Assembly: GCF_900187405.1 (NCBI RefSeq)
Contig: NZ_LT896716.1
Span: 3,472,753-3,536,752, forward strand
From: Geobacter sp. DSM 9736
Lineage (GTDB): Bacteria; Desulfobacterota; Desulfuromonadia; Geobacterales; Geobacteraceae
Direction: 5' to 3'
DNA length: 64,000 bases
Position numbers and translations under genes: made by a program. The notes beneath the pieces were generated by a model that was given only the letters and a program-made list of their open reading frames with translations, was not told the origin of the DNA and made no database searches. Shown one piece after another: positions 1 through 64,000 of the stretch (the stretch's first letter is position 1; every line of letters begins with the position of its first letter).

Positions 1-93
1 TGACATTGACCCTGTGGACATGCTGTAGCCTTTTCCCTTGCTCCGCTGGATTCTTACCGGTATGTTTCTGATCAATAGCTCAAGGAGGATACG

Positions 94-1002
94 ATGAAAC
101 ATCGTGCATTCGTGGCGGTTGCAGCATGCGCTGCGCTATTTGCGACACCGCTTCTGGCAGCCGGAATGGAGACCGACATCGAAACCCTCCTTAAACAGAA
201 AGAGGAGGAAATCCTGCTTCTGCAGAAGGAGCATGCACAGATCCAGGAGAAGCTCAAGGCCCTTGAGGGCGCACCCTCACTTACAAGCGCGGCGCTTACG
301 GCAAAGAATCTACAGCGGCTCAGGGAGATAGCTGCCGATGTAAAAGGCCAGCGCCAAACGATGGCGGAATTCGAAGCCTTCGTGAAATGGATGGCTGGAA
401 ATCTTTCCGGGTACGCAAAGTATGTCGAGGCCGGTTCGGTGGCGGCCGGATTCGCCAAGATTCTGCCGATTCCGTATGCGGGCCAGGCGTCCCTCTTCAC
501 CAAGTTCATCTCCCAGGGAATCCTTTCCCTGAACGCCGCCTCCGGGTCCATAAACCGGTACCTGGTGACGTCTGACCAGTTCCTCAAGAAGGTCGACGCT
601 ATCGATCCTGCCAAACCGAAGGTGACCGACGTGGCCGATGCAGGGCGATTCGCCGACGAGCACCTGCTGAAGGACATGACGGACCTTCAGGCGAAGCTCG
701 GAACTGCCGGCGAGATCTCCTCATCCACCCTCTCTTTTCTTGAAAGTCTCCAGCACTACGTGGGGAGCACCGACGAATACTGGAAAAAAACTAAGGCTTT
801 TCTAGCCAAAGGGGATGAGAAGAAGGAGAAGAGCTTTCTTGTCGATAGCATTGCCGGTCTGAAGAGCAGGGCGGGAAGCTTCAACGCCCGACTCAAGCTG
901 TTCGATGAAACTGCTCGAAAGGATGTGCCGCTCATCAAGACGCTCGGTGCTTATAACGAGCTCATTCATGAACTTGAAGGGAACGTGGTGGCGGTGAAAT
1001 AA
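94..1002 (+). CDS. Exported coiled-coil protein of unknown function
   Basis: A 302-residue protein. Residues 1-23 look like a Sec signal peptide: a short basic start, a hydrophobic Ala/Val-rich core and an A-A-G junction after LLA. It is followed by a charged, Glu/Lys-rich stretch (about 25-60) with heptad-like spacing that should form a coiled coil. The rest is mixed alpha-helical with no cysteines that I can find. The start is supported by AAGGAGG a few bases upstream of the ATG. It lies just upstream of an AAA-type ATPase gene and a small exported Lys-rich protein on the same strand, so the three may be co-transcribed. I do not recognise the family. A periplasmic location is inferred from the signal peptide only. 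Confidence 0.75.
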   Translation: MKHRAFVAVAACAALFATPLLAAGMETDIETLLKQKEEEILLLQKEHAQIQEKLKALEGAPSLTSAALTAKNLQRLREIAADVKGQRQTMAEFEAFVKWMAGNLSGYAKYVEAGSVAAGFAKILPIPYAGQASLFTKFISQGILSLNAASGSINRYLVTSDQFLKKVDAIDPAKPKVTDVADAGRFADEHLLKDMTDLQAKLGTAGEISSSTLSFLESLQHYVGSTDEYWKKTKAFLAKGDEKKEKSFLVDSIAGLKSRAGSFNARLKLFDETARKDVPLIKTLGAYNELIHELEGNVVAVK

Positions 1003-1035
1003 ATACCGCAGACCGTAAAGATGCAGGAGGTTTTC

Positions 1036-1941
1036 ATGTTGGATCCGGAATTGACAGTCCAGCTCAGAAGGGTACTGACTTCGCTGGAGCAGCTCTTGCC
1101 GAAGCCGGTGGCAAGGATAGACTGGGATGTCTGCCATGCCGCCAACTGGCGTCGGCATTCTTTTACCGGTTTCCTCGAGCCGGTGCCCTCGGTTGAGGAT
1201 ATTCATCTCGACGACCTGCTGGGGATCGACAAACAGAAGCAGACCGTCGAGGAGAATACCCGCCAGTTCCTTGCGGGGTACCCGGCAAACAACATCCTTC
1301 TCTGGGGGACGAGAGGCACCGGGAAATCGTCCCTCGTGCGGGCGCTTCTTCAGAACTACGCTCCTCGCGGCCTGCGGGTCATTCAGGTGGACAAGGACGA
1401 CCTGGTGCACCTTCCCGACATAGTGGACGAGATCAAGGAGAAGCCCTACAAGTTCATCATATTTTCCGATGATGCTTCCTTCGAGATCGGGGAGTCGAGC
1501 TACAAGATGCTCAAGAGCGCCCTTGACGGGTCCGTCTATGCACCTCCGGAGAACGTTCTCATCTACGTGACATCCAACCGTCGCCACCTTCTGCCCGAGT
1601 ACGAGACCGACAACCGTGGTGCAATGCTCGTGAACAACGAAATCCATCATGGGGAGGCCGTGGAGGAGAAAATTTCCCTTTCGGGTCGCTTCGGCCTCTG
1701 GGTGGCTTTTCATCCCTTTACACAGGACCAGTACGTGGAAGTGGTGAGACAGTGGCTAGACAAGCTATTCGCCCGGAACGGGAAGGAACTGCAATGGACC
1801 AAGGAGGTGCAGGATGCGGCTATCCTCTGGTCCCAGAAGAAGGGTGATCGAAGCGGCCGGATCGCCTTCCAGTTTGCCAGCCACTGGGTTGGCAGGAGTC
1901 TGTTGGCTGATAATCCGAATGGAGATGTGGGGAAAAGATGA
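1036..1941 (+). CDS. DUF815-family ATP-binding protein (AAA-like ATPase)
   Basis: A 301-residue cytoplasmic P-loop protein. Residues 91-99 form a Walker A motif (GTRGTGKSS), and IIFSDDASFE near 141-150 is the Walker B region. Further on, VTSNRRHL resembles sensor 1, and LSGRFGLWVAF follows the pattern of DUF815 ATPases. The length and the N-terminal region before the P-loop fit that family, whose substrate is unknown. I chose the ATG at 1036 over the in-frame ATG at 1021 because AGGAGG (1025-1030) sits five bases before it. The stop overlaps the start of the next small gene (ATGA-type overlap), indicating translational coupling. The ATPase role is family knowledge; any link to the exported neighbours is inference from gene order. 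Confidence 0.85.
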   Translation: MLDPELTVQLRRVLTSLEQLLPKPVARIDWDVCHAANWRRHSFTGFLEPVPSVEDIHLDDLLGIDKQKQTVEENTRQFLAGYPANNILLWGTRGTGKSSLVRALLQNYAPRGLRVIQVDKDDLVHLPDIVDEIKEKPYKFIIFSDDASFEIGESSYKMLKSALDGSVYAPPENVLIYVTSNRRHLLPEYETDNRGAMLVNNEIHHGEAVEEKISLSGRFGLWVAFHPFTQDQYVEVVRQWLDKLFARNGKELQWTKEVQDAAILWSQKKGDRSGRIAFQFASHWVGRSLLADNPNGDVGKR

Positions 1942-2189
1942 GCAGAACAGGTTGCCTTACACTGTCTGTGGCTATCCTCGTGGCCGCCTGTCTTTCTGCA
2001 CATGCAGGAGAATTTGGTGATGGTGCGAAGCAGGTCGGTCATGGGTTCAAGAAGATGGGTACTGCGACCGGCAAGGCTGCGAAAAAGAGCGGCAAGGCCG
2101 TCGGAAAGGCATTCAAGAAGGCGGGTAAAGAGACCGGCAAGGCATTCAGCCATGCCGGCAAGGAAGTGGGACGAGCGTTCAAAGAATAG
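1938..2189 (+). CDS. Small exported Lys/Ala/Gly-rich repeat protein
   Basis: An 83-residue protein with a likely signal peptide (residues 1-23, hydrophobic core ending in SAHA). The mature part is built from short imperfect repeats based on GKA-x-KK-x-GKA-x-GKAF, so it is strongly basic and amphipathic. There are no cysteines in the mature region. It overlaps the last codons of the ATPase gene by four bases. The repeats resemble basic, helix-forming proteins that bind nucleic acids or membranes, but I do not recognise the family. With about 60 mature residues it could be a structural peptide of the envelope. It converges with the NrfD-like gene 27 bases downstream, and no terminator is visible between them. 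Confidence 0.7.
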   Translation: MSRTGCLTLSVAILVAACLSAHAGEFGDGAKQVGHGFKKMGTATGKAAKKSGKAVGKAFKKAGKETGKAFSHAGKEVGRAFKE

Positions 2190-2216
2190 GAGAGGGGGCA
2201 GGTTGCTTCACGTCGT

Positions 2217-3464
2217 TTACCGCGAGTCGTTTGTGCCGAACACCGGCATCACCTTGTCGAGCAGCCAGAAGAGAAGGAAGGGGGTAGCCGCTACCATGAG
2301 CGCTCCAAACAGCCCCTCTTTTAGCGTCTCCATGCTGTGGGGCCAGACGGGGAGCCTGTAGTGCATGAACCCGGCAAAAGATGAAGAGAAAGTCTGACCG
2401 CCGATCACGACATTCCATCGCATCATGAAGACGCCGACCAGAACCAGAAGGGTAGCGGCAACAGTCCGGCGGATTGTCAGCCGCGGCAACAGAAGGAGAA
2501 TGAGAGGGACCAGGTTTCCCAGACCGTACTGGAGTATGAAAATGCTCACGAAGTCCCTGTCGTAGATGACCCTCCGCAGGATGTCCCACGATTTTACCGC
2601 CGTATAACCTCTGAAGATCAGATCGAGCAGTTCCAGCGTGATGGCGAAGACGAGGAACATCACCAGGTATTTCACGGCTATCCGTACCTCCTCCATATCT
2701 GCCGGGCCCCCCTGCACGGTGGAACCCGGGTCGGCTCCCCGCCATAGGGTGGGGAAGCGTCTGCGCTGTTCGATCGTGAGGATATAGGCAAGGATGCAGA
2801 GGGCTATCCCGGAAACGACGGCGGAGCAGATGAAGATTACGGGCATGAGGGGGGTCATCCAAAGTGCGTTGGCCTTGACGGAGCCGAAGATGAAGCCTGC
2901 ATACCCGTGGAGGAAGCAGGCAACTGGAATGCCGGCAGCGGCAAGAAGCCGCACCGCCTTTTCATCCTTCTCTATTGCATGCTCGGTTATATCCCATGCA
3001 CCCAGGGTGAGGGCAGAGAAGAGCATGTAGCGGAACTGGAGGAGGCGGGAGCGCTCGGGGATCTGTCGCAAGGCAAGAGCAGTTTCCACGAAATGCCGCC
3101 GGTAAACGAACCAGAGCTCCGAAGCGACAATCATTCCGTAGGTGGTGAAAACGATGCCGAAGGCCGCTATGGCGGAGGTAAAGTGGGGTGTCATCATCAC
3201 GGCGATTCCCCGGAGAGGGAACTGCAGATGGAGAAGCAGCGGCATCATTGCCACCGGGAGCAGCGCAAACGAAAAGACGAGGGAGAATCGGGCGATCTGC
3301 TTCAGCCTCTTTATCCCGAAGACGTGATAGAGGGAGGAGAGGACGAAGGCTCCGGCAACGAGTCCTGTCATGAAGGGGTACATCACGATCTGAATGGTCC
3401 AGTAGATATACTCGTTGGGGTAGACGAACAGTTCCTTTAGAGTCCACGCTTCACCGTGCACCAT
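2217..3464 (-). CDS. NrfD/PsrC-family integral membrane quinol oxidoreductase subunit
   Basis: A 415-residue polytopic membrane protein of the NrfD/PsrC type, the quinone-interacting subunit of Fe-S/cytochrome modules. Many hydrophobic helices alternate with short charged loops, and the segment around PVACFLHGYAGFIFGSVKANALW is typical of the family's quinone-site region. The longer upstream reading frame is not used: the ATG at 3462-3464 follows GGAGGTGAGG and overlaps the stop of the Fe-S gene (TGATG). It is the last gene of a minus-strand operon of tetrahaem cytochrome, Fe-S protein and NrfD. The set resembles the Cbc4 (CbcSTU) complex described in G. sulfurreducens, which would transfer electrons between menaquinol and periplasmic cytochromes. 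That assignment rests on subunit composition, not on a search. Confidence 0.85.
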   Translation of the reverse strand: MVHGEAWTLKELFVYPNEYIYWTIQIVMYPFMTGLVAGAFVLSSLYHVFGIKRLKQIARFSLVFSFALLPVAMMPLLLHLQFPLRGIAVMMTPHFTSAIAAFGIVFTTYGMIVASELWFVYRRHFVETALALRQIPERSRLLQFRYMLFSALTLGAWDITEHAIEKDEKAVRLLAAAGIPVACFLHGYAGFIFGSVKANALWMTPLMPVIFICSAVVSGIALCILAYILTIEQRRRFPTLWRGADPGSTVQGGPADMEEVRIAVKYLVMFLVFAITLELLDLIFRGYTAVKSWDILRRVIYDRDFVSIFILQYGLGNLVPLILLLLPRLTIRRTVAATLLVLVGVFMMRWNVVIGGQTFSSSFAGFMHYRLPVWPHSMETLKEGLFGALMVAATPFLLFWLLDKVMPVFGTNDSR

Positions 3465-4246
3465 CACCTCACCTCCAGGGACAATCCCAGGTAGAAGACC
3501 TGCGGTTTGGTTCCGTACTCTTCCTTGAGGACGCCCACCCGCTCCGTGTTTATGATCTTCGTCACCGGGTCGTCGGGATTTCTCAGATTTCCGATTCTGC
3601 GTGCATCGAAGGGGCACGCATGTACACAGGCCGATTTCAACCCCTTAGCGAGCCTGTGGTAGCAGAAATTGCATTTCTCGGCGGCGCGGTGCACCGGGTG
3701 AAAGAAGCGGACTCCGTATGGGCACCCCATGATGCAGTAACCGCAGCCGATGCACCATGATCTATCCACAAGGACGACTCCGTCGGCGGTCTGGTACGTT
3801 GCTCCCACTGGACACACCTGGACGCAGGGAGGGTTGTCGCACTGATTGCAAAGCTTCGGGACGAAGAAGGCCTTGGCGATTTCATTTTCGTCGACATCCC
3901 GCAAGCCATGCTCCTCCTGATCTATTTCACTGCGGACAAAGCCGTCCCGTCCCCCCTTCGGCGAATCGATCAGGGTTTCCCCCTTCTTTGTCACCACGTA
4001 CCGCTCGACCCAGGTCCGTGTTACCTTCGCATCGTATGGAGTGTCATTCTCGATTTTGCAGGCGCGGACGCAGAGGCCGCAACCTGTGCACTTGCGGGTG
4101 TCGACCAGGAACCCCCACCTTACGGGGCTTGTGTCATTTTCCGCGACGAGCCGCTTCGGGTCGAACAGCTCGATGGCCGCCAGGGGAATGGCCATACCTC
4201 CGATGAAAAGCAGGGTCTGTTTACAGAATCGGCGGCGATTGATCAT
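3464..4246 (-). CDS. Tat-exported polyferredoxin (NrfC-like) subunit of the membrane module
   Basis: A 260-residue iron-sulfur protein. It starts with a twin-arginine-like signal (NRRRFCK then a hydrophobic helix), so the folded protein is probably on the periplasmic face. Four cysteine groups typical of NrfC/DmsB-like subunits follow: CTGCGLCVRAC, CNQCDNPPCVQVC, CIGCGYCIMGC and a last pair of groups CNFC/CVHAC. These are expected to bind four [4Fe-4S] clusters forming a wire between the tetrahaem cytochrome and NrfD. The ATG at 4244-4246 is preceded by AGGGGAG and overlaps the cytochrome stop codon (ATGA), so translation is coupled; a start 18 codons upstream is possible but would spoil the signal peptide. 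The stop overlaps the NrfD start by one base. Confidence 0.9.
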   Translation of the reverse strand: MINRRRFCKQTLLFIGGMAIPLAAIELFDPKRLVAENDTSPVRWGFLVDTRKCTGCGLCVRACKIENDTPYDAKVTRTWVERYVVTKKGETLIDSPKGGRDGFVRSEIDQEEHGLRDVDENEIAKAFFVPKLCNQCDNPPCVQVCPVGATYQTADGVVLVDRSWCIGCGYCIMGCPYGVRFFHPVHRAAEKCNFCYHRLAKGLKSACVHACPFDARRIGNLRNPDDPVTKIINTERVGVLKEEYGTKPQVFYLGLSLEVR

Positions 4247-4722
4247 GAGCTCCCCTTTCGGTGAGGCCTCGGATTGTGCGGGTAATGGCACATGACGCAC
4301 TCGGCTTCAGGATAATGCTTTTTCGGATCAATTCCATCTATCCTTTCCCGCTCCGAGCCACGGTAAGGAAGGTAGCTGTGGCAGCGGATGCAGAGCTCCC
4401 GGCTCTTGTCGGTGGGCAGGGTCGGTGGATCCTTTGGGTGACCGAGGGCTGGCCCGTGGCAGTTTTCGCACCCGATTCCCCGATGGAAGGAGCCGGCAAG
4501 CTCCCGGTACTTTTCCTCGTGGCACTGGCGGCAGTACCCCTGAGGCCCGTACTTGACGGGAAGTCCGCGCCACTCGCTTTCATTACCCTTGCGGTGCCAG
4601 CCGTACATATACCCGCGATCATGGATGCCGAAGTCGGAGGGGACGTAGAGCATCCTGATGCCGAGGATCAATGCGACAAATAGGAGGGCGACCCACAGTG
4701 GCCGCCAGACGTGGCTCTTCAC
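4243..4722 (-). CDS. Membrane-anchored tetrahaem c-type cytochrome
   Basis: A 159-residue protein with an uncleaved-looking N-terminal helix (residues about 8-25) and four CXXCH haem-attachment motifs at 64-68, 85-89, 111-115 and 142-146. The start is a GTG preceded by AGGAGA nine bases upstream. It is the first gene of the cytochrome/Fe-S/NrfD operon, and its stop overlaps the next start. Four haems next to an NrfC-like and an NrfD-like protein is the composition reported for the G. sulfurreducens Cbc4 complex; the protein would be the periplasmic electron exit or entry of the complex. No convincing promoter was found on the minus strand between this gene and divergent imcH. Confidence 0.88.
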   Translation of the reverse strand: MKSHVWRPLWVALLFVALILGIRMLYVPSDFGIHDRGYMYGWHRKGNESEWRGLPVKYGPQGYCRQCHEEKYRELAGSFHRGIGCENCHGPALGHPKDPPTLPTDKSRELCIRCHSYLPYRGSERERIDGIDPKKHYPEAECVMCHYPHNPRPHRKGSS

Positions 4723-4851
4723 AGCAACTTTTCTCCTTTGTCTGAGATGGACAGCAGTGACACCAGTTGCTTCACTCTATAACACCGTTTATTATTTTTA
4801 CAATATTCAGGAAGGGTAGCCGCAAAGCGTTGAATATTATATTTTTTTATT

Positions 4852-4880
4852 TTGACATGATGTTTATTAATCTGTAGATT
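4852..4880 (+). promoter_or_regulatory. Sigma-70 promoter of imcH
   Basis: TTGACA at 4852-4857, a 17-base spacer and TAGATT at 4875-4880. The -35 is a perfect consensus and the -10 differs at one base. It lies 74 bases before the imcH start codon, in an AT-rich intergenic stretch between the two divergent cytochrome operons. Confidence 0.7.
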
Positions 4881-4953
4881 CGGCTGATTCGCGTACCCAT
4901 TGCGCAAAATCGCGGAGTTTTCTCCGGAGATATCACCCTTCTGAGGAGCATCT

Positions 4954-6474
4954 ATGCCTGTACGTAAGACTGCCGGATACGCCTGGAACCTGATCAGCAT
5001 GGTGGGCATGATTCTGGCCACCACCGCGACCTTCCTCATCATCGCCTTCCTCTCTCTGGAAGCGATCACAGGTTTCGAACACCCCTACATCGGAATCATG
5101 ACCTACTTCATATTCCCTGGGATGCTCATACTGGGTCTTATCCTCGTGCCTGTAGGTGCCTGGAGGGTCAGGAACAGGAGGCGCCAGCATCCGGACGAGG
5201 ATATTCCGCCATTTCCCCGCATCGACCTGAACGACCCGCACAAGCGCCGCCTATTCATCTTCTTCAACGTCGCAACTGCGCTTTTCGTGCTGATAGTTTC
5301 CGTTGCCGCCATCAAAGGGTACGAATTCACCGAGTCCACCACCTTCTGCGGGGAACTCTGCCACACCGTGATGCAGCCGGAGCACACCGCATGGAAGAAC
5401 TCGCCCCATGCCCGCGTAAAGTGCGTCGAGTGCCATGTGGGGCCGGGAGCCAAGTGGTTCGTCAAGGCGAAGATATCCGGCCTGCGCCAGGTGTATGCGG
5501 TTCTTGCCCACAAGTACCCGACGCCTATCGAGACTCCCATCGAAAACCTGCGTCCGGCACGGGACACCTGCGAGCACTGCCACTGGCCGGAGAAGTTCTA
5601 TGCCGGCAGACAGAAGGTCTTCTACCACTACGCGCCAAACGAGCAGAACACGCCGCGTGAGATAAACATGCTCATCAAGATCGGCGGAACTCCCAAGACT
5701 CCCCATGCCATGGGGATCCACTGGCACATCGGGACGGAGGTCCACTACATCGCCCGCGACAAGAAGCGCCTCGACATTCCTTACATCGCGGTGAAGGAGA
5801 AGGACGGCACCATCACCGAGTACATGAACACAGAAAAGCCGATGACGAGAGCCGAAATCGAGAAGGCAAAAAAACGGCTCATGGACTGCACCGATTGCCA
5901 TAACCGCCCGACACACATCTACCGCTCTCCGGGGCAGGAGATGGACGAGCATATCGTCTCCCGGCTCATAGATCCGTCTCTTCCCTACATAAAGAAGGTG
6001 GCGGTGGAGATACTGGAGAAGCCGTACAAGACTACTGAAGAAGCCAAAGCGGCCATAGCAGCCGAACTTCCCGCGTACTATGCAAAAAATTACCCGAAGG
6101 TGGCCCAGGAGAAGGGGGCGGCGATCACTCAGGCCGTCGCTATCGTCCAGGATATCTACAGCCGCAATTTCTTCCCGGCTATGAAAGTAGCGTGGAACAC
6201 CTACCCGAACCACATCGGGCACTTCTATACTCCCGGCTGTTTCCGTTGCCATGATGGCAAACACAAGACTGCAGCGGGAAAGGTGATTTCCAAGGACTGC
6301 GACCTATGCCACACCGTCATCAGCCAGACTCAGGAGAACATCCCGGCTGGCAAGCAGGTGAGAAGCTTCGTGCACCCGGTAGATATCGGTGACGAGCTGA
6401 TGAAGACCAACTGCAGCGACTGCCATACGGCGGGCGGGGAGGATGTCCCCGGCGGGGGAGGGCACGGCCACTGA
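4954..6474 (+). CDS. imcH: ImcH-like NapC/NirT-family heptahaem inner-membrane cytochrome
   Basis: A 506-residue protein with three predicted membrane helices (about 8-40, 44-70, 100-122) followed by a periplasmic haem domain. Six CXXCH motifs are at 157-161, 206-210, 312-316, 429-433, 449-453 and 487-491, and an unusual CX3CH (CGELCH) is at 132-137, followed by a nearby Met (TVM) as in NapC/NrfH first haems. Seven haems, the NapC/NirT domain and the length match ImcH of G. sulfurreducens, the inner-membrane menaquinol oxidase needed for respiration of high-potential extracellular acceptors. The downstream block of glgA, galT, GH57 and sugar nucleotidyltransferase also fits that locus as I remember it. 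The ATG follows GAGGAG. Expression is likely from the promoter at 4852-4880, ending at the hairpin at 6498-6527. Confidence 0.82.
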   Translation: MPVRKTAGYAWNLISMVGMILATTATFLIIAFLSLEAITGFEHPYIGIMTYFIFPGMLILGLILVPVGAWRVRNRRRQHPDEDIPPFPRIDLNDPHKRRLFIFFNVATALFVLIVSVAAIKGYEFTESTTFCGELCHTVMQPEHTAWKNSPHARVKCVECHVGPGAKWFVKAKISGLRQVYAVLAHKYPTPIETPIENLRPARDTCEHCHWPEKFYAGRQKVFYHYAPNEQNTPREINMLIKIGGTPKTPHAMGIHWHIGTEVHYIARDKKRLDIPYIAVKEKDGTITEYMNTEKPMTRAEIEKAKKRLMDCTDCHNRPTHIYRSPGQEMDEHIVSRLIDPSLPYIKKVAVEILEKPYKTTEEAKAAIAAELPAYYAKNYPKVAQEKGAAITQAVAIVQDIYSRNFFPAMKVAWNTYPNHIGHFYTPGCFRCHDGKHKTAAGKVISKDCDLCHTVISQTQENIPAGKQVRSFVHPVDIGDELMKTNCSDCHTAGGEDVPGGGGHGH

Positions 6475-6497
6475 CGGGCCGTTAGATCCAGGCACAG

Positions 6498-6527
6498 AAA
6501 AATGCCCCGGAATTCCGGGGCATTTTT
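6498..6527. terminator. Bidirectional intrinsic terminator
   Basis: A perfect inverted repeat: AAAAATGCCCCGG, a four-base centre, CCGGGGCATTTTT. It lies between convergent imcH and the minus-strand 49-codon gene; the A and T runs let it terminate both directions. Confidence 0.9.
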
Positions 6528-6536
6528 CATTCCTGA

Positions 6537-6686
6537 TTAGATCTCCACCTCCGGTTCTTCCGCCGGTTCTTCCTCTTCCGGCTCGAAATCGTCATCGAGT
6601 ACCCGCGACAGGAATTTCTTGTTGTCGTCGATAATTTTGCGGATTTCCCGCTCCAGTTCTTCCAGTTCGGTCATTTTGTCCGTCAT
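6537..6686 (-). CDS. Short acidic coiled-coil protein, unknown function
   Basis: A 49-residue protein. The first half is a charged helix (TELEELEREIRKII-like heptads); the second half is almost entirely Glu, Pro and Asp. The ATG at 6684-6686 overlaps the glgA stop codon (ATGA), and no strong independent ribosome-binding site is visible, so it is probably translated by coupling to glgA. A longer reading frame upstream would run inside glgA and is not credible. The family is unknown to me. Being tied to glgA suggests a role in glycogen metabolism or its regulation, but that is only position-based inference. Confidence 0.65.
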   Translation of the reverse strand: MTDKMTELEELEREIRKIIDDNKKFLSRVLDDDFEPEEEEPAEEPEVEI

Positions 6687-8140
6687 CGTTCTCTTCTCTT
6701 GAGGGCGAGGCGGTAGAGTTCCTCGTATTTCACCGCCGATTTCGCCCATGAATAATCGGCGTTCATCCCCCGCCGCATCAGTTTCTTCCACTCCTGCCTG
6801 TTTTCACCGAATATCTGCAATGCACGCTCCATGGCTTCCCACAGGCCGGCTGAAGAATAGTCCGTGAAAGTGAAACCCAGGTGGTCACGCGCGCTGTCCC
6901 GCTGATCCGTTACGGTATCCTTAAGGCCACCGGTGCTGTGAACCAGGGGAACCGAACCGTAACGGAGTGCGATCAGCTGTCCCAGACCGCATGGCTCGAA
7001 TTGCGACGGCATCATGAAGATGTCGCTCCCGGCGTAAATGCGATGGGCCAGGGAACCGTTGAAGCCTGTGGAAAGTGCGATCTTCCCGGGGTGGGTCTGG
7101 CGGAAGCTTTCGATGGCGTCGACATAGCGCCTGTCGCCGTTGCCGAGGATTACCAGCTGGAGGTTCTGTTCCGCTAATTGCGGCAGCAGTTCCACTACCA
7201 GATCGATCCCTTTCTGGGAGACCAGCCTTGTCACCATCGCTACCAGGGGCGTTTCGACCTTCTGTTCGAGACCCAGCTGCTTTTGAAGGGCCAGCTTGTT
7301 TGCGGTCCTTCCTGAAATTGCCGTGGGGGTGTAATTCTTGGCCAGGTTCCTGTCGTGAGCAGGATCCCAGATAGAATAGTCCAGACCATTGAGAACGCCG
7401 AACAGGCGGTCTTCCCGTGTCCGCAGAACGCCATCGAGGCCGAATCCCTGCTCCGGTCCGCATATTTCTTCACAATAGGTGGGGGATACGGTAGTGACAA
7501 CGTCGGCGGTAAGGATTCCTCCCTTCATCAGATTGAGATTTCCATAGTACTCGAGCCGATCCATAGTCAGATATTCTGCGGAAAGCCCCATGGCCGGGAG
7601 TGCTTCCGCAGGAAAAATGCCCTGATAAGCAAGGTTATGGATAGTGAAGAGGGTGGCCGTTTTCCCGAAGAAGGGGTCCTTTTCCATCTCATACCGGAGG
7701 AGAATCGGGATGAGGGCAGTCTGCCAGTCGTGGCAGTGGAGAACGTCGGGACGGAAATCGAGCTTCTTGAGGACATCGAGGACCCCCCGGCAGAAGAAGG
7801 AAAAACGTTGCGCGTTGTCCGGGTAATCCCCAGTGGGGCCGCCGTACAGGGTGTCCCTGCCGAAGTAACCCTTGTGCTCGATGAGATAGACCGGTATGTC
7901 GTCCAGAGCCGTCTGCCGGAGCAAACCTTTCTGCATCGTCTTGTCTGCAGGAACTTCCACGCTTTTCCGGCCCTTCCGGATGCTGAAGCCCCCTTTTTCG
8001 ACCTCGCGGTAAAACGGGATGAATATCCGTACATCGTGACCCAGTCGTTTCAGTTCCTTAGGCAGCGAACCTACGACATCGGCAAGGCCGCCGGTTTTGG
8101 CGAACGGCGTGACTTCGGAAGCTATCATTACGATTTTCAT
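6683..8140 (-). CDS. glgA: Glycogen/starch synthase (GT5)
   Basis: A 485-residue protein of normal length for bacterial GlgA, which transfers glucose from ADP-glucose to the non-reducing end of an alpha-1,4-glucan. The N-terminal KTGGLADVVG motif (15-24) is the conserved nucleotide-sugar loop of the GT5 family, and the C-terminal PSQFEPCGLGQL and STGGL segments are the second active-site region. The start MKIVMIASEV is standard; AAGGT precedes it. It sits in a minus-strand run with galT, a GH57 enzyme and a sugar nucleotidyltransferase, consistent with glycogen synthesis and turnover. No glgC or glgB is visible in the window. Confidence 0.95.
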   Translation of the reverse strand: MKIVMIASEVTPFAKTGGLADVVGSLPKELKRLGHDVRIFIPFYREVEKGGFSIRKGRKSVEVPADKTMQKGLLRQTALDDIPVYLIEHKGYFGRDTLYGGPTGDYPDNAQRFSFFCRGVLDVLKKLDFRPDVLHCHDWQTALIPILLRYEMEKDPFFGKTATLFTIHNLAYQGIFPAEALPAMGLSAEYLTMDRLEYYGNLNLMKGGILTADVVTTVSPTYCEEICGPEQGFGLDGVLRTREDRLFGVLNGLDYSIWDPAHDRNLAKNYTPTAISGRTANKLALQKQLGLEQKVETPLVAMVTRLVSQKGIDLVVELLPQLAEQNLQLVILGNGDRRYVDAIESFRQTHPGKIALSTGFNGSLAHRIYAGSDIFMMPSQFEPCGLGQLIALRYGSVPLVHSTGGLKDTVTDQRDSARDHLGFTFTDYSSAGLWEAMERALQIFGENRQEWKKLMRRGMNADYSWAKSAVKYEELYRLALKRRER

Positions 8141-8200
8141 CTATAGGTACCTTGTATCTGTGGTGCGCCTGAACTTGCACTACACCCGTGTTAGCACATG

Positions 8201-9226
8201 CTATGCATCGGCTTCCCTGAGAAAGGTGGCGGCATCTTCGGGGGAGGTCGGATTGATGAAAAATCCGGTCCCCCACTCGAAACCCGCTATCTGGGTCAAA
8301 CGCGGAACCAGCTCGATGTGCCAGTGGTAGTCGTATGCAATTGATCCCCAGTAGTCCGGCTTTCCGAGCCTCGGATGCAGCGGTGGGGCCGTATGGAGGA
8401 TGAAGTTGAAAGGGGGATCTTTAAGTACGGTCTTTAGGCGCAGCAGCATGTCTTTCAGGGCCACTGCCAGTTCCCCCAGCATCGGGTCGTCCATCAATGC
8501 GAAATCGTGAGAATGCTTCTTCGGGTAGAGACGCAGTTCAAATGGGAAACAGGCGGCATATGGTGTGAGTATGACAAAATTATTGAACTCCTTTACCACC
8601 CGCTCACCGCTGGCCAGTTCAAAATCTATGAGATCGCAGAATATGCAGCGCTCTTTCGAAGCGAAGAAGTCCCGGCAGATGCGCAATTCGGTGGCCGCCA
8701 CAGGCGGGGTGAGGGGAACGGCGATGAGCTGGCTGTGCGCGTGGCTTAGGGAGGCCCCGGCCGTGGTCCCGTGGTTCTTGAAGAGGACCATGTAACGGAA
8801 CCGGCTGTCGTTACGCAGGTCCAGGTAACGTGCACGATATGCCCGCAGGACGTCGGTTATCTCTGAAGGCGTCAGGTCTCCCAGCCCCCTGTGGTGGTCC
8901 GGGGTCTCCACGATTACCTCGTGGGCGCCGATCCCGTTCATTACGTCGTACAGCCCGTGCCCCCGCTTGTTAAGGTCCCCTTCGATGCGCAGCGCCGGGA
9001 ACTTGTTGGGGATGACCCGGACCTTCCAGTTTGAGGAATTGGCTTGTCCCGAGGGCCTTATGGCGAATATCTCGGGGGGCGTCTTATCTTCGTTTCCATA
9101 ACAGAAGGGGCAGCTGGTCATCTGCCGTGATTCCTGCTCCACCTGGAAATCCCGGGGGCGCCGCCCTCTTTCCGTTGCGATGATGACCCAGTGCTGCTTC
9201 AGGGGGTCCCAGCGTAATTCCGACAT
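8201..9226 (-). CDS. galT: Galactose-1-phosphate uridylyltransferase family (GalT/HIT superfamily)
   Basis: A 341-residue GalT-type nucleotidyl transferase. CPFC at 39-42 is the zinc-ligand pair, and the sequence opening with WDPLKQHWVIIATERGRRP is typical of GalT. The catalytic HPHGQ motif of classical GalT reads HAHSQ here (162-166): both histidines and the Gln are kept, but Pro and Gly are changed. This could mean altered nucleotide or sugar specificity, for example for ADP-sugars, which would fit the glycogen neighbours. The start has GGAGGG six bases upstream. The assignment to the family is firm; the exact substrate is not. Confidence 0.88.
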   Translation of the reverse strand: MSELRWDPLKQHWVIIATERGRRPRDFQVEQESRQMTSCPFCYGNEDKTPPEIFAIRPSGQANSSNWKVRVIPNKFPALRIEGDLNKRGHGLYDVMNGIGAHEVIVETPDHHRGLGDLTPSEITDVLRAYRARYLDLRNDSRFRYMVLFKNHGTTAGASLSHAHSQLIAVPLTPPVAATELRICRDFFASKERCIFCDLIDFELASGERVVKEFNNFVILTPYAACFPFELRLYPKKHSHDFALMDDPMLGELAVALKDMLLRLKTVLKDPPFNFILHTAPPLHPRLGKPDYWGSIAYDYHWHIELVPRLTQIAGFEWGTGFFINPTSPEDAATFLREADA

Positions 9227-9306
9227 TATCCCTCCACAAATCGCCTCGCTGTTTCCTCGGAGAGTGCAGGCTTTTTCCGGGGAGCTGAGGTTTTGGTTGA
9301 ATCAAA

Positions 9307-11493
9307 TTAAATAAGCCAGTTGTCGAGTTCCAGATCCGGTCCGGCGTAGGTGAGCTGCATTGCGCCATCAGCCGGCCAGCGTCCCAGTTCCTCTTGCCCG
9401 CGTACGAGAGTCACGAATGCAAGCAGTCTGGCTCCGGGTTCGAGATCGAGAGGATCAAGGGGGATGCTCGCTTCGCAGGTGCGGGCGATGGTCCACTGCG
9501 CGCGGCCTACTTCCCGCCATTCCCCATGTTCAACCGCCAGCAGCGGTCCGTTTCCGTTCCCTGTGGAAAGCGCGATGCGGTATTCACGGCCGGTGACGAG
9601 ATGAAGATTCAGTATGTCGTTGGGGTGAAGGATTTCTTCGAGATACTTCGTTCCGTCGACCCTCACATAGAAAAAGGCGCGATCGTATCCGTAGAAGAAT
9701 GACTGGAGTACGCTCTCCGCAGCGTGCATCGCTGAAGATTGTTTTGTGAGATCATAGAGGCCGGCCGCCAGCCATTCGAAATAGTCGTCGGTAACTCCAT
9801 TGATGGTCGGGGTGAGGAGTGCTGCCGGCTCCCGCACGAGCCCGGCAGGGTTCTTCTTCTTGATCGGCTCGAACAGCTCCCGCGGGGTCTCCAGGTTGAG
9901 GAGCCGGTAGACGTTGATCAGGTACCTGCGGAAGAGACTGTCGAACCGGTCGCTATGGGGAGAGAAATGGTCGTCGCCGTACCACCAGAACCAATCGCTT
10001 CCTTCCGCAGCATAGAGGGACTTGCATACCTGCCAGGGGACATCGTCCTGTCCGGTGGAAGACAGATGTGCGGGTCCGGTCGCGAGCAGGTCTGCGACAA
10101 CCTCGCTGGAGGTGACCGCCGCTTCCCGTGCCCGTTCGAGATAATCCCACGCCAGGTTCTCCTCCGGGTGACCCACCCAGATGCCGTAGTTGGCGTTGAT
10201 CCATGAGCCGGGGTGAATGTGGCTCAGGACCCGCTGCTCGGGGACCCTGGCAAGCACGTCGGAAAATGTGGTCATCTTCAGCCAGTCACAATCGGCAATG
10301 CTGGAGTAGAGGGTCGTAAGAAAGTCGTATCCGTTGGACGGGTAGTACTCCCAGGCATTCTCCCCATCGAGAATAACCGACACTACCTGTTCTCCGGTCC
10401 CTGCATGCTCCCGTATATCCCTGAGTCGACCTATGAAATCCGAAACGGCGCGCTGGGTCTCCCACTGGGAGTAGGTGAACCCTATGAGGTCGGAGAGCTG
10501 GTGATCCCGGAAGAATATCTTCAGATCACGTGCGCCGTACCGGAAGGAGTAGTGGTGATAAAGCTCCCTTTTCCGCAAGCCTAGCCCTCCCGGGAGCGTG
10601 CGGGCGAGGATCTCCTCGTCGGTGGCGACCCATGAGAGGCCGCAGCCGGAGATGATGGAGAGCGCCTCGTCGCTGACCGATCCTTCGGAAGGCCACATCC
10701 CCTGGGGTGTGAAGCCGAACAGTTCGCGGAAATAAGCAATCCCTTGCTCCACCTGACTTCGGGCATCCTCGGGGTGGCGGAACCGCGAAGCTGGGAGGTT
10801 GGCCCGCGGCATTGCTGTATGCGCCGCCTTCATGTCGCACAGAAGCGGGAGGATCGGGTGGAAGTACGGAGTGACCGACAACTCGGCCTTTCCCGTTTCA
10901 TGAAGTTTCCGGTAGAGGGGGATGATGTCGCTCAGGATGTCATGTTGCCGTGCGAAGAGCAGTTCCTTGTCCTGGCGGCTGAAGCTCCTCCCCTTGTGCA
11001 CAAGTTCCCGCAGTTCAGGATACCGGCGCTTCGCTGCCTCCCCTGTCCAGGCGAGGAAAAAGAGTACCTGCAGGTCGAGAAGGTCCTGGTCGCCGAAGGC
11101 CCGAGCCACGCTCCGTCCACCCTTCAAGGCGTCGTCTGCCTGGTGGAGCAGCTCCAGATAGCGCCTGTTCGGATCGATCATTCTTTGGCGGTTCGCGCTG
11201 AAGAAGTTCTCGATGATGAAGCGTTTGTCTTCCTCGCCCATGTCCTCCGGAGCCATTTTTCCGCGTATGAGGAAAGGATCGACCGCAGCGCCCGCCGCGT
11301 AATCTACGATCTGTTCCAGGAGCGACGGGACAAGGTTGAAGACGACTCTGGCTCCCGGTGACTCGTCGACTATGACTGCCATGTCGTAATAGTCTTTCAC
11401 GGCATGGAGATACGTCCACGGAAGAGCGTACTCCCCCTTGAAGGGATCCTTGTAGTATGGCTGGTGCATATGCCAGAGAAAGGTCAGGTACAT
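9307..11493 (-). CDS. Glycoside hydrolase family 57 protein (amylase/glucanotransferase type)
   Basis: A 728-residue protein. It opens with FLWHMHQPYY, the first conserved GH57 motif, and MWPSEGSVSDEAL near residue 270 is the region that normally holds the catalytic Glu. GH57 enzymes act on alpha-glucans as amylases, 4-alpha-glucanotransferases or branching enzymes; I cannot tell which. No signal peptide is present, so it should be cytoplasmic, in line with a role in glycogen turnover. A C-terminal beta-rich domain (from about 600) may bind glucan. GAGGGG lies upstream of the ATG. It is followed by galT after 80 bases. Confidence 0.88.
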   Translation of the reverse strand: MYLTFLWHMHQPYYKDPFKGEYALPWTYLHAVKDYYDMAVIVDESPGARVVFNLVPSLLEQIVDYAAGAAVDPFLIRGKMAPEDMGEEDKRFIIENFFSANRQRMIDPNRRYLELLHQADDALKGGRSVARAFGDQDLLDLQVLFFLAWTGEAAKRRYPELRELVHKGRSFSRQDKELLFARQHDILSDIIPLYRKLHETGKAELSVTPYFHPILPLLCDMKAAHTAMPRANLPASRFRHPEDARSQVEQGIAYFRELFGFTPQGMWPSEGSVSDEALSIISGCGLSWVATDEEILARTLPGGLGLRKRELYHHYSFRYGARDLKIFFRDHQLSDLIGFTYSQWETQRAVSDFIGRLRDIREHAGTGEQVVSVILDGENAWEYYPSNGYDFLTTLYSSIADCDWLKMTTFSDVLARVPEQRVLSHIHPGSWINANYGIWVGHPEENLAWDYLERAREAAVTSSEVVADLLATGPAHLSSTGQDDVPWQVCKSLYAAEGSDWFWWYGDDHFSPHSDRFDSLFRRYLINVYRLLNLETPRELFEPIKKKNPAGLVREPAALLTPTINGVTDDYFEWLAAGLYDLTKQSSAMHAAESVLQSFFYGYDRAFFYVRVDGTKYLEEILHPNDILNLHLVTGREYRIALSTGNGNGPLLAVEHGEWREVGRAQWTIARTCEASIPLDPLDLEPGARLLAFVTLVRGQEELGRWPADGAMQLTYAGPDLELDNWLI

Positions 11494-11575
11494 GGATAAC
11501 CCCTCACACGCTTCGGCGTCCGGGGCTGAGCAGGCAGCCCCGGTGCAGCCTTCACAGGAGTTTTTCGGTGGAGTC

Positions 11576-14083
11576 CTATTGCAGTTCCTTCTTCCAGATC
11601 TCGACCTTCTTCCGGTATTCGTCGAGTAGTCGCTGGGCGACCTTGTGATCCTTGGCTTCCGCTATTATGTGGATGAAGGGCTGGTACTGGTCCGGAAGCA
11701 CAAGAACCCAGTCCTCGCCGAAATGGACCTTGATGCCGTCAATAAAGGTCGCTTCCCGATCGAGGCTGTCCTCGCTCATCTTGCGCATAATTCCACCTTT
11801 CATCTCCAGGATGCATGGCAGCCGTGTCTGGAGGAAGGTCCGGCGAGGGATCTCGTCGAGCACCCGTGACAGGCGGATGGAATTGGAGGCAATCAGTTCG
11901 ACCGTCTTGGCGATGGTGAACATCCCGTCGAAAGCTGCCTGGAATTTCGGGAAGGCGAACCTTCCGTCCATGGAGCCGGCGAGGACTACTTCGGGGGAAA
12001 GCGCCGCTTCGATCATCGCACGCTCGGAGCTTTTGGTGCGGATCACAGTGCACCCTTTTTCATGGGCCATGATTTCTATTACCGATGGTGCTGATACCGG
12101 GACGGCGAAGGAGCCTTTAGCAGCGGAGCGGATCATGAGGGACACCATGAGGGGGAGGGCTTCCGACGCCTCGTACACTTTACCGGTTTCATCGACGATG
12201 GTCACTTCTTCGGCGGAGGGGTCGAGCCAGAATCCGGCATGAGCCTCCAGGGTTGCAACTATCTTCGAAAGCTGTTCGAGGCTGTGCGGCTTTTCTCCGG
12301 CCAGCTTCGCTCCCCGCTCCTCGTCGATGTAGGCGTTGAGGCCGATGACCTCGCACCCCATGTCGTTGAGGATTGCAGGAAGTATCTGTCCGGCGGGGGA
12401 GTGGTTGAAGTCGATGACAACCTTGATGTTGGCCTTTCTGACGGTGTCCTGCGCGATGTTGCGGGAGAATCCCTCGCGGTAGAAATCGATTACCTGCGGC
12501 AGTTCGGTAATGCCTCCCGGCTCCATGTGATGGGCGCGACGAAAGTTCTCCTTGTAGAATATCCGTTCGGCGTTTTTTCCCATGGCGCTGGAGAAGTCGA
12601 GACCATCACTGTCGAGAAAGATGATTTCCGTTACCGCCGGATCTTCCGGGGACTGTCGGAAATGGACTCCCCCCTGTTCTCCGAAAGTCTTGAGCTTGTA
12701 GCGGAGCACCGGCAGCGGGATCATCTTGAGATCGCGTACGTGGACACCTGCGGAGAGTATACCGCCGAGAAAGCTGCGCTTCAGCATCCGGGATGACAGG
12801 TACGGGTCGCGGCCGGCAAGAACGAAGCTCCCCTTGGGAAGGGATGTGCCGTACGCGCAGCCTAGTTTCGCCACGAACTCCGGGGTGAGCTCCACGTTGG
12901 TGAGTCCCTTGATCATGGCGCCTTCAAAGAGTGATTTTTTCCACTTCTCCCCCCAGATCAGGTTTGATGTGACGGTGGACCCCGATTCGATAACCTTCCG
13001 GGGCCAGACTTTCACGTCCCGCTTCAGGTACGACTCCTCACCGATGGCGGTGTCGTCGGCAATGATGACACCTTCCTCCATGATCACACCGTTGCCCACA
13101 CTCACGTTGTTGCAGAGCACGCTGTCGTTGAGCTTGGCTCCCCTCTTGATGTAGACGTTGTCCCAGACCACGCAGCGGGAGAGGCGGACGCCGGCTTCTA
13201 TGGTGCAGTTGCGGCCGATGACGGTGTCCTTGATTTGCGCTCCCCCCTTGATCTGGCAGTTGTCGCCGATCACCACCGTGCCTTCCAGCATGGCCGCGTT
13301 GTCGAGCCGGACATCGGCACCGACGCGCAGGTCCTTTCCTACCAGGTCGTGCTTCGGCTCGTCGATCTTCACGTTCACCTTGCCGCGGAAGATGTCATGG
13401 TGGGCCTCCCGGTAGGAATCGGTGTTGCCGATGTCCCGCCAGTACCCTTTGGCCGGGTAGCCGAAGAGAGGCTCCCCCTTTTCGAGGAGATTTGGAAAGA
13501 GGTCCTGGGAGAAGTCGAAGTTTTCCCCTTGGGGAATGTATTGAAAAATCTCCGGCTCAAGAACGTACATCCCTGTGTTGATGGTGTCGGAGATTACCTC
13601 CCCCCACCCCGGTTTTTCGAGGAATTGAGTGATGCGCTTGTCCTTGTCGGTGATAACTACACCGAACTGCAGCGGGTCTTTCACGGAAGTCAGGGTGATG
13701 GTGGCAAGGGCTTTCTTTTCCTCGTGGAAGTCTATCAGCTTCTTGATGTTGAAGTCGGTGAGCAGGTCCCCGCTGATGATGAGGAACCGCTCGTCGAGAT
13801 ACTTCTCGGCACATTTTACGGCTCCGGCGGTCCCCATGTCTTCCAGTGGGGTTACATAAGTGATTTTTACGCCGAAATCAGCCCCGTCCCGGAAGAAGTT
13901 CTTGATGATGTGGGGCTGGTGGTAGAGAAGCATCACGAGATCCGTGATCTGGTGCTTCTTGAGAAGCTCCACAATGTGAAGCATGATGGGACGGTTCATG
14001 AGCGGAATCATCGGCTTTGGAACGTTGCTGGTGAGGGGCTGGATGCGGGTGCCGAATCCTCCGGCCATAATGACTGCTTTCAT
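11576..14083 (-). CDS. Sugar-1-phosphate nucleotidyltransferase fused to a left-handed beta-helix and a degenerate phosphohexomutase domain
   Basis: An 835-residue three-part protein. Residues 1-230 are a nucleotidyltransferase domain (MAGGFGTRIQPLT signature, ISGDLLTD metal-binding region). About 245-370 is a hexapeptide-repeat left-handed beta-helix. From about 395 it resembles phosphoglucomutase/phosphomannomutase, but the catalytic loops are altered: the serine loop TASHNP reads RQSPEDP (about 476-482), the metal loop DPDGDR reads DPSAEE (about 621-626) and the sugar-binding GEESGH region is not conserved. The third domain is therefore probably not a mutase. The ATG at 14081-14083 is preferred over a GTG four codons upstream because GGAG lies at a good distance. 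The likely product is an NDP-sugar for glycan or polysaccharide synthesis; annotation as a bifunctional enzyme would be misleading. Confidence 0.85.
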   Translation of the reverse strand: MKAVIMAGGFGTRIQPLTSNVPKPMIPLMNRPIMLHIVELLKKHQITDLVMLLYHQPHIIKNFFRDGADFGVKITYVTPLEDMGTAGAVKCAEKYLDERFLIISGDLLTDFNIKKLIDFHEEKKALATITLTSVKDPLQFGVVITDKDKRITQFLEKPGWGEVISDTINTGMYVLEPEIFQYIPQGENFDFSQDLFPNLLEKGEPLFGYPAKGYWRDIGNTDSYREAHHDIFRGKVNVKIDEPKHDLVGKDLRVGADVRLDNAAMLEGTVVIGDNCQIKGGAQIKDTVIGRNCTIEAGVRLSRCVVWDNVYIKRGAKLNDSVLCNNVSVGNGVIMEEGVIIADDTAIGEESYLKRDVKVWPRKVIESGSTVTSNLIWGEKWKKSLFEGAMIKGLTNVELTPEFVAKLGCAYGTSLPKGSFVLAGRDPYLSSRMLKRSFLGGILSAGVHVRDLKMIPLPVLRYKLKTFGEQGGVHFRQSPEDPAVTEIIFLDSDGLDFSSAMGKNAERIFYKENFRRAHHMEPGGITELPQVIDFYREGFSRNIAQDTVRKANIKVVIDFNHSPAGQILPAILNDMGCEVIGLNAYIDEERGAKLAGEKPHSLEQLSKIVATLEAHAGFWLDPSAEEVTIVDETGKVYEASEALPLMVSLMIRSAAKGSFAVPVSAPSVIEIMAHEKGCTVIRTKSSERAMIEAALSPEVVLAGSMDGRFAFPKFQAAFDGMFTIAKTVELIASNSIRLSRVLDEIPRRTFLQTRLPCILEMKGGIMRKMSEDSLDREATFIDGIKVHFGEDWVLVLPDQYQPFIHIIAEAKDHKVAQRLLDEYRKKVEIWKKELQ

Positions 14084-14168
14084 GTGATTCTCCACTCCTT
14101 TATCAAATAATAATATCAGTGTTTAGGTCGAGGTTAAGGGGCTGAGGGAAGCCTCGCTCTTGCTGGGC

Positions 14169-14537
14169 TTACTTGCTTCTGCCTTTTTTCTCCAGGGCCT
14201 TCTGTATCTCGTCCTTCAGTTCCTGAAGGTCGCTGGACTTGACCACGTAGGCATCGGCGAGCCATGCGGAGAAATCGTCCTTGTAGAATGAGAATGCGGT
14301 GCAGAGGATGACGGGCATTTCATGCCGTTCCTTCACGATCTTCTGCAGCAGGTCGAGGCCGCTTTCATTCTTCAGCTTTATGTCCAGGACGACCAGATCG
14401 TAATCCCCCGACTCCAGCTTCTCGACGGCCTCAATCGCCGATGCCGCTGTTGCGACTTCGTACCCTTCGTCGCTGAGCTCCTGGGAGTAGAGGAGCCGGA
14501 TGCTCGCTTCGTCGTCAACTACCAGGATTTTCGCCAT
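14169..14537 (-). CDS. Single-domain response regulator (receiver only)
   Basis: A 122-residue CheY-like receiver. The acidic pair DD (8-9), the phospho-acceptor Asp at 52 (LVVLDIKL), a conserved Thr in LCTAFS and the Lys in YVVKSS are all present. There is no output domain. Its start codon lies inside the end of the upstream histidine-kinase gene (overlap 23 bases), so the two form a coupled pair. It must work through protein contact or in a phosphorelay. It lies upstream of the nucleotidyltransferase/GH57/galT/glgA run, which it may help control indirectly. Confidence 0.93.
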   Translation of the reverse strand: MAKILVVDDEASIRLLYSQELSDEGYEVATAASAIEAVEKLESGDYDLVVLDIKLKNESGLDLLQKIVKERHEMPVILCTAFSFYKDDFSAWLADAYVVKSSDLQELKDEIQKALEKKGRSK

Positions 14538-16161
14538 GTAATCCTTCCTCCTTGTGAATGCGCAGTTTTAGAGTATATTTTGTTCCCCCTTCGGGGCTGT
14601 TTTCCATGCCGAACTGGTTGCCGTACCGCTCCAGTATGGTCCTGCATAGCGGCATGCCGAGTCCGACCCCTAGCTCCTGGGTATCGGCAAAGGGGGTCGT
14701 CAGAGCCTCCCGGGCCTCTTTGGACAACGGGCGCCCGTTATCGGTGATCTCAATGATTACCTCTTCCTCTTCCGCCCATGTCCTGACCCAGATGGTGTTG
14801 ACCCCCGAGACCGTCTCCATTGCATTGTTGAGGATGGTCTTGATGCAGTAGGAAACCTTCTTGTAGTCGATGTATATCGGAGGCAGGTCCGGTCCCAGGT
14901 TTAACTCGGTTTCTATACCCCGCTGATCGAGCCTGGACTGCATCTCCTGGCATACGCTTATGACCAGCTGGTTTACATCCCATTGGTCGAGAGCCGGATA
15001 GAGCGAATCGGAGTAGTTAAGCACCTCCTCCAGGACGTCCTCCAGAAGTCTGGCTTCCTGAACGATCGACTCCAGATATTCACGCTTCTGGTCCCCTTCG
15101 GCTATGGTCTTCAGCAGCGATCTTGCGAAGCCCCCTATGACCATCAGCGGGTTTCTTATGGAGTGGGCTATGCTGGACGTTATCCGTCCCACCAGCGCCA
15201 TCTTCTCCATCTTGACTATCAGTTCCTGCTGTTCTTTAAGCTTGCGGTTCGCCGCCATCAGCTTCTCGACTTCTTCCTGCAGCCGTTCGTAGAGCGAAGC
15301 CCTTTCCAGGGCGAAGGCAACGGGGAAGGCGAATGTTTCCAGCGACTGAACGTCCTGGGGAGTTATCGGTTTGTGGGTAATGCAGTTGTCGGCGATGATT
15401 ATGCCTATGCGCCTGTTCCGGGATATGAGGGGCATGACCAGGAAACTGGTCACACCCAGGATCGCTGCAAGAGCAGGATCGATCTCGGGGTTGTTGAAGG
15501 CATTTTCCACAAGGATCGCTTTTTTCTGTTTCAGTGCACGATTGAAAACATGGTTGCGATCAGCAAGGGGAACGGACATCCTTTCCAGGATGTCGTGAAA
15601 CTTGACTTTCTCCGAGTAGAGCTTTGTTTTTCTGAAATTCCGGGCCATCTCCTTGAGGGTGAGGTTGCTGCGACCGATGTCGTCCCAGATGTGCCACGCT
15701 TCCTCGTAATTCTTCGGGCCGATTCCCAGGTATCCACGGAGATACTTCCGCTCCTTGTCGGCCATCAGAAGGAATGCCCGGTTGATGCCGAACCCCTTGC
15801 CCGCGGTTATGGCGGTCATGGCCACCGAAAGGACCTCGTCAAGATCCAGTGAAGTCTGCAGTACGATGCTTACCTCGTGGAGAAACTTGATCTCGCGGGT
15901 CTTCGTATTCAGGAAATGGACGATCGACTGGATTTGTGCCTTCTGCTCGGTGTACTCACCGATGAGGAGGGATACTATGTCCGCGACGGGGGAATCGTCG
16001 TCCCGCAGTTTCTCCAGATCGTTGCGAAAACTGGTGCAGTCAAGGCACCGTTCCAGAAGCCTACGCCTGTAGGAAGTGTAGAGATCTTCTTCCCCTTCGT
16101 GGATATTGGGACATTCACCGGGTTTGATTTCCTTCTTGGTCCAGCAGCACTCCCAGTTCAA
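14515..16161 (-). CDS. GAF-domain sensor histidine kinase with Cys-rich N-terminus
   Basis: A 548-residue cytoplasmic kinase. The N-terminal 45 residues contain five cysteines (CC at 5-6, C17, and CxxC at 39-42), which could bind a metal or act as a redox sensor. A GAF domain spans about 95-290, then a coiled coil, then the phospho-acceptor H-box with His333 (SIAHSIRNPL) and an HATPase domain (EITDNGRPL, GVGLGMPLC as G-boxes). There are no membrane helices. The gene starts the minus-strand cluster and overlaps the receiver gene. A promoter candidate lies at 16320-16347. Signal and target are unknown. Confidence 0.92.
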   Translation of the reverse strand: MNWECCWTKKEIKPGECPNIHEGEEDLYTSYRRRLLERCLDCTSFRNDLEKLRDDDSPVADIVSLLIGEYTEQKAQIQSIVHFLNTKTREIKFLHEVSIVLQTSLDLDEVLSVAMTAITAGKGFGINRAFLLMADKERKYLRGYLGIGPKNYEEAWHIWDDIGRSNLTLKEMARNFRKTKLYSEKVKFHDILERMSVPLADRNHVFNRALKQKKAILVENAFNNPEIDPALAAILGVTSFLVMPLISRNRRIGIIIADNCITHKPITPQDVQSLETFAFPVAFALERASLYERLQEEVEKLMAANRKLKEQQELIVKMEKMALVGRITSSIAHSIRNPLMVIGGFARSLLKTIAEGDQKREYLESIVQEARLLEDVLEEVLNYSDSLYPALDQWDVNQLVISVCQEMQSRLDQRGIETELNLGPDLPPIYIDYKKVSYCIKTILNNAMETVSGVNTIWVRTWAEEEEVIIEITDNGRPLSKEAREALTTPFADTQELGVGLGMPLCRTILERYGNQFGMENSPEGGTKYTLKLRIHKEEGLHGENPGS

Positions 16162-16319
16162 CTAAACCTCCACACGTATGATGACTCCCCGGTTTGAATC
16201 AGTCGTTGCTCCCGCCCGACGATTGGAAATATTTCGGCAGCAGAAGATATAAACTTAAGGTTCCGGTGACAAGGGGCAGGAAAGGCATAGATGGCTCCGG
16301 GGCCTCGTCAAGTGGGCAA

Positions 16320-16347
16320 AGTATAACAGCCTGTATCTCCTTTTCAA
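16320..16347 (-). promoter_or_regulatory. Candidate sigma-70 promoter for the histidine-kinase/receiver cluster
   Basis: On the minus strand TTGAAA (complement of 16342-16347), a 16-base spacer, then TATACT (complement of 16320-16325). It lies about 160 bases upstream of the kinase start. Confidence 0.5.
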
Positions 16348-16434
16348 GCGAATTCGAAGCTTACGTACAACTAGTTGTTAATTAACAAAAGTCAAAAAAA
16401 GCCGAGATGCGGGGGCAGTGAGGCCTCATTCTGA

Positions 16435-16462
16435 TTGCACCGGCAACAAAAAAGAGTACACT
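16435..16462 (+). promoter_or_regulatory. Candidate sigma-70 promoter for the GGDEF-EAL gene
   Basis: TTGCAC at 16435-16440, a 16-base spacer and TACACT at 16457-16462, about 47 bases before the preferred ATG at 16509. If used, transcription would begin near 16469, which allows either in-frame start codon. Confidence 0.4.
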
Positions 16463-16508
16463 TTAACCGGACGTAATGAGACGTTACTTATTGAGCGAAA
16501 GGTTTCCC

Positions 16509-18629
16509 ATGGATATCCCGGCTCCCTCTTCGGACGAACCGGTTCTGCTGTATGCCGAGGACGATCACAGTACACGTGAAGTCGTACAGTTGATGATTAA
16601 CAGGCGCTTCCCGGGAGTTTCCGTATATCCTGCGGACAACGGGCGCACCGGCCTGGAGATCTTTCATTCCGTAAAACCGGACATAATCCTTGCCGACATG
16701 AAGATGCCGGTGATGGATGGAATCCGCATGGCCAGGGAGATTCGGAAGACAGACCAGAAGGTGCGCATCATCATCACGACAGCCAATACGGAATCCAGCC
16801 GTATCATTGAAGCGATCGACACAGGGATAAACCACTACGTACTCAAACCTATCAATCAGGGAAAACTGTTCTGGGCTCTGGAGCAGTGCATTGCAGAAGT
16901 GAGGCTCGAGAAGCAGCTCAGGCAGCAGGGGGAGCATATACGGAAACTGTCTTATGCGGTCGAACAGAGTCCGGTTTCGGTGATCATAACCGACCCTTCA
17001 GGAAAGGTGGAATACATTAACCCCAAATTTACCCGTCTTACGGGTTATACGCTGGAGGAAGCTGCGGGGAGGGGGGCATGTTTTTTTCACGAGGACGAGG
17101 AGTGGGGCGCCGAGCATCATCCGCTCTGGGAGACTCTCCGGGGAGGTAAAGAGTGGCGCGGTGAACTTCGCTGCCGCAAAAAGGATGGCACCGTTTACTG
17201 GGCATCGGTTTCCGTTTCACCGGTAGTTGACGGCAATGGTGCGATTTCTCACTTCATTTCGTTCCACGAGGATATCTCCGAGCGTAAGCAGGCCGAGGAA
17301 ACCATCAAGCATATGGCGTATTTCGATGCGCTTACAGGGTTGCCGAACCGGCACCTGTTCAACGAGCTCCTTCACCAGGCGATGGCGCAGGCGCAGCGGC
17401 AAAACCGGGCGCTGGCGATCCTGTTTCTCGACCTGGATCGGTTCAAGGTTATTAACGACACACTCGGTCATGCAGTGGGAGACCAGCTCCTTCAAGCAGC
17501 AGCGCAGCGGCTCAAGCGATGCTGCCGCCGGGAGCGGGATACCGTTGCCCGCCGGGGAGGTGACGAATTCATAGTTCTGCTGCCGGAGCTGGTTGATGTG
17601 CAGGAGGCTGTAAGGGTGGCTCAGAACATCATCGATGCATTCAACAAACCCTTCATACTTCCGGAGCATGAACTTTTCGTCAGCACCTGCGTAGGGATCA
17701 GTATCTTTCCACATGACGGTACCGATGCAGAGACACTCATAAAAAATGCTGACATGGCTATGTATCGGGCGAAGGAGTTCGGGCGCAATCGGTACCATCT
17801 ATATACACCCGCCATGGATGCCCACGCCTTCGAGCGTCTTTCACTGGAGAACAGTCTGCGCCGGGCGCTGCAACGAGAGGAGTTCTTTCTTCACTACCAG
17901 CCGAAGGTGGATGTTCGTGCCGGCCGCATCAGTTCGGTAGAGGCGCTGGTTCGCTGGAAGCATCCCGAGTTCGGTATGGTTCCTCCTACGCAGTTCATCC
18001 CGCTCGTGGAGGAAACGGGGATGATCACCGCTCTCGGGGAGTGGGTCCTGCAGACCGCGTGCGCGCAAAACAAGGAGTGGCTTGATCAGGGATACCCTCC
18101 GCTACGCATGTCGGTGAACTGCTCTCCACGGCAGTTTCAGCAGCTGAACCTTGCCGGCACAGTGGAACAGACCCTGGCCGATACGGGACTCGACCCGTCG
18201 CTGCTGGAACTGGAGGTGACAGAGAACATCATGCTTGACCATGAGGAATCGACCATGCACTCCTTCCGCCGTCTGAGCGAGCTGGGTGTCGGCATAGCAA
18301 TCGATGATTTCGGTACCGGCTACTCTTCGCTCAGTGCGATACGAAGGCTGCCCATACAGACGCTGAAGATCGACAAGTCATTCATCAACGACATCAACTC
18401 CAACCAGGACGACGCCGCTATTGCAAAAGCTATCATTACAATGGCCCAGAGTCTGCGCCTCGATGTGGTGGCGGAAGGAGTTGAGACCCGGGAGCAGATG
18501 GCGCTTCTGGATTCCTACGATTGCAATCTCATGCAGGGGTATTATTTCAGCCGGCCTTTGCCCGCAGAGGAGCTGACGGATCTTCTGGCCAGGCGGAACT
18601 GGGCCCAGCAGTCCTGGGCGCATGCCTGA
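16509..18629 (+). CDS. Receiver-PAS-GGDEF-EAL cyclic-di-GMP turnover protein
   Basis: A 706-residue response regulator. The receiver (about 10-130) has phospho-acceptor Asp63. A PAS domain lies at about 144-259. The diguanylate cyclase domain has an intact GGDEF at 350-354 with an RxxD inhibitory site (RERD) five residues before it. The EAL domain has EAL at 478-480 and the metal-binding DDFGTGYSSL. Both catalytic signatures are intact, so the protein could make or hydrolyse cyclic-di-GMP; which dominates cannot be read from sequence. I prefer the ATG at 16509 (AAAGG upstream) over one 11 codons earlier. Its receiver closely resembles that of the receiver-kinase at 35477, suggesting paralogous inputs. 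Confidence 0.93.
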   Translation: MDIPAPSSDEPVLLYAEDDHSTREVVQLMINRRFPGVSVYPADNGRTGLEIFHSVKPDIILADMKMPVMDGIRMAREIRKTDQKVRIIITTANTESSRIIEAIDTGINHYVLKPINQGKLFWALEQCIAEVRLEKQLRQQGEHIRKLSYAVEQSPVSVIITDPSGKVEYINPKFTRLTGYTLEEAAGRGACFFHEDEEWGAEHHPLWETLRGGKEWRGELRCRKKDGTVYWASVSVSPVVDGNGAISHFISFHEDISERKQAEETIKHMAYFDALTGLPNRHLFNELLHQAMAQAQRQNRALAILFLDLDRFKVINDTLGHAVGDQLLQAAAQRLKRCCRRERDTVARRGGDEFIVLLPELVDVQEAVRVAQNIIDAFNKPFILPEHELFVSTCVGISIFPHDGTDAETLIKNADMAMYRAKEFGRNRYHLYTPAMDAHAFERLSLENSLRRALQREEFFLHYQPKVDVRAGRISSVEALVRWKHPEFGMVPPTQFIPLVEETGMITALGEWVLQTACAQNKEWLDQGYPPLRMSVNCSPRQFQQLNLAGTVEQTLADTGLDPSLLELEVTENIMLDHEESTMHSFRRLSELGVGIAIDDFGTGYSSLSAIRRLPIQTLKIDKSFINDINSNQDDAAIAKAIITMAQSLRLDVVAEGVETREQMALLDSYDCNLMQGYYFSRPLPAEELTDLLARRNWAQQSWAHA

Positions 18630-18648
18630 ACGGATATATCCGAAACTA

Positions 18649-18679
18649 CGGAACCGGGTGAGTGCAGGGGTTCCGCGTT
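18649..18679 (+). terminator. Weak intrinsic terminator after the GGDEF-EAL gene
   Basis: CGGAACC and GGTTCCG pair as a 7-bp stem over a 13-base loop, followed by CGTTTT. The T-run is short, so termination may be partial. Confidence 0.4.
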
Positions 18680-18888
18680 TTCACGTAAACATGGCTGTCA
18701 TGAACAGCGTTAAGCTGAAGCTCATCTGATCCTCGATAAGCCTTCCCTCATTGCGATCTATTCAAAGTCTCTCATGCTCGCTGCAACCTTCCGTCATAAC
18801 TGGCATCTCCTTCCATTCACTGTTTTGATCTTTAGCATTCTTAGTCCTTGATAATTCGATACTTCCAACAATTTCCCTACCCAAAAGC
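18680..18888. other. Intergenic region upstream of the giant cytochrome
   Basis: Part of a 390-base gene-free stretch (18630-19019) that is AT-richer than the flanking genes. Apart from the weak terminator at its start and a sigma-54-like site at 18889-18904 I see no gene in it; a minus-strand ORF across it lacks a ribosome-binding site. Confidence 0.5.
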
Positions 18889-18904
18889 TGGCATATTTTA
18901 TGCT
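18889..18904 (+). promoter_or_regulatory. Candidate sigma-54 promoter for the giant cytochrome gene
   Basis: TGGCAT-ATTTTA-TGCT: GG at 18890-18891 and GC at 18902-18903 are separated by exactly ten bases, the spacing required by RpoN. The -12 element deviates (ATGC rather than TTGC). It lies about 115 bases upstream of the start codon. Confidence 0.4.
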
Positions 18905-19019
18905 CTGTTCATCTTTTGGGGCATAGTCCGCAGTGTCATTATTTCTAATTAATGATATTGTTTTGTGGCAGGCTCCAAATGTAAATGAGTCACCGAGAAA
19001 CAGATCAAGAGGAGCTTTC

Positions 19020-22000
19020 ATGGACATACTGGACGCGGTACTGCGTTGGGGGAAAGTTGGAGGGGGGCTGCTGTCGGCGCTTCTGCTGTTGCCTGCTCTC
19101 GCTTCTGCCGAGCTTCGATGTTACGATTGCCACGGCACGCAAGAGACCCGCGATATCAGGCCATTTGATGCCCCTGTCCGTGATGTTTCCTCGGGAGGGT
19201 TTCCGGGTAATCACCGTACCCATCTTTCCGCTAACGCCACTCAAAGCGATTGCGCTCCCTGTCATCCGGGAAGCGCGGCCTTTCATGCCGGACACCGTGA
19301 TGGTCTTGTAAGTGTCTCCTCCCGGGTCAATTCGTCTCCCGCCGTGACCGCCTACAACAACGTGACCACGCCATTCCCTCAATATGCTGGAAATATCCCG
19401 GGAAGCTGCAGCAACGTGAACTGCCACTTTGAACAACCCACCCCCGACTGGGGCAGCTCCACCCTCGGCAGATCCGACTGTTCGGCCTGCCACGGCGCGC
19501 CGCCGTCTGATGGGAACCATCCGGCCCTTTCGGGGAGGGGAGGGAAGCACGGAGAGTATATCGGTACCGGTACGAACAGCTGCAGCGCATGTCACCGTGA
19601 CCATACCACCGATCCGGACCCTCTTGCCCATGCTCGGGAAGCCGGAAAGCGCCCCCTCAACGTGCAGTTCGCAACAGCCCCCAATAACGGCGGCAGCTAT
19701 TCGGGCAACCTCAACTATCCCAACTATCTGCCGAGCCAGAATCCGCTTCGCGACGGGATATGCAGCAATATCTACTGTCACAGCGACGGCCGAGGAGGAG
19801 CACCGACCATTAGCGTAAAATGGTCCGACGGCCCTGGCACCACGAAATGCTACTCCTGCCACAAAGGGACTCTGGCCAACAACAACCCCCAGGACTGCAG
19901 CGATGTTCCGGGAGCTGTATGGGACAGCGTCAAGGGGTACTGCACTCCATACATCAACATGACGACCAACGGGCACAGCAGGCTCGTCGGGCCGCAATGG
20001 ATCAGAAGGTATCCCTGCTACTACTGTCACAGCGGCACACTGGATGGATCCGGGGGCATCACCGACAAGAAGAAGCACGTTAACGGGACCAAGGATGTCG
20101 TCATGGCGCCCCAGTGGAACATTGTAGGGCGACCTGCGGCGAGCTACGACCCGGTCACAAAGAACTGCAACAACGTCTACTGTCACAGCGACGGCACCTC
20201 AAGCCCCGACACCGTGCGCCCCTTCGCCTGGACCACCCACGGCACCGATTGCAATACATGTCATGGCCACCCCCGTGGAAGCTGCAACGTTGCCGACTGC
20301 CATGACGGCCGTACCGATGCTACCGGGAAGACATGGGTCCTTCCCTCCACCTACGGCAACCGGACCTCGTACAAGTGGCCCCGCGGCCAGGAGTGGAAGG
20401 CGGCCATTCCGATGTTCCCCAACAAAGGACCCGGCGCGGCACGGGCAAACTCCCACAGCCGCCACACCGAAACGAACTTCACATGCGACCAGTGCCATGC
20501 ATCCACCATCGTTAACGGCACCTGCAATGATTGCCATGTGGATGGGATTCCTGCGGGAAGCATGGGGGAAGTAGCGCATCTGAACGCGGAGTTCCATGCC
20601 AACAAGGGTAAGGACGTCGTCTTCAAGAAAGGGGGGTCGTATAACCCTGTGACGAAGACATGCTCCAATACCGCCTGCCACACCGGCGGAACCGATCCGC
20701 AATGGGGTGGCTCCGTCAATGACTCGGTCATCTGCCTCAACTGCCACGGTACTACCGGTGCCGACGTGGATACATTCGGTTTCAGCATCTACAGCGCGGC
20801 TGCAAAGATAAACCTCACCCAGTGGGTCAATACCGGCCACGGACGGGCGGGCACTTCCGGCGCCTATCCGGCTTCGGGGAATCCTGCGGCAGGTTTTCCG
20901 GGCAACCCTTGCTGGTACTGTCACGACAACAACATCATTCACAACGACAGCGGTAATCCCTTCCGCCTGCGGCAGCATCTGCAGTTCGCCAACAGATTCG
21001 ACAAGGAATGCGTTTATTGCCACATGACGGGCAGCGACGCCGAATGCCTCGCATGCCACAATGCCGAGGAGTCGCTTGCACCGCAACTTTCGGCGTTGCC
21101 CGCCGACCCCGCTGCGGTCTGGCCTGACGGAAGCGCTGCGCCGCGTCCCGATCACACAATTATGGCGGACGGAAACACCTCATGCAGCACTGCCCCCTGC
21201 CACTTCGTTGATCCGGCCGATCCGACAAAAGATCTGAAGCGGCACAATGTCGGTGCGGGAATCTGGACTGATCGCCAGAAAGCGGATGTAAAGAACCAGT
21301 ACATGATGATGGGCGTCTGCCTCAAGTGCCACGACGACGATGCCGGCGGCAAGTGTACCAGCTGTCATACGCCCCCCGAGAGCAACCCACTCAAATACTC
21401 CCTCGGTTTCGACCCGGGCACCGGCTGGATAAAACCGCAGAAGGCGCGGGCATCCTCTTCCCATTTTGGGTACAAGCACTATGGCGCATTCATGGCCAGC
21501 GGCGGGTGGAACGGAAACGGCACATGGAAAGGGGGGAAATTCTGCTGGGACTGCCACGACCCCCATGGTGACGGGAATATCTACATGATCCAGAACCAGG
21601 TCGCGACTTCCACCGACGGCACGTTCGGTATCCCCAGATCCCGGGCTACGGTCGTGTTCACGCAGAAGCAGAGCGGTCTTGATTACGCGAAGATCAACGC
21701 TCCGTACAACGGCATCTGCAATGTCTGCCATTCCACGGGGAGTCAGCATTACCGGGCCGATGGCGGAGACGGCCACAATGCCGGGCGCGTCTGCACTTCA
21801 TGCCACGAGCACAGGTTCACCGACAGCCATGCCGACGGGCAGGCCTGCACTACCTGCCATCGCGACAAGCCGGTCCCGCGGCATTCCGGATTCGGCCTTC
21901 CACGTGACTGCACCAAGTGCCATACGGGCACCATCGGGCTGCGCATGGATGTCATGGGTCAGTTCAAGGGAACGTCGCATCACGTGCAGCTGCCGGATGG

Positions 22001-23609
22001 GCAGTTTGCAAACAACAAACACTGCTACGCCTGCCACTGGGAAGCTACACCCGAGGGGCTGATCGATATCCGCTACCACGAGGGGTACAACTACAAGAAC
22101 TATTCGACAGTGAAGAACGCGAAGGTGGACCTTGTGGTATGGAAGCCGGGTGCGCGTCCCACCTATCTGAACAGTACGACAGCCATACAGTTCATGGCCA
22201 GCAAGGTCGGGACTGCAGGCGAGCGGACTGAGGTAGCAAAACTCAACAACCACTGCCTCAGCTGCCACAACGACGACAACAATAACTCCCAGCCCTTCGG
22301 CGACTGCAAGACCCCGCGGCAGTACGCGTGGGACGGGCAGAGCGTAGCCGCGCGCTACTCCCAGACCGGAACCACGGCATGGGGCAAGTACAACTCCACC
22401 ACGTATCCGAATGCCAACCAGAAGGACAAGGTTGCCAAGTCTTTCTCTGCCCATGGGAATGCAGTGGGGAATGCGGGCGGATTCAGTATTGCCAACGGCG
22501 TCGATTCGGGCATTCCCAATACCCGCAACGGCAGCCAGAATGTCCAGTGCTTCGACTGTCATAGCTCACACGGCTCGAAGCTTGTAGGGGTGACTTCCAG
22601 CTACGTTACCTTCAACGGCTCCCGTAACGGCGGGAACCTTAAAGAGACACAGGCCGGAAAGGGTGGATACGCCATGAGCTACAAGGCATCCGCCAACACC
22701 GCCCAGGGCTCGCTCAACCCATACAATGCCGGGGCAGGCCAGTGTTTCGACTGTCACCTGAACCAGAACTCAGGGACCACGCCTTGGGGATACCAGTCCA
22801 CCTTCGGGGCCTCGGAAGCTATAAAGGGTTACTACGACGCGCCGAAGTTCATGTCCCCCGGCGCCGCTGTGCAGCAGAGGTTCCCATTGAAGGGGAGCCT
22901 GTCGACTAAGGGCGGCCACCTGAAAGCTTCCTCATTCCTCAACCATACCACCTCGGCCCACAACAGGATCAACGGACTCTGTACGCCTTGTCATGATCCC
23001 CATGGGGTGAGCCCGACGCTGGGGACAAAACAGCAGTATGCCGTGCCCCTCCTCAAGGGGACCTGGCTCACGGCTCCCTATCGTGAGGATGGGCCGAAGA
23101 TGAGCCTGGAAAATCCGCCCAGCGGCGCTCCCGATTCCAATCCGACCACCAACGTTCGCACCGATCAGCAGACCTTCGGGAACCTTGCAGTGAGTGAGGA
23201 CGACAGTACTTTCGCCGGCCTCTGTCTCCGATGCCACGCCAAGAGCAACCTGACCGACGGCGTGACCCACACCTGGAAGAGCCAGGACCGCATCCACGAA
23301 TCAGTCAAAGGATGGAAGACCGCCAATGGCACGATCCAGCACAACTATACATGCTCCAAGTGCCATACTCCCCACGCCAGTGCGCTGCCGCGCCTCATGA
23401 TCACCAACTGCCTCGACACTAAGCACCGCGGCGGCGGTGTCTCCGGCGGCCAGCCCGGTTCCGGCGGCCCGAGGAAATTTGAATACTGGGACGCGAATTA
23501 CGAGCCCCATTCCGGAAGCTTTCCCCGAGGTATTGACCAGAGTGGCGTCAACTGCCATCCCGGCGGAACCTGGCCCGACAACGGCTGGAACACCAAGACC
23601 CCATGGTAG
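19020..23609 (+). CDS. Giant exported multihaem c-type cytochrome (about 33 haem motifs)
   Basis: A 1,529-residue protein with a signal peptide (residues 1-30, ending PALASA). By eye I count 27 CX2CH and 6 CX4CH motifs (CSNVNCH, CSNIYCH, CNNVYCH, CNVADCH, CSNTACH, CSTAPCH), all in the first 1,500 residues. The mixture of CX4CH and CX2CH in repeated blocks is the signature of a Geobacter-type cytochrome family. Such proteins sit in the periplasm or on the outer surface and carry electrons to extracellular acceptors. The ATG at 19020 is chosen because AGAGGAG lies just upstream and the signal peptide begins there; the reading frame is open 29 codons earlier. It is followed after 11 bases by the propeller/FN3 gene, so the two form an operon. 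Confidence 0.92.
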   Translation: MDILDAVLRWGKVGGGLLSALLLLPALASAELRCYDCHGTQETRDIRPFDAPVRDVSSGGFPGNHRTHLSANATQSDCAPCHPGSAAFHAGHRDGLVSVSSRVNSSPAVTAYNNVTTPFPQYAGNIPGSCSNVNCHFEQPTPDWGSSTLGRSDCSACHGAPPSDGNHPALSGRGGKHGEYIGTGTNSCSACHRDHTTDPDPLAHAREAGKRPLNVQFATAPNNGGSYSGNLNYPNYLPSQNPLRDGICSNIYCHSDGRGGAPTISVKWSDGPGTTKCYSCHKGTLANNNPQDCSDVPGAVWDSVKGYCTPYINMTTNGHSRLVGPQWIRRYPCYYCHSGTLDGSGGITDKKKHVNGTKDVVMAPQWNIVGRPAASYDPVTKNCNNVYCHSDGTSSPDTVRPFAWTTHGTDCNTCHGHPRGSCNVADCHDGRTDATGKTWVLPSTYGNRTSYKWPRGQEWKAAIPMFPNKGPGAARANSHSRHTETNFTCDQCHASTIVNGTCNDCHVDGIPAGSMGEVAHLNAEFHANKGKDVVFKKGGSYNPVTKTCSNTACHTGGTDPQWGGSVNDSVICLNCHGTTGADVDTFGFSIYSAAAKINLTQWVNTGHGRAGTSGAYPASGNPAAGFPGNPCWYCHDNNIIHNDSGNPFRLRQHLQFANRFDKECVYCHMTGSDAECLACHNAEESLAPQLSALPADPAAVWPDGSAAPRPDHTIMADGNTSCSTAPCHFVDPADPTKDLKRHNVGAGIWTDRQKADVKNQYMMMGVCLKCHDDDAGGKCTSCHTPPESNPLKYSLGFDPGTGWIKPQKARASSSHFGYKHYGAFMASGGWNGNGTWKGGKFCWDCHDPHGDGNIYMIQNQVATSTDGTFGIPRSRATVVFTQKQSGLDYAKINAPYNGICNVCHSTGSQHYRADGGDGHNAGRVCTSCHEHRFTDSHADGQACTTCHRDKPVPRHSGFGLPRDCTKCHTGTIGLRMDVMGQFKGTSHHVQLPDGQFANNKHCYACHWEATPEGLIDIRYHEGYNYKNYSTVKNAKVDLVVWKPGARPTYLNSTTAIQFMASKVGTAGERTEVAKLNNHCLSCHNDDNNNSQPFGDCKTPRQYAWDGQSVAARYSQTGTTAWGKYNSTTYPNANQKDKVAKSFSAHGNAVGNAGGFSIANGVDSGIPNTRNGSQNVQCFDCHSSHGSKLVGVTSSYVTFNGSRNGGNLKETQAGKGGYAMSYKASANTAQGSLNPYNAGAGQCFDCHLNQNSGTTPWGYQSTFGASEAIKGYYDAPKFMSPGAAVQQRFPLKGSLSTKGGHLKASSFLNHTTSAHNRINGLCTPCHDPHGVSPTLGTKQQYAVPLLKGTWLTAPYREDGPKMSLENPPSGAPDSNPTTNVRTDQQTFGNLAVSEDDSTFAGLCLRCHAKSNLTDGVTHTWKSQDRIHESVKGWKTANGTIQHNYTCSKCHTPHASALPRLMITNCLDTKHRGGGVSGGQPGSGGPRKFEYWDANYEPHSGSFPRGIDQSGVNCHPGGTWPDNGWNTKTPW

Positions 23610-23620
23610 GAGGCCGAGTG

Positions 23621-26600
23621 ATGCTTAAATCAAATCCGTTCAAGGGAGAAGGTTCCATGGGGACTGTACGCGGAAACGCCATAAGTGGAGAACTGCAGGG
23701 GAGAAGGCGCGCCTGCAGAACTTTCCTGGGGCTGTTCCTGGGGATGACGTTGTTGCTGGGGCTTCAGGTGCAGGCTCATGCAGTCGGTGGAGACGTTGTG
23801 TGGCTCACCTCCGATTCCCAACCGGGGAAACAGGAACCGAAGCTGTCGGCTACGGACTCTCAGGGAAATGTCGTCCTGACCGGGCATCAGAACATGACGG
23901 GCGGGATAAATGACGACATGTACACCGTCAAGTTCAAGGCCGACGGAAGCGGAATTTCCTGGCGCGCCCTGGTGGACAGGACGGGTGGCGAGGACCGGGG
24001 ACTGGCCGTCACAGTCGACGGCAACGACGACGTCATTGTGACCGGGTATGTATGGAACGGTGTCAACCGGGACATACACACAATGAAATACAACGGCTCC
24101 ACCGGGGCCGTCATCTGGCAGCACACCGTGAACGGCTCCGCCAACGGCAGCGACATCGGCACCGCCGTGACGACCGACAGCCTCAACAACGTATATGTGG
24201 CGGCCAACTCCCAGAACTCCTCCGGAAACGACGACATCCTGGTGCTCAAATATGCACCGGGCGGCCCCTCGGGAGATTCCCCTCTCTGGACGGTTTCATA
24301 CAACGGAGCGGCAGACGGTCTGGATCAGGTGAATGCCATTGCGGCCGGAGTCGCCGGAGTCGTCGTCACGGGAAAATCATGGAACGCTGCTTCCTACGAC
24401 ATGGTGACGATCTCATACGGTTTCGACGGAGTGAAGGTTTGGGAGAAGCGTTATTCCACTGGGGGCGGCTCAAACAACGGGTGCATAGGGAACCAGGCCC
24501 GGTTCGACGGGAGTGGGAATGTAATTGCAGTGGGTTCTGTCGCCAACGGCAGCAATCTCGATATATATGTCGTCAAGTACAGTGCGGCCAATGGTAGCGT
24601 AATGTGGCAGAAGACTTACGACGGAGGCCTCGACGAGGAACCGCTGGGGCTCGCTGTCGATGCGGCAGGCGATGTTTACGTCACCGGCTACACTTACACC
24701 CTGACGGGTGCCAACGACTTTTTCTCCGCGAGATATGCAGGAGCGACCGGAACCACGGTCTGGCAGCAGTTGTACGATTCGGGCAACGGTAACACGGATA
24801 TGGCCGTCGCGACCGGTATCGTCGTTGATCCCGCAGGAGACGTATTCGTCACCGGTTACACTGTGACTGACGGAAACTATGATGTCCGGACGATAAAATA
24901 CAAGCGTGATACCGGCAACCTGCTATGGCAGAAGGCCTACAATGCTCCGGCCAACAAGAACGACAGGCCCGTTGGTATCGGCATCTCACCCTCCGGAGAT
25001 GTCCTCGTCGCCGGCTGGTCCGATTCCATGGCTAACGATCTCGATTTCATAATACTCAAGTACGACAGAGGCGTGCTCAATCCTGCCACAGGCTTGACGG
25101 CCACTGCTGTTTCCCCTACCAGCATCGCGCTTGCATGGTACGACAACTCATCCACCGAAGATGGATTCAAGATCGAGAGGAAGCTCGGCGAGACGGGGAG
25201 CTGGAGCCAGATCACGGTCGCTTCCGCAAATGCGACTTCATTCACCGATACCGGGCTTTCTCCCGATAATACATACTACTACCGGGTCAGATCGTACAAT
25301 GCAGCATCCGGTGACTCCTCCTACAGCAACGAAGCCCATGCACTCACGGTCTTCGTTACATTCACCGCACCCGCCTGGAGCTTCAGCTACAACAATCCGG
25401 ACAACACCGACGACTATGCCAATGCCATAGCCGTGGGTGCGGACAACAACCCTATCGTCACCGGCTACAGCAACCGCAACACGGGAACCTTCGACTACTT
25501 CACCGCCAAGCTCAACCGGGGAGACAGAAGTATCATCTGGAGTGATCAGTACGACGATCCCGACAGTGAAATGGATGAGGCGAAATGCCTGGCGGTGGAC
25601 AGCAACGGCAACGTCATCGTTTCCGGGGTTTCCCAGCTCTTTTACCCCCCTGCGCAGAGGAACATAAATTCGATCTACACCATAAAGTATCCTGCAGCCG
25701 GTCCCCCCGAAACCTGGCATGGCCAGTATAACGGTCCAGGCGCCATCGACGACCGGGCCACCGCAATCGCCACGACCGCGGACGGCGCCAACAACGTAGT
25801 GATCATCGGTTACGGAAAGAACGCTTCGAACAACGATGATGTCTATGTGATCAAGTACCCTGCAAATCCCGGATTCGACGTTCAGGGGGGTGCAATTCCG
25901 GCGTGGGCGGCCACACCTTTCGACGGGGGAGGGGACGACATACCGAGCGCCGTGGCTGTAGCTCCGGACGGCAGCGTCTACGTCACCGGAATCAGCGAGA
26001 AGACACCCGACTCCGACACCTATTTCTGGTTCACCGCCAAATATGACGGCTCCACCGGTGCTCTTGTCTGGGCCGACAGGTACAGCGTGGTTGCCGGAGG
26101 CGCGAACCGGGGAGCATCCATCGCCGTCGACGCCGACGGAGACGTTTACGTCACGGGCAGCGCTACAACGGCCACGCTCAGCAGGGATATCTATACCATC
26201 AAGTACTCCGGATCCAGTCCCACTGCCCGCAGGATCTGGGAGAGGGCAATCGATGGAGTTGCCGGCGGCGACGATGCCGGTGCCGATGTGGGGATCGACC
26301 GAATAGACGGCGCCATTCTCGTTGCGGGCACCACTCTTACTGCCTCAGGCGACCGCGATATTACCGTCGTCAGATATTCTTCCGGCGGCGACACTCTCTG
26401 GCGTCGAACTCTCCTGCGGGATGATTTGGACGATGCCGCCGTTGCCATGAAAGTCGATTCCTCCGGCTATATCTATATTGCGGGTACCACCGCAGCGGGT
26501 GCCGGCTCCGACATGATCTCCGTGATATACGATTACGAGGGGAATCTTCTTGGTGCCACGTCATACAACGGTCCGGCCAATGACATCGATGAAGCAAGTT

Positions 26601-29600
26601 CCATAACCGTCAACTACAAGGGAGAGGCCTTCGTTGCCGGATATTCACGAAACGCTTCCGGAAATGCCGATTATTCAGTAATAAAGCAGGTGAACAATTA
26701 TCTTCTGGTTCCCGCTCCTTTTACCGCTTCCGCCCAAGCAGATTCCTCCAAAATTGGTCTTTCCTGGGGCGATAACACTTCCGGAGCAAGCTATCTCCTG
26801 GAAAGAACGACCGGCCCCGTTACCGACCTGAGCATCTGGACGCAGATAGCAATGCCTGCTGCGGGAACGACTATGTTCCAGGATTCCGGCCTCGTTGCAA
26901 ACAGCCCTTACTGCTATCGCATAACAGCTATCAGCGGGAGCTTCTCTTCCCGAAAACTCATCAGCTGTGCTACGACGACTCCGGTCGCTCCCGTCCTGGG
27001 TCCACTGTCGCTGGTTTCAGCTACGGCTGTAGATGTGACCTGGAGCAACGTGGCGGGGAATACCGGCTACAAGCTGGAGCGGAGTCCGGACAACAACAGC
27101 TGGACTCAGATCGGCGGGAACCTTGCCGCCAATACCACAATCTATAATGACACCGGACTTGCCGCCGGCGCCGTACGGTATTACCGCGTCAGCGCCCTGA
27201 GCAATTCCGGCGCTTCCCTCACGAGCACAGTGCAGATAGCGCCGGTGCTGAATGCCCCCGGCGGAGTCACCGCCGCCAAGATCGATCTCTCCTGGCCTGC
27301 AGTCAGCGGGATCACCGGGTACATCCTGGAGCGAAGCACCGATAACCTGAACTGGACCCAGATCGCCACTCCCGCCGTGGGTACCACGGCATACTCCAAT
27401 ACTGGGCTTAATCCGGCCACGACATATTATTACAGGCTGAAGGTGACTTCCGCGGCGGGTACATCGACGCCGAGCCTCGTACAGTCCGCTACCACTGTTC
27501 TGGTGGCACCGACCGTAAGTCTTGCTGCCGGCACGACCACCACCCAGATCAATCTCTCCTGGACCGATGTGGCCGGGGAGGACAGCTACACCGTATGGGA
27601 GATGGCGTGTACGCAGAATATGTCATCCAGTGATATTTCGTACTGTGTTTCCTCTTACACCTATAACTGGGGAGCCGCCGTTCAGGTTGGCACGACCGGT
27701 CAGGGTGTGACCTCCTTCTCCCGGTCCGGCCTCATTCCCGGATACTCATACCAGTACTACGTTGTAGCCAGGACAGCGGGGGGTATCACCTCACCGGCAA
27801 GCAATGCCGTATTGGGCTGGACGGTACCGGCCGCACCGATTCTCAATGTCCCGACAGCACCATCGGATACATCCGTGAACTTGACGTGGAACGACGTTGC
27901 TGGCGAAAACGGTTATGTCATCGAGCGGAAGGTCGGCGCCGGCGCGTGGTCAACCCTTACCACTCTCACGCAGGGGAAAACTTCCCATACCGACACGACG
28001 ACTCCACAGACCCTCTACTCCTACAGGATCAGGGCTAAAGGAGCCGTGAACGGTGTCTACTCGGACTACAGTGCTGAACAGCCCATTACGACTCCCCCCA
28101 CCGGACCGGTGATTAGTTCCGTTACCGCCACGTCGTCTACCACCGCCACCTGGGGAGCCGTTTCCGGGGCGACGAGTTACGAGGTCAGGCGGAGCGTCTT
28201 CACGAACTACGACCGTCCTGACAGGGCGGGCGATCCCTACTATGCCTCCTACTGGAGTGCCTGGACAACGGTCACTACATCGGCTACCGGCACGAGTTAC
28301 CCCGATCCTGGTGTCTCCGCCGGATATACATACAAGTACTCGGTAAGGGCAAACATTTCAGGCAACTACACCGGTTGGGGAAGCGATGGCGGGAAATTCG
28401 CAACTACCATACCGGCCATACCGTCGAACTTTAGAGCTACCGGCAATTCAGCGACTCAGATAACGATGAACTGGAGTAACGTATATGGCGAGACCAACTA
28501 CAGCATTCGGTACAAGGCACGTTCCGCCGCTGACTGTGCTTCCGAGAGTTGGGCCACGGGGGTCTCGACTACTCCCGCTGTCGCCATGAACCTCACTTCC
28601 TACCAGATAGGCAGCCTCAATACGAACAGTGCGTACTGCTTCCAGATCAGGGCATACAACAGCGGAACCTCTGACTGGAGCGCGGCGACCACCTATCTTC
28701 CTCCGCCGACCCTCAGTGCTCTCAGCGGGATTACCCAGTCGTCCCTTACCCTCAGCTGGAGCGCGGTGCCTGGCAACACGGACTACCGGGTGGAGCGCAG
28801 TACCGATGGGGTTACATTTAACCTCCTTACTATAAAAGCTGCCGGTTCGACGGGGCATACGGATACGGGCCTTACCGCCGGGCAGGTATACTATTACCGG
28901 GTATTCACCGTCAACGGGTCCAACATCTCCGCACCGAGCGCCGTTCAGAGCGCGGCGACGCTCGTTCCTTCCGCACCCCTTCTCAATGCGCCTACGGGAG
29001 CGACTACATCGCAGCTGAGCCTTTCCTGGAATGATGTATCGGGTAACTACGGCTACAAACTGGAGCGGAGCATTGACAATGCAACCTGGACAGTAATAGC
29101 GAATCCGGTTCAGGGGGCTACCAGCTATACAAACACGGGGCTCAACTCCGGAACGATCTATTACTTCCGCATATCTACAAAAACAGCTTCCGGAAGCTAC
29201 TCTTCTCTCAGCAACGTCCAATCGGCGATGACGCTCCTGAGTGCACCGGTGCTTGCCCTCACCGGAAGTACCGCTGCAACGATAGAGATGAAATGGCAGT
29301 TCGTGTATGGTGCCACCAACTACCGCGTTCTCCGCTCCGAAGGCTCCAATGGACCTTGGAACGAGGTGAACAATATCGCTGCCGCCTATGCGGCATCCTA
29401 CTGCGGCTCTCCCATTCCCACAGTCGGCTGCCAGGCGCAGGCCCCTAACACAACCTTCTTTACAGATCAGGGCTTGACGGAGAACCTGACCTACTGTTAC
29501 CAGCTCAAGGCCTGGAATTCGACCGTCGGGAATTCGGACGCCAGTTCCACAGTCTGCCTCAAGACCCAGTCGGTGGGGGGACCCGTTTTGACCTCCGCGT

Positions 29601-29896
29601 CAGCCTCGAACTCGAAGATGATCCGGCTTGACTGGAGTTACGATCCCGGCAGCTGTATCCCGGTCGCCTGCGATGCTCCTGAGGGCTTCGAGATCTGGAA
29701 ACAGCTCTGGAATGGGGATTGGACGCTTCTCGACAGGGTTGGGAACGTCTCAACATATACCGATACACTGGTCGAGCCGGCAACGACGTACAGATACAAA
29801 GTAAGGGCCTTCAAGGCAACTGACATCTCTTCGTACAGCAATGTCCGAAGTGCCTTGACTCCTGTTTACAACAGCAGTGATTCGGCCTGCCCCTAG
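23621..29896 (+). CDS. Large exported beta-propeller and fibronectin type III repeat protein
   Basis: A 2,091-residue exported protein; the signal peptide's hydrophobic core is around residues 34-50. Residues about 55-480 and 585-1,030 carry SBBP-like propeller repeats (recurring VTGYxxxxxxDxxTxKY and DxxGDVYVTG units). About twelve FN3-like domains follow: one between the propeller blocks and eleven to the C-terminus, each with a conserved LSW/VTW and YYYRV signature. There is no haem motif and no obvious membrane anchor. The ATG at 23621 has TAGGAGG seven bases upstream, overlapping the cytochrome's stop; another possible start is 23657. Tight linkage to the giant cytochrome suggests a surface scaffold or adhesion partner. 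That role is inferred. Confidence 0.85.
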   Translation: MLKSNPFKGEGSMGTVRGNAISGELQGRRRACRTFLGLFLGMTLLLGLQVQAHAVGGDVVWLTSDSQPGKQEPKLSATDSQGNVVLTGHQNMTGGINDDMYTVKFKADGSGISWRALVDRTGGEDRGLAVTVDGNDDVIVTGYVWNGVNRDIHTMKYNGSTGAVIWQHTVNGSANGSDIGTAVTTDSLNNVYVAANSQNSSGNDDILVLKYAPGGPSGDSPLWTVSYNGAADGLDQVNAIAAGVAGVVVTGKSWNAASYDMVTISYGFDGVKVWEKRYSTGGGSNNGCIGNQARFDGSGNVIAVGSVANGSNLDIYVVKYSAANGSVMWQKTYDGGLDEEPLGLAVDAAGDVYVTGYTYTLTGANDFFSARYAGATGTTVWQQLYDSGNGNTDMAVATGIVVDPAGDVFVTGYTVTDGNYDVRTIKYKRDTGNLLWQKAYNAPANKNDRPVGIGISPSGDVLVAGWSDSMANDLDFIILKYDRGVLNPATGLTATAVSPTSIALAWYDNSSTEDGFKIERKLGETGSWSQITVASANATSFTDTGLSPDNTYYYRVRSYNAASGDSSYSNEAHALTVFVTFTAPAWSFSYNNPDNTDDYANAIAVGADNNPIVTGYSNRNTGTFDYFTAKLNRGDRSIIWSDQYDDPDSEMDEAKCLAVDSNGNVIVSGVSQLFYPPAQRNINSIYTIKYPAAGPPETWHGQYNGPGAIDDRATAIATTADGANNVVIIGYGKNASNNDDVYVIKYPANPGFDVQGGAIPAWAATPFDGGGDDIPSAVAVAPDGSVYVTGISEKTPDSDTYFWFTAKYDGSTGALVWADRYSVVAGGANRGASIAVDADGDVYVTGSATTATLSRDIYTIKYSGSSPTARRIWERAIDGVAGGDDAGADVGIDRIDGAILVAGTTLTASGDRDITVVRYSSGGDTLWRRTLLRDDLDDAAVAMKVDSSGYIYIAGTTAAGAGSDMISVIYDYEGNLLGATSYNGPANDIDEASSITVNYKGEAFVAGYSRNASGNADYSVIKQVNNYLLVPAPFTASAQADSSKIGLSWGDNTSGASYLLERTTGPVTDLSIWTQIAMPAAGTTMFQDSGLVANSPYCYRITAISGSFSSRKLISCATTTPVAPVLGPLSLVSATAVDVTWSNVAGNTGYKLERSPDNNSWTQIGGNLAANTTIYNDTGLAAGAVRYYRVSALSNSGASLTSTVQIAPVLNAPGGVTAAKIDLSWPAVSGITGYILERSTDNLNWTQIATPAVGTTAYSNTGLNPATTYYYRLKVTSAAGTSTPSLVQSATTVLVAPTVSLAAGTTTTQINLSWTDVAGEDSYTVWEMACTQNMSSSDISYCVSSYTYNWGAAVQVGTTGQGVTSFSRSGLIPGYSYQYYVVARTAGGITSPASNAVLGWTVPAAPILNVPTAPSDTSVNLTWNDVAGENGYVIERKVGAGAWSTLTTLTQGKTSHTDTTTPQTLYSYRIRAKGAVNGVYSDYSAEQPITTPPTGPVISSVTATSSTTATWGAVSGATSYEVRRSVFTNYDRPDRAGDPYYASYWSAWTTVTTSATGTSYPDPGVSAGYTYKYSVRANISGNYTGWGSDGGKFATTIPAIPSNFRATGNSATQITMNWSNVYGETNYSIRYKARSAADCASESWATGVSTTPAVAMNLTSYQIGSLNTNSAYCFQIRAYNSGTSDWSAATTYLPPPTLSALSGITQSSLTLSWSAVPGNTDYRVERSTDGVTFNLLTIKAAGSTGHTDTGLTAGQVYYYRVFTVNGSNISAPSAVQSAATLVPSAPLLNAPTGATTSQLSLSWNDVSGNYGYKLERSIDNATWTVIANPVQGATSYTNTGLNSGTIYYFRISTKTASGSYSSLSNVQSAMTLLSAPVLALTGSTAATIEMKWQFVYGATNYRVLRSEGSNGPWNEVNNIAAAYAASYCGSPIPTVGCQAQAPNTTFFTDQGLTENLTYCYQLKAWNSTVGNSDASSTVCLKTQSVGGPVLTSASASNSKMIRLDWSYDPGSCIPVACDAPEGFEIWKQLWNGDWTLLDRVGNVSTYTDTLVEPATTYRYKVRAFKATDISSYSNVRSALTPVYNSSDSACP

Positions 29897-29917
29897 AGCC
29901 CATCCAGTGCCGGGCTC
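29896..29917 (+). other. Short hairpin after the FN3 gene
   Basis: GAGCCC pairs with GGGCTC over a 10-base loop, starting at the stop codon. No T-run follows, so it is not a classical terminator and may stabilise the transcript end. Confidence 0.35.
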
Positions 29918-29989
29918 ATGATGCTTCGGTGTCATGTGCTCCGCAATTTTTCCGCCATATCGGAGGCGAAGAGAGGAGGTGACATCCTC

Positions 29990-30052
29990 GTGAAAAAAAT
30001 GAGATACTCAAGGCCGAAGGTGGTCGGCAGCACGGCGGTCCACCCGTGCTGA
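29990..30052 (+). CDS. Candidate 20-residue precursor peptide next to a radical SAM enzyme
   Basis: A GTG-started ORF of 20 codons encoding MKKMRYSRPK VVGSTAVHPC, ending in TGA. Upstream is AGGAGGTGA (29974-29982), close to a perfect anti-Shine-Dalgarno match, with a 9-base gap from AGGAGGT to the GTG; that is stronger than for most genes here. The basic N-terminal half followed by a small, Gly/Ser/Thr core ending in His-Pro-Cys is the kind of layout seen in ribosomally made, radical-SAM-modified peptides. It lies 95 bases before a radical SAM gene on the same strand. An internal ATG (29999) is an alternative start. Too short for ORF callers. I do not recognise the sequence; coding status and function are inference. 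Confidence 0.55.
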   Translation: MKKMRYSRPKVVGSTAVHPC

Positions 30053-30064
30053 AGGAATGAACGG

Positions 30065-30093
30065 CGGGGCGGTGGACTCCTCCATCCGCCCCG
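30065..30093 (+). other. GC-rich hairpin between peptide ORF and radical SAM gene
   Basis: CGGGGCGG (30065-30072) pairs with CCGCCCCG (30086-30093), and TGGA with TCCA, leaving one bulged T and a CTCC loop. It starts 12 bases after the TGA at 30050-30052. No T-run follows. It could be a processing or attenuating hairpin that sets the peptide-to-enzyme ratio; a SECIS-like role is a weaker alternative. Confidence 0.5.
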
Positions 30094-30147
30094 GCTTCTT
30101 CGGGTCCGCTCGCCCAGGCAGTTACACCAGCAGGACGAAGGAAACAG

Positions 30148-31500
30148 ATGAACCGTGATGCAGAACTGATCCGGCAGACACTTATAGATTTCGAGAAGCA
30201 GCAGTATCCTGATATCTTGTCCGCCATTTCTCTTCCGGCGGCCACTCCTGCAGGTGGTTGCGGGCACAACACCATCTTCAGCAAGACTCCGCGCAAGATT
30301 GACTCCTACCAGTATCTTAGCACCATACGCCGCACCTCAGCCCACAATGCCTACTTCCACATACCCTTTTGCCGGAGCGAATGCCTCTACTGCTCTTTCG
30401 AAAGGATCGGCAACCATTCGGCGCACCAGATCGAGACCTACATTGAGGCAATGACGACGGAAATTGAGGGAAAACTGCAATACATTCCTGATTTCCGTCC
30501 GGACATCTTCTATATCGGCGGCGGAACTCCGACAATTCTTTCTCCTAGACTGATGGAGCGATTCCTCGGAATGCTGTCGGGCCGGTTTGACATAGGAAAA
30601 AACCTGGAATTCACCATTGAGACTACGCCACAGGCGGTCCTTGCGCCGGAGGGGGAGCAACTTCTCTTGATGTTCGCCGGGCATGGTGTGAACAGGATCA
30701 ACGTAGGGGTACAATCCTTTTCGCGTGACGTTGCCGCGAGAAACGGGCGACTACAGTCGGGAGACGATATCGTTCGCTGCTTTGCGAAGCTCAGAAGGCA
30801 CGGCTTTCAGAAGGTGAACCTCGATCTGATATACGGCTTGCCGGGTCAAACGCCGGAGGTGTGGTGCGAAGATCTGAGGCAGGCGGTGGACCTTCAGCCC
30901 GATTCGATCACCACCTTCTCGCTGCGGGTGCGGCCGCCGAGCAGGCTGCATCGTATGGTTACCCAGGGGGAGGCCGCGCTTCCGTCCGAGCACAGCCTGC
31001 TGCTGATGAGATTACTGGCGCAGCGCTTCCTTCCCCAGCATGGCTACGCAGAGGACAACTCGGATTACTTTATAAAGAGTCCGGACAAGCGTTATCTCTA
31101 CCAGCCGTTCCAGCCGCACAACGCCGACCGGAATCTCATCGGTTTCGGCTCTTCCGCCTACTCCCTCGCAGGGGATCGGCAGATATTCAATGTTTCCTCG
31201 ACCGTGGAATACCTTCGGCGTGCGAAGGAGGGAGGTGCCGCTGTGGAGTACGTGATAGAACTCGACAGGCCGGAGATGATGCGAAAGCGTCTTGCGGAGG
31301 GGCTCAGGACGGTTTTCGACGGGCGTGGGTTTCGGGAGGAATTCGGTCTCCCGGCGCGGGAGGCCTTGGGAGGGCAACTGGCGTCACTGCTGGATCTTGG
31401 CCTCATCCACGAAGAGGGGTACGATGTACGTCTCACCCCCAAAGGGAAAGTCATTCACGACCACGTTGCGGCTTACATCAAGTACCGGACGTCGGCCTGA
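30148..31500 (+). CDS. HemN/HemW-like radical SAM enzyme
   Basis: A 450-residue protein. The radical SAM cluster motif CRSECLYC (Cys75, 79, 82) lies in YFHIPFCRSECLYCSF, which is the HemN/HemW version. GGGTP and GLPGQT follow as SAM-binding elements, and the last 120 residues match a HemN C-terminal region (GFGSSAYS, winged-helix-like end). It carries a 65-residue N-terminal extension with a GGCGH stretch not usual for HemW. Family members include coproporphyrinogen oxidase, haem chaperones, methyltransferases and peptide-modifying enzymes. AAGGA precedes the ATG. The adjacent short peptide ORF suggests a peptide-modifying role; haem handling for the neighbouring giant cytochrome is the main alternative. 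Confidence 0.82.
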   Translation: MNRDAELIRQTLIDFEKQQYPDILSAISLPAATPAGGCGHNTIFSKTPRKIDSYQYLSTIRRTSAHNAYFHIPFCRSECLYCSFERIGNHSAHQIETYIEAMTTEIEGKLQYIPDFRPDIFYIGGGTPTILSPRLMERFLGMLSGRFDIGKNLEFTIETTPQAVLAPEGEQLLLMFAGHGVNRINVGVQSFSRDVAARNGRLQSGDDIVRCFAKLRRHGFQKVNLDLIYGLPGQTPEVWCEDLRQAVDLQPDSITTFSLRVRPPSRLHRMVTQGEAALPSEHSLLLMRLLAQRFLPQHGYAEDNSDYFIKSPDKRYLYQPFQPHNADRNLIGFGSSAYSLAGDRQIFNVSSTVEYLRRAKEGGAAVEYVIELDRPEMMRKRLAEGLRTVFDGRGFREEFGLPAREALGGQLASLLDLGLIHEEGYDVRLTPKGKVIHDHVAAYIKYRTSA

Positions 31501-31505
31501 ACCAA

Positions 31506-32387
31506 TCAGCCGGTGCAGAGGAGGAGAATACCTGCCATCGCGACGAGCGTTCCGGCAAGCGCCTTTCCCGAAGTTCGTTCCTTTAGGAAGATTGCCGCCA
31601 GCGGGATGACGAAGAGCGGTTCCGTAGAGCTGAGGGTATTCGCCACGGAGACTTCGGTGTATTTTATCGCGACATGGAAGAGCCAGAACCCGCCGAAGGA
31701 TATAAAAGAAACGAGCAGGAAGAAGTGCTTCATCGTACTCGCTTCCCGAAAAGGCGCAACCCAGGCGCCGAGGCGGCCCCTGATCCCTCCCCATATGACT
31801 AGACCCATCGTGCCCCACAGCATTCTGACGAAGGTGCCCTGAACAGCGGATACCTCTGCCAGCCCCTTTTTTGCGACAATGACCGACGCAGACATGCAGA
31901 GGACGGCGCCTAGCCCGCAGATAAAACCTGCCCTGGTTGTCCGTTTTTCCGAACTGCCCGAGATCCTGGTGAAGACGACGAAGGTGATGCCGCCTGCAAC
32001 GAGGAAGACCCCGCTCCACATCAGCGGAGTCAGCTGTTCGCCTAGAAAGGCTACGGCGAAAAGGACCGTGAGCACTTGGCCCAGGAGCGAGAGAAGTACG
32101 AGCACGGGGGCGCCGACCTTCTGGAGTGCCTCGAAGAACAGAGTGTCTCCGATCGCTATTCCCAGAATCCCACTTATTCCTAATAACGAAAACGAGACCG
32201 GGTCCATAGACTGGTAGCCGGAAAGAAGAACCACAATGGAGAGAAGGAGAAGGTTGATGACTCCTTTTGTCAGATTCATTCCAGCCGAGGATATGTGTCG
32301 TCCGAACTTCTGGTAAAGTATGGCGCCGGCCGCCCATGCCGCAGCGGACAGCAGAGCGGCTGCTATGCCGATGACATCGTTGTTCAC
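31506..32387 (-). CDS. EamA/DMT-family transporter
   Basis: A 293-residue integral membrane protein with about ten hydrophobic helices arranged as two EamA repeats. Such drug/metabolite transporters usually export amino acids or other small molecules; the substrate cannot be read from sequence. The start is a GTG at 32385-32387, preceded by GGAGGG eight bases away; the longer upstream frame runs into the neighbouring gene and is rejected. It converges with the radical SAM gene, the two stops being a few bases apart, and follows the exported methyltransferase by 16 bases on the same strand. Confidence 0.88.
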   Translation of the reverse strand: MNNDVIGIAAALLSAAAWAAGAILYQKFGRHISSAGMNLTKGVINLLLLSIVVLLSGYQSMDPVSFSLLGISGILGIAIGDTLFFEALQKVGAPVLVLLSLLGQVLTVLFAVAFLGEQLTPLMWSGVFLVAGGITFVVFTRISGSSEKRTTRAGFICGLGAVLCMSASVIVAKKGLAEVSAVQGTFVRMLWGTMGLVIWGGIRGRLGAWVAPFREASTMKHFFLLVSFISFGGFWLFHVAIKYTEVSVANTLSSTEPLFVIPLAAIFLKERTSGKALAGTLVAMAGILLLCTG

Positions 32388-32403
32388 CAGCCTAGCCCTC
32401 CGT

Positions 32404-33234
32404 TCACTTGCAGTTCCCCTTGCGTTGCCAGCCGGTCCTGCTGCAGACAAGCTTTTTCTCTCCGTCACACACCTCGGCCTTTTCAGCAAAGGCCTTGCCG
32501 TTATGAAAGCAGCTGACGGGGGCGGAGGGATCAGGCTTTTGTGCCAGCAACCTCACGACCCGGTGTTTTTCTTCTCCCGTGAAGTTCCAATCGGGACGTG
32601 CGGGCACATCTTCGTAACGCAGAATACGGAAATTCCCAAAGATCAGGATAAGCTCGTTGTTGGAGAATGCCTTTTCCGTTTGGATAGGCCGGTACATGCT
32701 CGTATCACGATGGTAGGTTTCGATGACTACGACTCCCCCCGGTTTGAGGCTGCTGCGAATCCGCTCCATCAGATGGCGGAAATCCACGTAACAAAGAACG
32801 ATCATGTCCCATTTTTCGATGCCGAAATCGAAATCGGCATCGGTACGTTCCAGGGCCTGCAGCTTCACGCCGAGTTTTAGCGCCTGCTCCCGTGCTTGCC
32901 GGATCCCTGTAGGGGAAATATCGAATCCTGTAACCTCCCAACCCTTCCCGGCGAGATAGAGGGCGTTTCGACCCTGGCCCATTCCTACGTCGAGCGCTCT
33001 CCCCGGTTTCAAGCCCTGGACTACCTCTACTAGAAAAGCGTTGGGACTGGGATCGAACCTCGACCTGCTGCTGGTCGAGTTGGAGAAGATCCGTTCCATC
33101 AGCGCCTTCATCCGCTGCTGGGATGACACTTCCACTTTAGTATTTCCGGCCTGAGGAGAGGCTTCTTCCCCTAGTACGGTACCTGCAGAGACAGCGAGCA
33201 CAACCATCAGGCTCGCAGCTGCTACCTTCAGCAT
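32404..33234 (-). CDS. SAM-dependent methyltransferase with signal peptide and Cys-rich tail
   Basis: A 276-residue protein. Residues 1-22 form a clear Sec signal peptide (MLKVAAASLMVVLAVSAGTVLG). A class I methyltransferase fold follows: motif I ALDVGMGQGRN at about 80-90, an acidic residue in VTGFDIS and a PGGVVVIETYH segment. The last 35 residues contain four cysteines in a basic context, which fits disulfide formation outside the cytoplasm. AGGAGG precedes the ATG at 33234. Exported SAM-dependent methyltransferases are unusual because SAM is cytoplasmic; the signal may be a membrane anchor instead. Its promoter candidate is at 33258-33286. Substrate unknown. Confidence 0.8.
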   Translation of the reverse strand: MLKVAAASLMVVLAVSAGTVLGEEASPQAGNTKVEVSSQQRMKALMERIFSNSTSSRSRFDPSPNAFLVEVVQGLKPGRALDVGMGQGRNALYLAGKGWEVTGFDISPTGIRQAREQALKLGVKLQALERTDADFDFGIEKWDMIVLCYVDFRHLMERIRSSLKPGGVVVIETYHRDTSMYRPIQTEKAFSNNELILIFGNFRILRYEDVPARPDWNFTGEEKHRVVRLLAQKPDPSAPVSCFHNGKAFAEKAEVCDGEKKLVCSRTGWQRKGNCK

Positions 33235-33257
33235 ACACACCTCCTTTCGGTCTGCGT

Positions 33258-33286
33258 ATCATAACTTGTTACAGCGTCGGAGACAA
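33258..33286 (-). promoter_or_regulatory. Sigma-70 promoter of the exported methyltransferase gene
   Basis: On the minus strand TTGTCT (complement of 33281-33286), 17 bases, TATGAT (complement of 33258-33263). Transcription would start near 33250, about 16 bases before the start codon, leaving just room for the AGGAGG ribosome-binding site. Confidence 0.55.
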
Positions 33287-33444
33287 CGACGCAACGATCC
33301 CTTGCCGCATGAATTTTTTCCTTCCCTTGTTAGCAGGTTTAATTTATATTACTTAACCTTGTTGGTTCCACGCGAGCTTATTCCATCCCCCAGTGACGGC
33401 GGCTGCCTCCCCCTTCCGGCCAGAACACGTTCCGACTGCCGTAT

Positions 33445-35475
33445 GTGAAGAAAAGGCAAGTGCCTGTGACCTCTCAGCCGAACTACGAAAAAATGTCCAG
33501 ATCAGAGCTGATCGATGAAATGAGGCGAGTCCTCTCCGATAGAAGTTCTCAAGCCGAGGAGGCGCAGCTGCCTCGGGAAGGGCTTTATACAGTTACGTCT
33601 GCCGAACGGACTGGGCATGAACCCGACCGGACCGGTGAGGGTAAACCGCTGCAACACCGCCCCCTTCAGACGAGGGAGGAGTTGCAACGTGCCTATGATG
33701 AGCTTGAAAAGCGGGTGAGTCGGCGGACCGAGCAGCTCGCAAAGACTATTGATGCGCTGCAGAAGGAGATTTACAGCCGCAGAGAAACGGAAAAAGCCTT
33801 ACGGGACAGCGAGGAACGCTACGCCCTCGCTGCTCAGGGAGCTAACGACGGGATCTGGGACGCCGACCTCAATACGGGCGATCTCTATCTGTCGCCGCGG
33901 TGGAAAGGGATGCTTGGGTATGAAGACGGCGAACTCCCCAATGATTCCTCCACCTGGAAGAGCCGTATCCACCCGGACGATTTTGAGAAGGTCATGGAGC
34001 ATCGTGACGCCTATCTTGCGGGGAAAATACCTTTTTATCAGATCGAGTACCGCCTGCGACACCGCGATGGAAGCTATCGCTGGATTCTTACCCGGGGGGC
34101 GTGCCTTCGCGACGCCGATGGAGTCCCCCACCGCCTCGCAGGTTCCCATACCGATACGACGGAACGCAAGGTTGCTGAACAGAAGATCCTTCGCCTCAAC
34201 CATCTCTACGCAGTGCTCAGCGAGACGAACAAGGCTATCGTCCGCTCAGGCGACCGAGAAACCCTCTTCAGTGCCGTCTGCCAGGTCGCCGTGGACCATG
34301 GCGGCTTCCAGATGGCGTGGATCGGAATCCACGATCCTGTGACCGGGAGGGTGAACGCCGTCGCTTCTGCCGGATTCGGATCGGAATTGCTGGAGCAGAT
34401 AAGGGTAACGGCTTACGACGAGCCGGAGGGGAGGGGGCTGGTGGGCCTGGCGATCCGTCATGGCGGGTATCACTACACCAACGACTTTCTCTCCGATCCC
34501 AGGACCGTGCCGTGGCAGCGGCAGGCGGAGCAATACGGGCTGCTTTCTGCTGCCGCAGTGGCGTTGAAACTGGATGGTGAAGTTGTAGGGATTCTAAGTC
34601 TCTACGCAGGAGAGAGAAATTTCTTCGACCCGCAACTCATCGAGCTTATCCAGGAGATGGCCGCCGATATCTCTTTTGCGCTGGACCGGTTCAAGAGGGA
34701 GCACAATCACCGTCAGGCCCAGATCGAGCTGCAGCGTGAGACGGCGGCCAGGCTGCAGGCAATGGAGGCTCTTCGTGAGCGGGAGCAGATGCTCATGCAG
34801 CAGAGCAGGCTTGCAGCCATCGGTGAGATGATCGGCAACATCGCCCATCAGTGGCGTCAGCCGCTCAACACGCTCGGGCTCTACCTGCAGGGGCTGGGGG
34901 TCACATGGGACATGGGTGGATTCGATCGGCAGCATGCGGAGGAGACAATCCGCAAGTCGATGCAGGTGATTTTCCACATGTCCCAGACCATAGACGACTT
35001 CCGTTACTTCTTCAAGCCGGATAAGGAAAAGATCAGTTTCCAGGTCCGCGAGCTGGTGGCAAAGACGGTTTCACTGATCGAGGGGAGCTATAAAGATCAG
35101 CATATCGATCTGCGGGTAACGGCGGAAGATGATTCGACCCTCGTCGGATACCCGAACGAGTACTCCCAGGTGCTACTCAACATTCTCAGCAATGCTAGGG
35201 ATGCATTGATAGAGCGCAGGGTGCCGGCTCCAAGGGTTGCGGTGCGTCTGTTCAAGGAGAATCATAAATCCGTCGTAACGGTTACGGATAATGCCGGAGG
35301 GATTCCCGAGGGAATCATGAACAAGATATTCGACCCCTACTTCACCACCAAGGACCCAGATAAAGGAACGGGCGTAGGTCTCTTCATCTCTAAGACCATC
35401 ATCGAGAAAAATATGGGGGGGCGGCTCACAGTCCGCAACACCGGTGACGGTGCTGAATTCAGGATAGAGGTATGA
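33445..35475 (+). CDS. PAS-GAF sensor histidine kinase
   Basis: A 676-residue cytoplasmic kinase. A coiled-coil N-terminal region (to about 125) leads into a PAS domain (about 125-240) and a GAF domain (about 255-415), then a coiled coil and an H-box with phospho-acceptor His468 (GNIAHQWRQPLN, a type common in environmental sensors). The HATPase domain has NILSNARDAL, DNAGGIP and GTGVGLFISK. The start codon is uncertain: GTG at 33445 has no clear ribosome-binding site, and another GTG 24 bases later is possible. The next gene, a receiver-kinase, begins two bases after its stop codon, so the two probably form a phosphorelay. Confidence 0.9.
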   Translation: MKKRQVPVTSQPNYEKMSRSELIDEMRRVLSDRSSQAEEAQLPREGLYTVTSAERTGHEPDRTGEGKPLQHRPLQTREELQRAYDELEKRVSRRTEQLAKTIDALQKEIYSRRETEKALRDSEERYALAAQGANDGIWDADLNTGDLYLSPRWKGMLGYEDGELPNDSSTWKSRIHPDDFEKVMEHRDAYLAGKIPFYQIEYRLRHRDGSYRWILTRGACLRDADGVPHRLAGSHTDTTERKVAEQKILRLNHLYAVLSETNKAIVRSGDRETLFSAVCQVAVDHGGFQMAWIGIHDPVTGRVNAVASAGFGSELLEQIRVTAYDEPEGRGLVGLAIRHGGYHYTNDFLSDPRTVPWQRQAEQYGLLSAAAVALKLDGEVVGILSLYAGERNFFDPQLIELIQEMAADISFALDRFKREHNHRQAQIELQRETAARLQAMEALREREQMLMQQSRLAAIGEMIGNIAHQWRQPLNTLGLYLQGLGVTWDMGGFDRQHAEETIRKSMQVIFHMSQTIDDFRYFFKPDKEKISFQVRELVAKTVSLIEGSYKDQHIDLRVTAEDDSTLVGYPNEYSQVLLNILSNARDALIERRVPAPRVAVRLFKENHKSVVTVTDNAGGIPEGIMNKIFDPYFTTKDPDKGTGVGLFISKTIIEKNMGGRLTVRNTGDGAEFRIEV

Positions 35476-35476
35476 T

Positions 35477-36622
35477 ATGAGTGTCGTTACGGAGGAAGCC
35501 GGATCGATATCCATCATGTACGTGGAGGATGACGCGGTAACCCGGGAACTGGTCGCCCAGACGCTGCCAAGAAAATTCCCCCAGCACACGCTCTACACGG
35601 CAGAAAACGGCAGGACCGGCCTCGAACTGTACATGCAGCATCGTCCCGACATCGTCATCACCGACATCAACATGCCGGTAATGAACGGTATTCTGATGGC
35701 GGGGGAGATAAAGCAGATTAATCCGGATGTGGTGATCATTGCCGTCACAGCTTACAGCGAAACCAACTATCTGCTCAATGCCATCGAAATCGGGATAAGC
35801 CATTATGTGCTGAAGCCGATTGATTACCGGAAGCTGTTCGAGGCAATCGAGAAATCATCTGTGGGCATTCATCTCAGAAAGCAGGTCGCGGAGCAGAACA
35901 AGCTGATACGGGAGCTGAACGTGTCACTGGAAAAACGGGCACTGGATCTGGCGCATGCGAACCGGGAACTTGAGGCTTTCAGTAATGCTGTTTCCCATGA
36001 TTTGCGAGTTCCTCTGGCCAATGTAAGAGAACTGGGCCTCCTGCTTCTCGGTTCCGGAGAGGAGCGGTTCAGCGACGAGGAACTGGGGTTACTGCGGAAT
36101 CTGCTCATGGAGACGGAGCGGATGGATCACCTGATTGAAATTCTGCTCCAGTATTCGCAGCTTGCCAATCGTCCCGTCCACCGGGAGCAGGTCGATTTGA
36201 GCGAACTGGCACGGGAAATTGCGGCAGGCCTGTACCGGCAGGAGCCTGAGCGCTGCGTCGATTTCAGGATTTCGGAGGATATCCGTGTCAAAGGGGACGG
36301 GCAACTGCTCAGGGTGGTAATGGAGAACCTTTTGGGCAACGCCTGGAAATACACGGGGAAAAGCCGGCGTGCCCTGATCGAGTTCGGCAGCACCAATTAT
36401 CAGGGAAGCACTGCCTGCTTTGTTCGGGACAACGGTGTCGGCTTCGACATGAAGCAGGCCGGCCGGTTGTTCCACACATTCCAGCGTCTCCACGACGACC
36501 AGGAGTTCACCGGGTACGGGATAGGGCTAGCGACGGTACAGCGGATTATTCAGCGTCATGGGGGCAGGATTTACGCTGCCGGGGAACCGGGAAAGGGTGC
36601 AGTATTCACTTTCACCCTTTAG
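35477..36622 (+). CDS. Receiver-histidine kinase hybrid (receiver first)
   Basis: A 381-residue protein with a receiver at the N-terminus (phospho-acceptor Asp63 in VITDINMP, Lys in YVLKPID) followed by a coiled coil, an H-box with His174 (NAVSHDLRVPL) and an HATPase domain (NLLGNAWKYT, DNGVGFD, GYGIGLATV). The order, receiver before kinase, means phosphorylation could control its own kinase activity. It begins one base after the stop codon of the PAS-GAF kinase gene, so it is probably that kinase's partner. The receiver closely resembles that of the GGDEF-EAL protein at 16509. No output DNA-binding domain is present. Confidence 0.92.
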   Translation: MSVVTEEAGSISIMYVEDDAVTRELVAQTLPRKFPQHTLYTAENGRTGLELYMQHRPDIVITDINMPVMNGILMAGEIKQINPDVVIIAVTAYSETNYLLNAIEIGISHYVLKPIDYRKLFEAIEKSSVGIHLRKQVAEQNKLIRELNVSLEKRALDLAHANRELEAFSNAVSHDLRVPLANVRELGLLLLGSGEERFSDEELGLLRNLLMETERMDHLIEILLQYSQLANRPVHREQVDLSELAREIAAGLYRQEPERCVDFRISEDIRVKGDGQLLRVVMENLLGNAWKYTGKSRRALIEFGSTNYQGSTACFVRDNGVGFDMKQAGRLFHTFQRLHDDQEFTGYGIGLATVQRIIQRHGGRIYAAGEPGKGAVFTFTL

Positions 36623-36692
36623 TCCCGGGGATGGTGGAGGAAATACGGAAACAAACCTGTTTGCTTGATCAGTCTGTCAGAAACATTTAGTC

Positions 36693-36878
36693 CTACTTCT
36701 TGCCTTCGTCATCTTTTTTTGGAGAGATGTCGATTTCGTCCTTCCCTTCCGATGCTCTCTTGAAATTCTTGATACTCTTCCCGAGAGCTCCACCTATTTC
36801 AGGGAGTCTTCCCGCACCAAAAACAACAAGCACAATAACGAGAATTACGATCAATTCCGGCATACCGAATCCGAACAT
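36693..36878 (-). CDS. tatA: Twin-arginine translocase subunit TatA
   Basis: A 61-residue protein: a short N-terminus, one membrane helix ([17 protein letters not shown]), the hinge RLPEIGG, an amphipathic helix ([12 protein letters not shown]) and a charged tail. This is the complete TatA/E pattern, which forms the pore of the Tat pathway exporting folded proteins such as the Fe-S subunit at 3464-4246. The ATG at 36876-36878 has GGAGGT upstream; the longer upstream frame is rejected. No tatB or tatC is adjacent, so this is a stand-alone copy. Confidence 0.92.
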
Positions 36879-37018
36879 GAAGCTACCTCCGCGTGAATGT
36901 TGAGCAAGTATTGCACCATCACCGTGAAAAATCAAGGCGCATTACCTTGCCGGCATTCTCTCCTTACGACCGTTTCTCCCCGTAGGCAAAGGAGGCGCCC
37001 CGTGCTAAGATACCCACC

Positions 37019-39013
37019 ATGGATATGTTTCGCATCAGCAGCACGTATGAGCCGCGCGGCGACCAGCCGCAGGCGATTCGGGAACTAACGGCAGGAATTG
37101 AACGCGGAGACCGGGACCAGGTCCTGTTAGGAGTCACCGGCTCGGGCAAGACGTTCACTGTGGCCAACGTCATTGCCGCGGTCAACCGCCCCACCCTCAT
37201 ACTGGCACCCAACAAAACGCTGGCTGCGCAGCTCTACGGGGAGTTCAAGGAGCTTTTCCCCGATAACGCCGTCGAGTACTTCGTGTCGTACTACGATTAT
37301 TACCAGCCTGAAGCGTATATACCGACGACAGATACCTTCATAGAGAAGGACTCCTCGATCAACGACGAGATCGACAAACTGCGCCACTCTGCAACACGAA
37401 GCCTCCTCACCAGGCGGGACGTGATCATAGTGGCTTCCGTTTCCTGCATCTACGGGATCGGTTCTCCCTCCTCCTACCAGGAAATGCACATCTTTTTCCA
37501 CCAGGGGGAAGATTACGGACGGGACGAACTGCTGAAAAAACTCGTCCAGATCCAGTACGAGCGGAATGATGTCGATTTCCACCGTGGAACCTTTCGCGTC
37601 CGTGGCGATATTGTGGAGATCTTTCCGGCCCATGACGACGAAAGGGCACTGCGAATCGACTTTTTCGGAGACAGCGTCGATGCGATAAGCGAAATCGACC
37701 CTCTGCGGGGGCAGGTGCTGCAGCGGCTCACCAAATGCGCCATCTACCCCGCTTCACACTACGTAGCCAGCCGGGAAACAATGGAGCGTGCCGTAGAGGA
37801 GATCAGGGTGGAGCTGGGAGAGCGACTCAGGTGGTTTCAGGGGCAGAACATGCTCCTTGAAGCCCAGCGCCTCGAACAGCGGACTTTCTTCGACATCGAG
37901 ATGATGGAGGAGATGGGATTCTGTCAGGGGATCGAGAACTACTCTCGCTTCTTTGACGGCCGGAACCCGGGGGAGCCACCATATACGCTCATCGACTACT
38001 TCCCGCATGATTTCGTGCTCGTCATCGACGAATCGCACATCACCGTTCCGCAGGTGGGCGGAATGTACCGTGGGGACCGGAGCCGCAAGGAAACGCTCGT
38101 CAACTACGGGTTCCGTCTTCCCTCGGCACTGGACAACAGGCCGCTCAATTTCAAAGAGTTCACATCAAAGCTTAACCAGACCGTCTATGTTTCCGCAACG
38201 CCTGCCGACTATGAGATACGGATGGCTGAGGGGGTGGTTGTCGAGCAGGTTATCCGACCGACGGGTCTTGTTGATCCCGAGATACAGGTACGACCTGCCT
38301 CGGGGCAGGTGGACGACCTGCTTCATGAGATCAGGGAGGTGATAGGTAAAGGGGAGCGTGTGCTCGTGACGACGCTCACCAAGCGGATGGCGGAAGATCT
38401 GACGGATTATCTGCGTGATCTGGGGATAAAGGTGAAGTACCTTCATTCCGATATCGACACGATCCAGCGGATGCAGATCATCCGTGACCTGAGGCTGGGG
38501 GAATTTGACGTTCTCGTGGGCATAAACCTGCTTCGGGAGGGGCTTGACATTCCCGAAGTGTCGCTGGTTACTATACTCGACGCGGATAAGGAGGGTTTCC
38601 TCAGGTCGGCCCGCTCCCTCATTCAGACCTGCGGCCGGGCGGCGCGCAACGTTGCGGGAAGGGTTATCATGTACGCGGATGCCGTCACCGACTCGATGCG
38701 AGCCTGTATCGATGAAACCGCCCGCCGCCGTGCGATCCAGCTCGCGTATAATCAGGAGCACGGCATCACGCCGCAGACGGTGAAGAAGGGGATCCGCTCG
38801 ATCCTCGAATCCATCGAGGAGCGGGATTATGCTGCACTGCCCCTGGCTGCCGAGCCGCTTGAGGAGTACGTCGCGGTGCAGGATGTGGCGAAGACGGTGA
38901 AGAAGCTGCGGAAAGAGATGCTGGCAGCAGCCAAGGAGCTGGATTTCGAAAAGGCGGCCCGGCTGCGAGACAGGATAAAGAAACTGGAAGAGATGCACCT
39001 GGCTTTGAAATAG
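37019..39013 (+). CDS. uvrB: Excinuclease ABC subunit B
   Basis: A 664-residue protein of full UvrB length. It verifies DNA damage and loads UvrC in nucleotide excision repair. The P-loop [13 protein letters not shown], the [10 protein letters not shown] beta-hairpin region, the DESH-type helicase motif ([11 protein letters not shown]), motifs V/VI ([26 protein letters not shown]) and the C-terminal UVR motif ([17 protein letters not shown]) are all present. The start is at MDMFRISS; a second ATG two codons later is also possible. A long palindromic element follows the stop codon. Confidence 0.97.
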
Positions 39014-39150
39014 GGACGAGCTCTTCCCGCCATCTCGCCGCCGTCCTCGGCAATCCCATTGTCGGCGTAGCGCTGCTACGCCTCCGCCTGGTCTGCCTGC
39101 GGGTGCGACGATCTGACGGAAATATTCCGTCCCTGCAACGTCGCAGGGGT
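39014..39150. repeat. Long imperfect palindromic intergenic element
   Basis: The outer arms pair imperfectly (GGGACGAGCTCTTCC at the left; AATATTCCGTCCCT at the right), the centre is a perfect hairpin GGCGTAGC-GCT-GCTACGCC, and GC-rich inner arms lie between. Its architecture is similar to that of the repeat array at 39840-40494 but the sequence differs. The right end forms a small hairpin that may serve as the uvrB terminator. Confidence 0.55.
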
Positions 39151-39160
39151 TCAATTTTTA
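39131..39160 (+). terminator. Candidate uvrB terminator
   Basis: CCCTGC (39131-39136) pairs with GCAGGG (39143-39148) over a six-base loop, followed by a short T-rich run (TTCAATTTTTA). The stem is short, so the call is tentative. It forms the right end of the palindromic element. Confidence 0.45.
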
Positions 39161-39182
39161 TAAACCATAGGAGGGAAGCAGG

Positions 39183-39836
39183 ATGACATTGACCCAGGAA
39201 CTCGTTGACTGGACGTACGAGCAGAAATGCCGCAAGGCGGTGGCCGCCCTTGAGAAGAACGGCTTTACCGCCGTTTTTTGTGCAACCGCGCAGGAGGCGG
39301 CCGACTACATTGTGAGGGAGGCCGAGGAGGCCGGAAACGTCGGCTTTGGAGGTTCAATGTCGGTGGCCGACCTTCAGGTGGCGGAACGGATAGCGGGGAT
39401 GGGGAAGGAATTGCTGAATCACAGCGCTCCAGGTCTCGCTCCGGAAGAACGGCTTGCCATGATGCATCGCCAGCTTGCCAGCGATCTCTTTCTCACCGGC
39501 ACCAACGCCCTTACCCTTTCCGGAATATTGGTGAACATCGATGCTTCCGGGAACCGGGTCGGATCGATGTTCTTCGGGCCTAAAAAAGTCATTGTAGTCG
39601 CCGGGCGTAACAAACTGGTGGATGGCTCGGTGGAAGAGGCGATCCGGCGGGTCAAGGAGTGGTCATCACCCCCGAATGCCAGGCGCCTCAACTTCAAGAC
39701 ACCATGTGCCACTACAGGTTTCTGCAGCGACTGCGATTCGCCCGACCGCATCTGCCGCATTACCACCATCATCGACCGCCGGCCGCGGCGCACTGACCTG
39801 AGAGTGCTGGTGGTCAACGAGGACATGGGCCTCTAG
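39183..39836 (+). CDS. LUD-domain protein (LutC/YkgG-like)
   Basis: A 217-residue protein of the LUD (DUF162) family, whose best-known members, LutB/LutC, belong to L-lactate oxidation. Recognisable segments are GFGGSMSVADLQV and FLTGTNALTLSGILVNIDASGNRVGSMFFGPKKVIVVAGRNKLV. The C-terminal region adds four cysteines (CATTGFCSDCDSPDRIC), which could bind a metal. It is a stand-alone copy: no lutA- or lutB-like gene is next to it. A strong GGAGG lies upstream of the ATG. Function is unknown beyond the family. Confidence 0.88.
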   Translation: MTLTQELVDWTYEQKCRKAVAALEKNGFTAVFCATAQEAADYIVREAEEAGNVGFGGSMSVADLQVAERIAGMGKELLNHSAPGLAPEERLAMMHRQLASDLFLTGTNALTLSGILVNIDASGNRVGSMFFGPKKVIVVAGRNKLVDGSVEEAIRRVKEWSSPPNARRLNFKTPCATTGFCSDCDSPDRICRITTIIDRRPRRTDLRVLVVNEDMGL

Positions 39837-39839
39837 TTG

Positions 39840-40494
39840 CGGCAACGCCACATTTGAGCGCTGACGGCGTTGCTCGGTCGGAGGCTTCCTCGACGTACCC
39901 TGGGTACGCCTGCGGAGCCTCCTCGGTCGCTGCCTTGTCATCATCTCAAATCTGACGTTGCTGAAAGGTTGGTGGTGGTTCTGGGCACGCTGACTGCACT
40001 TTATCATGATGGGCAACGCCATATTTGAGCGCTGACGGCGTTGCTCGGTCGGAGGCTTCCTCGACGTACCCTGGGTACGCCTGCGGAGCCTCCTCGGTCG
40101 CTGCCTTGTCATCATCTCAAATCTGACGTTGCTGAAAGGTTGGTGGTGGTTCTGGGCACGCTGACTGCACTTTATCATGATGGGCAACGCCATATTTGAG
40201 CGCTGACGGCGTTGCTCGGTCGGAGGCTTCCTCGACGTACCCTGGGTACGCCTGCGGAGCCTTCTCGGTCGCTGCCTTGTCATCATCTCAAATCTGACGT
40301 TGCTGAAAGGTTGGTGGTGGTTCTGGGCAGCGCTGACTGCACTTTATCATGATGGGCAACGCCATATTTGAGCGCTGACGGCGTTGCTCGGTCGGAGGCT
40401 TCCTCGACGTACCCGGGGTACGCTTGCGGAGCCTCCTCGGTCGCTGCCTTGTCATTATCTCAAATCTGTCGTTGCTGCACGGTTGGTGGTAGTT
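39840..40494. repeat. Tandem array of four palindromic repeat units
   Basis: Four near-identical units begin at 39840, 40011, 40182 and 40354 (periods 171, 171 and 172 bases). Each contains a long imperfect palindrome: GCAACG and ATTTGAG at the left pair with CTCAAAT and CGTTGC at the right, with GTCGGAGGCT/AGCCTCCTCGGTC inside and GTACCC-x-GGGTAC at the centre. About 50 bases (ggttggtggtggttctggg... to ...atcatgat) separate the palindromes. Units 1-3 are almost identical; unit 4 is the most diverged. The array fills the gap between the LUD gene and a lipoprotein gene. No CRISPR features (wrong size and spacing) and no transposase. Confidence 0.9.
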
Positions 40495-40509
40495 TGAGCG
40501 CGCGGGGGC

Positions 40510-40917
40510 TTAGTTTCCAAATTCCGGGGGAGGGGTTTGAATGCGCCACTCTGCCTGTTTTGCGTTCGGCAGGTAACGCCATTTCTGAATGTCCTGAACC
40601 GTTCTCAACGTCGTCGATGGGAGGACGTAGTAGTCATACTCTACTGTCGCTTCCGCTTCCCCGCGTTCGGTGTCGCATGTTAGAGTTTTGATTCGATAGT
40701 CTGCTATACGGAGATCCTTTTCCCCGAGACGCCGCCGGTATTCGGCCCGTGCCGCTTCTTCCACCGCACGTTCCGCGCTTTCGTGCTCCTGCCAGCGCAC
40801 CATTCTGTTGTACGAGCGTATCGTCGTCTCGCACGTCTCCTTCTGAGCAGAGATTGTCTGACACCCCCCCAGCAACGCGAGTGCTAGAAGCCAGCATGCC
40901 ATATATCCCCTGTTCAC
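40510..40917 (-). CDS. Small lipoprotein of unknown function
   Basis: A 135-residue protein with a lipoprotein signal: hydrophobic core then LLGGC at the lipobox (Cys about residue 19), so it is probably anchored in a membrane. The mature part is rich in charged residues (Glu/Arg helix with ERAVEEAARAEYRRRL), followed by a beta-rich end. The start is the GTG at 40915-40917, which overlaps the stop of the upstream methyltransferase/MTHFR gene; an ATG five codons later also exists. Co-translation with that metabolic gene looks fortuitous. Unknown family. Confidence 0.65.
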   Translation of the reverse strand: MNRGYMACWLLALALLGGCQTISAQKETCETTIRSYNRMVRWQEHESAERAVEEAARAEYRRRLGEKDLRIADYRIKTLTCDTERGEAEATVEYDYYVLPSTTLRTVQDIQKWRYLPNAKQAEWRIQTPPPEFGN

Positions 40918-42743
40918 GACTTCTTCCCCTTTATCATCCTGATCAGCTCGATTGCAACTTCCCATTTGCCGAAAGGGGGGATGAGGTAGAAGCCGCCAAC
41001 GCTGTGTTTAGTTTCGGATATGAACTCAGCGGCGATGTTGAGACCCTCCTGAACCCCCGCCTCCTTCTCCTTGCCCCGCATCCGTCGCCTCACCTCATCC
41101 GGGATGATGATTCCCGGCACCTCGTTATGGAGGTACTCGCAGTTGCGCTCGCTTACGAGCGGCAGGATGCCCGGCAGCACCGGTATGCCGAGAGGCTCGG
41201 TGTGGGCGAGCATCTCCGCGAGCCGTTTGCCGTCGTAGATGGGCTGTGTCTGGGCGAAGGCTGCGCCGTTTGCCACCTTTTTTGCAAGACGCGCGGCCTG
41301 CACTTCCATCCTGGGCGTATTGGGGTTGAAGGCGGCGCCGATGGTGAAGCCGGTGCCGGCGCCGATGGGGCTGCCGAGGCTGTTCACGCCTGCATTCATG
41401 TCGGAAAGCAGTTTGATGAGGCCGAACGAGTTGAGGTCGAACACCGATGTCGCACCTGCATGCTCCCCGAGCCGGGCGGGATCGCCGGTAACGGCGAGAA
41501 TGGAGCGGATGCCGAGGAGACTCGCACCCATGAGGTCCGACTGAAGGCCCAGGATGTTTCTGTCACGGCAGGTTATGTGTACTATCACTTCGATTCCCAC
41601 TTCGCGCTGGATGAGGCTGGCGAGTGCGATGTTCCCCATCCGCACCCGCGCAAGGGGATTTTCGGCAAGGTTTATGGCGTCGGCGCCAGCCTCCTTCAGG
41701 GCCCTGCTTCCGGCGATGACCTTGGTGCAGTCCAGCCCCCGCGGAGGATCGAGTTCTACGGTTACAACCGGCTGCTTCCCCCATCCGGAAAGAAAGCCGC
41801 GGGAGGGTTCCGCCGCCCCGCGGGGCGATTCCGGTGCTGCAACCTGAATCACCACAGCCCGACGGCCCGGCCGCACCCCCTTCAGCCTTTCGGCGATTCT
41901 CCGGATGTGGTCAGGTGTGGTTCCGCAGCAGCCGCCGATAAGTCTGGCACCCGCGGAGGCCATCTCCAGAGCCCGCTCGGCGAAGTAATCCGGGGTGGTC
42001 CGGTAAATGTAGCGCCCGTCCCGATATTCAGGAAAGCCGTTGTTGGCATACGCAGCAAGCGGAATTTCCGTGACTGCAGCCATCCGCTCAAGATTGCGCA
42101 GTACCTCGAGGGGACCCGCACCACAGTTGGCGCCGATGAGGCTGGCTCCGGCTTCAGTGAGTGCAGTCGCCATTCTTTCCACTTCAATGCCGCCGCCGGT
42201 CCTTCCCCCTTCCAGAAACGCCATGCTTGCGACAGCAGGCAAACCTGTTTCCCGAGCTGCCGTCAGTGCAAGTTTCAGCTGCTCCAGGTCCGAGAATGTC
42301 TCCAATATGAATAGATCGGCCCCTCCATTGGCAAGGGCGGTGCATTGTTCCCTGAATACCGACAGAACGTCGTCCGGAGAAAGATCCTGCTCCTCCCCCT
42401 TCGGCCGGGCGAGGGGGCCGACGGAACCGGCGATGAATGCGCTTCTTCCTGCTGCGTCGGCTGCGCGTCGAGCGAGTTCCGCACCGCGCCGGTTGATTTT
42501 CTCCACCTTGTTCTCAAGCCCGATAAGGCCGAGTTTGGTGCGGTTCGCCCCGAAGGTGTTGGTTTCGATGACTTGCGCTCCCGCTTCCAGATACTCACGA
42601 TGGAGCTCTTCTACCAGTTCGGGGCGCACTAGATTCAAATGTTCGAAGCTGGCGTCGAGGCTTACCCCCTTGCTGTATAGCATGGTGCCGATGGCGCCGT
42701 CTCCGACCAATACTTCATTTCTTGCTCTGTCCAGGAAATTCAC
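40914..42743 (-). CDS. Homocysteine S-methyltransferase / methylenetetrahydrofolate reductase fusion
   Basis: A 609-residue bifunctional protein. Residues about 1-290 are a betaine/homocysteine S-methyltransferase domain with the zinc-site cysteines (GANCGAGP and GGCCGTTPDHIR). Residues about 320-600 are a MetF-type reductase that makes 5-methyl-tetrahydrofolate. The fused order and length match the YitJ-type enzymes, which couple methyl-THF formation to methionine synthesis. The start is a GTG with AGG six bases upstream. It belongs to the methionine/one-carbon pathway. The lipoprotein gene overlaps its stop codon. Confidence 0.93.
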   Translation of the reverse strand: MNFLDRARNEVLVGDGAIGTMLYSKGVSLDASFEHLNLVRPELVEELHREYLEAGAQVIETNTFGANRTKLGLIGLENKVEKINRRGAELARRAADAAGRSAFIAGSVGPLARPKGEEQDLSPDDVLSVFREQCTALANGGADLFILETFSDLEQLKLALTAARETGLPAVASMAFLEGGRTGGGIEVERMATALTEAGASLIGANCGAGPLEVLRNLERMAAVTEIPLAAYANNGFPEYRDGRYIYRTTPDYFAERALEMASAGARLIGGCCGTTPDHIRRIAERLKGVRPGRRAVVIQVAAPESPRGAAEPSRGFLSGWGKQPVVTVELDPPRGLDCTKVIAGSRALKEAGADAINLAENPLARVRMGNIALASLIQREVGIEVIVHITCRDRNILGLQSDLMGASLLGIRSILAVTGDPARLGEHAGATSVFDLNSFGLIKLLSDMNAGVNSLGSPIGAGTGFTIGAAFNPNTPRMEVQAARLAKKVANGAAFAQTQPIYDGKRLAEMLAHTEPLGIPVLPGILPLVSERNCEYLHNEVPGIIIPDEVRRRMRGKEKEAGVQEGLNIAAEFISETKHSVGGFYLIPPFGKWEVAIELIRMIKGKKS

Positions 42744-42835
42744 GTTGTACCTGCTGTCGGGTTTTGCTGGAATTTTGGGTCTCTTCTGATTAGAATGCCG
42801 CCTCGTCCTTAAATCTTTCCCGCGTCGAGGTCTTT

Positions 42836-43438
42836 ATGCTCCATACGGCAATCGAGTGGCTTCTCGCCACCATTCTCAAGTTTGGCTACCCGGGCATTTT
42901 CCTGCTCATGGCGATGGAGAGTTCCGTCATCCCGGTTCCAAGCGAACTGGTCATGCCCCCCGCCGGGTACTGGGCTGCCGACGGGAAGATGAATATCTGG
43001 GTCGCCATTCTCTGCGGCACTGTCGGGAGCCTGGTCGGCGCCTACGCCAACTACTTTGCGGCACAGTACCTCGGCCGCCCGCTGGTGCTCAAGTACGGAA
43101 AATATGTGGGGATCAGTGCTGAGAAGTTTGCAAAGGTGGAGTCATTCTTCCATAAACATGGGGAAATATCAACGTTCATCGGTCGCCTGCTGCCGGTGGT
43201 GCGCCATCTTATCTCGCTTCCGGCGGGGCTTGCGCGAATGAACCATTTCAAGTTCTCCATCTATACCCTGCTCGGCGCGGGCATCTGGTGCAGCGTCCTT
43301 GCATGGATCGGTTATGTCCTGGGAGAAAACCAGGACCTCATCATGAAATACTCCCACCAGGCGGTCATAGGAGTCATCCTCTTCAGTGTAGTCTTGATCG
43401 CTGTATATGTGTGGCGGCACCGGAGGAAGTCTCTCTGA
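42836..43438 (+). CDS. DedA-family membrane protein
   Basis: A 200-residue integral membrane protein of the DedA/SNARE-associated family. GRLLPVVRHLISLPAGLARM is the characteristic conserved segment with Arg and Pro residues, flanked by hydrophobic re-entrant and transmembrane helices. Members act in lipid carrier (undecaprenyl phosphate or phospholipid) flipping. The start has GAGG upstream. It is divergent from the methyltransferase/MTHFR gene and ends before a strong bidirectional terminator shared with the transaldolase gene. Confidence 0.92.
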   Translation: MLHTAIEWLLATILKFGYPGIFLLMAMESSVIPVPSELVMPPAGYWAADGKMNIWVAILCGTVGSLVGAYANYFAAQYLGRPLVLKYGKYVGISAEKFAKVESFFHKHGEISTFIGRLLPVVRHLISLPAGLARMNHFKFSIYTLLGAGIWCSVLAWIGYVLGENQDLIMKYSHQAVIGVILFSVVLIAVYVWRHRRKSL

Positions 43439-43466
43439 TCCCGTCCTGAGCTGAACCCGCAGATAA

Positions 43467-43504
43467 AGATAAAGCCCCGAAGCACAAGCTCCGGGGCTTT
43501 ATCT
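43467..43504. terminator. Bidirectional intrinsic terminator
   Basis: AGATAAAGCCCCG pairs perfectly with CGGGGCTTTATCT over a 12-base centre, followed by TTTTATA. It lies between convergent dedA-like and transaldolase genes. Confidence 0.9.
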
Positions 43505-43527
43505 TTTATATGAAGTGCGGAATTGGA

Positions 43528-44172
43528 TTACTTCGGCACCTTCTCCCAGTCTTCAAGGAACTTCTTGATTCCTGCATCGGTCAGCGGATGCTTGGCGAGC
43601 TGGATCATGACGCTGAAGGGGATAGTGGCGATGTCGGCGCCGATGAGGGCGCTGTTCAGCACGTGGATCGGGTTCCGTACGCTGGCGACGATGATTTCCG
43701 TCTCGTAACCGTAGTTGTCGAAGATGGTGCGGATTTCCTCGATGATCCCCATGCCGTCCTGGGAGATGTCGTCGAGCCGGCCGACGAAGGGAGAGACGTA
43801 GGTGGCGCCGGCTTTGGCGGCGAGAAGCGCCTGCATCGGCGTGAAAATGAGGGTGACGTTGGTCCTGATCCCTCTGCTGTGGAGGGTTTTGGTGGCCTTG
43901 AGCCCCTCCGGGGTCATCGGCAGTTTTATGACGATGTTGGGGTGGATGACCGCCAGCACCTCTGCTTCCCGGATCATGCCGTCATGGTCAAGGGAGACAA
44001 CTTCTGCGGAGATGGGACCGTCGACGATGCCGGTGATCTCCTTGATGACGTCTTCGAACTTACGCCCCGATTTGGCGATGAGGGACGGATTGGTGGTGAC
44101 GCCGTCCACGAGGCCGAGCGCATGCGCTTCCCTGATTTCCTTGACGTCGGCAGTGTCGATAAAAAACTTCAT
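43528..44172 (-). CDS. tal: Transaldolase (TalC / fructose-6-phosphate aldolase-like)
   Basis: A 214-residue short transaldolase, an enzyme of the non-oxidative pentose-phosphate pathway that moves a three-carbon unit between sugar phosphates. The N-terminal [13 protein letters not shown] and [11 protein letters not shown] motifs are diagnostic, NIVIKLPMT contains the Schiff-base Lys, and [12 protein letters not shown] is the conserved sugar-binding segment. Full length for the family, clear GGAGG before the ATG. It is the last gene of a minus-strand group including folK and a YHS-domain gene, and is followed by the terminator at 43467-43504. Confidence 0.95.
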
Positions 44173-44184
44173 GCTTCCTCCGTG

Positions 44185-44445
44185 TTAGTGTGATGCTTCG
44201 TTCTTGTGCTGCAGCTGCTCCTGGAACTTGTGCAGGCATTCCATCGAGCAGAAGTAGATCTTTTCTCCTTCGAGGTTGCCTATGACCGCGTCGTCCCGGC
44301 TGACGTAAATGCCGCATACCGGATCTTTACGCGTCTCTTCGGCTTCAGGCTCTGCCTTCGGGGCGTCCTCTTTGCGCTGTGCAATGAACCCCTTTACGAT
44401 CCGGAAGCCGACGTAGATCAGTACGAGCCAGACCAGCATTTTCAT
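44185..44445 (-). CDS. Membrane-anchored YHS-domain protein
   Basis: An 86-residue protein with one N-terminal membrane helix (residues about 3-20), a Glu/Ala/Lys-rich linker and a YHS domain: KDPVCGIYV, then YFCSMECLHKF. The four-residue Cys-x3-Cys pattern fits metal or metal-sensor binding, and YHS domains often occur in proteins involved in copper or heavy-metal handling. AGGAGA precedes the ATG. It lies between folK and tal on the same strand. Function unknown beyond the domain. Confidence 0.85.
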   Translation of the reverse strand: MKMLVWLVLIYVGFRIVKGFIAQRKEDAPKAEPEAEETRKDPVCGIYVSRDDAVIGNLEGEKIYFCSMECLHKFQEQLQHKNEASH

Positions 44446-44458
44446 AATGATTCTCCTG

Positions 44459-44947
44459 TCAGATTCGCATTACCCGCTCTCCGTCGGGAAGCGCGGCAAG
44501 AAGCTCCGATACCGTTTTTCCGAAGAGTGGGTGGACGAAGTCGGGGGCGATTTCGGAAAGAGGCACGAGGACGAACCGGCGTTCATGCAGGCGGGGGTGC
44601 GGGATGACCAGATCGGGTTCATTCATGGTCAGGCAGCCGTAGAACAGGATGTCCAGGTCCATGGGGCGCGGCCCCCACTGTTCGGTCCGCTGCCGCCGGA
44701 AAACATCCGTTTCGATTTTTTGCAGCTCCGCAAGGAGTTGTGCCGGAGAAATCTCCGTTTCGAGACGAAAGACGGCGTTGAAGAAGTCCCCCTGAACCAC
44801 CGGCCCGACCGGTTCAGTTTCGTAAAAGGAGGAGAGCGATGTGAGCCTGGTTCCCGGAAGCTTGCCGATCTCGGCCACCGCCCGTAACAGGTTCAGTTCA
44901 CGATCCCCCTGATTGGAGCCGGCGGCTATAAATACGTTCTTTTCCAC
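44459..44947 (-). CDS. folK: 2-amino-4-hydroxy-6-hydroxymethyldihydropteridine pyrophosphokinase
   Basis: A 162-residue HPPK of the folate pathway, which transfers pyrophosphate from ATP to hydroxymethyl-dihydropterin. Hallmarks are [11 protein letters not shown] at the N-terminus, FYETEPVGP, the metal-binding [11 protein letters not shown] and [16 protein letters not shown]. The start is a GTG at 44945-44947; the ribosome-binding site is weak. It is directly upstream of the YHS-domain gene. No other folate gene is adjacent. Confidence 0.95.
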
Positions 44948-44971
44948 CGGTGGATTAGACCATAAAAGACA

Positions 44972-45196
44972 CTATTTTTCAACAACGGGAGGAAGACCGG
45001 AAAGAGGAGGGCCGAGAACCCTGCGAACTAGGGGAATGGTGGTTGCGGCACCAACCATGAAAAGCCCCCAGCCTAAGGCCCGGCGCTGTCGATTGTCGAG
45101 GCTGTCGGAAAGCAGCAGCCCGGCCCCCGCTCCGAGGGCGACGCGGGTCCCGGCCAGCAGCGACACTTCCAGCAGTGAGAGGTTGACTTTCTTCAT
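44972..45196 (-). CDS. Small membrane protein, unknown function
   Basis: A 74-residue protein with two hydrophobic stretches (LLAGTRVALGAGAGLLL and GWGLFMVGAATTIPLV) separated by a short charged loop (DSLDNRQRRAL), so probably a two-helix membrane protein. The ATG at 45194-45196 has AAGGAG five bases upstream, which decides against the longer frame. The family is unknown to me. Confidence 0.7.
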   Translation of the reverse strand: MKKVNLSLLEVSLLAGTRVALGAGAGLLLSDSLDNRQRRALGWGLFMVGAATTIPLVRRVLGPPLSGLPPVVEK

Positions 45197-45291
45197 TGCA
45201 TCTCCTTGGGTGCCCGTAGGACTTTGCGCACGATAATACACGGCTTCATTGCGAAAGCCAACAGTTGTGGGGGATAAGGGGATGGTGCCCC

Positions 45292-45912
45292 CTACTTCCT
45301 GTTTGTCGCCCGCAACATCGTCCAGTAACCGAAGAAGTTGACCGGCATCCGCTCGAGTACGTCGAGCTGTGTCTTGCGGAGAAACTCGTCGAGAGAGAAG
45401 TCGGGCTTGAATCCGATCATGTTGGAAAGTGGGGAAACGAGCCGCTCGATGAAGCCCATCAGACGGTTGGGGTGCCGGAAGTGGTTGACGATGAACAGCT
45501 CGCCGTCCGGCTTGCAAACCCGGCGCATTTCGTTCACCACGCGCACCGGGTCGGGTGCTACCGATACCACGTACATCGCGACAACCTTGTCGAAACTGTC
45601 TGCGGGAAATGCCATTCGCTCAGCGTCCATTTCCTTGAGGGCCGCTACGTTGCCCAGGCAGAGCCGCTCCCTGAGGACTTCGGCGCGCTCCAGCATTTCC
45701 GGTGATATGTCGATCCCGACCACCTGCACAGAGGACTCGTAGAGGGGAAGGGAAAGCCCCGTTCCCACGCCGACCTCAAGCACCCTTTCTCCCGGTCGGC
45801 AGTTCATCTTCGCTACCGCCTTCCGGCGTCCCTGGTCAAGAATCGGACCGAAGCAGAGGTCGTAACCGGGAGCGTATCGACGATAGGCGGATTTGACCGC
45901 ATTTATATCCAT
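45292..45912 (-). CDS. SAM-dependent methyltransferase (PmtA-like)
   Basis: A 206-residue class I methyltransferase. Motif I is VLEVGVGTGLSLPLY and the acidic residue in VVGIDISPEML follows. YRRYAPGYDLCFG at the N-terminus and NHFRHPNRLMGFIERLVSP near the C-terminus resemble phosphatidylethanolamine N-methyltransferases of the PmtA type. The substrate could therefore be phosphatidylethanolamine, but quinone or other lipid substrates are also possible. AAGGAG precedes the ATG. It is upstream of the small two-helix protein at the same strand. Confidence 0.82.
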   Translation of the reverse strand: MDINAVKSAYRRYAPGYDLCFGPILDQGRRKAVAKMNCRPGERVLEVGVGTGLSLPLYESSVQVVGIDISPEMLERAEVLRERLCLGNVAALKEMDAERMAFPADSFDKVVAMYVVSVAPDPVRVVNEMRRVCKPDGELFIVNHFRHPNRLMGFIERLVSPLSNMIGFKPDFSLDEFLRKTQLDVLERMPVNFFGYWTMLRATNRK

Positions 45913-46020
45913 TCCGGAGCTCCTTGCATTTCATGACAGCAACCCGAGAGAGTACAGGTTTTAGGTTAGCTGAATTTACATGACATGCAAGTCGCACTGC
46001 CTCGCGGTAGTGCCGGGGTG

Positions 46021-46332
46021 TCAGATTTCCCCGTGCAGAGAAGTGTCGCAGTTCATGCATTTCTTCGTGAAGAAGTTGCCGGTCATTCCCCGGACATGGA
46101 AATGTTTTCGGCAGGCGGGACATCGGGAGAAGCCGATGACGAATTCGAGGATGATTCCGGCGGCAATCCAGATAATGCCGCTCATGATCACCGTTCCTTC
46201 GGCGAGATCGAACATGGTGAGAAAATAGACAAGGGGGGCGAAGGCCAGGATGATGAAGAAGAGAAGCCTCCGCATCAAGCGGATTTTCCGCAGGCCCCGC
46301 GTTATCTGCGCAGGGTCGATCGTATCGGTCAT
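46021..46332 (-). CDS. Small membrane protein with C-terminal zinc ribbon
   Basis: A 103-residue protein with two membrane helices (FFIILAFAPLVYFLTMF and IIWIAAGIILEFVIGF) and a C-terminal zinc-ribbon-like motif (CPAC ... CMNC). The ATG at 46330-46332 has GGAG seven bases before it; the longer upstream frame is less likely. The cysteine pairs suggest metal binding in the cytoplasm or periplasm. Family unknown. Confidence 0.72.
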   Translation of the reverse strand: MTDTIDPAQITRGLRKIRLMRRLLFFIILAFAPLVYFLTMFDLAEGTVIMSGIIWIAAGIILEFVIGFSRCPACRKHFHVRGMTGNFFTKKCMNCDTSLHGEI

Positions 46333-46436
46333 TGGAGGTCTCCGAGGCCTGGCGGAGAGGTACGGCGTGCACAGGCACAGAGGGATAATACGGTTTTTAT
46401 GAAGCAATTTCAATTCTAAATCTTTGCATGAATGTC

Positions 46437-46464
46437 TTGAACGGCTGCCGCATCATAATATAAT
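46437..46464 (+). promoter_or_regulatory. Sigma-70 promoter of putA
   Basis: TTGAAC at 46437-46442, a 16-base spacer and a perfect TATAAT at 46459-46464. Transcription would start near 46471, which rules out the in-frame ATG at 46463 and supports the start at 46508. Confidence 0.65.
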
Positions 46465-46507
46465 GAGCAGATCGAAATTGCGGTTCATTCGGTGCACGGG
46501 AGGTGCC

Positions 46508-49447
46508 ATGGATGCCAACGATCCGGTAGTGGAAAAAGGTCGGGAGATTTTCAGCTTGATGGAAGCGGAGCAGCCGGCGGTTTTCGACCGGCACCGTTGG
46601 GCAGGGGAGCTGATGCACCTAGCCATGAAGGATCCGCATCTCAAGGTGCAGCTCTTCCGTTTCGTCGATGCCTTCCCTACCCTTACAAGTAGCGAACTCA
46701 TTACGAGGCATCTGCGAGAGTATTTTCTGTCAGGTGAAGCTCATCTTTCCCCCATTGTACAGCAGCTACTGGTCGGTGCCTCATCCGGGCTCGCTTCGGG
46801 AGTGACATCCGCCATTCTCCGCAGAAACATCATGTCTTTCGCACGAACGTTCATTGCCGGAGAGACCCCGGCATCTGCGGGAAAGACGTTGCAGCGCCTC
46901 CGGGAGACGGGAAGGACGTTTACGGTAGATCTGCTTGGGGAGGCTGCGCTGTCGGAACAGGAGTCCTCGCGATACTCCGATCTTTACCTTGAACTGGTAG
47001 AGCACCTTGCTGCCGATCTTCGTCACCGGCATGCGCCGGCGCCTCTTCGTGAGGATCTGTTTCCTTACCTCAATGTGTCGGTGAAGGCGAGTTCCCTGTT
47101 TCCACGGATCGGGCCCCTTAATTACGAGGAGAGCGTGGAGCAGGTGAGGGTGCGGCTCCGGCCGATTTTCCGCAAAGTGCGGGAAGCCGGAGGTTTTATA
47201 AATTTAGACATGGAGATGTTCAGCCTCAAGAACATTACAATTGAGTCTTTTATCGCCCTGCTGGACGAAGAGGAGTTTGCCGGATGGAATGGTGCGGGCA
47301 TAGCTCTGCAGGCGTACCTGAAGGAGACGGAAGAGGACCTTTATCGGCTGGCGGAATGGGCTGAGAGTGGGAGACGGAAAGTCACAGTCCGTCTCGTCAA
47401 AGGAGCATACTGGGAATACGAGACGGTAAACGCGGCCCAGAAGGGGTGGCCGTCGCCGGTATTCCCCAGGAAGACTCACACGGACTGGAATTTCGAACGG
47501 TGCGCCGAATTCATGCTTCGAAACAGTCACTGCATTACCTCGGCATTTGGTACCCATAACGTGCGTACCCTTGCCTTCGTTCTTGCGACGGCGGAGCGGG
47601 TAAGTGTTCCGTCGGGCGAATTCGAGGTGCAGATGCTGTACGGCATGGCGGAGCCGGTCAAGAGCGCCCTTCGGGAGATGGGTCAGGTGGTGCGCGAATA
47701 TGTGCCGATAGGGGAGCTCCTTCCCGGTATGGCTTACCTGGTGCGGCGGCTCCTGGAGAACACGTCCAACGAAGGATTTCTGCGTCAGGCTTTCGTGGAG
47801 AACGTGGATCGTGACGCGCTTCTTGCCCCACCCGAACCGTGGCGGCGGGAGGAGCATGTTGTCTCCTCTGAGGAGCCGGGTTTCCGGAACGAGCCACCCC
47901 TCGACTTCTCTCTCCCGGAAAATCGCAGAGGGTGCCGCGAAGCCGTCCAGAGGGTGCGTGGGAAGCTTGGGAGTCTCTATCCTGTAGTAATCGACGGAAA
48001 GGAGTACCCTGCGGGAAATTCCATCGAATCCAGAAACCCCTCCAACCCGGATGAAATTGTCGGCACCGTTTTCGGCATCGACAGGGAGCTTGCCGATCGT
48101 GCCGTCGCCTCGGCCGTAAAAGCCCAGGCTGTATGGCGTGCTGCAAGTGCGCAGGAACGGGCGGATGTTCTGTTTCGGGCCGCGGCTATTGCAAGGCGTG
48201 ACCGGCTGGAGCTGCTGGCCTGGCAGGTGCTGGAAACGGGGAAGAACTGGGCTGAGGCGGATGCCGACGTCATCGAGGCCATCGATTACCTGGAGTACTA
48301 CGGCCGGGAGATGCTGAGGCTTGGGGGGAGGAGACGGCTCATCTGCCCACCGGGGGAGGAGAATCTCTATCACTATCAACCCCGCGGCGTGGGCCTCGTA
48401 ATTGCTCCGTGGAATTTCCCACTGGCGATATCGGTGGGGATGACGGCTGCGGCTTTAGTTACGGGAAACACTGTGCTCTACAAGCCGTCGAGTCTCTCTC
48501 CCGTGAATGGCTGGCAGATGTTCCGCCTCTTCCGGGAGGCGGGGCTCCCCGACGGGGTGCTCTCGTTCGTTCCGGGGAAGGGGGAGGCGGTGGGAGACCA
48601 CCTGGTAGCGCACACGGACATAGACTTCATTGCTTTTACAGGTTCACGGGAGGTGGGGCTTCACATCGTCGAGCTGGCGGGGAGGAAAGCTTATGGGCAA
48701 CGGAGTGTCAAGCACTGCGTCATCGAAATGGGGGGGAAGAATGCCATAATCGTCGATGAGGATGCCGATCTGGACCAGGCGGTGGCGGGGGTCGTGCACT
48801 CGGCCTTCAGCTACCAGGGGCAGAAGTGTTCCGCCTGCTCCCGCGTGATTGTTCTTGCCGGGTGCTATGATCGATTCGTCCAAAGGCTTGCCGATGCTGT
48901 CAGGACCATAGCCGTCGGGCCGGCCGAAGATCCTGCCTGTTTCATGGGCCCGGTCATCGAAGGGGGCCCCCGTGATGTAATCCTCGGCTATATCGAAACG
49001 GCACGGGAGGAGGGACGTGTGATCCAGGGAGGGCCTGTTCCGGAGTCGGGGTGGTATGTCCCACCGACGCTGGCACTGGACCTCCCGCCGGAATCGAGAC
49101 TCCTGAGAGAGGAGATTTTCGGACCCGTTCTGGCGGTGATGAGGGCGAAGGATCTGGACGAGGCGTTGCGGCTGGCGAACGGGACGGATTTCGCACTCAC
49201 AGGAGGCGTCTATTCCCGCAGCCCGGCCACGATTCAGCGAGTAATGGCCGAATTCCGAGCTGGAAACCTCTATATCAACCGTTCCATCACCGGAGCCATA
49301 GTCGGACGTCAGCCTTTCGGCGGCTTCGGGATGTCGGGGCTCGGTTCCAAGGCGGGAGGAAGCGACTACCTCCTGCAGTTCATGGTGCCGAGGGTAATCA
49401 CGGAGAACACCATGCGGAGAGGGTTCACGCCGGAAGTGATAGCGTGA
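46508..49447 (+). CDS. putA: Bifunctional proline dehydrogenase / glutamate-semialdehyde dehydrogenase
   Basis: A 979-residue two-domain protein that oxidises proline to glutamate. The N-terminal half is a flavin-dependent proline dehydrogenase (NVSVKASSLFPRIGPLNYEE, LVKGAYWEYE). From about 480 it is an aldehyde dehydrogenase with the catalytic Cys in YQGQKCSACSRVIV, an NAD-binding segment (FTGSREVGLHI) and NRSITGAIVGRQPFGG at the end. No N-terminal DNA-binding domain is present, so this is not a self-regulating PutA. The ATG at 46508 has GGGAGG four bases upstream, and the promoter at 46437-46464 supports it. Confidence 0.93.
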   Translation: MDANDPVVEKGREIFSLMEAEQPAVFDRHRWAGELMHLAMKDPHLKVQLFRFVDAFPTLTSSELITRHLREYFLSGEAHLSPIVQQLLVGASSGLASGVTSAILRRNIMSFARTFIAGETPASAGKTLQRLRETGRTFTVDLLGEAALSEQESSRYSDLYLELVEHLAADLRHRHAPAPLREDLFPYLNVSVKASSLFPRIGPLNYEESVEQVRVRLRPIFRKVREAGGFINLDMEMFSLKNITIESFIALLDEEEFAGWNGAGIALQAYLKETEEDLYRLAEWAESGRRKVTVRLVKGAYWEYETVNAAQKGWPSPVFPRKTHTDWNFERCAEFMLRNSHCITSAFGTHNVRTLAFVLATAERVSVPSGEFEVQMLYGMAEPVKSALREMGQVVREYVPIGELLPGMAYLVRRLLENTSNEGFLRQAFVENVDRDALLAPPEPWRREEHVVSSEEPGFRNEPPLDFSLPENRRGCREAVQRVRGKLGSLYPVVIDGKEYPAGNSIESRNPSNPDEIVGTVFGIDRELADRAVASAVKAQAVWRAASAQERADVLFRAAAIARRDRLELLAWQVLETGKNWAEADADVIEAIDYLEYYGREMLRLGGRRRLICPPGEENLYHYQPRGVGLVIAPWNFPLAISVGMTAAALVTGNTVLYKPSSLSPVNGWQMFRLFREAGLPDGVLSFVPGKGEAVGDHLVAHTDIDFIAFTGSREVGLHIVELAGRKAYGQRSVKHCVIEMGGKNAIIVDEDADLDQAVAGVVHSAFSYQGQKCSACSRVIVLAGCYDRFVQRLADAVRTIAVGPAEDPACFMGPVIEGGPRDVILGYIETAREEGRVIQGGPVPESGWYVPPTLALDLPPESRLLREEIFGPVLAVMRAKDLDEALRLANGTDFALTGGVYSRSPATIQRVMAEFRAGNLYINRSITGAIVGRQPFGGFGMSGLGSKAGGSDYLLQFMVPRVITENTMRRGFTPEVIA

Positions 49448-49478
49448 AAAGCAGGTAGGTATACCTCCATCTGATAGT

Positions 49479-49904
49479 TCAAATGTCGAGAACAACCATG
49501 GCCCGCCAGCCCTCGGGCGTCTGCTCGACCTTGAAGCGGTACATGGTGACGGCCTTAACGTCGGCGCTCAGGTTGTGCCTTCCGTAGTCGATCTCTTCTC
49601 CTCGGGCTACGGCGCGCAGGGAGAGAAGTGAGGATCCGAAACTGATTTTTTCCGCCCGCAGCAGCAGTCGGCGCGAGTCCTTCTGGAAGACGAGCTCGTT
49701 GAGAAAGTCGAAAAGCAGGAGGTCGAGGGCCGAATTTTCCAGATTGAAATTCACTTCCCGCTCCAACCGGACCGTGTCAAGATCATCGAGCATGACATTC
49801 AGCATCGCGTCGGCAGCGGCGATGAACATCTCCTCGGGAGTACTCCCCCATGCTTCGAATGCCGCGTCGGCCGTTGCTATCTCTTCCAGGTACCGGTACG
49901 GCAT
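49479..49904 (-). CDS. Archease-family protein (RtcB activator)
   Basis: A 141-residue archease. The sequence begins MPYRYLEEIATADAAFEAWG, and the end matches the family's characteristic YHRFKVEQTP-like pattern with NLSADVKAVTMY before it. Archeases promote guanylylation of the RNA ligase RtcB. Its gene starts three bases after the rtcB stop, so both are made from one message. GGGGTG precedes the ATG. Confidence 0.9.
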   Translation of the reverse strand: MPYRYLEEIATADAAFEAWGSTPEEMFIAAADAMLNVMLDDLDTVRLEREVNFNLENSALDLLLFDFLNELVFQKDSRRLLLRAEKISFGSSLLSLRAVARGEEIDYGRHNLSADVKAVTMYRFKVEQTPEGWRAMVVLDI

Positions 49905-49907
49905 GTT

Positions 49908-51365
49908 TCACCCCTTTACGTTCCCGATCGGGACGAGCCGGACCACCCGCTTGCTAAGACCCGCGAGTTCGGTCGCCTCCACCACTTCATCGATGTCCTT
50001 GTAGGCAGAACCTGCCTCTTCGGCGAGCCCTCCCCATGACACGCTCCGTACGTATATCCCTCGCGCGGCCATCTCCCGTTGCAGCTTTTCTCCCCGGTGC
50101 ATTTTTTTCGCCTGGTGACGGCTCATGGTCCGGCCGCTGCCGTGGGCGGTGGTGTAGAAATTCTGATCGCCGCTCGGCACCCCCGCCAAGAGGTATGACC
50201 CCGTTTCCATGCTGCCGCCGATGATCACCGGCTGCCCCGTCTTCTGGTATCGTTCCGGCAACCCCTCCATGCCGGGTCCGAATGCACGGGTGGCGCCCTT
50301 TCGGTGAACGAGAAGCTCCCGTTTTTTACCGTCCACCTTGTGCCGCTCCAGTTTTGCGGTGTTGTGGGCCACGTCGTAGACCATGTCCATTCCCAGATCG
50401 GTCGGGTCCTTTCCGAAGATGTCGGAGAAGACTTCCCTTACCCGATGAAGAATCACCTGCCGATTGGCAAAGGCCATGTTGACGGCGCACTTCATCGCAG
50501 AAAAATAGGCCTGCCCTTCCGGCGAGCGAAAGGGCGCGCAGGCCAACTCTCGATCGATGATCTTTATCCCGTATTTGCGCTCCATCACGCCCAGAAAGGA
50601 GGAGAGGTAGTCGGTGGCAACCTGGTGGCCGAAGCCGCGGCTGCCGCAATGGAACATCACTACAACCTGGTTCGGGCGATCTATGCCGAATGACCGCGCC
50701 AGTTCCTGGTCGAGAACGTTTTCGGGACGTGCAACCTGTATCTCCAGATAATGGTTTCCCGAGCCGAGAGTGCCGAGCTGATTGTAACCTCTTTCTACGG
50801 CTTTTTCCGAGACCCTGGTGGCGTCCGCTCCAGGAAACCTGCCGCTCTCCTCGGTCATTTCGAGATCGGACTGCCATGCATAGCCGTGGCGCATGCACCA
50901 GTGGGAACCTTGCTCCGCTACTTCGCGAAACTCGTCCTGGGATATCCTGACGAAACCGTGGCTTCCGACTCCCGCCGGTACGCGCCGGAAAAGACGATCC
51001 ACGAGCCGCTCCAGGTGCGGCCTCACTTCATCGTAAGTAAGGTTAGTGAGGACGAGCCTCATCCCGCAGTTGATGTCGAACCCTATTCCGCCGGGGGAGA
51101 TCACCCCATGTTCCGGATCCATGGCCGCAGCTCCGCCGATAGGGAAGCCGTATCCCCAATGGCCGTCCGGCATGCAGTAGGCATGGTTGACGATGCCGGG
51201 GAGGCAGGCGACGTTGCTGATCTGCTCGAAGACTCCCGCATCCAAAGCGTTCAGCAGCTTCTGGGTCGCAAATATGCGGGCCGGAACGAGCATCCCCTGC
51301 TTGTATGTAGGGGGCAGGTCCCATACGGTTTCAGAAATCTTCCGTATCTGTTGCGGTACGGGCAT
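49908..51365 (-). CDS. rtcB: RNA-splicing ligase RtcB
   Basis: A 485-residue protein of standard RtcB length, with no intein. RtcB joins 2',3'-cyclic phosphate (or 3'-phosphate) and 5'-OH RNA ends using GTP and manganese. Conserved elements: GGIGFDINCGMRL, the metal-binding HCGSRGFGHQV, and HGSGRTMSRHQA, which holds the guanylylated His. The ATG at 51363-51365 is preceded by GAGGGA; a start 15 codons upstream is rejected. It is followed by the archease gene. The pair probably repairs broken RNAs under stress. No rtcA or rtcR is nearby. A sigma-70-like promoter is at 51410-51437. Confidence 0.96.
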   Translation of the reverse strand: MPVPQQIRKISETVWDLPPTYKQGMLVPARIFATQKLLNALDAGVFEQISNVACLPGIVNHAYCMPDGHWGYGFPIGGAAAMDPEHGVISPGGIGFDINCGMRLVLTNLTYDEVRPHLERLVDRLFRRVPAGVGSHGFVRISQDEFREVAEQGSHWCMRHGYAWQSDLEMTEESGRFPGADATRVSEKAVERGYNQLGTLGSGNHYLEIQVARPENVLDQELARSFGIDRPNQVVVMFHCGSRGFGHQVATDYLSSFLGVMERKYGIKIIDRELACAPFRSPEGQAYFSAMKCAVNMAFANRQVILHRVREVFSDIFGKDPTDLGMDMVYDVAHNTAKLERHKVDGKKRELLVHRKGATRAFGPGMEGLPERYQKTGQPVIIGGSMETGSYLLAGVPSGDQNFYTTAHGSGRTMSRHQAKKMHRGEKLQREMAARGIYVRSVSWGGLAEEAGSAYKDIDEVVEATELAGLSKRVVRLVPIGNVKG

Positions 51366-51409
51366 GGTATTCCCTCGTAATTTCCGCGATACAACTCCAG
51401 GTGCATTCA

Positions 51410-51437
51410 ACTATATCACAGATGCACGGACCCTCAA
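51410..51437 (-). promoter_or_regulatory. Candidate promoter of rtcB-archease
   Basis: On the minus strand TTGAGG (complement of 51432-51437), 16 bases, TATAGT (complement of 51410-51415), about 45 bases upstream of the rtcB start. It looks like ordinary sigma-70, not the sigma-54 control known for enterobacterial rtcBA. Confidence 0.5.
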
Positions 51438-51477
51438 ACCGTACCGAACTCACTGTAACTATTCATGAAATAACGGT

Positions 51478-51505
51478 TTGAAGCGCGGGAATCTTGTGGT
51501 AAGAT
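51478..51505 (+). promoter_or_regulatory. Candidate promoter of the yjbQ-like gene
   Basis: TTGAAG at 51478-51483, a 16-base spacer and TAAGAT at 51500-51505, 31 bases before the ATG. Confidence 0.5.
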
Positions 51506-51535
51506 CGCGCCACACTAATAAGCGGGAGGTGGGGG

Positions 51536-51937
51536 ATGATTAAGTATATCGACGTGAAAACCCGTACCAGAACGGAAATGATCGATATAACGTCCCAGGT
51601 TCAGGAAATCGTCAGAAATTCCGGAGTACGTTCCGGAGTCTGCCATCTGTTTGTCCTCCATACCACCGCGGGGATCACGATAAACGAGGGAGCGGACCCG
51701 GCGGTGCAGCGGGACATGGTCGCCTTTCTGAATAAGCTTGTACCCCATGACCCCTATTTCACGCATCGGGAAGGCAATTCGGACGCACACATCAAGTCGT
51801 CTCTGGTGGGCACCTCTCAAAATATCCTGATCGAGAGCTCGAAGCCGGTCCTGGGCACGTGGCAGGCGGTCTATTTCTGCGAGTTTGATGGGCCGAGGCA
51901 GCGGAAGGTGGCAGTGAAGATCGTGGCGGACGATTGA
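51536..51937 (+). CDS. YjbQ/UPF0047-family protein
   Basis: A 133-residue protein of the YjbQ (UPF0047) family. The diagnostic segments are HTTAGITINEGADPAVQRDM and HREGNSDAHIKSSLVG, with the conserved histidines and acidic residues of a possible metal site. Members have weak thiamine-phosphate synthase activity in vitro, but the cellular role is unsettled. AGGTGGGGG lies just upstream of the ATG, and a promoter candidate is at 51478-51505. It converges with a FadL-type porin gene ten bases downstream. Confidence 0.92.
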   Translation: MIKYIDVKTRTRTEMIDITSQVQEIVRNSGVRSGVCHLFVLHTTAGITINEGADPAVQRDMVAFLNKLVPHDPYFTHREGNSDAHIKSSLVGTSQNILIESSKPVLGTWQAVYFCEFDGPRQRKVAVKIVADD

Positions 51938-51946
51938 GATGCTCGG

Positions 51947-53203
51947 TTAAAAGCGAAAGACTGCATTGACAGCCAGCATGTGAAGTCCGGTCTCATACTT
52001 CCCGTTGGCGCGATCGACAGCACTCGTTGGGGTGGGGGGGGCAGCATCTCCTATGGAGTTGTTCTTGTTTCTGCCCTCCAGCATCTGATATGCATAGGCA
52101 AGGCTGATTTTGAATTTGTTGTAGTCCAGATCCGTTCCCGCACTGAAAACATGTGTTGGAGCGTCGGGAATGGATGGGTCGAATGTGTCTTCGGGGACCG
52201 GAGTTCCTCCATAAAGGTATCCGGCAAGCAGGGCAGTCCTCTCGCTCAACTGGTACCTCCCTCCGATGTTATAGGAAAAGGTGTCTTTCCAGTTCCTGAT
52301 TGTAGTCATTGACCTCCCGTCGTGTAGAAGTACCTGTAGTTGCTTGAATGAGGACCAGCCTTCCCACCTTATACCTGCTTCTAGTTGAAGGGCAGGGATC
52401 CCTCGGTAGCTGATGCCACCCTGGACCTGCCGAGGCAGTGTGAATGAGGTAGTCCCCCGCGAATTTGCCAGTTGTGCGGCAACTATCTGGGGAACACCGG
52501 CGGGTACCAGAAATGAGGCATCTCCTTCGACATCTACTTCTATTTCGCTGCGGTAAGATGCGCCAAGTGAAATGTCAGGTGTCACATCGTACGAAATGCC
52601 GATATTGTAACCGATACCTGTTCCATCACCTTCAAATTTTTGGGATGCGTCCGGAAGAGGCGAAAGCTTTACCTTTTTTTCCAGGGTCGCATCGAGAAAC
52701 AGAAAATCTGGTCCCGCCGCTACTGAAACATTCGGCAACACGCGGTAAGATACAACGGGATTGATTGTAAAGGTCTGCATTTCAGATACAGTCGAAATGA
52801 ACCGGCCTTCCCAATTGCCGTCCCAGTCGGTGCCGAGCCCGAAGGGGCTGAATACCCCCAGGCCCGCGCTGAGTTCATTGTTGACCGCGTGGGTTACATA
52901 AAGTGTTGAAGGGAAGAAAGTTTTTTCGGATTCGGTTATTCGGCCGGTCTCACTACTTTTGAACCGGCGTGATGATATGAGGGCGGTGGTGCCGATGGAT
53001 ATTTGCGTGCCCTTGAGCTTGTTTATGAGCGCTGGATTGTAAAATATGGCAGAGGGATCATCAGCATGTGCAACTGCTGCATTTCCTTTTCCAAGTGCGG
53101 AAGCACCCTGAGTGAAAATTGCAAAACCGGAACCGTGGGCTGTCGTTGTTCCTGCGATGAACATTATGAGTGCGGGTCCCAACCTCTTCAGGTTCCTTTT
53201 CAT
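51947..53203 (-). CDS. FadL/OMPP1-family outer-membrane transport protein
   Basis: A 418-residue outer-membrane protein. A signal peptide (residues 1-22) leads into the family N-terminus SGFAIFTQGASALGKGNAAVAHADDPSAIFYNPA, and the C-terminus ends in Phe (AVFRF), as expected of a beta-barrel. The FadL/TodX family imports long-chain fatty acids or hydrophobic aromatics. The ATG at 53201-53203 has AGGAG eight bases upstream; a GTG three codons earlier is possible. No fatty-acid gene is next to it, so the substrate is open. Confidence 0.9.
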   Translation of the reverse strand: MKRNLKRLGPALIMFIAGTTTAHGSGFAIFTQGASALGKGNAAVAHADDPSAIFYNPALINKLKGTQISIGTTALISSRRFKSSETGRITESEKTFFPSTLYVTHAVNNELSAGLGVFSPFGLGTDWDGNWEGRFISTVSEMQTFTINPVVSYRVLPNVSVAAGPDFLFLDATLEKKVKLSPLPDASQKFEGDGTGIGYNIGISYDVTPDISLGASYRSEIEVDVEGDASFLVPAGVPQIVAAQLANSRGTTSFTLPRQVQGGISYRGIPALQLEAGIRWEGWSSFKQLQVLLHDGRSMTTIRNWKDTFSYNIGGRYQLSERTALLAGYLYGGTPVPEDTFDPSIPDAPTHVFSAGTDLDYNKFKISLAYAYQMLEGRNKNNSIGDAAPPTPTSAVDRANGKYETGLHMLAVNAVFRF

Positions 53204-53327
53204 TTCGCCCACTCCTGTTGTATAAGAAACGTGTATCTGTCTTCGGCAATGCAGGATTGTTCTTTAGCAGCGACAGTAAGTTGTTCTTCCACTTGAAAAG
53301 AAAACTGAGAAAGGTTCAGGGACAATA

Positions 53328-54128
53328 TTGAAAACCAACGACTATCTGATGGAAAATGATGAAGAAGTTATAAGGCTCGATTTCAAGACCGATCCGCAGG
53401 TCGTGGAAAAGCAGGCCATATGGGCCGGATTGAAGCCTGGTATGAGAGTCGCAGACATTGGTTGCGGTTCAGGGAAAACAACTTTCAGGCTTCACCAAAT
53501 TGCTCAACCCAATGAAGAGTCAATAGGGATTGACATTGGAGCACAGAGGATCAGGTTTGCCAAGGAAAATTATTCTCATCCTACGTTGAAGTTTGAGTGT
53601 GCCGACGCGCGTAATTCACTTGAATCGTTTGGAAAATTTGACTTTGTGTGGGTGAGATTTCTTCTTGAGTACTACCGGGAAAACAGCTTTGAAATTGTGA
53701 AAAACATAAGCTCTTTGCTTAACAAGGGCGGGATACTATGTCTTATTGACCTTGACCATAACTGTCTCAGCCATTACGGATTAAGTCAAAGGCTGGAGTC
53801 AACTGTGTCTTCTGCCATGAGGTTGCTTGAAACCAGTGCCAACTTTGATCCTTATGCAGGCAGAAAATTGTACTCGTATCTGTACGATCTTGGATTTACT
53901 GAAATGAACGTGGATGTGGCTGGGCATCATGTTCTTTTCGGAGAGTTGAAAGATTCGGATGCTTTCAATTGGCTTAAGAAGGCGGAAGTTGTTTCAAGGA
54001 AAATCGGCTTCGAGTTCGAGGGGTACGAGAATGGTTACGAGGAATTTGTAGAGGAGTACATGAAATTTTTGTCAGATCCCAGAAGGTTCACCTATTCACC
54101 GATTATATGTTGTAGAGGTATAAGGTAA
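53328..54128 (+). CDS. SAM-dependent methyltransferase
   Basis: A 266-residue class I methyltransferase: motif I VADIGCGSGKTTFRL at about residues 41-55, a nucleotide-binding acidic residue in SIGIDIGAQ, and FVWVRFLLEYY further on. The start appears to be a TTG (AGGGA six bases upstream); an ATG seven codons later has no ribosome-binding site. The coding sequence is clearly AT-richer than the housekeeping genes around it. It converges with the HD-GYP gene. Substrate unknown. Confidence 0.78.
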   Translation: MKTNDYLMENDEEVIRLDFKTDPQVVEKQAIWAGLKPGMRVADIGCGSGKTTFRLHQIAQPNEESIGIDIGAQRIRFAKENYSHPTLKFECADARNSLESFGKFDFVWVRFLLEYYRENSFEIVKNISSLLNKGGILCLIDLDHNCLSHYGLSQRLESTVSSAMRLLETSANFDPYAGRKLYSYLYDLGFTEMNVDVAGHHVLFGELKDSDAFNWLKKAEVVSRKIGFEFEGYENGYEEFVEEYMKFLSDPRRFTYSPIICCRGIR

Positions 54129-54129
54129 T

Positions 54130-56079
54130 TCAGGAATTGATGCGTCCCAAGTTATGGAGGGAGTGAGATCCATAATGCCTTTTGTAGTAACTAATAAAAG
54201 CGTTTACTATCTTTCTTTCAAATCTTTCTCCACTTTCGCCTTCCAATAGCGCTAAGGCTTCGTCCAGCGGCATGGGTTCTCTGTAGTGACGTTTGGAAGT
54301 AATTGCTTCAAAGAAATCTGCTACTGCAATGATTTTTGCTCCCAGAGGGATCTCGTTCCCTTTAAGGCCAAGGGGATAGCCGCTCCCATCGATTTTCTCA
54401 TGATGAGAGCCAGCTATTTCGGGTACCTTTTGCAGCATACCTTCAAAATTTATCTGCTCGAGAATTTCGCGTGTCTTGGAGGAATGAGTTTTTACGATGT
54501 CAAACTCTTCGCTGGTCAGCTTCCCCTCTTTCTTCAAAATCGAATCAGGAATGCCTATCTTGCCGTAATCATGCAATAATGCAGCGACTCTCACTGTTTC
54601 GCGATAATCCCTCGGAATGGCCAACTCATCGCAGATGCCAAGGGCATATTCTGTGACAGCGGTTGAATGGCCTGCAGTTAACGAGTCTCGTGCGTCAATG
54701 CTTGCTGCCAAGACTTGAAGAAGGGATCTGAACTGACGTGTCTTGCTTTCGATAAGTTGAGCATTCCGAATGCTGATTCCGATCATAGGTGCGATTCCCA
54801 TCAGCTGGCTCATGTCGCTCTGCAATAATGGGCGCTTCGATTTCAGGTTGTCGACAGCGAGTATTCCAATCGGTTCGTCTTCACAGATGATGGGACAGCA
54901 TATAAAGGACTTTGAGCCCAGTTTTTTTGCATATGCCAGGCTTCGCAAGGACAAGGTGCCTTCCAGGTCGTCTACATTGTTGATGAGGAAAGGTTTCTTT
55001 TCTCGGAAAGCTACGATGAACACACCCGTTGATTCGGGACGGTCCAGGTGGAAAGTTGTTTTTTGAAGGAGACTCATGAACTTTTTGTTGTAACCAAAGC
55101 CGGTTTGAAACATAAGTTTTGTTTTGTCGTGATTGGCAAGAAGTATGAGGCCTCTGTCATAGTCTAGCCGGTTTTCCAGGACTTGTATGATATCTGAAAG
55201 GATCTTGTCTATGCTTGTCTGGGTACTAAGAGCTTGGCCTATTTCATTCGAGAGCAAGGCGTTATTATAATTTATATTTATTTGTTCAAGAAGTTTATCC
55301 GTTGAGTCACGTAGGTTGTTCAAGCCAGCTTGTACTTCTTTGTAAGAAAAATGTTTCGTTATCAGGATCATGCACAGGGAAAAAACCAAGCTCGCTGGAC
55401 CTACGATACTTATTCCGAAGGAGGGATCTATAACAAGTGCAATTATTGTTGAGATGAAAACAAGAGCAATCGAAGCAAATGTCAATCGATTCCAGAAGGC
55501 AACAGGGGATTTGTCCCAGGTGAATACGTATTTACAGTGCGAAGATCCATTGAACATGCACTCGGTATGCTCTATTTTTGATGCATTATAATTGAATAAC
55601 ATTAGTATTGCTTCGAATGTTCCCAGGCGATTTTCACACTGAAATGGTTTTTCCTTTATACCCAGATTTGGTGTAACAGTAATTTCAACTTTGTTTGATG
55701 AGATAACTCTTGATTCATAGTGTGACGACCTTGTAAAGTTTTTCGCCCCGTTACCCAGCATTTCAAACGCCTTAGCCGGTCCCACCAGTCCGAGAAAATA
55801 TTGCCGCATAACGCCGCTGGCGTCAGGAGATGCTGCGTGTCTTCCTGCTTCTCGTGCAATGTTGCTGTTGCCTGTTGCCTGGGCGAGTTTGTCGTGAAAC
55901 AAATCTACCTGTTCCTGTGTAAACCAGTGCCCTTGATCTGCTATTTCATAGGCCTCCATCTTTGCATGCTTGAGCAATTCTGAGATGTTGATGTAACTAT
56001 AGTTCCTTTTGATCAACTTAATGTAGTTGTCAATTATTCTGCTGTTGTATAGCTGCATGCCGTTGTTAATGTATTTCAT
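54130..56079 (-). CDS. V4R-like sensor, GAF and HD-GYP cyclic-di-GMP phosphodiesterase
   Basis: A 649-residue protein. The N-terminal 190 residues resemble a V4R/XylR-N sensory domain (ECMFNGSSHCKYVFTW near 175-190). Two hydrophobic helices (about 200-250) follow, then a coiled coil, a GAF domain (about 280-440) and an HD-GYP domain with HDYGKIGIP and HHEKIDGSGYPLGLKG (both intact). It should hydrolyse cyclic-di-GMP in response to a ligand. The gene is AT-rich compared with the flanks. Its start overlaps the end of the PilZ-like gene and has no visible ribosome-binding site, so translation is probably coupled. Confidence 0.88.
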   Translation of the reverse strand: MKYINNGMQLYNSRIIDNYIKLIKRNYSYINISELLKHAKMEAYEIADQGHWFTQEQVDLFHDKLAQATGNSNIAREAGRHAASPDASGVMRQYFLGLVGPAKAFEMLGNGAKNFTRSSHYESRVISSNKVEITVTPNLGIKEKPFQCENRLGTFEAILMLFNYNASKIEHTECMFNGSSHCKYVFTWDKSPVAFWNRLTFASIALVFISTIIALVIDPSFGISIVGPASLVFSLCMILITKHFSYKEVQAGLNNLRDSTDKLLEQININYNNALLSNEIGQALSTQTSIDKILSDIIQVLENRLDYDRGLILLANHDKTKLMFQTGFGYNKKFMSLLQKTTFHLDRPESTGVFIVAFREKKPFLINNVDDLEGTLSLRSLAYAKKLGSKSFICCPIICEDEPIGILAVDNLKSKRPLLQSDMSQLMGIAPMIGISIRNAQLIESKTRQFRSLLQVLAASIDARDSLTAGHSTAVTEYALGICDELAIPRDYRETVRVAALLHDYGKIGIPDSILKKEGKLTSEEFDIVKTHSSKTREILEQINFEGMLQKVPEIAGSHHEKIDGSGYPLGLKGNEIPLGAKIIAVADFFEAITSKRHYREPMPLDEALALLEGESGERFERKIVNAFISYYKRHYGSHSLHNLGRINS

Positions 56080-58129
56080 TCTGTTTGTAGTTGCTGAACC
56101 TGAAGAAGTTCTTCAGATATTTGAAGTATGGGTCAGAGTAAGCCGTGTCGATAATGAACAGGTTGTATAGCTTCTCGTAAGCAAGCTGGTTATCAACTGC
56201 ATATGAGGCAGGGTAAATCAGTATCGGAGCCTCCTTGCAGGAATGTTTGGTGACAACCATCAGCAGCGTGGCGTGCAGTATCGTGATGGGAAGAGATTCA
56301 CAGTCAGTCACAAATACTTTGAGGCAGTTGGTAAGATCCGACAGGTTCAAGCCCAATTCGGATACTGTCAAAATGATTACAGCTTTAACAGAGCCATTTT
56401 TTTTAATCGAATAAAAATGACGCTCCCGCCTCAACCCTGCTTTTTCAAATGCTTCCGATACCGGTTCCTTGTCCGTTACGGGGTTGTCCAAATCGAATGC
56501 AGGAATCAGTAGCCCACCTGAAGCGCTATCGTAAAAATATTTAAATTCCTTTAGCTCCTCATCGCCCAGTTTTCCAACTATCCATCCGGGTTTGTCCGTC
56601 CCCCAGGTGATGCAGGAGAGAGCTTTCATCTTCAAGTAAGCAAAAGTATCGACAGAGCATGCAGTTCTGTCATTGATGTATTTAGCTACCCCCCCAAAGA
56701 TCCTGTTCGGGAATTTGTTGTCCGGGCGGTAGTAGCATGCCAGGTAATTCATGTGGGCAGAGAAAATCGTATGACAATCAATGATGGAGCGGCTCAGACT
56801 GTTAAGGACGTCAAGGCCTGCGTTAAAGTGTTCATTTTTTCTTGACGCATGATGATGAATAAGCCATGTCTTGTTATAGAATCGCAGCATCGACATATGA
56901 CCGTCTATTCTATCATCCTGTTGATAGACAAAGTGTCTGGCAAAGGGTAGATCGCCCTCATACAGCTTTTCCAATGTATTCTTCAGCTTCTCTTTATGCT
57001 TTTCCAGGTTGAGGTATTTTTCAGGATAAATAAAGCCGGTATCGAAGAAAAAATTCCAAAGTTGATGAGCGGTGACCTTGTTGCAGACATATGAATCTTT
57101 ATCCTTTACCTGCTGTACAAGTCCGAGAATCTTTACATGGTCGTTCGGATCAATATCAAGGATTGAAAGTCCGCTTCTGGCTACAGTTTGTTCGGCGGTA
57201 TTCTGCAAGCTTTTATGGACAACCTGTACAGTGCAGATGACATTAAAGCTCCCAGAAAGACAGAACTCAGCATTAGTCAGGATTAGCCCTGGCAACAGCA
57301 CTGTCTTTTCCAGACTTTCATCAACAGAAAAACCTGAACCGGATACATCAAAAATTTCCAGATTAAGGAGCGTGTTGGTTAGCGGATGTTTGAAGTGTAG
57401 TCGTGGTGAAGGCACCAGCCTGTGTCTAGTGCTTCGTGTCTCCCTGGAGCTGAATCGCTGTATCCTGGAGTGGAGCGGTGTTAATACAAACGTTTTTGTT
57501 CTAGGAGTCCCAGAGTGTTTCTTGATTGCACACTCACCTGAATATACAACCTGGCTGTTACACAGGAAGAGTATATTAACTGGTTGATCTACATTAATCC
57601 AGTGCAGCGACTGAGGAGGTGTAGAGAACAATTCGACCTTGAAAGAGGCTCCACTGAAATCTAGTAGCCACCCCTGAAAAACCACGCCATTCTGGATGAG
57701 CTGTGCCTGTACATTTTTGCAGTAGTGGCGATAGGTGCGCCGCTGATTAACAGAAAATGACGTTTCCGGCAGGAGGAAACTGATTCCATTTCTGCTCTGT
57801 TTGATTACTTCGGCACTGACTACAATAAGCTTTTGCCCGTCAGCCACACATAAGTTGCTGAACTCGAAATTTTGTAAAGATGCAGGCTCGCCCCCGGGTG
57901 CCCAAGCACAATGAAGTTCGTTGCTGCCGCACGGAAGAGGTGTTGCCGGGATGGTGATGGAGTTTTTGTACAGGGAATGTTTGAAAACTACGTTTATGGT
58001 CTGATTTTGGAAATTTATATAATTAAGTTTGTTGACCAGATATTTTTTGCTGATCTTCTTCCCTCTATCTTCTGGCCGATCAGGAGGTGGGGGGGCAGTT
58101 TTGCTTTGCACTTCAGATGAGGTATCCAT
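56066..58129 (-). CDS. Double PilZ-like protein with unknown C-terminal domain
   Basis: A 687-residue protein. Two PilZ-like domains lie at about 120-210 (NQRRTYRHYCKN, WLLDFSGASFKVEL) and 225-330 (SRETRSTRHRL, EIFDVSGSGFSVDE). They keep the Arg-rich RxxxR and DxSxxG cyclic-di-GMP-binding features. The C-terminal 300 residues are GNAT-like in appearance (HHASRKNEHFNAGLDVLNSLSRSII) but I cannot name the family. It overlaps the downstream HD-GYP gene, so sensor-hydrolase and receptor are produced together. AAAGGAAGG precedes the ATG. The segment is AT-rich, suggesting a later acquisition. Confidence 0.72.
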   Translation of the reverse strand: MDTSSEVQSKTAPPPPDRPEDRGKKISKKYLVNKLNYINFQNQTINVVFKHSLYKNSITIPATPLPCGSNELHCAWAPGGEPASLQNFEFSNLCVADGQKLIVVSAEVIKQSRNGISFLLPETSFSVNQRRTYRHYCKNVQAQLIQNGVVFQGWLLDFSGASFKVELFSTPPQSLHWINVDQPVNILFLCNSQVVYSGECAIKKHSGTPRTKTFVLTPLHSRIQRFSSRETRSTRHRLVPSPRLHFKHPLTNTLLNLEIFDVSGSGFSVDESLEKTVLLPGLILTNAEFCLSGSFNVICTVQVVHKSLQNTAEQTVARSGLSILDIDPNDHVKILGLVQQVKDKDSYVCNKVTAHQLWNFFFDTGFIYPEKYLNLEKHKEKLKNTLEKLYEGDLPFARHFVYQQDDRIDGHMSMLRFYNKTWLIHHHASRKNEHFNAGLDVLNSLSRSIIDCHTIFSAHMNYLACYYRPDNKFPNRIFGGVAKYINDRTACSVDTFAYLKMKALSCITWGTDKPGWIVGKLGDEELKEFKYFYDSASGGLLIPAFDLDNPVTDKEPVSEAFEKAGLRRERHFYSIKKNGSVKAVIILTVSELGLNLSDLTNCLKVFVTDCESLPITILHATLLMVVTKHSCKEAPILIYPASYAVDNQLAYEKLYNLFIIDTAYSDPYFKYLKNFFRFSNYKQNEIH

Positions 58130-58238
58130 GACCTTCCTTTGTGCGTGAATTAAAACATTGTTAGTTCCAGCTTCGCAAATGTACTAACACATTTCTGTGT
58201 GCTGCGCAACTATATAAAAAATCGTTCATTTTTGCCAA

Positions 58239-58269
58239 CAAAAAAAGCTCCCGAAAGGGAGCTTTTTTG
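58239..58269. terminator. Strong bidirectional intrinsic terminator
   Basis: AAAAAAGCTCCC, a GAAA tetraloop and GGGAGCTTTTTT pair perfectly. It separates the aminotransferase gene from the PilZ-like gene on the same strand. Confidence 0.93.
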
Positions 58270-58301
58270 TTATTAGCTTGAAACATCAGTGGGTATTGCT
58301 G

Positions 58302-59606
58302 TTACGAATTCAGGTACTCATTGATCTTGGCTGCGAGTGTTTTATAGATCCGCTCGCATTCCCGCTCATCCTTTTCCAGCAGGGTTACCCTGAAACCCTG
58401 GTGATGGGTCGCGAAGGAGGAGAGGGGGACGGCGCATATGCCGGTGTGGGCAAGGACGTAGTAAACGAACCGCTTATCAGGAGAGGTCCCCGCGGCATTG
58501 ACTAGGCCTTCGACCAGTTCCTTGACTTCTGGGTTGCCGATGGGCAAGCTCTGCCGACTGTTAAGAAGCCCTTCCCGGAAGGCGACGGCCATATAGAAAG
58601 CCCCGTTGGTGCGGTTGACGAGGAGCCCTGGGACCTCCTTCAGGTAATCATAGGTGATGTTGCTCATCCGCTCGTAGCGGGAGATTCGCTCCGCCAGATA
58701 GACCGGGTATTCCGGGTGTGACATGATTGCCGGAATGGTCTTCTGTGGAAGAGTTGTCGAGCATACTTCATTCATTTTCGACGTGAGGATCGAGTTGATG
58801 TACTTGTCGAAGCGTATGTCTTTACCGTAGTTGTAAACTTCGACCCAGCCGCAGCGGGAGCCGGGCCATGGGAATTCCTTCGATATTCCTTTCATGGCGA
58901 TGGCGGGAACCTCACCGATGACGTCGGAAATGGGTACGGTGGATTGGCCGTTGTAGACGATGTTGTTATATACCTCGTCTGCGATGATGAAGAGGTCGAA
59001 CTCCTTGGCGATCTCGACAATACGGCGCAACGTCTCAACCGGATACACCATTCCTGTCGGGTTGTCCGGGTTGATGATCATGATTCCGGAGATCTGCGGA
59101 TTGTACTTCACGTGGTTGCACAGGTCCTCCAGGTCGGGATACCAGTTGTCCTCGGCCTTGAGCCGATAGCAGATGGGAGCGGCGAGGGCATGCCCAGACT
59201 CGCCGAGGGTATGGGTCGTGTAGGTCGGTGAGGGCATCAGGATGCGGGTTTCATGGCGGAGGTTGCCGTAGACCTTGGCGATGGCGTCCCCAAGCCCGTT
59301 GAAGAAGATGATGTCGTCAGGGGTTATGCGGGCACCGCCGCGGCTGTTGGTCATATCACATATGAACTCGCGGGTTTCCAGCACCCCCCTGGTATGGCAG
59401 TAGCCATAGGTGTCGTTGCTGACAGCCTCCTTTGCCACGATTTCCTTCATCCATTGGGGAATCACTTCCCCTTTGACGATAGGATCGCCGATGTTCTCCC
59501 AGTTTATTTTCACTCCATGCTTCTGCAGCTTTTCCGCTACGTTGACGATATTGCGGATTTCGTACGTCAGCTCGCCGGCACCAGGCATTACCAGTTCATT
59601 TCGCAT
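58302..59606 (-). CDS. Class I/II pyridoxal-phosphate aminotransferase
   Basis: A 434-residue fold-type I aminotransferase. Recognisable: IMIINPDNPTGMVYP (substrate and PLP-phosphate region), FIIADEVYNN, GISKEFPWPGSRCGW with the PLP-linked Lys, and SNDTYGYCHTRG near the N-terminus. The overall pattern fits alanine/valine-type aminotransferases, but the exact substrate is not clear from sequence. AGAGGAG precedes the ATG. The leader carries a structured element and an intrinsic terminator (annotated separately), so expression is probably controlled by transcription attenuation. Confidence 0.92.
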   Translation of the reverse strand: MRNELVMPGAGELTYEIRNIVNVAEKLQKHGVKINWENIGDPIVKGEVIPQWMKEIVAKEAVSNDTYGYCHTRGVLETREFICDMTNSRGGARITPDDIIFFNGLGDAIAKVYGNLRHETRILMPSPTYTTHTLGESGHALAAPICYRLKAEDNWYPDLEDLCNHVKYNPQISGIMIINPDNPTGMVYPVETLRRIVEIAKEFDLFIIADEVYNNIVYNGQSTVPISDVIGEVPAIAMKGISKEFPWPGSRCGWVEVYNYGKDIRFDKYINSILTSKMNEVCSTTLPQKTIPAIMSHPEYPVYLAERISRYERMSNITYDYLKEVPGLLVNRTNGAFYMAVAFREGLLNSRQSLPIGNPEVKELVEGLVNAAGTSPDKRFVYYVLAHTGICAVPLSSFATHHQGFRVTLLEKDERECERIYKTLAAKINEYLNS

Positions 59607-59656
59607 CTTCTTTCTCCTCTGTTATTTAAATCAAGTACTGAGTCAGTGATCCTGAA

Positions 59657-59688
59657 AAAGAAAAAGGCCGTGGGGGGGACCCACGGCC
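59657..59688 (-). terminator. Leader terminator upstream of the aminotransferase
   Basis: Reading the minus strand: GGCCGTGGG, five-base loop, CCCACGGCC, then TTTTTCTTTTT. A perfect 9-bp stem with a strong T-run, ending about 50 bases before the start codon, in the 5' leader rather than after a gene. Confidence 0.88.
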
Positions 59689-59693
59689 GGTTA

Positions 59694-59775
59694 CAATCCA
59701 AAAGGTGCAACTCTCAGGCAGAGGGCAAGCCTGCGGCGTGAAACGCCGCTGCGCTGATAGCTCGTGCCTGGATTG
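59694..59775 (-). ncRNA. Candidate structured leader RNA (riboswitch-like) of unrecognised class
   Basis: Just upstream of the leader terminator. The ends pair (CAATCCA with TGGATTG), an inner helix is formed by CAGGCA and TGCCTG, and GCGGCG-TTTCA-CGCCGC makes an apical hairpin. Unpaired GAGC and AGAGTTGCACC stretches lie between. The closed end is five bases from the terminator, a typical riboswitch arrangement. The complementary strand reads AAGGTGCAACTCTCAGGCA, like the glycine riboswitch core, but the rest of that aptamer is missing. I could not assign it to a known class. Confidence 0.5.
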
Positions 59776-59826
59776 CGATCATACGGGTTTTCATGGGAAG
59801 TCGAATAACACAGCATAGATGTGAAG

Positions 59827-60456
59827 TCAATGCTTTTGTGGGTCGAATTGAGGGTTGACGCTGATCAGGAAGCGCCCGTCCCGGTCACGCCAGCGGAGCC
59901 ATCCCGACCCTTCTCTGACAGTGATAACGTAGCACCAGTCGTCCGTAACCTTCACGACCCGAAGCGGGATCGTGCTGTTGATCACTGCTCCGACATGACC
60001 TGTGTCCGCATTGCGGTCGAGGAGCGAGTAGTAATTTTTCCTCAGCCCCGGGAGAACCGTTATGGCTCGTCCCTTGAGGAACTCCGGCCAAGTAATGAAG
60101 GTCCAGGAGCGCTCGAAAAATATCCATCCTGTACGTCCCGCATCGTCATAATGGATATTGAGCCAGTCCCCTCGCTTTTCGTTGACGGCTACATGGACGG
60201 TATCCCCCCTGTTCTGTACCGCAGGTGCGAGGTTGGGAATATCGGTCGGTGTGGCGGTGACGAGGCGGGCGACACCGGGTTCCTGGTATATGGGAATGCC
60301 TGGTGGATCTCCGGCACGGGCGGGGTTGAGGGGCGAAATTGTGAGGATGCCGATGCCGGCGAAAGGACGCGGTGATGGTGCAGCCCATACTGTGGAAGCC
60401 GCAACAAAAATGAGCAGCCAGGCCGGGAGGTGGAGTATCCGCTTCTTCAAGATCAT
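59827..60456 (-). CDS. Exported SH3-domain protein
   Basis: A 209-residue protein. A signal peptide (residues 1-25, ending VWAA) precedes an SH3-like fold (GDTVHVAVNEKRGDWLNIHYDDAGRTGWIFFE) and a second similar region near the end (VTDDWCYVITVREGSGWLRWRD). Bacterial SH3 domains usually bind cell-wall peptides. The start is uncertain: no good ribosome-binding site is visible. It follows the WbuC-like cupin gene by 25 bases. Exported envelope role inferred. Confidence 0.72.
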   Translation of the reverse strand: MILKKRILHLPAWLLIFVAASTVWAAPSPRPFAGIGILTISPLNPARAGDPPGIPIYQEPGVARLVTATPTDIPNLAPAVQNRGDTVHVAVNEKRGDWLNIHYDDAGRTGWIFFERSWTFITWPEFLKGRAITVLPGLRKNYYSLLDRNADTGHVGAVINSTIPLRVVKVTDDWCYVITVREGSGWLRWRDRDGRFLISVNPQFDPQKH

Positions 60457-60481
60457 TCTCTGTGCGTGCGAACGGAGGAAA

Positions 60482-60958
60482 TCAAAACATGGCGGAAAGC
60501 GATGAAAGATAGGAGGAGGCGTCTGCGCTTCCTTCCACAGGGCTCCATGGAGCCTTTTCCGCCTCCGCGATGGGACGGAAAGGGCCTGCTTTCGCCTCGA
60601 AAAAGACCGAACCTTCAGCGAGGCTTACGAAGGTGTGAAATGTGCCGTGAGGGATGTCGACCCCGACGATATCTCCACCGGCAACCATTACTTTCGTCAT
60701 CACGATAGCTCCATCTTCGTCAAACTGGATGACGCCGACCTGCCCACGCACCACGATGATCGATTCATCCTTTGTCGGGTCGAGGTGCCGGTGCGGACGG
60801 ATGTATGAACCGGGCTCGATCGCATTGAGGAACCGATGGCTGCAGAAATCGTCGGAAGGGTGGAAGTTGTGATTCATGCGAAGGCGTGGCGACTGGCGGG
60901 CCTTCCGGGTTACGCCGTCGAGAAGTTCCCTGTCGATGATGCCGAGAAGAGGCTTCAT
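60482..60958 (-). CDS. WbuC-family cupin protein
   Basis: A 158-residue cupin-like protein. SYIRPHRHLDPTKDESIIVVRGQVGVIQFDEDG is the conserved WbuC metal-binding core (two His and an acidic residue), and FCSHRFLNAIEPGS precedes it. WbuC-type proteins occur in polysaccharide gene clusters with unknown chemistry. GAGGGG lies upstream of the ATG. It follows the VOC-family gene by four bases, so both probably share a transcript. Confidence 0.87.
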   Translation of the reverse strand: MKPLLGIIDRELLDGVTRKARQSPRLRMNHNFHPSDDFCSHRFLNAIEPGSYIRPHRHLDPTKDESIIVVRGQVGVIQFDEDGAIVMTKVMVAGGDIVGVDIPHGTFHTFVSLAEGSVFFEAKAGPFRPIAEAEKAPWSPVEGSADASSYLSSLSAMF

Positions 60959-60962
60959 CCTG

Positions 60963-61313
60963 CTACCCCTCGACCAGAGCGAACTGGTTGCCGTCCGGGT
61001 CCTTTACCACCGCCATTTTCCCCCATGGTGTCTTTTCGAGAGGTTCGGCGAACTCCACTCCTGCTTCCGAGAGGCGGCGGCAGTATTCGTCGATATCCTT
61101 CACGGTTAGGGTAATTCCGGTATGCCTTCCGACGAGCGGCATCGCCGCCTCGTGCATTGCCATGGCTATGCCGAGAGTCGTGGGGCCGGGGAAGAACTCC
61201 ATGATGGCCATCGATTCCTGGACGAGGGGCAGTTGAAGAACTTCTTTGTAGAAGTGTTTGGCGGCTTCGAAATCCTTAACGAAGACCACGATGTTTTTCA
61301 TCTTGTCGATCAT
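60963..61313 (-). CDS. VOC-superfamily protein (glyoxalase-like)
   Basis: A 116-residue protein of the vicinal-oxygen-chelate (glyoxalase/bleomycin resistance) superfamily. The characteristic FVKDFEAAKHFYKEVLQLPLV and MAVVKDPDGNQFALVE segments are present. Members bind a metal and act on many substrates, so no reaction can be assigned. The ATG at 61311-61313 has GGAG five bases before it, in preference to a start 11 codons upstream. It heads the WbuC/SH3 group. Confidence 0.88.
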   Translation of the reverse strand: MIDKMKNIVVFVKDFEAAKHFYKEVLQLPLVQESMAIMEFFPGPTTLGIAMAMHEAAMPLVGRHTGITLTVKDIDEYCRRLSEAGVEFAEPLEKTPWGKMAVVKDPDGNQFALVEG

Positions 61314-61437
61314 AGAGGCTCCAAAATTTTTCTCGAAGTTTTCCATTCATAGCAGACGGGGCATGGCGTGACAAGGGGTTTTTGCCTTTCCGGGGTGACG
61401 GTTGATCTGACGTAATGAGCCTTTTTTTAGATCCCGC

Positions 61438-61466
61438 TTGTCCGGTGGTGTCGCGTCAATTACAAT
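61438..61466 (+). promoter_or_regulatory. Sigma-70 promoter of the thiolase-like gene
   Basis: TTGTCC at 61438-61443, a 17-base spacer and TACAAT at 61461-61466, 26 bases before the ATG. Confidence 0.6.
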
Positions 61467-61492
61467 AGGGGCAGCAAGCGAGGGAGGATTTC

Positions 61493-63184
61493 ATGAACAG
61501 CAGATTTGAGTCCAGGAAGGTTTATGTAGCCGCGTCCTTTATGGTCCCCGTCGGACGGTACAACGGAAAGGAGCGTGAGGCGCTCTCGTTTCTGGATCTG
61601 GCGGAAAAAACCGGCGAGATATTCAAGGAGAGTCCAATTCGGCAGCGTGAGATAGAGGCCGTTGTGGTGGGAAGCCAGAACCCTTCCGCCTTCTCGGGTG
61701 TTGATAACCTTGCCGCCAAGGTGGCCGGCATTCTGGGGCTCTCCGGTGCACGCTCCGTCCTGATCGATACAGCTTCCTCGTCGGGGGCGTCGGCATTCGA
61801 AAATGCCTATCTTGAGGTGGCATCGGGGCGAAGCGAGCATGTCCTGGCCATAGGCGTCCAGAAGATGAGTGATGTCTCTACGACGGACGCGACCAGGATC
61901 GTAGCCGGGGTCATCGACCGGGACGAAGCCGAATTCGGCCTCACGATGCCAGCCTGCGGTGCTCTTGTCGCACGGTCGCTCATGGAGCGGCTCAATCTCT
62001 CAATGGAGGAGTGGACGGCTTTTTCTTCCCTGCTTACACAGCGCGCCCAGCGATTCGCCTCCAGGAACCCGTACGCTCACCTCCGCTTCGAGCTTCCGGT
62101 GGAGGAGTATTACCGGCAGATCGTAAACGGCAAGAACTACCGGTACTGGTGGCCGCTGCGCTACCACGATTTCTGCCCCATGTCCGACGGCGTCGCAGCG
62201 GTCATCCTTACCGCAGAACCGCAGGACGTTATGGTCACCGGAATCGGAAGCGCAACCGACATCCCGACCATCGCCGACCGCAACTACTTTCACTCCTTTC
62301 CCGCAACGGTTGCAGCCGCAGAGGCCGCATACGGCATGGCGGGAGTTAAGGATATCAGGTCCTTCGCGGGAAAAATGCACATCAATATGCATGACCCCTT
62401 CAACGGCTTCGGCCCGATCAACATGGTCGACCTCGGAATCGTTTCCCAGGGGCGGCTCCTCGATGCGCTTCTCGATGACGAGCTTACCGGTGAAAATGGT
62501 ATGTTCCCCACCAATCTGACTGGTGGGCTCAAAGGGCGCGGGCATCCTCTCGGTGCCACGGGAATGATCCAGGTGGTGGAGAACCATCGGATGATAGCCG
62601 ACGGAAAGTTCAGAGCAGGACTCTCCCACTCCATAGGCGGGCCCATCAACAACAACATCGTGATTCTACTGGAGCAGACCGGGCACTATGAACGGCGCAG
62701 CCACGAGCCGTACAAGCCGTGGGGCCTCCCTTCGCTGGGGAAGCTGAAGCCGAAGGATGTAACGGTGGAGCGGCTGCTTTCGGAAAGCGGTGCCGTTGAG
62801 GGGACATTCGTATCCGCCACGACCCGCTTCGACTACAAGAGCGGCGAACCTGAAAGCGTCGTCGTCATCGTCTCCTGCCGGGCTGCTAACGGCAAGAGCC
62901 ATCGCTTTCTTTTCGGCATTCCCGGCGAGAACTACGAGCAGGTGCGCCACCTTGCCGCTGGCGACAGAATCAGCCTGGAACGCATCAACAATGAAATACT
63001 TCTTAACCGCATGCCTGTCCGGCGCTTCTACCAGAAAACCATCGCGGGAGTCGTTGAAATGGCCGGCACCGGATGGAAACGACTCACCGGGAAGGGTGGG
63101 GGCAGGTCCGAGACCGGCGATGAATCCCCCTCCGGTACGTCCTGGAAAATACCTGGTAAAATATTTACAAAAACAGGCAAATGA
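61493..63184 (+). CDS. Thiolase-fold protein lacking the catalytic Cys, with C-terminal OB-like domain
   Basis: A 563-residue protein. Residues 1-400 have the thiolase fold: GGLKGRGHPLGATG keeps the conserved His loop. The nucleophile position of thiolases, usually Cys in C-x-S-G, reads SSSG (Ser95 to Gly98), so the enzyme lacks the acyl-Cys. SCP2-type thiolase relatives often carry such changes. From about 420 an additional beta-rich region with FDYKSGEPES may be a DUF35/OB-like domain. GAGGGAGG lies just upstream of the ATG. It is followed by a terminator and gcvT. Not a standard thiolase; substrate unknown. Confidence 0.8.
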   Translation: MNSRFESRKVYVAASFMVPVGRYNGKEREALSFLDLAEKTGEIFKESPIRQREIEAVVVGSQNPSAFSGVDNLAAKVAGILGLSGARSVLIDTASSSGASAFENAYLEVASGRSEHVLAIGVQKMSDVSTTDATRIVAGVIDRDEAEFGLTMPACGALVARSLMERLNLSMEEWTAFSSLLTQRAQRFASRNPYAHLRFELPVEEYYRQIVNGKNYRYWWPLRYHDFCPMSDGVAAVILTAEPQDVMVTGIGSATDIPTIADRNYFHSFPATVAAAEAAYGMAGVKDIRSFAGKMHINMHDPFNGFGPINMVDLGIVSQGRLLDALLDDELTGENGMFPTNLTGGLKGRGHPLGATGMIQVVENHRMIADGKFRAGLSHSIGGPINNNIVILLEQTGHYERRSHEPYKPWGLPSLGKLKPKDVTVERLLSESGAVEGTFVSATTRFDYKSGEPESVVVIVSCRAANGKSHRFLFGIPGENYEQVRHLAAGDRISLERINNEILLNRMPVRRFYQKTIAGVVEMAGTGWKRLTGKGGGRSETGDESPSGTSWKIPGKIFTKTGK

Positions 63185-63204
63185 TCTACATTGTTGCCTC
63201 CTCG

Positions 63205-63250
63205 GCAGGGGGTGAGAAAAGACTTCTCATTCCCTGCTGAACGTTTTTTT
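63205..63250 (+). terminator. Intrinsic terminator before gcvT
   Basis: GCAGGGGGTGAGAA pairs with TTCTCATTCCCTGC (two G-U pairs) over a five-base loop, followed by TGAACGTTTTTTT. It ends 16 bases before the gcvT start and could also act as a leader attenuator. Confidence 0.7.
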
Positions 63251-63266
63251 ACCGGAGGCCACCATT

Positions 63267-64000
63267 ATGGAACTCAAAAGCACGCCCCTCCTTGTCCGGC
63301 ATCAGAACCTGAACGCACTGATGGCCCCCTTCGGCGGCTGGAACATGCCGATCCAGTATGAAGGGATCATCGCCGAGCACCGGTGGTGCCGGGAAAAGGC
63401 TTCGCTTTTCGACATCTGCCACATGGGAGAGTTCCTGCTGCGGGGAGATCTGGAGGCCTCGGGCATAGAGCAGGTATTCACATTCTCCGTCAAGTCAATT
63501 CCCGTCGGCCGTTCCCGCTACGGTTTCCTCCTCAACGAAAAGGGAGGGATCATTGACGACCTCATCGTATTCCGCCTCGCTGAGGATGAGGCGATGGTAG
63601 TCGTCAACGCGGCCACCATCGAAAACGACTTCGCCGTTATCCGCTCGCGGCTTAAACCAGGCGCTGATTTCATCGACATTTCCGCAGTTACCGGAAAACT
63701 TGATCTTCAAGGCCCGCTTTCCCGGGAGGTGATGGTTGCTCATTTCGGGGAGGAGATATTACGCATCCCTTATTTCAAGTTCATACGGACGAATGTTCTC
63801 GGTGCGGACGCTATCATAAGCCGCACCGGCTATACCGGCGAACTTGGTTACGAAATATTTCTTCCTGCGGAAAAGGTTGAGGAGTTGTGGAGCCTTCTTC
63901 TTTCCGACGAGCGGGTGAAGCCCGCGGGGCTCGGCGCACGGGACGTGCTGCGTCTTGAGGTGGGCTACAGCCTCTATGGAAGCGATATAGACGAAACGAC
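63267..64000 (+). CDS. gcvT: Glycine cleavage T-protein (aminomethyltransferase), 5' part
   Basis: The window ends inside this gene; about 244 residues are present of about 360 expected. It transfers the aminomethyl group of the H-protein to tetrahydrofolate in the glycine cleavage system. Diagnostic segments: APFGGWNMPIQYEGIIAEH, SLFDICHMGEF, GFLLNEKGGIIDDLIVFRL and SRTGYTGELGYEIFLP. CGGAGG sits eight bases before the ATG. No glycine riboswitch is visible in its leader, but an intrinsic terminator is. Confidence 0.95.
   Translation, partial: MELKSTPLLVRHQNLNALMAPFGGWNMPIQYEGIIAEHRWCREKASLFDICHMGEFLLRGDLEASGIEQVFTFSVKSIPVGRSRYGFLLNEKGGIIDDLIVFRLAEDEAMVVVNAATIENDFAVIRSRLKPGADFIDISAVTGKLDLQGPLSREVMVAHFGEEILRIPYFKFIRTNVLGADAIISRTGYTGELGYEIFLPAEKVEELWSLLLSDERVKPAGLGARDVLRLEVGYSLYGSDIDET

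Follow-up and report, generated by a model that had tools for sequence, protein, structure and literature searches.

A conserved 20-residue peptide encoded behind giant proteins of Geobacter sp. DSM 9736 as the probable substrate of the GeoRSP radical SAM/SPASM system

A very short open reading frame lies between the gene of a giant repeat protein and a radical SAM gene in the window, by which we mean the whole stretch of 64,000 nucleotides of Geobacter sp. DSM 9736 DNA analysed here. A sequence-only reading of this stretch had taken the frame for the gene of a ribosomally made peptide that is modified by the adjacent enzyme. The questions that the locus raises are therefore whether the peptide is a real gene product and, if so, to which enzyme it belongs. 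The features needed for the argument are as follows.

18933..23609, forward strand: multiheme cytochrome of 1558 aa with 27 CxxCH motifs, a CxxxxCH/CxxCH domain and the tail ...GWNTKTPW (domain and tail searches)
23603..29896, forward strand: fn3/SBBP (beta-propeller) repeat protein of 2097 aa with the tail ...ALTPVYNSSDSACP (domain and tail searches)
29974..29982, forward strand: Shine-Dalgarno sequence AGGAGGTGA, 7 nt ahead of the peptide start (sequence reading)
29990..30052, forward strand: precursor-like peptide of 20 aa, MKKMRYSRPKVVGSTAVHPC, with a GTG start (ORF translation, family search)
30065..30093, forward strand: GC-rich, terminator-like hairpin 3′ of the peptide with a poor T tail (fold z = -2.46 for 30053-30112)
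30148..31500, forward strand: HemN-like radical SAM protein of 450 aa, judged to be outside the system (NCBIfam, PDB, genome and locus searches)

The peptide ORF runs from GTG at 29990 to TGA at 30052 and gives the translation originally proposed for it. The near-perfect Shine-Dalgarno sequence at good distance and the 95 nt between the peptide stop and the ATG (30148) of the same-strand radical SAM gene had also been read correctly. An in-frame upstream ATG at 29918 would give a longer ORF of 44 aa; the related copies start at the MKK position or near it. Translational control through a hairpin over the Shine-Dalgarno sequence, which had been suggested as well, was rejected: a fold is possible on paper, though without significance (z = -0.46), and the GAGG..CCTC pattern recurs in just 4 of 75 copies, the window copy counted. 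A promoter-like match at 29979-30008 (9/12, 0.1 expected) overlaps the Shine-Dalgarno sequence and the start of the ORF. The terminator scan returned no match at the hairpin 30065-30093.

The window peptide has no match in NCBIfam or Pfam, two of its relatives have none in NCBIfam, and tblastn against plasmids with the peptide gave nothing at E<=10. When the class was searched with the 20-residue query, 97 of 277 genomes matched at E<=0.5 with up to six copies per genome (four in the window's own), and every match among those listed reaches the last residue. The PKV...AVHPC pattern proposed for checking is conserved in relatives, and the suspicion of an undescribed system was right. The consensus of 76 distinct copies is MKKxxYxxP[KR][VI]VGSxxVHPC, of which the window copy is typical. 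Y, P, H, P and C are identical in 76 of 76, where it may be noted that the pattern used to collect the copies fixed the first P and the C but accepted other residues in place of Y, H and the second P; the G and the S that follows it are each present in 72 copies, and the V preceding HPC in 74. The copies come from loci found by likeness to the window peptide or taken around GeoRSP (see below), and divergent members were missed because the loci are similarity-based and the pattern fixes two residues. The conservation is far beyond chance. Judged by its codons, the family is protein-coding and an RNA element is excluded, because pS is 0.77 against a pN of 0.23 over 84 copies, the codons of the invariant residues vary freely (76 copies), and differences are concentrated at the third codon position (0.60, the other two giving 0.25 and 0.23; 84 copies). 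The last 15 residues are conserved as protein while synonymous change is free. A Shine-Dalgarno-like site, scored with a permissive pattern, precedes 71 of the 76 copies, and the peptide is evidently translated.

The distribution of the family points to a partner. GeoRSP is an NCBI-named system that consists of a radical SAM/SPASM enzyme (TIGR04303), a PqqD-type chaperone (TIGR04302) and a SPASM protein (TIGR04304). TIGR04303 was found at E<=1e-80 in 84 of the 277 class genomes, 81 of them above the model cut-off. Peptide and enzyme occur together in 82 genomes, the peptide alone in 15, the enzyme alone in 2 and neither in 178 (Fisher p = 7e-52, without phylogenetic correction). Twelve of the 15 peptide-only genomes are at most 91% complete, two (G108 and G593) are 97% and 96% complete, and the match in G012 is a chance one that is gone when a profile of 12 peptides is used. 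A search of 390 genomes from the wider phylum gave TIGR04303 in 27, of which 16 lie outside the class (six of these 16 score slightly under the cut-off); the 12-peptide profile found the peptide in 15 of the 16, and at E<=0.1 in 0 of 30 class genomes that lack GeoRSP. Three genomes have GeoRSP with no peptide detected, namely G009 (L124), G103 (L125) and G317 (L249); the 12-peptide profile finds none in G009 or G103. The peptide family tracks GeoRSP across the phylum.

Gene order agrees with this assignment, and it is from operon position together with co-occurrence that we name GeoRSP as the partner enzyme. Several families of the class have a radical SAM gene before the peptide gene and a second gene after it. 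For two such loci the enzyme scores 447 and 449 bits with TIGR04303 (cut-off 400), the small protein upstream 100 and 85.4 bits with TIGR04302 (cut-off 100), and the gene after the peptide 99.3 and 80.5 bits with TIGR04304, which is below its cut-off. Of the 34 enzyme-centred loci examined (the 18 from the class were hand-picked from 84), 15 have the peptide gene on the enzyme's strand and no more than 180 nt downstream of it; by group, these are none of 9 loci from the window's order, 6 of 9 from the rest of the class and 9 of 16 from outside the class. Six further loci of the window's order had no adjacent peptide within 1.5-kb flanks; where a copy is in view in this order, it is about 7-9 kb from the enzyme. 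Counted by peptide, 14 of 75 copies stand directly behind the GeoRSP enzyme. In the window's genome (G000) the GeoRSP genes are at about C1:3200675-3202857, with the enzyme at C1:3200997-3201971 (TIGR04303, ~606.6 bits, cut-off 400), the PqqD-family chaperone at L123:4676-4990 (TIGR04302, 162.9 bits, cut-off 100) and the SPASM protein at L123:5980-6858 (TIGR04304, 297.6 bits against a cut-off of 300). They are 301 kb from the window peptide and about 9 kb from the nearest copy. The next-best models for GeoRSP enzymes are those of heme b synthase, mycofactocin and NirJ-type proteins. As to other neighbours, a YedE-type selenium/sulfur transporter motif is present by GeoRSP in 15 of the 18 class loci (L124, L125, L128 and L131-L142) and is accompanied by a small protein whose last residues are GGCE (in L125 it has no NCBIfam match), while a cysteine desulfurase motif is present in 8 of the 18; the YedE-type and desulfurase calls are motif-based and were confirmed by models in some loci. 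All three are absent beside the GeoRSP genes of the window's genome (L123). A PhnD-like binding protein is seen in some GeoRSP loci.

About half of the copies that are away from the enzyme follow a giant ORF, and the window displays a full cassette of multiheme giant, fn3/SBBP giant and then peptide. The multiheme giant has a TIGR01904 cytochrome domain, and the fn3/SBBP giant ends in ...TPVYNSSDSACP, its stop being 93 nt from the peptide start. Both giants are probably exported, as their domains (c-type haem motifs, fn3 and SBBP) suggest. The multiheme gene overlaps the first ATG of the fn3/SBBP gene by 7 nt, and from their coordinates the two giants stand in this order in some further genomes with GeoRSP as well (G050, G096 and G009 among them). 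In 73 of 75 copies the peptide is preceded on the same strand by an ORF of 80 aa or more that ends no further than 400 nt upstream. Leaving aside the 14 copies behind the enzyme, 61 are left, of which 30 have a same-strand ORF of 900 aa or longer before them (35 one of at least 500 aa) and 31 have a shorter one or none, it being understood that upstream ORF lengths end at locus or contig ends and that some of the shorter ORFs are perhaps spurious. The 80 nt after the peptide stop hold an unusually stable fold in 62 of 75 copies (z scores from single-base shuffles), often a hairpin followed by a T tract. From these upstream and downstream counts, a common unit is a large protein, the peptide and a terminator-like hairpin. 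In five loci (L051, L054, L063, L096 and L128) the peptide is directly preceded by a third class of upstream protein, of about 220-300 aa and with a GRGP motif at its end; three of these loci are within about 9 kb of GeoRSP, and one of the proteins has a carboxypeptidase-regulatory-like domain.

The giants carry two types of C-terminal tail, ...WNxxTPW in the multiheme proteins and ...TPx[YF]...C[PQR] in the fn3/SBBP proteins. For each tail, a profile of the last 75 residues was run against 30 GeoRSP-positive genomes and 30 that lack GeoRSP. An fn3-type tail that reaches the end of the profile was found in 15 of 30 positive against 0 of 30 negative genomes, the negatives giving internal matches only; the limit for reaching the end (at least 73 of 76 positions) was set after the matches were seen. 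For the WNxxTPW tail the figures at E<=1e-4 are 25 of 30 against 0 of 30, where several matches are near the limit (3e-5 to 5e-5) and the absence from the negatives is relative to that limit, since at this limit the profile misses the TPW tail of the window itself. On excluding the genomes that supplied the queries, 11 of 26 (fn3-type) and 22 of 27 (WNxxTPW) GeoRSP-positive genomes remain. An HPC peptide is encoded within 500 nt downstream of 5 of 11 fn3-type and 6 of 15 TPW-type genes checked, and one further tail-bearing gene is followed by a variant peptide ending in VHLC. With these proportions a strict pairing of one giant with one peptide fails; the remaining tailed genes may receive their peptide from elsewhere, or the tails may serve another part of the same system. 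Near-identical peptides, one with a VHLC and the other with a VHPC end, stand behind TPW-tailed genes of two genomes (L199 and L220). G009 has tailed giants despite no HPC peptide being detected in it.

A conserved multi-copy family that tracks GeoRSP is probably the missing substrate of that system. Our main reading, to which we give a probability of about 0.82 from sequence comparison, is that the peptide is a GeoRSP precursor modified in trans. It has the features of a RiPP precursor, namely an encoded recognition-type half, a conserved core and linkage to a modifying enzyme. In the part of PMC13381572 that bears on it, recognition elements of the lasso and LPP kinds need the YxxP motif of the leader for binding, and a passage of PMC12710340 describes W/Y/LxxP/L/I motifs for groups of recognition elements including PqqD. 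The YxxP[KR][VI] of our peptide fits a motif of this type, GeoRSP supplies a PqqD protein, and the two would bind. We infer from these patterns that GeoRSP modifies the peptide, and likewise the residues concerned and the role of the product, as follows. The peptide would be made from the last cistron, downstream of those for two giants that are probably exported. The K-rich N-terminal half of the peptide, with YxxPK[VI]V, would be held by the PqqD-type chaperone, and the radical SAM/SPASM enzyme with its SPASM partner would modify the GSxxVHPC end, probably at His, Pro or Cys. The YedE-type and cysteine desulfurase motifs hint at a chemistry of sulfur or selenium at the terminal Cys, but this is a guess. 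The modified peptide or its core would then serve the giants, and its most likely place would be at their C-terminal tails (...WNxxTPW and ...TPx[YF]...C[PQR]), docked or joined there as a unit for assembly, anchoring or redox function. This role at the tails is held tentatively, at somewhat less than even odds. The fuller form of the proposal, in which one GeoRSP set matures many dispersed copies of 18-20 residues and the product, docked on or covalently joined to the tails, is a prosthetic or anchoring unit, is possible to the same degree and no further.

Two other destinations may be considered for a GeoRSP product. By analogy with the gamma subunit of quinohemoprotein amine dehydrogenase (QHNDH), it could serve a giant multiheme/SBBP complex as redox subunit or cofactor. 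The cassette of a multiheme giant, an fn3/SBBP giant and a radical-SAM-type peptide would suit such a complex, and in the account of QHNDH taken from part of PMC7876137 a diheme alpha subunit and a beta subunit go with a gamma subunit that is cross-linked by QhpD. Yet the peptide has 18-20 aa against about 9 kDa for the gamma subunit, no protease or ABC exporter was seen among the loci listed, and other protein types precede some of the peptide copies, so that we consider this destination rather unlikely. The product could also be a free secreted small molecule or peptide (a signal, a metal ligand or an antimicrobial), with the giants merely co-regulated. This would be the usual logic of a RiPP, some tail-bearing giants have no peptide, and the YedE-type (15/18) and cysteine desulfurase (8/18) motifs of the class enzyme-centred loci are in its favour. 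However, the tails of two unrelated giant families were found only with GeoRSP in the genomes searched, which suggests a direct link, and the core, nearly invariant and present in up to six copies per genome, does not resemble diversified antimicrobials. A secreted product is therefore given distinctly poor odds, about one chance in a handful.

The remaining two explanations do without GeoRSP. A short ORF with a strong Shine-Dalgarno sequence and a hairpin just downstream could be a regulatory leader peptide or attenuator, whose translation controls the hairpin and the gene after it. Attenuation of this kind was rejected as very improbable: the downstream genes vary in identity and strand, the last 15 residues are conserved at the protein level, and the family tracks GeoRSP. 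The other explanation is the pairing with the adjacent gene from which the analysis of this locus set out. The label HemN/HemW-like fits the neighbour, as its top NCBIfam scores are with STM4012, HutW and HemN (all far under their cut-offs) and its best PDB match is 1olt, HemN; about 65 N-terminal residues extend past the HemW matches. In a search of 147 related genomes that included its own, the neighbour's best matches apart from itself were HemW-like, with about 32% identity, and no ortholog was found among those relatives. Nothing at E<=1e-50 was found in 395 genomes of the phylum except in its own, a search of genome contigs returned no relative, and only relatives of about 26-30% identity are among the matches listed for a tblastn against plasmids. 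The gene was possibly acquired horizontally. HemN-like enzymes include methylases (class C). When the 93 other peptide or GeoRSP loci (1.17 Mb) were searched, the peptide was conserved and the neighbour was not, as no relative of the latter was found at E<=1e-5. What stands of the original proposal is thus a conserved peptide of the radical SAM substrate type with a leader-like half and an HPC end, and what falls is its partner enzyme. That the neighbour is the dedicated maturase of the peptide, for which its place on the same strand 95 nt away and the methyltransferase NocN among its PDB relatives could be cited, is the least probable of all the explanations and hardly credible in view of this distribution, of the hairpin that separates the two genes and of a peptide sequence that is typical of its family.

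GeoRSP as the partner places the peptide among known systems. PqqA is a very short precursor, and the PqqA/PqqD/PqqE and mycofactocin systems likewise join such a precursor to a PqqD-type chaperone and a radical SAM/SPASM enzyme; they differ in that the GeoRSP-linked peptide occurs in up to six dispersed copies, many behind giants, and has no NCBIfam model match. With GeoRSP as named, the peptide shares its gene position between the radical SAM and SPASM genes in a part of the genomes and its co-occurrence across the phylum. However, NCBIfam models the three proteins but has no model that matches the peptide, and the dispersed copies behind giants and the tails of the giants are apparently outside the described system. 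The small gamma subunit QhpC of QHNDH, as given in a portion of PMC7876137, is cross-linked by the radical SAM enzyme QhpD and seated with the diheme subunit; it is a similar case of a small radical-SAM-modified polypeptide belonging with a c-type-heme protein. This is an analogy of architecture with no homology claimed, our peptide being far smaller, the giants having about 1500-2100 aa and the proposed enzyme acting in trans. The leaders of lasso peptides and LPP share the YxxPx[V/I] recognition-type motif, as far as that part of PMC13381572 describes it, but our peptide has a nearly fixed GSxxVHPC end and its enzyme would be a radical SAM/SPASM protein. In the PMC literature, a scope that leaves most subscription papers outside, we found no paper on GeoRSP in this sense or on TIGR04302, TIGR04303 or TIGR04304, and none that treats Geobacter, radical SAM, PqqD, peptide and cytochrome together. 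The GeoRSP name is known; within that scope the peptide family, its link to GeoRSP and the coupling to giant tailed proteins appear to be undescribed.

A tiny gene family can thus escape the libraries searched and yet be conserved, occur in several copies and go with an entire enzyme system, and an orphan radical SAM/SPASM system gains a concrete and testable candidate substrate. The association also ties GeoRSP to giant multiheme cytochromes, a kind of protein used for extracellular electron transfer. If the product is a prosthetic or anchoring unit, radical peptide chemistry would be connected in a new manner with how cell-surface redox proteins are assembled, and if the product is placed on the tails of the giants, this would be a new way to equip giant proteins for extracellular electron transfer.
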